DNA of 33,133 nucleotides from Phycisphaerales bacterium (GTDB lineage: Bacteria; Planctomycetota; Phycisphaerae; Phycisphaerales; SM1A02). The notes beneath the pieces were generated by a model, which had not been told where the DNA came from, ran no database searches, and worked only from the letters and a program-made list of their open reading frames with translations. Positions 1 to 33,133 of the stretch are shown here, in pieces; within the stretch, counting starts at the first letter, position 1, and the number at the start of each line of letters is the position of its first letter. Both the position numbers and the translations under genes were made by a program. The stretch covers positions 1-33,133 of the forward strand of contig JAPKCC010000030.1 of assembly GCA_028823105.1 (NCBI GenBank). Direction: 5' to 3'.

Positions 1-140
1 AATCGCCTGCCGCGCTGGCCGGGGGCGGTAATCACCGGTCTGGCGGAACGCCGATCCTGGTTCCGCAGCCCGTCTGACGCGTCGAGGGGCAAGGAAAAGC
101 CGACCTGACCGCCGACCCGGGCCGGTCACCATCGAGTCCG
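1..140. other. window edge, upstream of the enolase-superfamily gene
   Basis: Two plus-strand frames are open from the window edge and stop at about 75-77 (ending PILVPQPV) and at 106-108. Either could be the 3' end of a gene that starts outside the window. Third-position GC is similar in both, so I cannot choose between them. No hairpin with a T tract is visible before the next gene. Confidence 0.3.
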
Positions 141-146
141 TAGACT
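141..146 (+). promoter_or_regulatory. -10 box TAGACT of leaderless-type promoter
   Basis: TAGACT, preceded by G, ends exactly 6 nt before the GTG at 153. That spacing puts the predicted +1 on the first base of the start codon. No clear -35 box is visible. The purines between box and start (gcggag) are too close to the GTG for a normal Shine-Dalgarno site. Confidence 0.6.
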
Positions 147-152
147 GCGGAG

Positions 153-1565
153 GTGCACCTCGAACTCGTCGATCATCAGTTGGGTCAGCAGTCCGTTCGA
201 ACTCGCCTGCCGTTCAAGTTTGGCGTGCAGGTGCTCCGACAAGTCCCGCTGGCCGAGCTCCAGCTCACCGTCGCGACGGCCGACGGGCGTCGTGGCACCG
301 GCCGCGCGTCCGATCTGCTGGTCCCCAAGTGGTTCGAAAAGAATCCCGACACAACCCCCGAAGAAGATTCCGCGGCGCTGGCGAGGAGCGTCGAGACCGC
401 GGTCGCCATGGCCGAGATCGTGACCCGCACCGCAGGGCCGCATCCAATCTTCGACATCGCAGAGATCGCCCGAATCGAGCAGGTCGGCACCCGCGACCAT
501 CGCGATGCCGATGTTCTGGTCCGAGGCTTCGGCGTGGCCATGCTCGAACGAGCGATGATCGATGCCGCATGCCGACTCGCCGACCTCTCCTTCGATGAAG
601 CGCTGCGACAAAACATCTTTGGATTCAGCGCCTCGCGGCTGATCCCCGAGGTGGGCGACTGGTCGCCGTCGTCTCTTCCCGCCCCCGCGACCTCGATGGC
701 GGTTCGCCATACCGTCGGAATGCTGGATCCCTTGACGGTGGGCGAAATCAGGGCGAACGAGCGGATCAACGATGGACTGCCGCAAGCCCTTGAAGAAGAC
801 ATCGCGGTCTACGGTCTACAACGATTCAAAGTGAAGATCGGTGGCGACCACGCCGCCAACCAGGCTCGTCTTCGCGCCGTCGCCGCGGTGGTCGGCGATT
901 CGGTCGGCCCCGAGGCGATCTTCACCCTCGATGGCAACGAACAATGCCTCGATCTCGAGGGCCTCGCCGGTCTGCTGGAAGATCTCCAGCGCGATCCCGC
1001 GACCGCGCCGATGATCGGGCGTCTCGCCCTGATCGAACAGCCCCTTCCGCGACGCGACACGTTCGACGAGTCGCAGAGGCAGGGCCTCGCACGCCTCAGC
1101 CGGATCGCACCGGTGATCATCGACGAGGCGGACACGGATCGCGATGCATTTCGTCGCGCCATCGATCTCGGGTACGCCGGAGTGAGCGTCAAGGCATGCA
1201 AGGGCGTCTTCCGCGCGATCGCGAATCGTGGACTACTCGAGCATCGCCGCAAGACCGGAGCCGTCGGCCTGTTCCAGAGCGGGGAGGACCTCACCAACCT
1301 TGGCGGCATTCCGCTGCAGCAGGATCTCTGCCTCCAAGCCGAACTGGGCGTGGCGGACGTGGAACGAAACGGCCATCACTATTTTCGCGGGCTCGATCAT
1401 CTCTCCGCCGAGACCGGTTCTCGATTGAGCCAAGTACTTCCCCACCTCTACCAAAAAGAAGTTGGCGGCCGCGTCCGTCTTCGAATCGAGGCCGGTCGAC
1501 TTCGACTCGATGGCGTGGTGGATGGCACAGGATTTGGTGGACCATTGGGACCACTCACCCCCTAA
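153..1565 (+). CDS. enolase-superfamily (mandelate racemase/muconate lactonizing-like) enzyme
   Basis: The 470-residue protein carries the enolase-superfamily layout of an N-terminal capping domain followed by a barrel. Visible candidate catalytic elements are the K-x-K pair at K226/K228 (FKVKIGG), metal ligands D260 (TLDGNE), E295 (LIEQPLP) and D324/E325 (IIDEAD), and lysines K347/K350 (VSVKACKG). Family members abstract a proton alpha to a carboxylate, typically dehydrating or racemising sugar acids or related acids; the substrate cannot be read from sequence. It is somewhat longer than most family members (about 350-400 residues). The GTG start is chosen because a TAGACT -10 box lies exactly 6 nt upstream. 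The gene is followed after 156 bp by an oxidoreductase, a transporter and a DUF993 gene on the same strand, suggesting a shared catabolic pathway. Confidence 0.82.
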   Translation: MHLELVDHQLGQQSVRTRLPFKFGVQVLRQVPLAELQLTVATADGRRGTGRASDLLVPKWFEKNPDTTPEEDSAALARSVETAVAMAEIVTRTAGPHPIFDIAEIARIEQVGTRDHRDADVLVRGFGVAMLERAMIDAACRLADLSFDEALRQNIFGFSASRLIPEVGDWSPSSLPAPATSMAVRHTVGMLDPLTVGEIRANERINDGLPQALEEDIAVYGLQRFKVKIGGDHAANQARLRAVAAVVGDSVGPEAIFTLDGNEQCLDLEGLAGLLEDLQRDPATAPMIGRLALIEQPLPRRDTFDESQRQGLARLSRIAPVIIDEADTDRDAFRRAIDLGYAGVSVKACKGVFRAIANRGLLEHRRKTGAVGLFQSGEDLTNLGGIPLQQDLCLQAELGVADVERNGHHYFRGLDHLSAETGSRLSQVLPHLYQKEVGGRVRLRIEAGRLRLDGVVDGTGFGGPLGPLTP

Positions 1566-1721
1566 GGCTGATCTTCGAACTCGGGAACCGGTCGGAATGG
1601 AGATCGAAAACGCACGCGATCTCCCCATGATCTCCAAGCACACCCCTCCGGTTTCCGTTTCAATGGGACCGGATCCCCCGACCCGATCAGCGGTCACGAC
1701 ACCATTGCGGAAGCAGCAGGA

Positions 1722-3191
1722 ATGGAATTCACGCCCCCGGGCCGATTCAAGACAACCGAACAATTCCGCGAACACTGGACGTCCCTTGATCCAAGCCTTG
1801 GCTGCGATCTCGACCTCGAAGGTCCCGACGGCGCTCTGGCGAGGCCCCTGCTCGTTCCAGACCGTGCGGGTGGTACGAGATCGATCGGCAATCGCTTCTG
1901 TGTCCATCCCATGGAAGGATGGGACGGCACCGTCGATGGTGGCCCCACGGAGAACACCTTCCGTCGATGGCGTCACTTCGGCCTGAGCGGGGCGAAGTTG
2001 ATCTGGGGCGGAGAGGCATACGCCGTCCAACCCGACGGCCGAGCGAACCCGAACCAACTCCACATGAATCCAGATCCGGGCGCAGAGAACGCCGCGAACC
2101 TGGCGGGTCTGCTTGACGCACTCAAGTCGGCCCATCTCGAACACCACGGGACCACGGACGACCTTCTGGTCGGCCTGCAACTGACGCACTCCGGTCGCTT
2201 CAGTCGCCCCCACGGCACGACCATGAAACCTCAGATCGCGGAACTCAATCCCGTGCTCTCTGAGAAGTACGGGCTTGATGCCAGCGTCCACATCCTCACC
2301 GACCGGGAGCTCCGCGAGATCTCCGGCAATCTGGTCAAGGCGGCGTGTCTCGCCGCAGATGTGGGCTTCGACTTCGTGGACGTCAAGTGCTGTCATGGCT
2401 ACCTGCTGCACGAGCTCCTCGGCGCCCACACCCGGTCCGGCGACTTCGGTGGCGCTTTCGAGAATCGAACCAGACTCTTCCGCGAGACCGTCGAGGCGAT
2501 CAAGGCGGCGCGGCCCCGGCTCATGATCGGCTGCCGCGTCTCGATCACCGACACCTATCCACTCTTTCGTCGCGAGGGCGATTCGATCGGCTACCCAAAG
2601 AACGTGGAGAACAATCTCCCGTGGCGACATGGGTTCGGAGTGAACGCCCACGACCCGACCGAAAGCGACTTTGCCGAGCCCCAGCGTTTTCTTGAACTCT
2701 GTCGCGACCTCGGCGTGTTCATGGCGAATCTCACCGTCGGCAGTCCTTATTACTGCCCGCATCTCCAGCGACCCGCGGCCTACCCGCCCAGCGATGGCTA
2801 CCTTCCGCCCCGCGACCCACTCTGCGAAGTGCAACGTCATCTTCAAGTCGTTCGTACCATCCGCGCCTTGGTCCCGGATCTCCCCTTGGTGGGCAGCGGA
2901 TGGTCGTATCTGCAGGAGTGGCTTCCCGCGGTGGCTCAGCATGAGGTGCGACTCGGCATGGTCGACATGGTCGGCCTCGGCCGATCGATGCTCTCCTACC
3001 CCACGCTTCCCGCCGACGTGGTCGCGGGCCGACCGCTTCAGAAGAAATTCCTGTGTCGAACTTTTAGCGACTGCACCACCGCACCACGGAACGGCATGAT
3101 CTCCGGCTGCTATCCGCTGGACGAGCACTACAAGTCGATGCCTCAGGCCGTCGAACTGAAAGTGCTTCGCAAGGAGGCCTCGAAAGCATGA
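1722..3191 (+). CDS. NADH:flavin oxidoreductase, Old Yellow Enzyme family
   Basis: The 489-residue protein matches the FMN-binding barrel of Old Yellow Enzymes. It has QLTHSGRFSRP at about 153-163 (the flavin/substrate loop) and a characteristic stretch at about 217-250 with DFVDVKCCHGYLLHELL followed by a GGxxENRTR-like segment. The C-terminus has three cysteines (FLCRTFSDC and SGCYP), but not the CxxCxxxC iron-sulphur motif of 2,4-dienoyl-CoA reductases, and there is no second nucleotide-binding domain. These enzymes reduce activated C=C bonds with NAD(P)H. The stop overlaps the next start as ATGA, implying translational coupling to the transporter. The 156-bp gap upstream shows no obvious promoter. 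The product could act on the enolase-superfamily enzyme's product, but this is inference from position. Confidence 0.85.
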   Translation: MEFTPPGRFKTTEQFREHWTSLDPSLGCDLDLEGPDGALARPLLVPDRAGGTRSIGNRFCVHPMEGWDGTVDGGPTENTFRRWRHFGLSGAKLIWGGEAYAVQPDGRANPNQLHMNPDPGAENAANLAGLLDALKSAHLEHHGTTDDLLVGLQLTHSGRFSRPHGTTMKPQIAELNPVLSEKYGLDASVHILTDRELREISGNLVKAACLAADVGFDFVDVKCCHGYLLHELLGAHTRSGDFGGAFENRTRLFRETVEAIKAARPRLMIGCRVSITDTYPLFRREGDSIGYPKNVENNLPWRHGFGVNAHDPTESDFAEPQRFLELCRDLGVFMANLTVGSPYYCPHLQRPAAYPPSDGYLPPRDPLCEVQRHLQVVRTIRALVPDLPLVGSGWSYLQEWLPAVAQHEVRLGMVDMVGLGRSMLSYPTLPADVVAGRPLQKKFLCRTFSDCTTAPRNGMISGCYPLDEHYKSMPQAVELKVLRKEASKA

Positions 3192-4582
3192 ACGAATCGA
3201 ACGCACCCGAACTCGCCCGTTTCGCCGAGCTTGACGCGAAACCGATGGTTCCCCGAATCGCCGGCTATCTCCGGTTCATGGGGCCCGGATATCTCCAGTC
3301 GGCGATGACGCTCGGCGGCGGCAGCGCGTTCGCGGCCCTCTTCAGCGGCGCCGCATTCGGCTACCAACTCCTCTGGGTCGCCCCCGCCGCGATGCTCCTC
3401 GGCGTCGTCGTGATGAGCGCCATCGCCTGGCAAACCCTTTCGACCGGCGTCGATCCCTACGACGCCCTGAAGCGACACGTCCACCCCGCCTTCGCTTGGG
3501 CGTTCGCGTGGGGCGGACTGCTGAGTTCGATCATCTGGCAATTCGCGCAATACGCCCTCGCGGGTGCCATGATCGCCCTGCTCTTCGACGTGTCACCTGT
3601 GACCGGAGGCTTCTTGGCACTGGCGTGGTGCGTGGCCGTCGGCCTGCTCCATGGCCAAGCCCGGATCTTTATCCGCGCGTACGAGGTGATTCTGACCGTG
3701 ATGGTCTGGTTCATCGTCGTCGCCATGGCAGTAGTCGTCTTCCAATCCGGGATTCCGGAGCCTTCGCAGGTTCTCCTCGGATTCATTCCGTCGATCCCCG
3801 ATGACTGGACCGGCGTGGGGATCGACGGTGATCCCCCTCCGATCGCGGGCCTCACCCTGATCGTCTCCGGACTCGCCGCCGCGGTCGGGGCGAACATGCT
3901 CTTCGTCTACCCGTACACCCTCCGCAAGAACGGCTGGGGCCGCAGCCACCGCCGGCTCGCCCGCTACGACTTGGTGTTTGGGATGTTCATTCCATTCACC
4001 ATCGCCGTCACCCTCATGGTCATCGCAAGCGCGTCGGTCTTCCACTACGGAGATGGTGGGTTCACCGGTGCCAAGATCCATCCCAAGGTTGCCGCGGAGA
4101 TCTTTGCGTCGCCCGACCGACTCGGTCCGGTGATCGGACTCTGGATCTTCGGACTGGGCATTCTGGCCATGGCCCTCTCCTCGATCACCATGCAGATGCT
4201 CGCTTCTGGATTCGCGGGGGTGAAACTCTTCGGCATCCGCGAGAATTCCGTGGGTCACAAGGTGTTCATCCTGCTCCCTGCGATCGGGGTGCTCGGGGCC
4301 GTCTTCTGGTCGGACATCGCACCGTGGGTCGCGGTTCCAACCAACGTGATCTGCGGACTGTTCCTGCCCGCGTCGTACTTCGGATTCGCGATCCTCCAGC
4401 GAAACCGCGCCTTCCTCGCCGAGGACACCCCGAGAAACCCACTCGCGACCTGGTGGATCTCCGGCATGCTCCTCGGCACCGTCGTGCTGACGGTGTTCCT
4501 CGCCACCGTGGTGATCAAGAGCGGACCGGGCTTCGTCGAGAAAATCTTCGGACTCATGGGATTCATGGGAGCCGACGGATGA
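3188..4582 (+). CDS. Nramp-fold membrane transporter lacking canonical metal-binding motifs
   Basis: The 464-residue protein is strongly hydrophobic, with about eleven membrane segments, and resembles the Nramp (SLC11) family. In metal-transporting Nramps the first helix carries DPGN. Here the equivalent segment at about 32-47 reads GPGYLQSAMTLGGGS, with no Asp or Asn. The sixth-helix MPH motif is also missing: the matching stretch at about 234-250 reads GANMLFVYPYTLRKNGW. Both metal-coordinating elements therefore appear lost, so an annotation as a Mn/Fe transporter would be unsafe. The gene overlaps the oxidoreductase upstream and the DUF993 gene downstream by ATGA junctions, so all three are probably made together. 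I infer a transporter for the pathway's organic substrate, as the fold is shared with APC-superfamily solute carriers. The substrate is unknown. Confidence 0.72.
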   Translation: MNESNAPELARFAELDAKPMVPRIAGYLRFMGPGYLQSAMTLGGGSAFAALFSGAAFGYQLLWVAPAAMLLGVVVMSAIAWQTLSTGVDPYDALKRHVHPAFAWAFAWGGLLSSIIWQFAQYALAGAMIALLFDVSPVTGGFLALAWCVAVGLLHGQARIFIRAYEVILTVMVWFIVVAMAVVVFQSGIPEPSQVLLGFIPSIPDDWTGVGIDGDPPPIAGLTLIVSGLAAAVGANMLFVYPYTLRKNGWGRSHRRLARYDLVFGMFIPFTIAVTLMVIASASVFHYGDGGFTGAKIHPKVAAEIFASPDRLGPVIGLWIFGLGILAMALSSITMQMLASGFAGVKLFGIRENSVGHKVFILLPAIGVLGAVFWSDIAPWVAVPTNVICGLFLPASYFGFAILQRNRAFLAEDTPRNPLATWWISGMLLGTVVLTVFLATVVIKSGPGFVEKIFGLMGFMGADG

Positions 4583-5787
4583 AGACCGTCGTGGAACTCC
4601 CCGACGGCCCCCTAGAGATCGACGACGATCCGTGGCGCACGCTTCGAGACGGCGTGGATGCTTCTTCTCCGCTCCCCCGCCTCTGCTACGCGGCGGCGCA
4701 CGTCGTCATGGATGCCAAGTACGCGAGCATCGACCATTCAAGCGAGCGACCGGGATCCGCGGCGGAGATCGCCGCCCATCTCGATTGGAATGCGACGATG
4801 GCAGTTCGAGAACGCATCGGTTCCACCGGCATGGGCATTGCCGAAGCCATGGACACCGCCCAGCGATTCGACCTCGGCTGGGATGCGGCCCGTGAACTCA
4901 TCGAACGAACCGGACGACTCGGACTGCCGGGAGGATTCTGCGCCGGCGCCAGCACCGATCACCTCACTCGAATCGAGACCACGACTGACCTTCTCGACGG
5001 GGTGGTCGAACAGATCGGCGTGATCCGCGCTGCGGGTGGCGTCGCGGTGGTGCTGCCCATGCCCAAGCTCTGCGAGCTTGGCATCGACGAGGACGGCTTC
5101 GTCGAGGTGTACGCGAAGATCGCCGAGGCCGCCGGCGACGGACCGTTGATCGTGCACTGGCTCGGCCCAATGTTCCTGCCTTCGCTCGAAGGATATTTCC
5201 CCGGGGAGTCGTTCCTTCGCATCATGCGGGCAAACCCCGATCGCTATCGGGCCGCAAAGCTCTCGATGCTCGATCACGAGCTCGAGGTTCGACTGCGAAG
5301 CGACCTCCGCAACCGCGACCAGATCATGCTGACTGGCGATGACTTCCACTTCGGGGCCTTGATCGCCGGGGAGACCGGGGCCTTTGCCGAGCCGACCGGG
5401 GCCACGGAATTCGACGGTCGAACCATCGAACTCGGCGACTTCAGCCACGCGCTGCTCGGGATCTTCGATGCGATTGCATCACCAGCGGCGCTGGCCCTGC
5501 GGCGACTCGCGATCCGCGATCGCGCCGGTTTCGATGAGATCATGGCTCCGTGCGAGTTACTCGGCCAGAAGATCTTTGAAACCCCGACCCGACACTACAA
5601 GACGGGCCTGGCCTTTCTCTCTTGGCTCAACGGATTCCAACCGAATCCGATGCTGGTGAATCACGAGCAGCACGCTCGGGACATCGGTCATCTTCTGGAA
5701 GTCGTCCGTCTGGCCAATGATGCCGGCGCGATCACGGACGCCGCGACGGCTGCCGCGAGACTCCACGAATGGCTTGGGTCGAATTGA
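4579..5787 (+). CDS. DUF993 family protein, dihydrodipicolinate synthase-like barrel
   Basis: The 402-residue protein resembles DUF993, a barrel family related to dihydrodipicolinate synthase and other class I aldolases. Supporting stretches are IVHWLGPMFLPSLEGY at about 191-206, GGFCAGASTDHL at about 118-129, and YRAAKLSML near 223-231, whose K227 could be the Schiff-base lysine. The ATG is chosen because it overlaps the transporter stop as ATGA. The open frame continues much further upstream, but that part lies inside the transporter gene. As last gene of the cluster, an aldolase-type cleavage of a keto-acid or keto-sugar intermediate would fit; this is inference. There is no clear terminator before the next gene 69 bp downstream. 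Confidence 0.75.
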   Translation: MKTVVELPDGPLEIDDDPWRTLRDGVDASSPLPRLCYAAAHVVMDAKYASIDHSSERPGSAAEIAAHLDWNATMAVRERIGSTGMGIAEAMDTAQRFDLGWDAARELIERTGRLGLPGGFCAGASTDHLTRIETTTDLLDGVVEQIGVIRAAGGVAVVLPMPKLCELGIDEDGFVEVYAKIAEAAGDGPLIVHWLGPMFLPSLEGYFPGESFLRIMRANPDRYRAAKLSMLDHELEVRLRSDLRNRDQIMLTGDDFHFGALIAGETGAFAEPTGATEFDGRTIELGDFSHALLGIFDAIASPAALALRRLAIRDRAGFDEIMAPCELLGQKIFETPTRHYKTGLAFLSWLNGFQPNPMLVNHEQHARDIGHLLEVVRLANDAGAITDAATAAARLHEWLGSN

Positions 5788-5843
5788 ATCACCCCGCTCG
5801 CTCGATCCAACGATGACCGCCCACGGAATCAGCCGACCCGCGG

Positions 5844-5849
5844 TACCCT
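5844..5849 (+). promoter_or_regulatory. -10 box TACCCT of leaderless-type promoter
   Basis: GG-TACCCT lies 7 nt upstream of the ATG at 5857. It supports that start even though it places an unusual acidic repeat ahead of the lipoprotein signal. Confidence 0.5.
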
Positions 5850-5856
5850 CGCGATC

Positions 5857-6906
5857 ATGAGCGATGATACTGATGATACTGATGATACTGACGGTGATCT
5901 AAATCCCACCCCGTGCCGATGCGAGCGCATTCGTCTCCGAGAGGTCGGCCCGTCATTGTGTTGGATGATCTTGCTCGTCTCGGTCGCGGGATGCGCCACC
6001 CGGACCGTCGACCTCGAAGGCACCGCGGCACCGAATGTCCGGATCGTCGAAGCCGTCGACACCGCCATTCCGGTTCTTGCCGTGACTGATCCCGAGTCGG
6101 CCGCCCGATGGCGACGATGGATCGACACCAACCCCCAGCAGAACTCGATTCCGGGGATCGTCGATCCCATGGTGATCCAGTCGATCCCCGGCACCTTCAA
6201 AATCACCGCGTATGCCGCTCCCATCCTCGACGCCCGGCGGGAAGCCGATGAGGTGTACCGGTATCCGATTCTCGCCGCGCCACCCCCCGAGATCGAAACC
6301 GCGACCCTCCCGACTCGAAGGCAACTCGCCGACGGATCGGTCATCTTCACTGACATCCTCGGATGGGTTGCCAACGGTCTCGATGCCTATCTCGCCGAAG
6401 TGAATGGTTCGACCGCGCTCCGATTCCCAGGCGGCGAACTCGAGTGCCTGGCCTGGGTCCGAACCAACGAACGCGAATACACCAGTCTGGGGCGGCGACT
6501 GGTGGACGAGCAACTCGCCGATCTCGCGACCATCGATCTCGATGTGATTCGCGAGCTTCACGAAGCGGATCCCGAGACGGTCGAGCGGCTGATGCTCGAC
6601 AACGATCGAGTCGTGTTTTTCGAAGTCATTCCAGCTGATCGATGGCCTCGGGCCTCCACCGGGGTTCAGTTGATTCCTCGTCACGCCCTCGCCGTCGACC
6701 CGGAGGTCATTCCCTTGGGAAGCGTGGTGATGATCGAAGAACTTGGCGGGACGCCGATCATCGCGGTCGCCGTCGACATCGGTGGTGCGATCAAGGGACG
6801 TCGACTCGACCTCTATCTGGGTGCGGGCGCCGCCGCGGTCGCGGAAGCGGGCCGGCTCGTCGATTCGGTTCAAATCTCGATCATCAAACCCGTCCTCGGA
6901 GATTGA
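5857..6906 (+). CDS. mltA: MltA-type lytic murein transglycosylase, lipoprotein
   Basis: The 349-residue protein is a lipoprotein: a hydrophobic stretch ends in the lipobox VAGC (Cys46). FKITAYAAPILDARRE at about 114-129 and the YRYPI that follows match the MltA substrate domain. The C-terminal 3D domain has LAVDPEVIPLGSVV at about 278-291, AVDIGGAIKG (D307) and RRLDLYLG (D318). The 11-residue spacing of the two aspartates equals that of E. coli MltA D297/D308, so D318 is the likely catalytic acid. The enzyme would cleave peptidoglycan glycan strands to 1,6-anhydro products at the cell envelope. Oddly, residues 3-11 are an acidic (DDT)3 repeat encoded by three exact 9-bp units, giving a signal peptide with an acidic start before its basic part. 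The start is supported by a -10 box 7 nt upstream. Confidence 0.85.
   Translation: MSDDTDDTDDTDGDLNPTPCRCERIRLREVGPSLCWMILLVSVAGCATRTVDLEGTAAPNVRIVEAVDTAIPVLAVTDPESAARWRRWIDTNPQQNSIPGIVDPMVIQSIPGTFKITAYAAPILDARREADEVYRYPILAAPPPEIETATLPTRRQLADGSVIFTDILGWVANGLDAYLAEVNGSTALRFPGGELECLAWVRTNEREYTSLGRRLVDEQLADLATIDLDVIRELHEADPETVERLMLDNDRVVFFEVIPADRWPRASTGVQLIPRHALAVDPEVIPLGSVVMIEELGGTPIIAVAVDIGGAIKGRRLDLYLGAGAAAVAEAGRLVDSVQISIIKPVLGD
5863..5889 (+). repeat. 9-bp tandem repeat, three units, in mltA N-terminus
   Basis: Three exact copies of GATGATACT begin 6 nt after the start codon and encode Asp-Asp-Thr three times. A change in copy number would keep the reading frame. Confidence 0.9.
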
Positions 6907-6944
6907 GCGTCACGCCGACGCTAGGGTCGGTTGATCCGAGGTCG

Positions 6945-8147
6945 TCAACCGAGCAGGAGACGTTCGACCGCCGGCACCAACGCCGTCACCCCGAATCCCG
7001 CCAGCATCGCGGCCAGCCCGCTCGAGAGCACCAGGATCACCACTTCAGTGGCGATGATCAGGGGAACCCTTGAAGGCGTGCAGCCAATCAGGTGCATGGT
7101 CTCGATCTCGGCGGCACGGATGCGGACCGACAAGGCAATCACCACCGCGATTAAGAGAACCGTTGCAACGGCCACCACGCCCAGTACGGCGAGCAGGATT
7201 CGCCGGACCCTGAACACCTCGACCAGCAGCCGATCGACCACCTTGGCAGCTCGGACCAGTTGAACCCGGACTCGGCCGGTCTCCGCCCGCGCGAAGAGGA
7301 TCGTCCCCGCTTTCGCGTCACGAGGCAACACGATCGCCGCGTTGACCGGGAGATCCACCGTCTCTCCGTGAAAATGGAAATCAGCGACGTTCTCCGGCGT
7401 AATTTCCACAAACTCGTGGATCGCCGCGTTCATTCGCACCACGGAAGGCTCGTCGTCACCGCCGGTGCGACCCATCACCAGACGCTCATCGACCTCTTCA
7501 TCGACCTTGATGTGGCCATGACCACGGCCTTGCACGATCCAAGCCGTGCTGGTCGACGCGAAGACCGCGGCGTCGTCGGGACTGCCCGACTCGGCGAGGA
7601 CGCCGACCACCCGCATCCGCAACGGGTAGGCCCCGGCGAGATCAAAGATCTCCCGAGGTTCGGTCACGATCTTGTCATCGACGACGATCCCCTCGCGGGA
7701 GGCGACCGCAGCGCCGACCACGCATTCTCCGGCCATCGCGAAATTTCTGCCTGACGAAATCTCTAGGCCACGAAATTCCAGGTAATCCGGATCGGTGCCG
7801 ACCAACGGCCCGCCCTTGACGCGATCACCGAAGACCAGCGGCAGCACCATCGCCAGATCGTCGGCGCGAAGCGCGTCGACCTCGGCCTGGCTGATCGTTG
7901 CCGCGGGAGGTTCTCGAAAGTAGATCGCGGAAAGCACAAGGTCGATCGGTGATCCGGCGGCGCCGGCGACCAGCGGCGTTGAATCCGCTCGAGCCCGAAG
8001 CGCCTGCTCACCCGCGTCGACGAGACGATCGATGGCGATCGGAAGGAAGGCGACGAGAAACAACGCGACGCAGAGCAGGGCGGTGCGACCCCGATGATGG
8101 CTCAAATGTTTGCGGGCTAGGAAGAACGCGTGCCGAAGTCCCGTCAT
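6945..8147 (-). CDS. ABC transporter permease, FtsX/MacB/LolC-type
   Basis: The 400-residue protein has one membrane segment near residues 20-42 (ALLCVALFLVAFLP), a large extracytoplasmic domain at about 45-310, and three further segments at the C-terminus. This is the four-helix topology of FtsX/MacB-type permeases, which couple ATP hydrolysis to work in the periplasm rather than importing solutes. The ATG overlaps the stop of the upstream ATPase gene as ATGA, so the two form one transporter. The pair is divergent from a ZnuA-like lipoprotein gene, which may supply a partner or the substrate context. The periplasmic domain contains a short His-rich stretch, VENVADFHFHGE-like, of unknown meaning. 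The substrate is unknown; lipoprotein or metal-related roles are both possible. Confidence 0.8.
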   Translation of the reverse strand: MTGLRHAFFLARKHLSHHRGRTALLCVALFLVAFLPIAIDRLVDAGEQALRARADSTPLVAGAAGSPIDLVLSAIYFREPPAATISQAEVDALRADDLAMVLPLVFGDRVKGGPLVGTDPDYLEFRGLEISSGRNFAMAGECVVGAAVASREGIVVDDKIVTEPREIFDLAGAYPLRMRVVGVLAESGSPDDAAVFASTSTAWIVQGRGHGHIKVDEEVDERLVMGRTGGDDEPSVVRMNAAIHEFVEITPENVADFHFHGETVDLPVNAAIVLPRDAKAGTILFARAETGRVRVQLVRAAKVVDRLLVEVFRVRRILLAVLGVVAVATVLLIAVVIALSVRIRAAEIETMHLIGCTPSRVPLIIATEVVILVLSSGLAAMLAGFGVTALVPAVERLLLG

Positions 8148-8851
8148 GACGGTGCCTCCGTAACTCGACCGACGCCGTCGGTCCGCGTCAGGCCTTCGCC
8201 GAGATCCACCACTCGATCGAAGGCGTCGAGCAGATCATGGTCATGGGTCACGGCGAGCACTGCAGCGTGCTTCTCGCGAGCGGCATCGAGCAACGCTTCC
8301 AGAATGACCCGCTTGTTGGCAGGGTCGAGGTTGCCGGTCGGTTCGTCGGCCAGCACTATGCTGGGTTCGGTGACCAACGCACGGCAGATCGCGGTCCGTT
8401 GACGTTCGCCGTGGCTCAATCGCGTGATGCCACGCCGACGAAGATGGGCGATTCCCAACCGCTCGAGAAGACCATTCGCCCGGTCCCGGGCCGCCGGATC
8501 GAGTCGCAGTCCGCCGAGACGGAACGGAAGAAGAATATTCTCCTCGACGTCGAGATGCTCGAGCAGACGAAAATCCTGAAAGACGAATCCGATGCGGGCG
8601 AGTCGAAGGCTTCGCCGCGCAGATTCTCCGAGCGTCGATAGATCAGTCGTGTCGATCATCACCCGCCCGGATCGTGGTGTAATGATCCCCGCCGCAAGGC
8701 GGAGCAACGTCGTCTTCCCGCAACCGCTTGGACCGATCACGGCGATCGACTCGCCACCACGGACCTCCAGCAAAGGTACGGCGAGGCGGAATCCATCAAC
8801 GGCACCCGCGGGTGCCGGATAGTCGAATTGAAGATCAGTCAGACGAAGCAC
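8144..8851 (-). CDS. ABC transporter ATP-binding protein, LolD/MacB-type
   Basis: The 235-residue ATPase has Walker A GPSGCGKTT, signature LSHGERQR, Walker B IVLADEPTGNLD and the switch histidine VTHDHD. DEPTGNLD is typical of the LolD/MacB/FtsE group and agrees with the permease that follows by ATGA overlap. I chose the GTG at 8851 (VLRLTDLQFDY) because a TATGGT -10 box sits 8 nt upstream. Longer frames starting with repeated Met-Arg-Val codons lie upstream of that box, inside the coding start of the divergent lipoprotein gene. If the ATG at 8872 were used instead, its mRNA would need a different promoter. The ATPase acts at the cytoplasmic face as a dimer. Confidence 0.87.
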   Translation of the reverse strand: MLRLTDLQFDYPAPAGAVDGFRLAVPLLEVRGGESIAVIGPSGCGKTTLLRLAAGIITPRSGRVMIDTTDLSTLGESARRSLRLARIGFVFQDFRLLEHLDVEENILLPFRLGGLRLDPAARDRANGLLERLGIAHLRRRGITRLSHGERQRTAICRALVTEPSIVLADEPTGNLDPANKRVILEALLDAAREKHAAVLAVTHDHDLLDAFDRVVDLGEGLTRTDGVGRVTEAPS

Positions 8852-8858
8852 GGGGGCG

Positions 8859-8865
8859 TACCATA
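8859..8865. promoter_or_regulatory. overlapping divergent -10 boxes TACCAT / TATGGT
   Basis: The heptamer TACCATA contains a plus-strand box TACCAT (8859-8864), 6 nt before the ATG at 8871. It also contains a minus-strand box TATGGT (8865-8860), 8 nt before the GTG at 8851. The two boxes share five bases, so the two promoters should compete for RNA polymerase. Confidence 0.6.
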
Positions 8866-8870
8866 CCCGC

Positions 8871-8915
8871 ATGACCCCCATGATCCGCATGACCCGCATG
8901 ACCCGCATGACCCCA
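8871..8915 (+). repeat. 9-bp repeat array of in-frame ATG codons
   Basis: Five units of consensus ATGAYCCSM (three distinct variants, ATGACCCGC twice in a row) run from the start codon onward. Each carries an in-frame ATG, so there are five candidate starts at 9-nt steps. A decayed sixth unit lies at 8862-8870 and overlaps the -10 box. Confidence 0.9.
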
Positions 8916-9842
8916 TACCTCTCCACTCTGCGACTTTTCCTCGGACTCAGCGTCCTCCTGATCGGCTCGGCCTGCGACCGTCCGGAGGCCCCCGGCCGAG
9001 GCGTCAGCGATCCGCGGACCATCGCGGTGTCCAACTATCCGTTGGCGTACTTCAGCGAGCGGATCGGCGGCGAGCGGATCAACGTTGATTGGCGGATCCC
9101 GAAGGACATCGACCCGAGTTCCTGGTCCCCCGACGGCGATGATCTCGCCGCGATCCAGGGCGCCGACCTCATCTTCCTCAACGGAGCGACCTACGAGAAG
9201 TGGCTTCCGACGGCGAGTCTCCCCGTGAGCCGCGTCGTCGACACCACCGCCGGGGTGAAGGATCAGCTCCTCCCTTCAGGCGACGGCTCCATTCACGCAC
9301 ATGGTCCGGAAGGCTCGCACTCCCATGTCGGTACCGCATCGACCACGTGGCTCAACCCGGAGATCGCCATCGCCCAAGCCACCATGATCCACGATTCACT
9401 GGTGCGAATCCTGCCCGCCCATCAGGAGGAATTCACTTCCAATCTTGGACTTCTGATTCGAGAACTCCAGGAACGGAGCGCCCCGATCGAGCAAGCCGTC
9501 AACGCCGCTCCGAAGACTCCCGTCTTCTTCAACCGTCCGGTCTACCAGTATTTGGTGGACCGATTTCGCATGAATGGAACATCTCTGCAATGGGAGGCCG
9601 GCGCGACGCCGACCACCGAGCAACTCGAGGAACTCGAGGCACTCCAAGTTGACCATCCGGCGGCGTGGTTCATCTGGGAGTCGCCACCGACTCCCGAAGC
9701 GATCGCCGCGCTCCAGGAGCGAGGTTTGCAAAGCATCGTGTTTGCACCGTGCGGAAACCGCCCCGAATCCGGCGATCTACTCGAGACCTTCGACGCGAAC
9801 GCCATCGAACTCCGTCGCGTCTATGGCGTCGAGGAGGATTGA
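8871..9842 (+). CDS. degenerate ZnuA-like metal-binding lipoprotein
   Basis: The 323-residue protein is a lipoprotein with lipobox IGSAC (Cys35) and the overall plan of cluster A-I (ZnuA/TroA) solute-binding proteins: IAVSNYPLAYFSERIGG at about 51-67, a His-rich loop at 142-152 (H142, H144, H150, H152), TTWLNPEIA at 158-166, and a C-terminal lobe. The usual ligands look lost. DPHxYEP reads DPSSWSP (81-87), DPHxWL reads STTWLNP, and the third histidine region reads FFNRPVYQYL (219-228). E270 may remain. It is divergent from an FtsX-type ABC pair, with no ZnuB-type permease seen. It may sense or sequester a metal through the His loop, or bind a different ligand. The 3' end overlaps the convergent methyltransferase gene by 22 bp. 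Five in-frame ATGs make the exact start uncertain. Confidence 0.72.
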   Translation: MTPMIRMTRMTRMTPYLSTLRLFLGLSVLLIGSACDRPEAPGRGVSDPRTIAVSNYPLAYFSERIGGERINVDWRIPKDIDPSSWSPDGDDLAAIQGADLIFLNGATYEKWLPTASLPVSRVVDTTAGVKDQLLPSGDGSIHAHGPEGSHSHVGTASTTWLNPEIAIAQATMIHDSLVRILPAHQEEFTSNLGLLIRELQERSAPIEQAVNAAPKTPVFFNRPVYQYLVDRFRMNGTSLQWEAGATPTTEQLEELEALQVDHPAAWFIWESPPTPEAIAALQERGLQSIVFAPCGNRPESGDLLETFDANAIELRRVYGVEED

Positions 9843-11050
9843 AGTTCGATCGGTACCGCGAGCACCGCCATGGTCTTCCGGCCAAGACGAAGCCCCAGCA
9901 CCTCGACCGTCACGCCCTTCTTGGCTCTTGGAATCCGCTTAAATTCGCGACTCCAGGCATCGACATCGATCGCCGCCGCTCGGGTGCGGACGATCACTTC
10001 CCCAAGTTCGTCGCCGAAGCGTTTTCGTAGCGCCGACGCCACGGTATCGGGCCGTGGCGGCAGGACTTCTAGAATTTGGACCGCCCGAAACCAATCGCCA
10101 GACACCGACTTGATCGCTTCCAAAGGGACCGTCACCAGGCCGAGACCGACCGCCAGCTCACCGGCCAGCGACGCATCCTCACCGATCGCTTCCTGCAAGG
10201 CCGCGGCCCCGAGTTCGAGCCGTTCGATTGCAGGGTGGAAGGTCAGCATCGCCCCGTTGAGCTCACCCGCACCTGCACACCCACTCGGCGAACCCGAGAG
10301 CGTGCGCCCGGAGGGGAGATCGACCGCCTCGCATGGTTCGACCGACGCCAGGGTTCCCGTCCACACCACCGCCTGCACCAAACGCCCATGTTCGGCGATG
10401 ATCGAAAGCGATTGATTCGAGTGCAATTCTGGCGTCGGCCGCGGGAGTCCGGGGCCGAGTTTGACGGCCCCCCCTTCAGCCTCGGCGACGATCCGTCGAA
10501 TCGAATCGAGATCCGGAGCGAGATCCTCAAGTCGCCACGATCGACGCCCGGAGGATTCGTCGCGTCGTGCAGGATCGATATGCACGAGTGGATGATCGAT
10601 GAGCGTCGTCTCGACCGACTCCACCCGGGCCGTGACTCCGGCATTCCGGCCGGCCATCCACGCCCGGAGCGGATCATGATCGACCACCGTACATGGGCCT
10701 CGGCGGGCCAACGCCATGGCATCACCGCCGATGCCGCAGCACAGGTCCAGCACCGGCGAATCACCAAATCGGGCGGCCTTCCACGCCGCGACCGTCTCGC
10801 TCGTGGCCTGTTCCAACCCGGCTCGATCGAGCATCAACGTGCTCGCGTCGGCGAACTTGCCGGATGCCCGTCCTCGAGCGCCAGCCAGTTCGATCGCTTC
10901 GGCCACCGGTGCATCCGGAAAGGACTTCCGAAGACGCACCACCGAGGCGGGCGTGATCCCGTCGGCGACGACGAGGGCGGCGGCCGCGAGGACCGTGGCG
11001 GCCTCGGGTTCGGCCAGTTGCTTCCAGGCGTCGAGTCTTGGGTCGGGCAC
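9821..11050 (-). CDS. class I SAM-dependent methyltransferase with THUMP-like C-terminus
   Basis: The 409-residue protein has the SAM-binding motif VLDLCCGIGGDAMALA near residues 99-114, an acidic motif II region (CTVVDHDPLRA), and VHIDPARRD, typical of methyltransferases that carry a C-terminal THUMP-like domain. The last 100 residues (SALRKRFGDELGEVIVRTRAAAID onward) fit that domain. Family members are probably RNA or nucleic-acid modifying, but the substrate is not established. The GTG start is supported by a TAGCAT -10 box exactly 6 nt upstream. The gene is transcribed alone, convergent with the ZnuA-like gene and divergent from the HdeD-like gene. Confidence 0.8.
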   Translation of the reverse strand: MPDPRLDAWKQLAEPEAATVLAAAALVVADGITPASVVRLRKSFPDAPVAEAIELAGARGRASGKFADASTLMLDRAGLEQATSETVAAWKAARFGDSPVLDLCCGIGGDAMALARRGPCTVVDHDPLRAWMAGRNAGVTARVESVETTLIDHPLVHIDPARRDESSGRRSWRLEDLAPDLDSIRRIVAEAEGGAVKLGPGLPRPTPELHSNQSLSIIAEHGRLVQAVVWTGTLASVEPCEAVDLPSGRTLSGSPSGCAGAGELNGAMLTFHPAIERLELGAAALQEAIGEDASLAGELAVGLGLVTVPLEAIKSVSGDWFRAVQILEVLPPRPDTVASALRKRFGDELGEVIVRTRAAAIDVDAWSREFKRIPRAKKGVTVEVLGLRLGRKTMAVLAVPIELQSSSTP

Positions 11051-11056
11051 GCGTCG

Positions 11057-11062
11057 ATGCTA
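11057..11062 (-). promoter_or_regulatory. -10 box TAGCAT of leaderless-type promoter
   Basis: On the minus strand GG-TAGCAT ends 6 nt before the GTG at 11050. This is the same geometry as the box at 141-146. Confidence 0.6.
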
Positions 11063-11122
11063 CCACCGGGATTCGACGCCGACTGGGTTTCCCCTCATGC
11101 GATGCCCCGAGTCCCGTCGAGG

Positions 11123-11128
11123 TAGCAT
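11123..11128 (+). promoter_or_regulatory. -10 box TAGCAT, leadered promoter for HdeD-like gene
   Basis: GG-TAGCAT lies about 86 nt before the ATG at 11215. It predicts a leader of roughly 80 nt, which contains a 13-bp tandem duplication and a CGGAG Shine-Dalgarno-like site. Confidence 0.4.
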
Positions 11129-11165
11129 TTGACGCTCGGCGGCATCACGATGAACCGCCCACCCC

Positions 11166-11191
11166 ACGATCCACCTTTACGATCCACCTTT
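11166..11191 (+). repeat. 13-bp perfect tandem duplication in 5' leader
   Basis: Two exact, adjacent copies of ACGATCCACCTTT lie between the candidate promoter and the start of the HdeD-like gene. Confidence 0.9.
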
Positions 11192-11214
11192 CCGCAACCT
11201 CGGAGTTCAACCAT

Positions 11215-11769
11215 ATGACCGACATCCGTACCGCCGACGTGATGCGTGCCTCCGGGACCTTCGCGGTCGCTGAAGGTGTCTTTTTGATCCTCGGCGGCGT
11301 GATGCTGGTCATCGCGCCTTTCGCCTCCGTCGTCCTGCTCACCCAGTTCACGGGAGCATTGCTCCTTCTGGCGGGAATCATTGGTGCGATCCGTGCCGCG
11401 GGATCGCCCCACGGGGAGCATGGGAGTGGCGCCGGAATCCTCGGCCCGATCATCGCGGCCCTTGCGGGGTTCATCCTGCTGATCGACCCAACCCTCTCCG
11501 CGGCCTTCATCACGAAGGTCCTCGGCGCGATTCTTCTGATTACTGGAGCGATGCAGATCGCCGCGGCATGCGGCATGCGGGGCCGGGATCAGTGGACGCT
11601 CGTCCTCGCGGGCGGAATCGTGACGGTGATCCTTGGCATCTTTGTGTTCATGTGGCCGGCCGCCGCGATCCTCGTCTTCGCAATCTTCACCGGCATCCAA
11701 CTCCTTTTCCTTGGTGGCATGGTGATCCGTAGCGGCTGTGAACTCCGTCGCGTCGCCCGCCGGTCCTGA
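11215..11769 (+). CDS. HdeD/DUF308 family membrane protein
   Basis: The 184-residue protein is almost entirely hydrophobic. It has about six membrane segments arranged as three helix pairs, each opening with a pattern like AEGVFLILGGVMLVIAPFASVVLL, the internal repeat of DUF308/HdeD. HdeD is linked to acid resistance in E. coli; in other bacteria the role is unknown. I chose the ATG at 11215 because CGGAG lies 9 nt upstream and the extra upstream residues in the same frame look non-coding. The next gene in the same direction encodes a chloride/proton exchanger, which would fit a pH or ion-stress theme. However, that gene has its own promoter-like box. Confidence 0.8.
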   Translation: MTDIRTADVMRASGTFAVAEGVFLILGGVMLVIAPFASVVLLTQFTGALLLLAGIIGAIRAAGSPHGEHGSGAGILGPIIAALAGFILLIDPTLSAAFITKVLGAILLITGAMQIAAACGMRGRDQWTLVLAGGIVTVILGIFVFMWPAAAILVFAIFTGIQLLFLGGMVIRSGCELRRVARRS

Positions 11770-11858
11770 CGTTGAGTGTTTCGAGGTTCAACCGGGGGTT
11801 TTTGCGGACCCCAGGGAGTTCCCATGGTCGCCACCCTCCCGAAGTCTTGGATGTCGGT

Positions 11859-11864
11859 TAGATT
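11859..11864 (+). promoter_or_regulatory. -10 box TAGATT of leaderless-type promoter
   Basis: TAGATT ends exactly 6 nt before the ATG at 11871. There is no Shine-Dalgarno sequence in between. Confidence 0.55.
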
Positions 11865-11870
11865 CCAGAC

Positions 11871-13292
11871 ATGACCTCGGAAACCCTCCCCCGACCGACG
11901 ATCGCTCAGACCTCGTGGATGATTCTGGCGACCAGCGTCGCCGCCATCCTCGCAGGGATCGCGGCGCTCTACTTCGTCTACGCGGATCGTGGCGGCGAGC
12001 AGGTGGTGAAATGGTTCTCCGGTGATCGATCACTTCTCGGGATCGAATTCACCGGGATCTGGAAAATCATTCTTCCGGCGATGGGTGTCGCGGTCACCAT
12101 GCCGCTGATCATCTGGCTGCAGAGACGTTTCTTCCCCGGAACGGAAGGCACCGGCATTCCTCAGGCGATCGCGGCGCTCCAGATCGGCGATCGGCCCGAG
12201 CGAAAACTCATGCTTTCCCTCCGGATCGCACTGGGGAAGATACTCCTACTCAGCCTCGCCCTGATCTCCGGCATCACGGTCGGCCGCGAAGGACCGTCGG
12301 TCCATGTCGCCGCGTGCTGCATGCACCTCAGCGGACGATTCTGCCGATTTCATCCCTGGCTGCTCCAACGTGGCCTGATTCTGGCCGGGAGTGCCGCGGG
12401 AATCGCCGCCGCGTTCAATGCGCCGATCGCCGGCGTGGTCTTCTGCTTCGAAGAGGTCGGGCGGGTCTTCGACAAAGAGAGCGTCCCGACCATTATCCGA
12501 ACCGTGGCGATCGCCTGCGTCATCGGCGTCGTCGTCCTCGGCGATTATGAGTTCTACGGATCAAGTAATTCCGGCGCCACCCTGCCCTTGGCGATCAATG
12601 GTGATCTCGGAGCCTGGCTACTCGACATGCGTCAGTGGTTTGCGGTACCGCTGGTGGGGCTGATCGGCGGTCTGCTCGGCGGAGGTTTCGGAAGAGGCGT
12701 GGTAATCGGCAGTCGACGTCTGGCATCCTCGCTGGTTCATCGGCCTCTCCGGACCGGCGTGGTCCTCGGACTAGCCCTCGCGGTAATCGGAATCACCTCG
12801 GGCGGATCAAGTTACGGAGGCGGCCACGCCCAAGCACAGGAGATGCTCGAATCCGCAGCGAGCACCGGTGTTCCCATCGCGAACTGGGGTGATCCACTCG
12901 CCAAGGCCGCCGCGAGTTTCGTCAGTCTGGTGAGCGGTATTCCGGGGGGATTATTCGACCCGAGCCTCGCGGTCGGTGCTGGACTCGGCCAGATCACCCA
13001 CGGCTTCTTCCAAGCAAACATCGCACCGGGCATCGGACTGCCTGAATTGATGCTCCTCTTCATGGCCGCCTACTTCGCGGGCGTGGTGCAGAGTCCGATC
13101 ACCGTGTTCGCCATCCTCTTCGAGATGACCGGTGCCTACGGCATGGTGCTCCCGATGATGTTCGCGTCGATGATCGGCGCGATCGTGGCGAGAAAGATCT
13201 GCGAGCCATCAATCTACGAGGCGTTGGCCGAATCCTTCCTCGAGGCCAAGGGCGTGAAGCACCTCGCTAAATCGCAACCTGATTCGAGCTGA
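11871..13292 (+). CDS. ClC-family chloride/proton antiporter
   Basis: The 473-residue membrane protein has the three ClC selectivity motifs: GTGIP at 93-97 (Thr instead of the usual Ser of GSGIP), GREGPSVHVA with gating Glu140, and GGLFDPSLAVGAGLG. FNAPIAGVVFCFEEV carries E194/E195, matching the internal proton-path glutamate region of exchangers rather than channels, so Cl-/H+ antiport is the likely activity. There is no C-terminal CBS pair; the protein ends shortly after the last helix. It is transcribed from its own TAGATT box and is convergent with the Hsp70 gene, with a 29-bp gap. The preceding gene encodes an HdeD-like protein, so a joint role in acid or ion stress is possible but not shown. 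Confidence 0.88.
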   Translation: MTSETLPRPTIAQTSWMILATSVAAILAGIAALYFVYADRGGEQVVKWFSGDRSLLGIEFTGIWKIILPAMGVAVTMPLIIWLQRRFFPGTEGTGIPQAIAALQIGDRPERKLMLSLRIALGKILLLSLALISGITVGREGPSVHVAACCMHLSGRFCRFHPWLLQRGLILAGSAAGIAAAFNAPIAGVVFCFEEVGRVFDKESVPTIIRTVAIACVIGVVVLGDYEFYGSSNSGATLPLAINGDLGAWLLDMRQWFAVPLVGLIGGLLGGGFGRGVVIGSRRLASSLVHRPLRTGVVLGLALAVIGITSGGSSYGGGHAQAQEMLESAASTGVPIANWGDPLAKAAASFVSLVSGIPGGLFDPSLAVGAGLGQITHGFFQANIAPGIGLPELMLLFMAAYFAGVVQSPITVFAILFEMTGAYGMVLPMMFASMIGAIVARKICEPSIYEALAESFLEAKGVKHLAKSQPDSS

Positions 13293-13321
13293 TCGCGAAG
13301 AACGCCACTCGACCGCAAGGG

Positions 13322-15301
13322 TCAACTGGCCTCGGTGCCGTCCCCTCGGAGGCTCCGGGTGATCGCCGCCTCGTGGACCGGCATACTGGCCTTGTCCAAT
13401 GACTCCTTCGCGGCATGGAAGGCATCAGCGTCCACGGACCTCGGGTCTTTCCGAGCGCTCGCGATGAACTCCTCCACGATCGCAAGATGCGACTCCACTG
13501 ATTCGGTCGTCGACGCAGGAAGAACATCGCGGACGCGGGCCAGCGCCTCTTGGATCCATTTCACATCCAGCGCCGCGTTCACTGCGAGATCCACCACCCG
13601 ATGCACCAACATGTCTTCCCGGGCATGGGTGTAGGAATCCGCCTCGATCTGCGCCACTTCCTCACGGGTGAGCCCGTTGCTCGGTACGACCTGGACCCGG
13701 GCTCGCCGGCCGCTCCGACGTTCCACGGCCTCGACCCCCAGCACGCCGTTCGCATCCACGTTGAAGGTGACCTCGATCTGAGGGATCCCTGCGGGCATCG
13801 GGGGCAGACCACGGAGTTCAAAACGCGCGAGGCTGCGGCAGTCCGCCACCATCTCCCGCTCTCCCTGGACCACATGCAAGGCCACGTTGACCTGTCCATC
13901 AACGCTGGTCGAGAACATCTCGACCGCCTTTGTGGGGACCATCGTGTTTCGCACCACCAACTTGGCCACGGCGCCGCCGGCGGTCTCCAGACCGAGGCTC
14001 AGAGGAATGACATCGAGCAGAAGTGCGTCCCGACGGACGCCGGCCAGAATCGACCCTTGAACCGCCGCGCCGAGGGCGATCACTCGATCCGGATCCAGCG
14101 CCACGTATCCGGGGCTTCCGAACCACTGCTCCACCGCCTCTCGAATCATTGGCATTCGCGTCGAACCACCGACCAGCACGACCCGATCAATCTTCGAAAT
14201 CTCGAGTCCGGCATCCTTCACGGCGCGTCGGCATGCGTCGAGGGTGCGATCGACCAGGGGTCGTGCCGCCTCTTCGAACGCCGCCCGCGTCAATACTCGG
14301 TCGACGTCGGGAAGCACGCCGCTCCCGTCGAGCACCAGCCGGGTGGCATCGGCCTCGCTTAACGCGATTTTCGCACGAGCTCCGACTTCTCGGAGGATCG
14401 CCAGCCGACGAGCACGATCGGTTCCGTCCCCTCCGGCGATCGCTTCGTCGATCAGGTCTCGTATCAAGACCCGATCGAAATCATCACCGCCGAGATGGGA
14501 GTCACCCGACGTCGCGAGCACCCTGAAAATCGACTCGCCCTCGGCATCGTCCGGATCCGGCGGCATCACCTCAAGCACGGTGACATCAAAGGTGCCGCCG
14601 CCGAGGTCGTAGATGACGATGGTCTCCGCCGCTCCCCGGCTTCCGATCCCGTACGCCAGCGCTGCGGCGGTCGGCTCGTTGAGAATGCGCACCACCTCGA
14701 GTCCTGCGAGACGTCCCGCATCTCGAGTCGCTTGTCGTTGCCCATCGTCGAAGTACGCCGGTACCGTGATCACGGCTCGCTTCACGGCCTGACCCAACGC
14801 CGCCGAAGCCTGATCGCGGAGATGCGAGAGGAGATCCGCGGAGATCTGCTGGGGCGTGCGGATGACCCCGTCGATCTCGACGCTCGCCAGACCACGAGGT
14901 CCTTCAACAACGGAGTACGGAACCACGGAGGCTTCCTTCCGTCGATCGGCGTAGCTTCGGCCCATGAACCGCTTGACGCTGAACACCGTCCGGGTGGGAT
15001 GGATTTTTAGATCTGCGGCCGCGGCGGCCCCGACCGCCTCGACGACCTCGCCTGCGTATCGAATCACCGAGGGCACGAGATCTTCCTGATCATCTTCCTG
15101 ATCATCGCCGGCGAGTCGCTCACCAAGTCTGAGGACGCGAGGCCCGCGGGCGTCGGCCACGGCGACGAGGGAATTTGTGGTGCCGAGATCGATTCCCACA
15201 ATCAGGTCGACCGGGTCGATGGGGCCATCGGTCTCAACTGGCGAACTCTCCTCGCCGGGCGAAGGTTTCGCATCGAAGTTGTCTTGCTCGTGACCGGACA
15301 T
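13322..15301 (-). CDS. hscA: Hsp70 chaperone, HscA-type
   Basis: The 659-residue protein is a complete Hsp70. It has GIDLGTTNS at 36-44, [33 protein letters not shown], and [11 protein letters not shown]. The linker and substrate domain read [11 protein letters not shown] and then [21 protein letters not shown], which is closer to HscA (iron-sulphur cluster chaperone) than to DnaK, and there is no EEVD tail. Unlike E. coli, no hscB, iscU, iscS or fdx gene is nearby, so the iron-sulphur role is inferred from sequence alone. The N-terminus is extended by about 30 acidic residues, and residues 66-74 hold a duplicated QEDD from a 12-bp tandem repeat. A TAAACT box 7 nt upstream supports the ATG. 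Confidence 0.85.
15081..15104 (-). repeat. 12-bp tandem duplication inside hscA
   Basis: Two exact copies of TCTTCCTGATCA (plus strand) encode a repeated Asp-Asp-Gln-Glu on the minus strand. This acidic insert lies in the nucleotide-binding domain, between its second strand and the VPSVI motif. Confidence 0.9.
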
Positions 15302-15308
15302 TCCGAAC

Positions 15309-15314
15309 AGTTTA
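15309..15314 (-). promoter_or_regulatory. -10 box TAAACT of leaderless-type promoter
   Basis: On the minus strand CG-TAAACT ends 7 nt before the hscA ATG. Confidence 0.5.
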
Positions 15315-15348
15315 CGAACCCACGAGGAAGCACGACGGCCAATACCTA

Positions 15349-15381
15349 GAAAACGAACCCGGATCGTTCTGATCCAGGTTC
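15349..15381 (-). terminator. Rho-independent terminator after the sigma factor unit
   Basis: On the minus strand GAACCTGGATC and GATCCGGGTTC form an 11-bp stem with one T-G wobble and a 5-nt loop. A G and a run of four T follow. It separates the sigma-factor transcript from hscA. Confidence 0.6.
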
Positions 15382-15506
15382 ATCGATATCCATCGTATTG
15401 AGGAGAGACGCGAAGAGCCTCTGGCCTCAACAGCGCACCTGGGCGATCAGACCTGCGATCCAGTCCTCCGCCGAGAGGCCCTGATCGGGGGTTCCCACAC
15501 TTCAGA

Positions 15507-15716
15507 TCAGTCGGTTTCCATCAGAGGGGTGAGCCGCATGGTGGGTTCCTCGTCAACCGACCCTTCCGAGGGCGAAGCGGGAGTCGGCGTGTCCGGTCCG
15601 GCAAAACGACTCGCCAGCTCGGCGAGCCGCTCGCGGATTCTCCCCTTGCTCGCCATTGCTTCGGCGAGAATCTCCTGATCGACAATGACCTGATTGGTGC
15701 TCGACGATTCGTTCAC
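15507..15716 (-). CDS. small ORF overlapping the 3' end of the sigma factor gene
   Basis: The frame has coding-like third positions and encodes a plausible helical segment, IVDQEILAEAMASKGRIRERLAELASRFAG, split here only as a description: about 30 residues rich in Ala, Glu, Arg and Leu. A Pro/Ser/Glu-rich tail of about 27 residues follows. From the GTG at 15716 it gives 69 residues; a longer GTG start at 15767 is possible. It overlaps the sigma factor's last ~160 bases in another frame. In the same stretch the sigma frame becomes Arg/Gly/Ser-rich and uses rare codons. Either this is a separate small regulator, or the sigma gene shifts frame here and this is its true C-terminus. No homologue is recognised. 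Confidence 0.45.
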   Translation of the reverse strand: MNESSSTNQVIVDQEILAEAMASKGRIRERLAELASRFAGPDTPTPASPSEGSVDEEPTMRLTPLMETD

Positions 15717-16338
15717 CGTCGAGCCACTCGTTGATTCGCAGATGTTCTTGGAGTTTCTTGACACCACGATGTTTCCAGTTGTTGACGGTCGAAACGTTCA
15801 CGCCGAGCGAACGTGCTGCTTGTTCGTGACTCAATCCCCGGCACACGATCAGATTGATGGCGGATCGTTCGTGGTCGTTGAGACTCTTCATGGCCGATCC
15901 AAGTTCTCCGGCGCGAATGAATTCCTGCTGAACTTCACCCGCTACGACCTTGGATTCTGGAGCCTCATCTGTCCTTCTCGAACGCCGAAAATCCTCCCTT
16001 ATTTCGCAAAAACGACGATCTCGGTGATATCCCTTTCGAACCAGATTCTCACCGACTCTGTAGAGGTAACTCACTGTCACCACTCGTCTTTCAAGATTTT
16101 CCACCCGCAGCAACCGAAAAAACACCTCTTGAGTGACATCCGCGGCTCGTTCGGCTCCGACCAGTCGACACAGGAATCCGAGGACCTTGGAATGATGGGC
16201 CTCGTAGAGGTTCTTCACCATCAGGATCCGCGCTGCCGGCGGCGGATGCGGCTCCAGGTGGTTTCGAGAAGCGTCGAGCGGTGACGGCGCACTACTTTTC
16301 GATTCGGTGGAGATCGACACGGTGGAAGGTCTGGCCAT
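15553..16338 (-). CDS. RNA polymerase sigma factor, ECF-like sigma-70 family
   Basis: The 261-residue frame has a sigma region 2 at about 45-82 (HHSKVLGFLCRLVG, AADVTQEVFFRLLR) and a region 4 helix-turn-helix at about 150-202 (LNDHERSAINLIVCRGLSHEQAARSLGV, then STVNNWKHRGVKKL). This identifies a group 4 (extracytoplasmic function) sigma factor that redirects RNA polymerase. The N-terminal 40 residues are a low-complexity Ser/Pro-rich extension. I start at the ATG at 16338 because AAAGGA lies 9 nt upstream, one of the few good Shine-Dalgarno sites here. The last ~55 residues (after NEWLDGER) look like an out-of-frame translation, while the overlapping ORF reads better. No anti-sigma factor with membrane segments is adjacent. 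Confidence 0.8.
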   Translation of the reverse strand: MARPSTVSISTESKSSAPSPLDASRNHLEPHPPPAARILMVKNLYEAHHSKVLGFLCRLVGAERAADVTQEVFFRLLRVENLERRVVTVSYLYRVGENLVRKGYHRDRRFCEIREDFRRSRRTDEAPESKVVAGEVQQEFIRAGELGSAMKSLNDHERSAINLIVCRGLSHEQAARSLGVNVSTVNNWKHRGVKKLQEHLRINEWLDGERIVEHQSGHCRSGDSRRSNGEQGENPRAARRAGESFCRTGHADSRFALGRVG

Positions 16339-16430
16339 CTCGTTGGTTCCTTTCTGCAGCGTCAGCACTGCAGGAGGTGCGAGTCAGCCCCCTCGCAGAC
16401 GCGGGGAGGCACATATTCGGCGGACGCGAC

Positions 16431-16436
16431 TGTACG
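16431..16436 (-). promoter_or_regulatory. candidate -10 box TACAGT for the sigma factor gene
   Basis: On the minus strand CG-TACAGT would start a leader of about 86 nt that ends with the AAAGGA ribosome site. No matching -35 box is seen. Confidence 0.3.
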
Positions 16437-16568
16437 CACCGAGATCAAGGCCACCCCGACCTCGGGCGGTTTTTCTGGTGGATCTTGTGGGCCCGTTCCT
16501 CATTCGCCCCCCCAGCCCCTACAGACCCTCCAAACCCCACGCATCAGTTGGTCGCCGGGACCGGGGTG

Positions 16569-16604
16569 GTGATCTACGTGATCCAGAGGATCCAGAGGAT
16601 CCTC
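16569..16604. repeat. degenerate 9-bp repeat, four units
   Basis: Consecutive 9-mers GTGATCTAC, GTGATCCAG, AGGATCCAG and AGGATCCTC share a GATC core with 9-bp periodicity. This copy lies outside any supported gene. Confidence 0.7.
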
Positions 16605-16755
16605 GCGCCTGAATTGATCGGAAGTCCGGAAACCTTGATTTTGACGAAGATCCACCAAGACTCGAAAACACTCTTCAAAGCCCGGGTTCTCCCCCGAGTG
16701 GATGGCCTCAGTCACCGGTCGACCGCAGAAATCAGATCACCAGAACGCACTCTCC

Positions 16756-16800
16756 AGAGGAGTCGCCCTCGCTGCCTCCGAGGGCGGCTCCTCTTTTTTT
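16756..16800 (+). terminator. strong Rho-independent terminator with no plus-strand gene upstream
   Basis: A 16-bp stem (AGAGGAGTCGCCCTCG against CGAGGGCGGCTCCTCT, one T-G wobble) with a 7-nt loop runs directly into seven T residues. On the minus strand the T tract is missing, so it is directional for plus-strand transcription. The nearest plus-strand gene upstream ends at 13292. Confidence 0.85.
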
Positions 16801-16855
16801 CCTGAGGCGTGAATCGGCGTCTCCGCACCGAGCCCGACCGGACGGCTTCCGAAGC

Positions 16856-17434
16856 TCATCCTGCCGGTTGATCTGCCGTCGGAAGCCCGTCGAGCACGCC
16901 GTTGAACTGCTGAGCCGAGATCGATTGCAGGACTTCCAGTACCGCCTGCGTCTTTGCATCGAAGCGCCGTCCATCGGCCATCAACGTGAACTTCCGATGC
17001 GTCCCCTCGAGTCGCAGGTCGACTTCGAGTTCACGAGGGCCGGGACCCGCCGCCGGCACGAACGACTTCTCCATCCACCCGGCGTCCTTCATTGCCGCAG
17101 TGACCGCTGACCTCGCCTCGGGCGTGAAGGTCAAGCGAACCGGCGTCTCGTACTCGAGCGCGGCCTGCCCGCCGCCGAATCGGAAGGCCCCGTCCGAATC
17201 CCACTTGTAGAGCGCATACCGCTTCGCGGTTCCGTCCGCGTCAAGCAACCACAGATTGATCGCAGGCTGATTCGTCTCGCTCGGCGCTCCGGCCACCGAA
17301 CCCGGGCCAACGCAGCCGACCAACGACATGGCGGACATCAGGATCGCCAGTGCACCAGACGCCATGGCGATCGTGACACCACCGCGATGGCGCCGCGGAC
17401 TCGGGACGACGTTGATTCTTCGGGACGTGTTCAT
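16856..17434 (-). CDS. lipoprotein of unknown function
   Basis: The 192-residue protein has a basic N-terminus (TSRRINVVPSPRRHRGG), a hydrophobic stretch and the lipobox SLVGC at about 37-41, so it is likely a lipoprotein. The rest is a small globular domain with TWO recognisable features only: an Ala/Thr-rich middle and a C-terminal helix-rich part (AVLEVLQSISAQQFNGVLDGL). I recognise no family. The start is the ATG that overlaps the upstream lipoprotein's stop as ATGA. The upstream part of the open frame lies inside that gene. The two lipoproteins are therefore probably co-expressed and may work together at the envelope. Confidence 0.65.
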   Translation of the reverse strand: MNTSRRINVVPSPRRHRGGVTIAMASGALAILMSAMSLVGCVGPGSVAGAPSETNQPAINLWLLDADGTAKRYALYKWDSDGAFRFGGGQAALEYETPVRLTFTPEARSAVTAAMKDAGWMEKSFVPAAGPGPRELEVDLRLEGTHRKFTLMADGRRFDAKTQAVLEVLQSISAQQFNGVLDGLPTADQPAG

Positions 17435-18117
17435 GAGGGCTCCTTCGCCTTCTTGTCGTCGCGATAACGGCTCCAGGGATCCGGTCCGAAGTCGTATCGT
17501 TCGGGGAACCGGATTGAATCGTTCGGCGGAACGTCCCAAGCCCATGCCAAGGCCGCCATCCGTCGCATCGCCGTCCTCATCTGCGGGTCTTCGGCATCGA
17601 AGGTCGTCGCGTCCTTGGGGCTGGCATCTTCGGGAATCTCGAATCGCCGGACAATGGTCCAGTCACGACCTCCGCGCTGGAGATACAGAATCTGAATCAC
17701 CTCGTCGTCGCCAGGCTCGAGCAATTCCAGATTGCCGGTGTAATTTCCTGCGGAGGGCGATCCGAAGTCCAAAATGTCCATCTCCTTCCAGAGCTCGACC
17801 AGCTGGGTGCGGTAGAGCACTCGCGTCGCGCCCGGACGATCATCCACCCCCAGATTGGCGCCGACATCAGCTCGAAGGACACCGTCGGGCAAGACGATCG
17901 CCCGTGCCGGCCGGAGCTGCACCGGCCAGGCCCCGGGGTCTCTTTCAATGCGAATTCCGAGACCTTCTCCCACGATCACCGTGGCGTCGATGACCGAATC
18001 TTCGGCCAGACCATCGGAATCGAGCCGAGACGGGGTGCCCGAGCAACCCGCCGACGCGATGATCGGAAGTCCACAGGCCAGAAGGAGCGTGACGATTCGT
18101 TGAAGACTGGATGCCAT
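17431..18117 (-). CDS. lipoprotein of unknown function
   Basis: The 228-residue protein starts with a signal peptide and lipobox ASAGC at about 21-25. The body has a beta-rich stretch (VIVGEGLGIRIERDPGAWPVQLRPARAIVLPDG) and an acidic, aromatic C-terminus ending in a charged tail (RDDKKAKEPS). No family is recognised. It is the first gene of a two-gene unit with the lipoprotein downstream. A TAGTTT box exactly 6 nt before the ATG supports the start. The promoter is divergent from pheT, and a 14-bp perfect inverted repeat lies between the two -10 boxes. Confidence 0.65.
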   Translation of the reverse strand: MASSLQRIVTLLLACGLPIIASAGCSGTPSRLDSDGLAEDSVIDATVIVGEGLGIRIERDPGAWPVQLRPARAIVLPDGVLRADVGANLGVDDRPGATRVLYRTQLVELWKEMDILDFGSPSAGNYTGNLELLEPGDDEVIQILYLQRGGRDWTIVRRFEIPEDASPKDATTFDAEDPQMRTAMRRMAALAWAWDVPPNDSIRFPERYDFGPDPWSRYRDDKKAKEPS

Positions 18118-18123
18118 GTGTGG

Positions 18124-18129
18124 AAACTA
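18124..18129 (-). promoter_or_regulatory. -10 box TAGTTT of leaderless-type promoter
   Basis: On the minus strand GC-TAGTTT ends 6 nt before the ATG at 18117. Confidence 0.5.
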
Positions 18130-18130
18130 G

Positions 18131-18161
18131 CAGGCCCTCGGGCGGCCCGCCCGAGGGCCTG
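18131..18161. promoter_or_regulatory. perfect 14-bp inverted repeat between divergent promoters
   Basis: CAGGCCCTCGGGCG and CGCCCGAGGGCCTG flank a 3-nt centre, GCC. The palindrome fills the space between the -10 boxes at 18124-18129 (-) and 18168-18173 (+), covering where both -35 elements would lie. It has no T tract, so it is more likely an operator or cruciform than a terminator. Confidence 0.6.
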
Positions 18162-18167
18162 ACGGGG

Positions 18168-18173
18168 TACTCT
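18168..18173 (+). promoter_or_regulatory. -10 box TACTCT for pheT
   Basis: GG-TACTCT ends 9 nt before the ATG at 18183, predicting a leader of about 3 nt. Confidence 0.45.
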
Positions 18174-18182
18174 CCTCGAACC

Positions 18183-20249
18183 ATGCGAACGAGCATCACT
18201 TGGCTGAATGATTACCTGGATCCCGCCCTCGACGCCCAGACCCAGGCCGACCTCCTCACCGCCGCCGGATTCCCCTACGACGGTGAGGACTTGGCGGAGA
18301 ACGGCGAAGCCTGGCAGGAGATCGAAACCACGAGCAATCGCGGTGACTGTCTCTGTCACTTCGGGCTGGCCAGAGAGGCCGCGTTGCTGGGTGGCTCCCG
18401 CCTGAAGACCCCCAAGGTCTCGCTTCCGCAAGGGGGCCCACCGGTCTCGGAATCGATCGAGATACGGAACACCGAGCCCGACCTTTGCCCCCTCTACACG
18501 GGGCGGGTGATTCGCGGCGTCAAGGTGGGGCCGAGCCCGGATTGGCTCCAGCAACGATTGATCGCGATCGGCCTGGTGCCTCGAAACAATCTCGTGGACG
18601 CCACCAATTTTGTGCTGTTCGAGTACGGACAGCCCACCCATGTCTTCGATCTGGACACCCTGCGGGGCGGACGAATCGAGATCCGTGCCGCTCGTGCCGG
18701 AGAGTCCTTCCTTCCCATCGGCGAAGACGCGGAACCGATCAAACTGGTTCCGGAGGATCTCGTGATTGCCGACGCCGAACGAGCGATCGCCATCGCCGGC
18801 GTCAAGGGTGGCGCCGAGACCTCGGTGACCGACGGCACCACAAACATTCTCCTCGAGGCCGCGACCTTCGATCCGGTCGGCGTTCGAAACACCTCTCGAC
18901 GGCATCGCCTCGCCAGCGATTCCTCCTACCGATTCGAGCGAGGGGTCCATCCCGCGGATATCGCCGTGGCGACCGACCGTCTGACCGCACTCATTCTCGA
19001 ACTCGCCGGTGGCGAACTCTGCGACGGAACCGCCGCAGACGGAAAGCCGATTCCGAGTGCTCGCGCCGTCTCGATGCGACCCACTCGCTGCCGCGCCGTA
19101 CTCGGCATCGACATCTCGGACCAGGAGATCATGCGACTCCTCGAGGGACTCGGATTCGCACCGAACGCCGAGGCGGAGAACATCCGATGCACCATCCCGC
19201 CCCGACGCCTCGACATCGACCGTGAAGCCGACCTGATCGAGGAGATCGCGAGGACCCACGGGCTCGACGCCCTCCCAATCAACGAGACCATCCGGATCCG
19301 AGCGGTCGCGCCACGGCCGGTTGACGAAGGACTCAACGCCGTTCGCGAGATGCTCGTCGGCGCCGGATTCCACGAGTCCGTCACGCATACCCTGATCGGC
19401 CCCGACGCAGCAGCGGCATTCCTCGAGACGGGGCATGCAGTACTCACGGTCGACGATGATCGGGCCGCGGCCGAGCCGATACTCCGCCCGAGCCTCGTTC
19501 CGAGTCTTCTTCGAGTGGCGAAGCACAACCATGACCTTGGGACGAGCAACGTCCGCTTCTTCGAGACCGCGTCGGTCTTCGATCAATGCAAAGGCGTGCA
19601 TCGCGAGCGCCGGCTGCTCGGATTGCTCGTCGACCCCCCCGCTGGCAGTCGCTCCCGCGACCATGCCTCGCTCGGGCAGGCGGCATTTGGCGTTCTGCGA
19701 ACGACCATCGATCGAGTCGTCCGAATCGTCGGCGGTGGCAACGTCGAGATCGACGAATCCGTGAACATTCCTGGTTTTTCCTCGTCAGGCGCGATTCGAA
19801 TGGACGGCCGTGTGATCGGCAGCCTCGGGGTGGTTGATCCGGGCGTCGCCCAGCGACACGGACATGACCGACCGCTGGTCGCGGCGGAAATCGAACTCGC
19901 ACCCGACGGCGTCGCGGAGGCGCTCTCGACTTGGCCGCCGGAAAACACCGCGGCCGCGTTGCCTGCCTTCCCCGCGATCGACCGCGATCTGACGATTCTG
20001 ATCGACGAACCAATCTGCTGGGCCGAAATTGAACGAGCGATTCATGCCGGGACGCCGGAGCTTCTGGAATCGACAGAATTCGTGACCGTCTTCCGCGGCG
20101 GCAAACTCCCGGCAGGCCGCAAGGCGATCACCCTCCGCCTCCGGTTTCGAGCTCCGGATCGCACGCTCCGGCACGAAGAGGTCGATCCCCAGATGACCAA
20201 CATCACCGCAAGGCTCATCGATGCGGTGGGCGGGGAGATCCGGCAATGA
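18183..20249 (+). CDS. pheT: phenylalanine--tRNA ligase beta subunit, without N-terminal tRNA-binding domain
   Basis: The 688-residue protein opens with MRTSITWLNDYLD and continues straight into the B1/B5 and core domains: TTSNRGDCLCHFGLARE at about 50-66, VPRNNLVDATNFVLFEYGQPTHVFD near 138-162, RRLDIDREADLIEEIAR near 341-357, and a C-terminal anticodon-binding-like domain (PAIDRDLTILI onward). Typical bacterial PheT has about 790 residues and an OB-fold tRNA-binding domain at about 40-150. That domain is absent, which explains the length. With PheS it charges tRNA-Phe; pheS is not in this window. The stop overlaps the cyclodeaminase start as ATGA. A short box TACTCT lies 9 nt upstream of the chosen ATG. 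Confidence 0.93.
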   Translation: MRTSITWLNDYLDPALDAQTQADLLTAAGFPYDGEDLAENGEAWQEIETTSNRGDCLCHFGLAREAALLGGSRLKTPKVSLPQGGPPVSESIEIRNTEPDLCPLYTGRVIRGVKVGPSPDWLQQRLIAIGLVPRNNLVDATNFVLFEYGQPTHVFDLDTLRGGRIEIRAARAGESFLPIGEDAEPIKLVPEDLVIADAERAIAIAGVKGGAETSVTDGTTNILLEAATFDPVGVRNTSRRHRLASDSSYRFERGVHPADIAVATDRLTALILELAGGELCDGTAADGKPIPSARAVSMRPTRCRAVLGIDISDQEIMRLLEGLGFAPNAEAENIRCTIPPRRLDIDREADLIEEIARTHGLDALPINETIRIRAVAPRPVDEGLNAVREMLVGAGFHESVTHTLIGPDAAAAFLETGHAVLTVDDDRAAAEPILRPSLVPSLLRVAKHNHDLGTSNVRFFETASVFDQCKGVHRERRLLGLLVDPPAGSRSRDHASLGQAAFGVLRTTIDRVVRIVGGGNVEIDESVNIPGFSSSGAIRMDGRVIGSLGVVDPGVAQRHGHDRPLVAAEIELAPDGVAEALSTWPPENTAAALPAFPAIDRDLTILIDEPICWAEIERAIHAGTPELLESTEFVTVFRGGKLPAGRKAITLRLRFRAPDRTLRHEEVDPQMTNITARLIDAVGGEIRQ

Positions 20250-20905
20250 GTGAATTGAAGGGCCATTTCGCGAATCGGACGCTCGACGAGTTCACCGCCG
20301 ACCTCGCAGCGAAGACGTCGGTGCCGGGCGGCGGAGCCGCCGCCGGTTCGATGCTGGCGCACGCCGCCGGACTCGCCGGGATGGTCATCGCGTTCAGTCA
20401 CGGGAAGAAGAAATTCGCCGACTACGAATCGGACCTCGCCGAGGCCGCGGGTCGACTCGAACGAATCCGCGAAGAGAGTCTGGAACTCGCCGATCTCGAT
20501 GCACATGGCTTCAAGACGCTCGCCGATCTCTGGCCGCTGGCCGAGGACGATCCGGCTCGAGTGCACGCATGGCCGGCGGCGGTGCATGGTGCCATCGCCG
20601 CACCACATCAACTCGTGCTCCGAGCCGCGGAGACGGTCCAGATCATCGAGCGACTGGTCGGACGATCGAGCACGCTCCTCCGAAGTGACCTCGCCATCGC
20701 CGGTCGGCTGGCCGGCTTTGCGGCGGAAGCCGCCGGTTGGAACGTGGATGTGAATCTCGGCTCGCTCCGCGGACTGGACAACGGCGCCCCGCTCGCCATC
20801 GCGATGGAGACCGAGACGCATGGGGCAATTCGCACTGCGATCACCGCCGCGACAGCCATCGATGCCGCCTGCAGAGCGGGCGGTCGGGACACCATCTCGT
20901 CCTGA
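20246..20905 (+). CDS. cyclodeaminase/cyclohydrolase family protein (FchA-like)
   Basis: The 219-residue protein matches the formiminotransferase-cyclodeaminase C-terminal family. It opens with TLDEFTADLAAKTSVPGGGAAAG, the family's glycine-rich signature, and is helical throughout with Ala-rich segments (GRLAGFAAEAAGWNVDVNLGSL near 152-173). Members deaminate formiminotetrahydrofolate or hydrolyse methenyltetrahydrofolate in one-carbon metabolism. No formiminotransferase partner is nearby. It is translationally coupled to pheT by an ATGA overlap, an association for which I know no functional reason. Confidence 0.82.
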   Translation: MSELKGHFANRTLDEFTADLAAKTSVPGGGAAAGSMLAHAAGLAGMVIAFSHGKKKFADYESDLAEAAGRLERIREESLELADLDAHGFKTLADLWPLAEDDPARVHAWPAAVHGAIAAPHQLVLRAAETVQIIERLVGRSSTLLRSDLAIAGRLAGFAAEAAGWNVDVNLGSLRGLDNGAPLAIAMETETHGAIRTAITAATAIDAACRAGGRDTISS

Positions 20906-20939
20906 TGCGGCTCGGTACGCTCGCAACGAAATGCCCTCG

Positions 20940-20945
20940 TAGACT
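20940..20945 (+). promoter_or_regulatory. -10 box TAGACT upstream of the zinc-ribbon gene
   Basis: CG-TAGACT ends 5 nt before an in-frame TTG at 20951 and 20 nt before the ATG at 20966. It is the same hexamer as at 141, 27675 and 30614. Confidence 0.5.
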
Positions 20946-20965
20946 CGAGCTTGAGAACCGAACTC

Positions 20966-21229
20966 ATGGCTGAATCGCATGACAACGTCGACAGAATCGA
21001 CATCGACGGCCTCGAACAGTCTGCGAAGATCCCGCGGGGCGCTACCCATGCCAGTGATTCCGACCGCCGCTTCATCATGGTCTGGTTCCGTTGCTGCCAT
21101 CAGTACGGCCGGCTGAGCCGAAACGCCGCGGCGACCCGGTACGAAGGTCGATGCCCTCGGTGCGGCGGCAACGTCTCCGCGGGGATCGGCCCCGGCGGAT
21201 CGGCGCGGCGCATTTTCGAAGCGCGTTGA
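20966..21229 (+). CDS. small zinc-ribbon protein
   Basis: The 87-residue protein has an acidic N-terminus and a C-terminal zinc-ribbon-like motif: RCCHQYGRLSRN followed by GRCPRCGG, i.e. a CC(H) pair and a CPRC knuckle about 20 residues apart. Such small proteins occur in planctomycetes without known function; this comparison is from memory. A start at the in-frame TTG (20951) would add five residues and match the leaderless spacing better, whereas the ATG has a 14-nt leader without a Shine-Dalgarno site. The protein probably binds one zinc ion. It lies between the cyclodeaminase and the hydrolase with its own promoter box. Confidence 0.65.
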   Translation: MAESHDNVDRIDIDGLEQSAKIPRGATHASDSDRRFIMVWFRCCHQYGRLSRNAAATRYEGRCPRCGGNVSAGIGPGGSARRIFEAR

Positions 21230-21267
21230 GTGCCGTCGCCAGACCTCCGGCACGATACGGCCTCGGG

Positions 21268-21273
21268 TAGGGT
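21268..21273 (+). promoter_or_regulatory. -10 box TAGGGT of near-leaderless promoter
   Basis: GG-TAGGGT ends 8 nt before the ATG at 21282. Confidence 0.4.
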
Positions 21274-21281
21274 GTCCCCCG

Positions 21282-22202
21282 ATGGAACTCCTCATTCTCT
21301 TCAGCATCGCCGCCACGATCGTGGTGATCCTCATGGTTCTCGCCACCATGCGCGAAGCAACCCGACCCATGCGTCGCACCATGGGCTGGGCGCTGGGCCG
21401 AGGCATGCCGACGGATCCGGGCGACGTCGATGTCCCCTTCGAATCCTGGGAGGTGGATCGCCCCGGTGGCGTCCGACTCCCCGTCTGGGATGTCCGCGGC
21501 CATTTTGAGTCAGGTCCGATCCTGGTGATGGTCCACGGATGGGGTCGGTCCCGACTCACCTGGCTTCCGCATCTCGAAGACTGGCGCCGTCGGGGATCGC
21601 GCCTGATCATGGTCGATCTGCGTGGTCACGGCGATGCCGAGCCTGACGGCGCGGGTCTCGGTGACCCCGACGTGGAGGATCTGGTCACCCTGCTGGATCG
21701 TCTCGACGCCCCCGACCAGAAGGCGATCGTGGTGATCGGGCGGAGCCTTGGAGCCACCGTCGCCATCCTCGCCGCCGCCGAAACTGATCGAATCGATGGC
21801 GTGGTCGCCGTCGCCCCCTACGAAACACTCCGGGTGCCGCTCCGTCAGCGACTTCTGCTCCGTGGACTTCCTTCAAGCTACGTGTCTTGGCTCGCGATCC
21901 AGGGACTCCGCATCATCGGGCGTCGCCCTCGTTCCACCCGTTCCGCGGCCGCTCGAACCAATGTCCCGATCCTCGTCATCCTCGGCGACGCAGATCCCAT
22001 CAGTCCTCCAAATGATGCGATCGCCATTGCGGACGCCGCCCCCAAGGGGCGCCGCGAGATCGTCGCGGGGGCCGGCCACGGCAATCACTGGGATCTCAAA
22101 GGCGATCGACTCGACACCGCGGTCGACCAACTGATTCACGACGCCTCGACGTCGCGGGGCGAAGCCATGGCGAGCACCTCAAGCGCACCGGTTCGTGATT
22201 GA
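21282..22202 (+). CDS. membrane-anchored alpha/beta hydrolase
   Basis: The 306-residue protein begins with one membrane segment (residues 2-22), then an alpha/beta-hydrolase domain. It has the oxyanion loop HGWGRSR at 85-91, nucleophile elbow GRSLG with S155, an acid in LGDADPISPP (D236/D238), and a catalytic His in GAGHGNHWD (H266 or H269). The RGHG at 114-117 is typical of the family. The substrate cannot be told; an ester or peptide hydrolase at the membrane is likely. A TAGGGT box 8 nt upstream supports the ATG. It is convergent with the Met-rich protein gene, with a shared hairpin between them. Confidence 0.8.
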   Translation: MELLILFSIAATIVVILMVLATMREATRPMRRTMGWALGRGMPTDPGDVDVPFESWEVDRPGGVRLPVWDVRGHFESGPILVMVHGWGRSRLTWLPHLEDWRRRGSRLIMVDLRGHGDAEPDGAGLGDPDVEDLVTLLDRLDAPDQKAIVVIGRSLGATVAILAAAETDRIDGVVAVAPYETLRVPLRQRLLLRGLPSSYVSWLAIQGLRIIGRRPRSTRSAAARTNVPILVILGDADPISPPNDAIAIADAAPKGRREIVAGAGHGNHWDLKGDRLDTAVDQLIHDASTSRGEAMASTSSAPVRD

Positions 22203-22249
22203 GACGCCGGTACCAGGCCTTGGACCCATCACCCGGAATGCCGGAATGA

Positions 22250-22279
22250 ACGACGCCCCGCCGAGAGGCGGAGCGTCGT
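22250..22279 (-). terminator. hairpin between convergent genes
   Basis: ACGACGCCCCGCC and GGCGGAGCGTCGT form a 13-bp stem with a 4-nt loop. The single mismatch on the plus strand becomes a G-T wobble on the minus strand, favouring termination of the Met-rich gene. The T tract after it is poor. Confidence 0.5.
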
Positions 22280-22345
22280 TGATCAGTTCATCGTGTTGCC
22301 ATCAACGTGCCCGGCATCACCGAGCCTCGACGGCGAGGACTGGCT

Positions 22346-24127
22346 TCAGCCGCCCACGTTGACTGGAGGCAGGAACCACTGGCGATAGACCCAGCCGAGG
22401 TCGTCGGTGCTGAACTTCCAGACCGTCGGCCCGGTGAATCGCGAGAGTTCCTCGGGCGAAAGCTCCTTCATCAGATCGACCACTGCTTCGGCCATTTCGT
22501 CAGCGCCAGTGGCATCTTCGGGACCGAATTCACCCTGAGCATTGAGCATTCCCATCATCTGCTCCGCCATCTCGCGGCTGGCCGCGTACTGCTCGACGAC
22601 GTTGACATAACCCCAACCCACCGAATCGCCGCCCGGCATCCGATCCACTGAATCGGTAAAGATTCGAAGTTCGGAGATCGGATGATCGATGGCCCCGGCG
22701 TTCAGGCCACGAATGACCTGTTCGGCACCCTTGTCATTCCCGATCACCAGCCAGTTGCCGGCGACGCACGCTCCCATGCCCTCGCCGGTCCACATCGTCT
22801 CACCGAGGAAGTCACGAGGCTGAAGACCCATCCCCGGGCCCAGCATCGCCAGCAGCGGCTGAACCTTCTGAGAATCGTTGGTCGGAATGATCACGGTGGT
22901 CCCGCCGGCCGTCGTCAACACGTGGATCGCGGGGCCGAGCGACTCCATCGCCGGCGTGACCATCGGTCCGAACTGATCGACCATGCCGTCGATTTCCTCG
23001 CCACCCATGGGCATCGCCGCGGACATCTTGCTGACCAACGGCATCAGCCCTTTGAAATCGAAGTTCATGCGACCGTAGCCGATCGCTTCGTCACCGACGA
23101 TCTTCGGCGGCGCCTGACCGACCTGATCCTGCTCAAGAAGCAGGCCCATGATTCCGGATTTATCGTCCGGGGCAAGGATCGAAGCGGTGAGGACCATCGA
23201 CGCGGTCGAGGGATCCTCCGGCATCGCAAGCCCGAAACCGTACCCACGAATGTCGCCGAACAACTCGCCGATCATCGGCTTCACCATGCCCGCAGGACCC
23301 ATGAAGATCGGCGCGAGCAGGTCCTGCAACGGATCGGTGAGAAGTACGGCGTACGCCTCGGCACCGTCAAGCTGCTTGAGCGTATTCGTCCAATCGTCGG
23401 TCGAGGCGACCACCTTGGCATCGTCGCCGTCGAAGATGGCGAGCGCATCGTCGATCGCCAGCAGATCGTTGGCCATGATGAAGCGCGGTCCGTCCTGGAC
23501 CACATACATGGTCGAAAGATCGGGGGCCATCTCCGAGGGATCGCCCAGCATCATCATCATGTCGTCCATTTCGCCGAATTCGTCGGCGGGGTCCTTCTCG
23601 TCCGCACCGGCGACACGCTTGAGAACCATGACCTCACGTCCACGGATCTCCTTCGATCCGACATCGATGTCGTCACTCTTCTTACAGGCGTCCAGTAGCG
23701 AGGCCATCATCTTGTCCGCCTCCTCGGCCTTCGCCTCCCAGTCGCCGTATCCGAGCATGAACGACTTCGACTGGCCGGTCTCCTCGTCGAGGTCGCTGTA
23801 GAACGCGACGCCCAAGTTCGCAGGCAAGGACATCGTGTCCATGTCCATGCCGGAGGCGGCAAATGCGTTCATCATGTTCTCGCGGGAGTTCTTGAACGCT
23901 TTTCCCAGCGTCTTCTGAACGGCTTCCGTCTTCCAAAGGCCGCCCAGTGGATTGCCGTTGAACCGGTCGCACAGGGTCTCGGTGGCGTCCGCCCCCATGA
24001 TGAAGAAGGTTCCGGTTGGAGCGATGTCCGCGATCGTGTAGGTATCGGCCGCGATGGCTGTCGCGGCGAAACTGCTGGTCACGAGCACGGTGCTGAACAT
24101 GAGATCACGCAAAGGTCGGCGAATCAT
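22346..24127 (-). CDS. exported methionine-rich protein of unknown function
   Basis: The 593-residue protein has a signal peptide (MIRRPLRDLMFSTVLV..., cleavage likely after TAIA) and no membrane anchor, so it is probably periplasmic or secreted. It is rich in Met and Asp, with runs such as MDDMMMML and many MxxM patterns. I recognise no named family with confidence; similar large exported planctomycete proteins are often labelled DUF3352-like. The start at 24127 is chosen because it gives a normal signal peptide. A longer frame adds a Pro-rich stretch. It follows the HtrA-like protease by 95 bp on the same strand, so the protease may act on it or share its transcript. Metal binding (Cu or Fe through Met) is conceivable but unproven. 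Confidence 0.6.
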   Translation of the reverse strand: MIRRPLRDLMFSTVLVTSSFAATAIAADTYTIADIAPTGTFFIMGADATETLCDRFNGNPLGGLWKTEAVQKTLGKAFKNSRENMMNAFAASGMDMDTMSLPANLGVAFYSDLDEETGQSKSFMLGYGDWEAKAEEADKMMASLLDACKKSDDIDVGSKEIRGREVMVLKRVAGADEKDPADEFGEMDDMMMMLGDPSEMAPDLSTMYVVQDGPRFIMANDLLAIDDALAIFDGDDAKVVASTDDWTNTLKQLDGAEAYAVLLTDPLQDLLAPIFMGPAGMVKPMIGELFGDIRGYGFGLAMPEDPSTASMVLTASILAPDDKSGIMGLLLEQDQVGQAPPKIVGDEAIGYGRMNFDFKGLMPLVSKMSAAMPMGGEEIDGMVDQFGPMVTPAMESLGPAIHVLTTAGGTTVIIPTNDSQKVQPLLAMLGPGMGLQPRDFLGETMWTGEGMGACVAGNWLVIGNDKGAEQVIRGLNAGAIDHPISELRIFTDSVDRMPGGDSVGWGYVNVVEQYAASREMAEQMMGMLNAQGEFGPEDATGADEMAEAVVDLMKELSPEELSRFTGPTVWKFSTDDLGWVYRQWFLPPVNVGG

Positions 24128-24221
24128 TTTTGGATTCCGAAAGAGGGAGAATCTGACTGGATCAGGAGATGGCGAACACGGATTCACTGGGAATCCTCAA
24201 AGAAGTACTTATTAGAAGAGC

Positions 24222-25226
24222 TCAATCACCCGCGGTTCCGTCATCGAGAATCGCCGGTCCACCGGAGAGGCTTCGAGTCGGAGGCTGGTGGTAGATGTGC
24301 CCGCTATTCGGGTTTGAACGATCGTAGGTGAACGCTTCGCGATTCCGCACGAAGTCCTTTACGTATCGCGCAGGGATGGCGAATCCGAGGGCCTCACCTC
24401 CGAGAATCCCCATGTTGGTGATACCGATCACCTCGCCTCGCGTGTTGAACAACGGGCCCCCACTGTTGCCGGGGTTGATGGGCGTGTCGGTCTGCACGTA
24501 GGTCAGTCCGTTGAAGTTCCGCTGCGTCGTAGAGATCACGCCCTGGGTGAGGCTCCGTTCTAGGCCGAGCGGATTTCCGATTGCGAACACCGGCTGACCG
24601 ATGTCCAGTTTCTCCGCGCCCTGAACGGGTGCGAAGAGAAACTTCTCGCCGGTGGGATTGACGATCCGAATCAACGCCAGATCGAGGTGATTATTGACCG
24701 CGACGAGTTCGACGTCGTCGATGTCTGTCCGCTTGAGTTTGCCGTCGGACTGCAGGAACCACACCGTCGCTCGCAGCGCCGTCTCACCCTGCACGACGTG
24801 TGCGTTGGTGATGGCATACCCGTCGGGCGAGATGATCACACCAGAGCCGAGACCGCCTGGCGTCGAGACCTTGATGACCGCCGAGCCGAGAATCTTCGCG
24901 TGTTCCTCGGGGCTCAGTTCAATGGGATCCACCGCGATCGAGAACAAGGTCCCCGAATCGGCCTCCGTCACGGCGGGGCCGGTCGCCGAGACGATCTCTT
25001 CGACTTGGTCGAGATCGAAGTTGACCACGGTCGGACCCACGTCGATCCAGACCGAACGATCATCTCGCTTCACGATGACGCCGCGAACTTCACCACCATC
25101 CTTGAGCCGAACGATGTCGTTGGACGACGGCGACGAAACTTGATCCGCCGCGGCAAGACCGGCGGGAATCGAGATCGCCACAAAGGCGAGGGTGAGGGCG
25201 ACGCGTCGTAACTTTCGAACGTGCAT
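24222..25226 (-). CDS. exported HtrA/DegP-like serine protease without PDZ domain
   Basis: The 334-residue protein has a signal peptide (MHVRKLRRVALTLAFVAISIPAGLAAA), a small beta domain at about 36-80 (IVRLKDGGEVRGVIVKRDDRSVWIDVG), then a trypsin-fold domain with the full triad: H143 in TNAHVV, D182 in NHLDLALI and S255 in NPGNSGGPL. HtrA proteins usually have one or two C-terminal PDZ domains; here the protein ends about 75 residues after the catalytic serine, so none fits. It probably acts in the periplasm on misfolded or specific substrates. It is one of the few genes here with a consensus ribosome site (GGAGG, 6 nt before the ATG), behind a TATAGT box. Confidence 0.87.
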   Translation of the reverse strand: MHVRKLRRVALTLAFVAISIPAGLAAADQVSSPSSNDIVRLKDGGEVRGVIVKRDDRSVWIDVGPTVVNFDLDQVEEIVSATGPAVTEADSGTLFSIAVDPIELSPEEHAKILGSAVIKVSTPGGLGSGVIISPDGYAITNAHVVQGETALRATVWFLQSDGKLKRTDIDDVELVAVNNHLDLALIRIVNPTGEKFLFAPVQGAEKLDIGQPVFAIGNPLGLERSLTQGVISTTQRNFNGLTYVQTDTPINPGNSGGPLFNTRGEVIGITNMGILGGEALGFAIPARYVKDFVRNREAFTYDRSNPNSGHIYHQPPTRSLSGGPAILDDGTAGD

Positions 25227-25232
25227 GGGAAT

Positions 25233-25237
25233 CCTCC
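25233..25237 (-). promoter_or_regulatory. consensus Shine-Dalgarno GGAGG
   Basis: GGAGG ends 6 nt before the ATG at 25226, in a leader of about 19 nt. It shows that this genome also uses classical initiation alongside leaderless genes. Confidence 0.7.
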
Positions 25238-25250
25238 AGGTCAGGTCCGG

Positions 25251-25257
25251 TACTATA
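25251..25257. promoter_or_regulatory. overlapping divergent -10 boxes TACTAT / TATAGT
   Basis: The heptamer TACTATA carries a plus-strand box TACTAT (25251-25256) toward the FG-GAP gene and a minus-strand box TATAGT (25257-25252) toward the HtrA-like gene. The arrangement matches TACCATA at 8859-8865. Confidence 0.55.
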
Positions 25258-25341
25258 CCCGGCAGAGGCTCTTCCCAGAATTCGCCGAGCCTGCCGTTGC
25301 AACCCGGCTACGACCGCTCTTTCCTCGGAAAACCACCACTC

Positions 25342-27642
25342 ATGACTCCCCTGCATCTCGCTCCATCGCTCGTTCTCCGCGTGACCATGGTGACCATGGC
25401 GGCTACCCCGACCGTGACGACGGGCATCCTTCAGGATGCCGAGACCGCCGCACACTTCGGATTCGATCCGCTAGAAGTAGTGCCCGTCGGGCCCGGCGCC
25501 GGACCGCTGGTCGCGGTCGACCTCGACAACGATGGCCTCAAGGATCTGGTGGTCGTCAACAACCACAAGAGCCGGATCGAATTTCTTCGACAGAAGAGCG
25601 ATGCCGTGCCGGGCGAACCCAAGGCCCCTCGTCGTGCCAACGAACTTCCGGAACACTGGCGATTCGATCGCATCGAGATCCCGGTCAACTTTGAAGTCGC
25701 CGCCATCCAGACCGTGGACGTGGACGGCGACGGACGCCTCGACGTCGTCGCGGCCGGCCGGCCCGATGCGATTCAGATCTATCGACAAACCGAGTCGGGC
25801 GAGTTCGAGATGCTGCGACGAAATCGCATCCGCGGGCTCGGGGTCTCGCGTGACGGCATGGTCATCGGGGATCTCATTGGTTCCGACGGTCCGCTCGAAC
25901 TGGTGGCCTTGACCGGTGGACGAATCAAGATCTGGCCCCTCGAGCGGAACGGCAGACTTGCTCCACCCCAAGAACTCAACGCCGGCGACGCCCGGATCAT
26001 CGCGATCTTCGCGGAGGACTTCGACGGCGACGGGTTGCAAGATCTTGCGGGGATCGCCGCCGACGACGAGGCACCGGTTCGGATCTGGCTCGCCGCCAGA
26101 GAGAACGGGGAGAAGACCTTCGGTCCCCAACTTCGATTCGAAATGCCACCCATCGCCGAAGCCGCCGGAGTGATCGTGCCTGGTCGCAAAAACGCACAAC
26201 TCGTGGTGATCGAACGCCCGACCAAGCGACTGGTGATCCACGAATTCCGGACCGACGATGCCGAAGGCGGCGAACCTTCGTTTGAAGTGCATGGCTTCAC
26301 CGACCCGGGGGAACGTAAACGAGATGTGGTGATCGCCGATCTCAACGGTGATCAACTTCTCGACGTGGTCGCGACGGACCGAAAAAAGAACGCGGTCGCG
26401 ACGTGGATGCAGATCCCCGGGCGAGGACTGGTAGGAAGCAGTACCTCCCCCAGTTTCGCCGTCCCCGACGCCGTCGAAGCCGGTGACGTCGATGGCGATG
26501 GCATCGCGGAGGTCTTCGTCCTCAGCACGGAGGAGGGCGTGGTCGGCCGAGCTTCCGCAGGATCTGACGGCATCGGTTTTCCTGAAGCCATGCGATTGCC
26601 TCCCGGCGACGTGCCGGTCGCCATGAAACTGGTGGACACTTCTGACGGGCCGAGACTTGCAGTCATCGCGTCGAACGAGAAGCGGTTCACCCTTGATCTG
26701 CTCGACTTCGACGGCGGCGAGCCCGAGTCCATCGACCTCGGCCGAGCGACCCGCGGCCCCGACACGATCCTCGACGTCGACGCTGATCACGACGGTCGGA
26801 AGGACCTTCTGGTCTTCACCGAGGACAAGCCGATGATCATGATCCTCGGCACTTCCGACGGCTATCAGGTGGTCGAGAAGGATGACATGCCGCAATTCGG
26901 ACTGGTCAGCGCCGCTGGCGCCGCGAACACCAGTCGTTTCGACATCGATGGTGACGGTATTGAAGAACTCCTCGTCGCCGATCGAAACTTCATCCGAGCC
27001 CTTCGATACGACGCCGAAAAGGGCTGGACGGTGGTGGCCCAGCTCAATGCCGACGGCGACGCCAAACTCGTCTCGGTCGCGATTCTCGGCGATCGAATCG
27101 TCGCCGCGGATCGGGAAGGCAGACGACTGCTGATCTTCGAACGCGCGGGCGACGGTTGGACCGTTGCCGACGAGATCGAGATTCGCGGGATCGATCCGAT
27201 CCGCATCGAACGCGGCGGATTCGGCGGGAACAACGAGACCGAAGACCTCCTTCTGGTCGGCAATGATGCCTTCGCCGTGGTTCGGCTGGACGGCAATCGG
27301 CCGCGACTGGTGGAGACTGGATCCTGGCGGCCCGACGACAATCGGAAGGTCCCCCACGAAGTCGGAACCGGCGACGTCAACGGCGACGGGCATCTCGATT
27401 TGATCTCACTCGATGCCGGGCTTCAGATGGCGGACATCCTGAGTTTTAGCGAAAAAGGCCGCCTTCATCCCATGACCGGCTTCACGGTGTTTGAGACGAA
27501 GATGTTCAGTGGCGGTGATCCGCGAGAATTCGAACCTCGCCAAGTGCTGATCGAGGACGTGACGGGCGACGGTGCCGCGGACATGATCCTCGTGGCCCAC
27601 GACCGCATCCTGGTCTATCCCCAGAGCGTGATCGACGAGTGA
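25342..27642 (+). CDS. exported FG-GAP/VCBS repeat protein
   Basis: The 766-residue protein has a signal-peptide-like N-terminus and at least nine calcium-binding-type DxDxDG loops: VDLDNDG, VDVDGDG, EDFDGDG, ADLNGDQ, GDVDGDG, VDADHDG, DIDGDG, GDVNGDG and EDVTGDG. These are spread along the whole chain, as in a beta-propeller or two consecutive propellers. Such proteins bind calcium and often mediate adhesion or carbohydrate contact outside the cell. The ATG at 25342 is preferred because it gives a signal peptide; upstream residues in the same frame look non-coding. No ribosome site is seen. The signal region contains a 9-bp tandem duplication at 25381-25398. The PhoX-like gene follows after 72 bp. 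Confidence 0.8.
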   Translation: MTPLHLAPSLVLRVTMVTMAATPTVTTGILQDAETAAHFGFDPLEVVPVGPGAGPLVAVDLDNDGLKDLVVVNNHKSRIEFLRQKSDAVPGEPKAPRRANELPEHWRFDRIEIPVNFEVAAIQTVDVDGDGRLDVVAAGRPDAIQIYRQTESGEFEMLRRNRIRGLGVSRDGMVIGDLIGSDGPLELVALTGGRIKIWPLERNGRLAPPQELNAGDARIIAIFAEDFDGDGLQDLAGIAADDEAPVRIWLAARENGEKTFGPQLRFEMPPIAEAAGVIVPGRKNAQLVVIERPTKRLVIHEFRTDDAEGGEPSFEVHGFTDPGERKRDVVIADLNGDQLLDVVATDRKKNAVATWMQIPGRGLVGSSTSPSFAVPDAVEAGDVDGDGIAEVFVLSTEEGVVGRASAGSDGIGFPEAMRLPPGDVPVAMKLVDTSDGPRLAVIASNEKRFTLDLLDFDGGEPESIDLGRATRGPDTILDVDADHDGRKDLLVFTEDKPMIMILGTSDGYQVVEKDDMPQFGLVSAAGAANTSRFDIDGDGIEELLVADRNFIRALRYDAEKGWTVVAQLNADGDAKLVSVAILGDRIVAADREGRRLLIFERAGDGWTVADEIEIRGIDPIRIERGGFGGNNETEDLLLVGNDAFAVVRLDGNRPRLVETGSWRPDDNRKVPHEVGTGDVNGDGHLDLISLDAGLQMADILSFSEKGRLHPMTGFTVFETKMFSGGDPREFEPRQVLIEDVTGDGAADMILVAHDRILVYPQSVIDE
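25381..25398 (+). repeat. 9-bp tandem duplication in the signal peptide
   Basis: Two exact copies of GTGACCATG encode Val-Thr-Met twice near the start of the FG-GAP protein. Confidence 0.85.
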
Positions 27643-27674
27643 CTTCGCATGGAGAACATCCATTCTCTCTGAAT

Positions 27675-27680
27675 TAGACT
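27675..27680 (+). promoter_or_regulatory. -10 box TAGACT for the PhoX-like gene
   Basis: TAGACT lies 34 nt before the GTG at 27715, predicting a leader of about 28 nt. The leader contains the G-rich run GAGGGGGA as a possible ribosome site. Confidence 0.4.
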
Positions 27681-27714
27681 TGAATTCCGGCCCCCGAGGG
27701 GGAATGCTTCCATC

Positions 27715-29109
27715 GTGACTCCAGTCGACCGTCGATCCTTTCTTCTGCTCGCCGCCGCGACCACCGGTGGATTCATGGGTCTGCACCGCGCCGCCGGCTC
27801 CGATCGTCTGGGCTTCACAACCGCGGAAGATGGCTACGGAAAACTGATCCCCGACCCGGCCGGTGTCCTCGATCTCCCCGCAGGTTTCTCCCATCGCATC
27901 ATCTCGCGATGGGGAGAGGAGATGGACGACGGGCTGCTGGTCCCCAACCTCCACGACGGAATGGCGGCGTTCCAAGGCAAAGGCGATCGAGTGGTGTTGG
28001 TTCGGAATCATGAACTCGGCATCGACACGGATCCGAGCCACGGCGCCTTCGGTTCCAACTTCGAGCGACTCGGACGCATCGATCCCGATTCCTTTTTCGA
28101 CTTTGGCCGCGACGGACCCCCGGTTCTGGGGGGAACCACCACCGTGGTCTACGACCAGAGGACGGGTGAGGTGGTCAGCCACTTCCTGAGCCTTGCCGGG
28201 ACCGGACGCAACTGTGCCGGCGGGATGACGCCCTGGAACACCTGGGTGACCTGCGAGGAGTGGACCCAGCGATCGAACGCACGCTGTGCGGTCGATCATG
28301 GATGGTGCTTTGAAGTCCCCGCGAGCACGAAACCCGGGCTCGCAACGCCACGCCCCCTCACCGGTCTCGGCCGTTTCAATCACGAAGCGATTGCGGTCGC
28401 TCCCGACGGCCGATGCGTCTACCTCACCGAAGATCGCAATGACGGCGTGCTCTACCGGTTCATCCCGAATCAACCCGGCCGACTCGCCGACGGCGGGCGT
28501 CTCCAGGCACTGATGATTCGAGATCGCCCCTCGATCGACCTTCGAAACTGGATCGATCCCGCCCTCGAGTCACCCATCGTCCGCCCCGGCGAGCAGCTGG
28601 CCGTCTCGTGGATCGACCTCGATGATGTCGAAAGTCCAGAGGATGATCTCCGCTTCCGCGCCTTTGACGCCGGCGCGGCGCGATTCGCGCGAGGCGAAGG
28701 CATGTGGACGGGACGGGACGCCATCAAGTTCGCCTGCACCACCGGAGGTTCCCAGCGGATCGGTCAGATCTGGAACTACCAACCGTCACCAGCGGAGGGC
28801 ACGCCGGAGGAAACGGACTCCCCAGCCCTCCTCGAGCTTTCAATCGAAGCAACCGAGGGTGGCATTATCGAAAATGCGGACAACCTCACGATCGCCCCGT
28901 GGGGCGACCTCATCGTCTGTGAAGACGGCCCTCCGGGAAACGGACTCGTCCGGATCTCCCCGGACGGAACGGTCTCTAGATTTGCACTCAACCGCGTGAG
29001 CGGCAGCGAGCTCGCGGGCGCCTGCTTCAGCCCGGATGGGCGAACGCTCTTCGTGAACATCCAGCATCAGGGCCTGACGCTTGCGATCAACGGACCCTGG
29101 AAGGCCTAG
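27715..29109 (+). CDS. PhoX-family (DUF839) alkaline phosphatase-like protein, Tat-exported
   Basis: The 464-residue protein has a twin-arginine signal (DRRSFLLLAAATTGG, R6/R7) followed by the PhoX/DUF839 fold. Visible family segments are LVRNHELG, GGTTTVVYD, GRNCAGGMTPWNTWVTCEE, RFNHEAIAVAPDG, VYLTEDRNDG, ENADNL and GACFSPDGRTLFVNIQHQG. PhoX enzymes are calcium- and iron-dependent phosphatases exported folded by the Tat system, used for phosphorus scavenging from phosphate esters. No Pho box was recognised. The GTG start is used because the nearest ATG is out of frame. It lies 72 bp after the FG-GAP gene but has its own TAGACT box. Confidence 0.85.
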   Translation: MTPVDRRSFLLLAAATTGGFMGLHRAAGSDRLGFTTAEDGYGKLIPDPAGVLDLPAGFSHRIISRWGEEMDDGLLVPNLHDGMAAFQGKGDRVVLVRNHELGIDTDPSHGAFGSNFERLGRIDPDSFFDFGRDGPPVLGGTTTVVYDQRTGEVVSHFLSLAGTGRNCAGGMTPWNTWVTCEEWTQRSNARCAVDHGWCFEVPASTKPGLATPRPLTGLGRFNHEAIAVAPDGRCVYLTEDRNDGVLYRFIPNQPGRLADGGRLQALMIRDRPSIDLRNWIDPALESPIVRPGEQLAVSWIDLDDVESPEDDLRFRAFDAGAARFARGEGMWTGRDAIKFACTTGGSQRIGQIWNYQPSPAEGTPEETDSPALLELSIEATEGGIIENADNLTIAPWGDLIVCEDGPPGNGLVRISPDGTVSRFALNRVSGSELAGACFSPDGRTLFVNIQHQGLTLAINGPWKA

Positions 29110-29124
29110 TCGCCAGCGCCAGAA

Positions 29125-29159
29125 AACGCCCCGACAACATTTTGAGCCGTCGGGGCGTT
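29125..29159 (-). terminator. terminator for gltA, between convergent genes
   Basis: AACGCCCCGAC and GTCGGGGCGTT form an 11-bp perfect stem with a 13-nt loop. On the minus strand the stem runs into TTTT, so it mainly serves citrate synthase. On the plus strand the tail after the stem has only two T. Confidence 0.6.
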
Positions 29160-29201
29160 CCGAATGGTCATGTTCGCTGGGGAAGAGATCCCCACCGGTG
29201 C

Positions 29202-30347
29202 TCAGCGATCGGCCAGATCGACGTAGGGCACATCGTGCGGTCCCACGTATGCGGCGCCGGGTCGGATGAGCTTGTTGTTCTTCAGATACTCGATGCAGTG
29301 GCCGGTCCAACCGCTCATGCGGCTGAGGGCGAACATCGGCGTGAACAGGTCGAGTTCGAGCCCGAGCGACCAGTAGGTCGTTGCGGAGTAGAAGTCGACG
29401 TTGGGGAAGATGCCCTTGGAGGCGACCGCCTCGTGCATGATCCCCTCGATCCGAGTGCTCATCTCGTAGAGCGGCATGTTGCCGGTATCGCGAGCGAGCC
29501 CTTCGGAGAACGTCTTGAGATAGGTCGCTCGCGGGTCGTACGCCTTGTACACCCGGTGGCCGAACCCCATGACCTTCTCCTTACGCTCCAACTTGCCCTT
29601 CATGAACTCGTCGACCTTGTCGAGGTCGCCGATCTCATTGAGCATCACCATGACGCCCTCGTTGGCGCCGCCATGCAGGGGACCGCGAAGGGCACCCACC
29701 GCGGCGGAACACGCCGAGTAGAGATCGCTGAGCGTCGAAATCACCACCAGCGAGGTGAACGTCGAGGCATTGAAGCCGTGATCGGCGTGAAGCACGAGGC
29801 ACACGTCGAGCGCCCGGACCATGGTCGCGGTGGGTTCCTCGCCTCGGAGCATCCACAGGAAGTTGCTGGCGATCGAACGGTTCGGGTCGGCAGGGATGAT
29901 CTCCTTGCCCTTGCGATGACGATCGAAGGCGGCGATGAGGGTCGGCGTCTTGGCCACCAGTCGGATCGCCTTGCGGATGTTGGCCTCAGGACTGTCGTCA
30001 TCACACTCCGGATCGAAGAGCGACAGGGCTGAAACCAGCGTCTGCACCACATGCATGGTCGACGCGTCCGCGGGCGTCTCGCGAATCATCGCGAGGAGAC
30101 CGTCGGGAATCGCGTATTCGGCTCGAAGTTTCGCCTCAAACGCGGTGAGTTCGGCGGGGTTGGGAAGTTGACCGTTCCAGAGCAGGAAGGTCGATTCCTC
30201 GAAGGTTGAGTTTCGAGCGAGCGAATCGATGTCGATGCCGACGTACTCGAGCACGCCATTCTCACCGTCGATGTAAGACATCTGCGTCTCAGCCGCGATG
30301 GTGTTGACGAGGCCTTGATCGAACTGCTTTTCGGTGGCGGTGCTCAT
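29202..30347 (-). CDS. gltA: citrate synthase
   Basis: The 381-residue protein is a complete citrate synthase with catalytic H225 (PLHGGANE), H264 (GFGHRVY) and D318 (NVDFYSA), and a conserved HADHGFNAS at about 187-195. It condenses oxaloacetate and acetyl-CoA in the cytoplasm as the first step of the TCA cycle. The length fits the short bacterial form rather than the longer NADH-sensitive type. I chose MSTATEK as the start because GGAG lies about 10 nt upstream. The gene has a near-consensus promoter almost 200 nt upstream and a leader ORF whose stop overlaps its start. Confidence 0.93.
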   Translation of the reverse strand: MSTATEKQFDQGLVNTIAAETQMSYIDGENGVLEYVGIDIDSLARNSTFEESTFLLWNGQLPNPAELTAFEAKLRAEYAIPDGLLAMIRETPADASTMHVVQTLVSALSLFDPECDDDSPEANIRKAIRLVAKTPTLIAAFDRHRKGKEIIPADPNRSIASNFLWMLRGEEPTATMVRALDVCLVLHADHGFNASTFTSLVVISTLSDLYSACSAAVGALRGPLHGGANEGVMVMLNEIGDLDKVDEFMKGKLERKEKVMGFGHRVYKAYDPRATYLKTFSEGLARDTGNMPLYEMSTRIEGIMHEAVASKGIFPNVDFYSATTYWSLGLELDLFTPMFALSRMSGWTGHCIEYLKNNKLIRPGAAYVGPHDVPYVDLADR

Positions 30348-30400
30348 GGCACGATGACTCCATTGGTCGCGTGGTCTTCGAAATCTGATCCCGGTCGCAT
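30344..30400 (-). CDS. leader ORF overlapping the gltA start codon
   Basis: In the gltA 5' leader, an ATG at 30400 opens an 18-codon frame (beginning MRPGSDFED) that ends at a TGA overlapping the gltA ATG as ATGA. The peptide has no run of a single amino acid typical of attenuation. The overlap suggests translational coupling, in which ribosomes that finish the leader restart on gltA. No Shine-Dalgarno site is clear in front of it. It could be chance, since the frame is short. Confidence 0.4.
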   Translation of the reverse strand: MRPGSDFEDHATNGVIVP

Positions 30401-30550
30401 GAACGATCGGGGCCCCAAGACGGGGATGACTTGCGTACGTTTTCTTTCGTTCCCGACGGTGATCCGGATGCTCGTTCGGAGGAATCCTGACCAATCCGTC
30501 AAGCCTCTGCGAAACCCGAGGAACCCCCCCGGAATTCCGGACGGTCAGAC

Positions 30551-30579
30551 ATTGTAGAGGTTTCAGCCGTCCGGCTCAA
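30551..30579 (-). promoter_or_regulatory. near-consensus sigma-70 promoter for gltA
   Basis: On the minus strand TTGAGC (30579-30574), a 17-bp spacer and TACAAT (30556-30551) match the housekeeping consensus. This is the only promoter here with a clear -35 box. It predicts a leader of about 197 nt. Confidence 0.65.
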
Positions 30580-30613
30580 TCCCCTTAAAAAGCGACGGTA
30601 CCGCCGACCACCG

Positions 30614-30619
30614 TAGACT
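30614..30619 (+). promoter_or_regulatory. -10 box TAGACT of leaderless-type promoter
   Basis: CG-TAGACT ends exactly 6 nt before the ATG at 30626. No Shine-Dalgarno site is present. Confidence 0.6.
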
Positions 30620-30625
30620 CCCCTC

Positions 30626-31831
30626 ATGCTCATCCCTCTCGGCACAGATCGACTGCCGCCCCAGCGAGCGATCACCACCAGCATTCTGATCGCGCTCAAC
30701 CTGCTGGCGTTCGTCGGCATGATGCTGGCCTCCCGATCCGGGATCTCCTCGCTTGAGGACACCCTGAACGCCGGTGCAGTGTCCAGATCAGCCTTCCGCC
30801 CCTGGACGCTCATCACGTACCAGTTCCTCCATGATCCCGGTGGACTGGGGCACATCGGCTTCAACATGCTCTTCCTCTGGGTGTTTGGTCAGGCCGTGGA
30901 ATCGCGGCTGGGGCACTGGGGATTCGCGGCCTTCTACCTTGTTGGCGGCATCGCGGCCGCCCTCGCGCACATGCTGGCCTCCCCGGCTCCAGCGATCGGG
31001 GCCTCCGGATCGGTCGCGGCAGTCAGCGGTGCCTTCCTCGCCCTCTTCCCGAGAGCCACGGTTCGAGTGCTTCTTTTCTTCTTCCTGATCGGCATCTACC
31101 ACATCCCCGCCTTGTGGTTCATCGCCTTCTACATCGCGATCGACATCTTCAGTCAGTTCGCAGGCTTCTTGGGCGGTAGCAACGACGTCGCCAACGCGGC
31201 CCACCTCGGCGGGTATCTCTTTGGATTCTCGATCGCGATCGCCATGTTGGGATTCGGCATCCTCGCCCGGACCGACCTCGATGCGTTGTTCCTCTTCAAG
31301 CAGTATCGAAGACGCGCGGCCATGCGGGCGGCGACCAAGGAGTACGGAAGTGGTTTCGACGGAGCGACTCCCAACACGCCGATTCCGCAATCGATCTCGC
31401 GATCCGAATCCGAGCAGATCGCCGTACCGCCCCCAACGCCCGATAGACATGCGGACGTCCGTCGGCGCATCACCGAGGCCCTCCGCCAGTCGGACACCGA
31501 TGCGGCGCTCGCCGCCTATCGAACGGCCCCCGCCGAATTCGCGATGTCGGATGCGGATCAGGCGGAACTCGGCAACCGTGCGGTCGCTGCCGGCGATGCC
31601 GAGACCGCGGTGCGGGCCTACGTCATGTTGCTCGACCGCAGGGGTGAACGGAACACCGGCCAAGGTGGTTCGAGCGACGAGATCCGACTCCTCCTCGCAT
31701 CAATGTTGATCAGACGGCTCGGCCGAGGAAAGGACGCGCGGCCTCATCTCAAGGCGCTGGATGATCGACCACTCTCGCCAGAGGGAATCGCCCTGCGAGA
31801 TGCCTTGAAATCAGAGCTGGACAACCTATGA
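30626..31831 (+). CDS. rhomboid-family intramembrane serine protease with cytoplasmic tail
   Basis: The 401-residue protein has a rhomboid core of about six membrane helices with N80 (GFNMLFLW), catalytic S127 in GASGS and H193 in NAAHLGGYLFG. It cleaves membrane proteins within the bilayer. After about residue 225 comes a soluble tail of about 175 residues: a linker rich in Ser, Pro and Thr, then alpha-helical repeats (DTDAALAAYRTAPAEF; AGDAETAVRAYVMLLDRRG) resembling tetratricopeptide-like helices. The tail may recruit substrates or partners. A TAGACT box exactly 6 nt upstream supports the start. The stop overlaps trpF as ATGA. Confidence 0.87.
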   Translation: MLIPLGTDRLPPQRAITTSILIALNLLAFVGMMLASRSGISSLEDTLNAGAVSRSAFRPWTLITYQFLHDPGGLGHIGFNMLFLWVFGQAVESRLGHWGFAAFYLVGGIAAALAHMLASPAPAIGASGSVAAVSGAFLALFPRATVRVLLFFFLIGIYHIPALWFIAFYIAIDIFSQFAGFLGGSNDVANAAHLGGYLFGFSIAIAMLGFGILARTDLDALFLFKQYRRRAAMRAATKEYGSGFDGATPNTPIPQSISRSESEQIAVPPPTPDRHADVRRRITEALRQSDTDAALAAYRTAPAEFAMSDADQAELGNRAVAAGDAETAVRAYVMLLDRRGERNTGQGGSSDEIRLLLASMLIRRLGRGKDARPHLKALDDRPLSPEGIALRDALKSELDNL

Positions 31832-32466
31832 ACCTCGATCGCGACCTTCTTCTGCCCGCCACGCTCCCGTTGGTGAAGATCTGCGGCGTGCGGACCCCCG
31901 CCGACCTCGAAGCCTGCGCCGCGGCCGGCGCGAACGCGGTCGGCCTCGTCTTCGCACCCGGTTCTCCACGGGAACTCGACCCCGCCGAGGTGGTTGATCT
32001 CATTGTGGAGATGCCTGACGCGCTCGAACCAATCGCGTTGTTCGCCGATCCCGCGAACGACCTCGTCGATGCGTGGCCCGGCGCGTGGATCCAACTGCAT
32101 GGCGAAGAGACTCCGGAGCGAGTCACTGCGATCGCCGCGATGACCGGCCACCGGATCATCAAGGCGATCCCCTTCGAGGTCGATGCCTGCCGCGCATGGG
32201 ACGAACACCCCGACGTCGAGATCCTGCTGATTGATGGACCGCAGGGCGGCGGCGGCATGCGGTTTGATCACGCGGCGCTCGCCGAGATCCTTCCGGAGCT
32301 CACGAAGCCCGTGATGATCGCGGGTGGTCTCGACGCTGAGATCGTCACCGACGTGGTCCGTCACCTGCAGCCGTTCGGGGTCGACGTCTCAAGCGGCGTG
32401 GAATCGACTCGTGGCGTCAAGGATCACGACCGCATTCGCTCGTTCGTCGCCGCGGCGCGGGGTTGA
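31828..32466 (+). CDS. trpF: phosphoribosylanthranilate isomerase
   Basis: The 212-residue barrel enzyme has the hallmark VKICGVR with catalytic C19, GLVFAPGSPR, IQLHGEE, general acid D136 (LLIDGPQGG), AGGL and GVDVSSGVESTRGVKD. It isomerises phosphoribosylanthranilate in tryptophan synthesis. No other trp gene is in the window; trpF is translationally coupled to a rhomboid protease by ATGA overlap, an unusual partner. The N-terminus has about ten extra residues before the barrel. It ends 34 bp before the convergent RdgC-like gene. Confidence 0.93.
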   Translation: MNLDRDLLLPATLPLVKICGVRTPADLEACAAAGANAVGLVFAPGSPRELDPAEVVDLIVEMPDALEPIALFADPANDLVDAWPGAWIQLHGEETPERVTAIAAMTGHRIIKAIPFEVDACRAWDEHPDVEILLIDGPQGGGGMRFDHAALAEILPELTKPVMIAGGLDAEIVTDVVRHLQPFGVDVSSGVESTRGVKDHDRIRSFVAAARG

Positions 32467-32500
32467 TGCCCGCGTTGACGCCGGCGGCGCCAGACCGCAA

Positions 32501-33133
32501 TCAAACCGTCGCCATGACCCGGCTCGTGCCCTTCGCGGCGATCCACTCCCGGAGTTCGCCGCGACGGCTGTTCCAGGTGCCGCTGAATCGTTCGTCGAGA
32601 AATCGCCCGTAGAGTTCGACGAGGATCCCATCGAGATCGGTGGTCGAGTCGAGCCGTTGCGCGATGGCTTCGTGCTCGCTTCCCGGTCGCTCCTCCGGAC
32701 GTGGCAGTTTCAGGCCACCCACTCGGAAGAGATCGCCTTGCAGATCGAACGACCATTCGACCTCGCCGTCGGCGAACGTGAACCCGATCTTCCGTGGCCA
32801 CTTCCCCTGCTGCAACGCCTTGGCAACCTCCGCGCTCCGACCCGGACCATCCCCGCGGAGCGATTGCCGGCCGGTCACGCCCCAGGCGCACTCCATGTCG
32901 ATGGTGCGATCGATCATGATCGACAGTCCTCGCCCGTCGGCAAGATCGAACATGCCCTCGTGCACCTCCGCATGCCACCAGAGCCAGAGGAGGAACACGT
33001 TGCCGAGGAAATCCTTCGGCTCGGGCCCCGCCATCGCCCAAGGGATGTCTGGTCGTTCGCCGACCTCGGCTGATTGGTCGAGCGTTCGCGGCGTCGGCGC
33101 CGCGGTGAAGGCGTCCGGCATCGCGTCGTCGAA
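32501..33133 (-). CDS. RdgC-like protein, partial, 5' end beyond window
   Basis: The frame is open to the window edge, so the N-terminus is missing or the start lies at the ATG at 33121. About 205 residues are visible. The stretch FLGNVFLLWLWWHAE, the following strand-rich part with MECAWGV, a middle segment KWPRKIGFTFADGEVEWSFDL, and the C-terminal LYGRFLDERFSGTWNSRRGELREW resemble the C-terminal half of RdgC-related proteins, which bind DNA and modulate RecA. The match is from memory of conserved patterns such as FLxWLWxxxE, so the name is tentative. The gene is convergent with trpF. Confidence 0.5.
   Translation of the reverse strand, partial: FDDAMPDAFTAAPTPRTLDQSAEVGERPDIPWAMAGPEPKDFLGNVFLLWLWWHAEVHEGMFDLADGRGLSIMIDRTIDMECAWGVTGRQSLRGDGPGRSAEVAKALQQGKWPRKIGFTFADGEVEWSFDLQGDLFRVGGLKLPRPEERPGSEHEAIAQRLDSTTDLDGILVELYGRFLDERFSGTWNSRRGELREWIAAKGTSRVMATV

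Follow-up and report, generated by a model that had tools for sequence, protein, structure and literature searches.

A symmetric -10 element conserved between divergent ZnuA-like and ABC transporter genes of a marine planctomycete lineage, a probable bidirectional promoter

The window, that is, the whole stretch of 33,133 nucleotides analyzed here, is contig C133 of the 3.35-Mb draft genome G000, a Phycisphaerales MAG of a marine planctomycete whose nearest named relatives are other Phycisphaerales MAGs such as Phycisphaera sp. TMED9. A gene for a ZnuA-like metal-binding protein, which would be a lipoprotein by our reading of its N-terminus, diverges from the gene of an ABC transporter ATPase, presumably LolD/MacB-like. 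The stop of the ATPase gene is overlapped by the start of a gene for a MacB/FtsX-like permease. The features of the locus are listed in Table 1. In the initial annotation, the heptamer TACCATA was described as two hexamers on opposite strands, TACCAT and TATGGT, with five bases in common, lying 6 and 8 nt from the starts of the ZnuA-like lipoprotein and the ABC ATPase in an intergenic region of 19 bp; the sequence agrees with each of these values.

Table 1. Features of the divergent locus, in window coordinates.
Feature	Position	Strand	Basis or remark
TACCATA, candidate shared symmetric -10 element (TANNNTA)	8859-8865	unstranded	sequence, conservation and genome-wide placement
GTACCATAC, TACCATA plus flanks	8858-8866		
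Predicted -10 hexamer TACCAT of the ZnuA-like gene	8859-8864	+	first T (T1) at -12 of ATG 8871
Predicted -10 hexamer TATGGT of the ABC ATPase gene	8860-8865	-	T1 at -14 of GTG 8851
Whole intergenic region, 19 bp	8852-8870		
ZnuA-like metal-binding protein (PF01297), ATG 8871, predicted leaderless	8871-9842	+	profile match
ABC transporter ATPase (PF00005), GTG start, predicted leader of 0-2 nt	8144-8851	-	profile match
MacB/FtsX-like permease (PF12704)	6945-8147	-	FtsX match under its cut-off
9-bp tandem repeat ACCCGCATG, 5.4 copies	8865-8913	+	repeats the start codon in frame

The heptamer has the geometry of a symmetric -10 element, with TANNNT on both strands, common bases, and -7T and -11A reciprocally paired. 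The sigma-70 -10 consensus is TATAAT, and the two hexamers each agree with it at 4 of 6 positions. A scan of positions 8700-9050 returned no sigma-70 -35/-10 pair, and no GGAG-type Shine-Dalgarno motif was seen by eye on either strand of the 19-bp gap in the window. The exact heptamer is found once in the window against 0.11 expected, with at least one copy in 11 of 100 shuffles, and TANNNTA is not enriched (2 observed, 2.46 expected). As this count is at chance level, the mere presence of the motif is not significant, and the weight rests on position, conservation and genome-wide placement rather than on bare occurrence.

The 9-bp tandem repeat spans the ZnuA start and adds in-frame ATGs on both strands; it was not seen in the sequences of relatives. 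On the minus strand of the window, further in-frame ATGs are located upstream of the ABC GTG, the nearest 21 nt off (8872), within or at the repeat. In the relative G003 (locus L005), no ABC start codon other than the GTG occurs ahead of the upstream stop. This supports a gap of 19 bp and rules out, for that genome, an ABC gene beginning at an ATG further upstream. We also rejected the idea that TACCATA is an outlying unit of the repeat, since the element is present in close relatives that lack the repeat.

ZnuA-like matches were found in 48 of the 61 genomes searched. A search of 181 family genomes gave 35 ZnuA matches at E <= 1e-30, and loci were obtained for 30 of them. Among the loci obtained, the ABC gene is divergent from znuA in 26 genomes; at nine further loci the permease and ZnuA-like genes are co-directional, together with the ATPase gene in eight. 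One member of the genus, G002, has no ZnuA match at E <= 0.001. TANNNTA is present in the gap of 11 out of 11 examined genomes from three genera, namely g1 (G000, G001 and G003-G007), g50 (G096 and G098) and g27 (G033 and G110). The middle triplet is CCA, TCA, GGA, CGA, CGG or GCC; G007 carries GTACCATAC in its gap, and the form in G003 is the palindrome GTATCATAC. The outer TA..TA is the same in all 11 genomes, whereas the triplet is free and the spacers change. Loss of one box in close relatives keeping both genes, which the initial annotation named as a refuting outcome, did not occur: both boxes exist in 7/7 genus genomes that have the pair and in 4/4 genomes examined from the two further genera.

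The distances around the element vary. The gap is 19-20 bp in the five closest genomes, 24 bp in G033, 33-37 bp in G004, G005 and G098, 63 bp in G096 and 90 bp in G110. The distance from the ABC start to T1 of the minus box is 14 nt in the five closest genomes, 12 nt in G004, G005 and G098, 18 nt in G033, 37 nt in G096 and about 63 nt in G110. Expressed from the hexamer, the distance is 8 nt in the window and four close relatives, against a genome-wide optimum of 6, which is the value in G004, G005 and G098; it is at least 12 nt in G033, G096 and G110. The ABC messages of G096 and G110 would therefore carry a real leader. On the plus strand, six genomes have T1 at 12-13 nt from the ZnuA start. 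In G004, G005, G098, G096 and G110 the lipoprotein ATG is about 28-34 nt from the element and preceded by GGAG, and the element is retained. A chance resemblance or coding conservation, with no promoter at all, would agree with the chance-level frequency of TANNNTA in the window. We regard it as extremely improbable, given that the distance to the ABC GTG shifts by 2 nt between lineages, which does not fit a conserved reading frame, and that TA..TA stays constant around a freely varying middle triplet.

The shared element is absent in two other genera. No TANNNTA was found in the extracted gap at any of 15 divergent loci, four from g17 (L016, L040, L042 and L046) and eleven from g57 (the other loci of L038-L051); the grouping into three genera with the element and two without was made after the data had been seen, and related genomes are not independent. 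At 13 of these 15 loci, TANNNT stands at -12 of a ZnuA start and is followed by C, G or T, in no case by A; the script found no leaderless znuA box at L050 and L051. In the four g17 loci, the single ABC start codon detected close to the aligned end is a TTG, which leaves a gap of 30 bp between it and the ZnuA ATG. Twelve nt before this TTG there is a TA (TAAAGA, TAAAGT, TAGAGA and TACACA, by eye) that stands apart from the znuA box; the sixth base is T in one locus and A in three, so that full TANNNT occurs in 1/4 only. We take the g17 gaps to hold two separate boxes in place of a shared one, though just one of the four shows the full hexamer. Hence a divergent pair does not require a shared element, and a short gap alone does not bring one, which makes the bidirectional reading of TACCATA slightly less likely. 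The idea that relatives lose the element when the gap is long was ruled out by the same four 30-bp gaps, and the contrast is one between genera. The four g17 gaps also include a conserved stretch resembling TATCGGCGTACACT, seemingly two adjacent, non-shared boxes for the TTG-started ABC gene and znuA.

To place the two boxes among other genes, start codons were inferred with a home-made codon-score caller, which has one known miscall (L203), over samples from two genomes, 315 kb of G000 that include the window and 361 kb from the relative G006. Relative to the start codon, TANNNT peaks sharply where its first T is at -12, as in 21 of 221 genes of G000 and 12 of 240 of G006, over a background per position of 0.64 and 0.71, respectively, among first genes. 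Counted at -12/-13 in G000, it precedes 25 of 146 first genes and none of 57 internal genes (p 2e-4); the contrast in G006 is weak and not significant (13/154 against 3/66, p 0.40). A Shine-Dalgarno motif seldom accompanies these sites (1/25 first genes in G000 and 0/13 in G006). The peak makes leaderless promoters look common in this lineage, where TANNNT of this type may be useful for the correction of start codons. It adds to the record for Planctomycetes, in which, according to PMC5397173, leaderless or S1-type signals had been inferred from one species; the main text of PMC3160421 has no planctomycete term. T1 of the window's ZnuA-like gene lies exactly at the peak position of -12, the leaderless -10 spacing. 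The initial annotation considered both genes leaderless; the ZnuA spacing agrees with this, and the ABC message may bear a leader of 0-2 nt rather than none. Among the TANNNT genes of leaderless type in G000, a C is frequent at -1 (23/28 at spacing 12).

The base that completes the minus-strand box is an A directly after TANNNT, and this A is rare. It follows 20 of the 764 TANNNT sampled in G000 and 20 of the 1037 sampled in G006; among leaderless sites it follows 2 of 29 in G000, the element of the window included, and 0 of 20 in G006. This bears on the reading that the lipoprotein gene alone uses the element, with the minus box as a by-product and the ABC gene transcribed from inside the lipoprotein gene. 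The reverse complement of TANNNT is ANNNTA, so that any such box gives the other strand -11A and -7T free and one more base is needed, and znuA in g17 and g57 retains its own TANNNT box without a shared one. However, the rare A is present in 11/11 genomes of three genera, the corresponding base is C, G or T at the 13 g17 and g57 loci with a leaderless znuA box, and by eye no Shine-Dalgarno motif precedes the ABC GTG. We therefore consider the by-product reading unlikely. A base pair needed by the second direction alone has been kept across three genera while its neighbours changed; symmetric -10 promoters are known, and selection keeping them at divergent pairs is harder to show.

The motif GTANNNTAC is rare in both genomes, with 21 sites in G000 and 22 in G006, and all 43 sites were classified. 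Divergent gaps hold 13 of the 21 and 14 of the 22. The others in G000 are four in genes, three tandem and one at an edge; those in G006 are seven tandem and one in a gene, where the tandem site L203 was counted as called although it belongs to an AMP-ligase pair that is divergent by orthology. As controls we took 16 of 138 GTANNTAC sites and 16 of 218 GTANNNNTAC sites, of which 2/16 and 0/16 fall in divergent gaps and 10/16 each in genes. The G000 sites of GTANNNTAC differ from these 32 control loci with a Fisher p of 1.7e-5. Among intergenic sites only, 27 of 37 are divergent, and among the controls 2 of 10 (p 0.004). Of the intergenic bases in the samples, 32% lie in divergent gaps, and against that share the placement gives p 8e-5 in G000 and 1e-3 in G006. 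The density of the looser TANNNTA favours divergent gaps in G000 and is no higher in them than in tandem gaps in G006. At 11 of the 13 divergent G000 sites the motif recurs at the orthologous G006 pair (at the AMP-ligase pair the match covers the right-hand gene only), and such orthologous sites are not independent; eleven divergent pairs thus retain a GTANNNTAC site in both genomes. Two of the 13, the TACCATA locus and the AMP-ligase pair, have a start codon no more than 15 nt away on each side. In total numbers, GTANNNNTAC has 118 and 100 sites and GTANNTAC 70 and 68 in the two genomes, against 21 and 22 for GTANNNTAC. By our reasoning, the excess of GTANNNNTAC may be partly explicable by Tyr-x-Tyr codons and so is no proof of avoidance; GTANNTAC is the fairer comparison.

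The AMP-ligase pair is built in the same way as the ZnuA/ABC locus. At G000:C56:6816-6842 (L119), a 21-bp gap between two ATGs is centred on the TACCATA core. The pair is found in 8/8 genus genomes, with TACCATA 7 nt from the CAT and from the ATG (6 on one side in G005); both genes were translated in six of them, while one gene was matched in G006 and the DNA only in G002. Named from sequence reading, the products are an AMP-ligase-like protein of 490 aa and a lipoprotein of 255 aa whose C-terminal part is SPOR-like. GTACCATAC occurs exactly twice in G000, in the ZnuA/ABC gap and at this pair. Across the 8 genus genomes, the pattern CAYN{5,8}TANNNTAN{5,8}RTG matches 28 times forward (1-8 per genome), less often than its backwards control (19-40 per genome). 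Eight of the matches are the second pair, one per genome, and in five genomes the ZnuA/ABC locus is matched; the rest look like chance or are unsettled.

As GTANNNTAC is palindromic, it could instead be the operator of a dimeric regulator, for example a metal sensor, with promoters elsewhere or overlapping by chance. The palindromic element (GTATCATAC in G003) precedes the gene of a metal-binding protein, and the identical 9-mer recurs at one other locus. On the other hand, the conserved arms are just 3 bp with a variable triplet, the AMP-ligase/SPOR pair and the remaining GTANNNTAC sites flank other genes (most unnamed), and the plus box has its T1 precisely where the genome-wide leaderless peak lies. 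A palindrome of metal type, TGTAGCATATGCTACA, has a different sequence. With at most one mismatch it occurs once per genome in 6/8 genus genomes (in G005 with one), including L092 1362-1377, L093 2851-2866 and G000:C178:6102-6117, and in G006 and G001 it adjoins a second znuA gene, so it looks like the operator of a metal regulator. Its single G000 match is the one on contig C178, and the TACCATA locus has none at this threshold. A metal operator at TACCATA was thus ruled against, and the operator reading in its general form is improbable.

TACCATA is probably a bidirectional promoter, one of the known kind with a symmetric -10, whose two transcripts would be leaderless or nearly so. Sigma would bind the same 7 bp in either orientation. 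On the plus strand T8864 would act as -7 and A8860 as -11; on the minus strand the base paired with T8864 would act as -11 and that paired with A8860 as -7. With 7 as the distance between -10 and start, the starts are predicted at 8871 and 8853, 18 bp apart. The rightward start would be at or next to ATG 8871 and the ZnuA-like mRNA translated without a leader; the leftward start would fall at about 8853-8851, giving the ABC-permease mRNA a leader of 0-2 nt. A single site for RNA polymerase would then feed the binding protein and the presumed ATPase and permease, and joint supply or co-expression of binding protein and transporter would be the likely benefit, in line with the nine loci at which permease and ZnuA-like genes are co-directional.

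That symmetric -10 elements drive divergent transcription in bacteria, as the initial annotation had it, is described in PMC12825309 and PMC10268837. Like the bidirectional promoters of Warman, Grainger and colleagues treated there, the present element has overlapping -10s on opposite strands, -7T and -11A reciprocally paired, and predicted starts separated by 18 bp, the commonest start spacing of such promoters. What differs is that here the predicted starts coincide with the start codons or lie no more than about 2 nt from them, and that the whole gap is 19 bp. Steric exclusion bears out the remark that polymerase could serve a single direction at a time; according to PMC12825309, however, basal activity was too low for competition at the five bidirectional promoters of E. 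coli tested there. The -10 motif directly before the start codon is shared with leaderless genes of M. tuberculosis (PMC3898074) and Deinococcus-Thermus (PMC12340547), and here it is also seldom accompanied by a Shine-Dalgarno motif; the differences are another phylum and one motif that would serve two leaderless genes. The terms 'divergent', 'bidirectional' and 'symmetr' are absent from the main text of PMC12340547. The lysG-lysE locus of M. tuberculosis (PMC5648196) likewise has divergent genes with overlapping promoters, one lysE promoter giving a leaderless transcript; it differs in its 108-bp gap, a regulator-bound inverted repeat, and a leaderless promoter that is second and separate.

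For the lineage as a whole, opinion can be divided evenly on whether GTANNNTAC marks a maintained class of bidirectional promoters that sometimes form the entire intergenic region, where a 7-bp element would give two leaderless mRNAs about 18 bp apart and the promoter, both starts and the start codons would fit in a gap of about 19-21 bp. If so, the scarcity of GTANNNTAC elsewhere in the genome would be in line with accidental symmetric promoters being selected against. Nature offers extreme test cases in the two shortest pairs, because little beyond a shared -10 fits between their start codons. The symmetric -10 class is already known; the conserved double-leaderless form and the genome-wide motif in this lineage are, as far as our searches go, new within the open-licence literature. 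No report of the same arrangement (leaderless together with bidirectional or overlapping divergent promoters, or planctomycete start sites) was recognised in that literature, as judged by titles and abstracts except for PMC5648196.

Two further sets of sites were noted. In the window, GTACTATAC, another of the GTANNNTAC sites that recur in G006, lies at 25250-25258 in a 154-bp divergent gap, and GTATAGTAC is found at the orthologous G006 pair. In both genomes, GTACTGTAC stands beside an apparent opposite-strand tRNA identified by eye (L148 position 490 and L168 position 1501), and these sites are possible bidirectional promoters of a tRNA and an mRNA.
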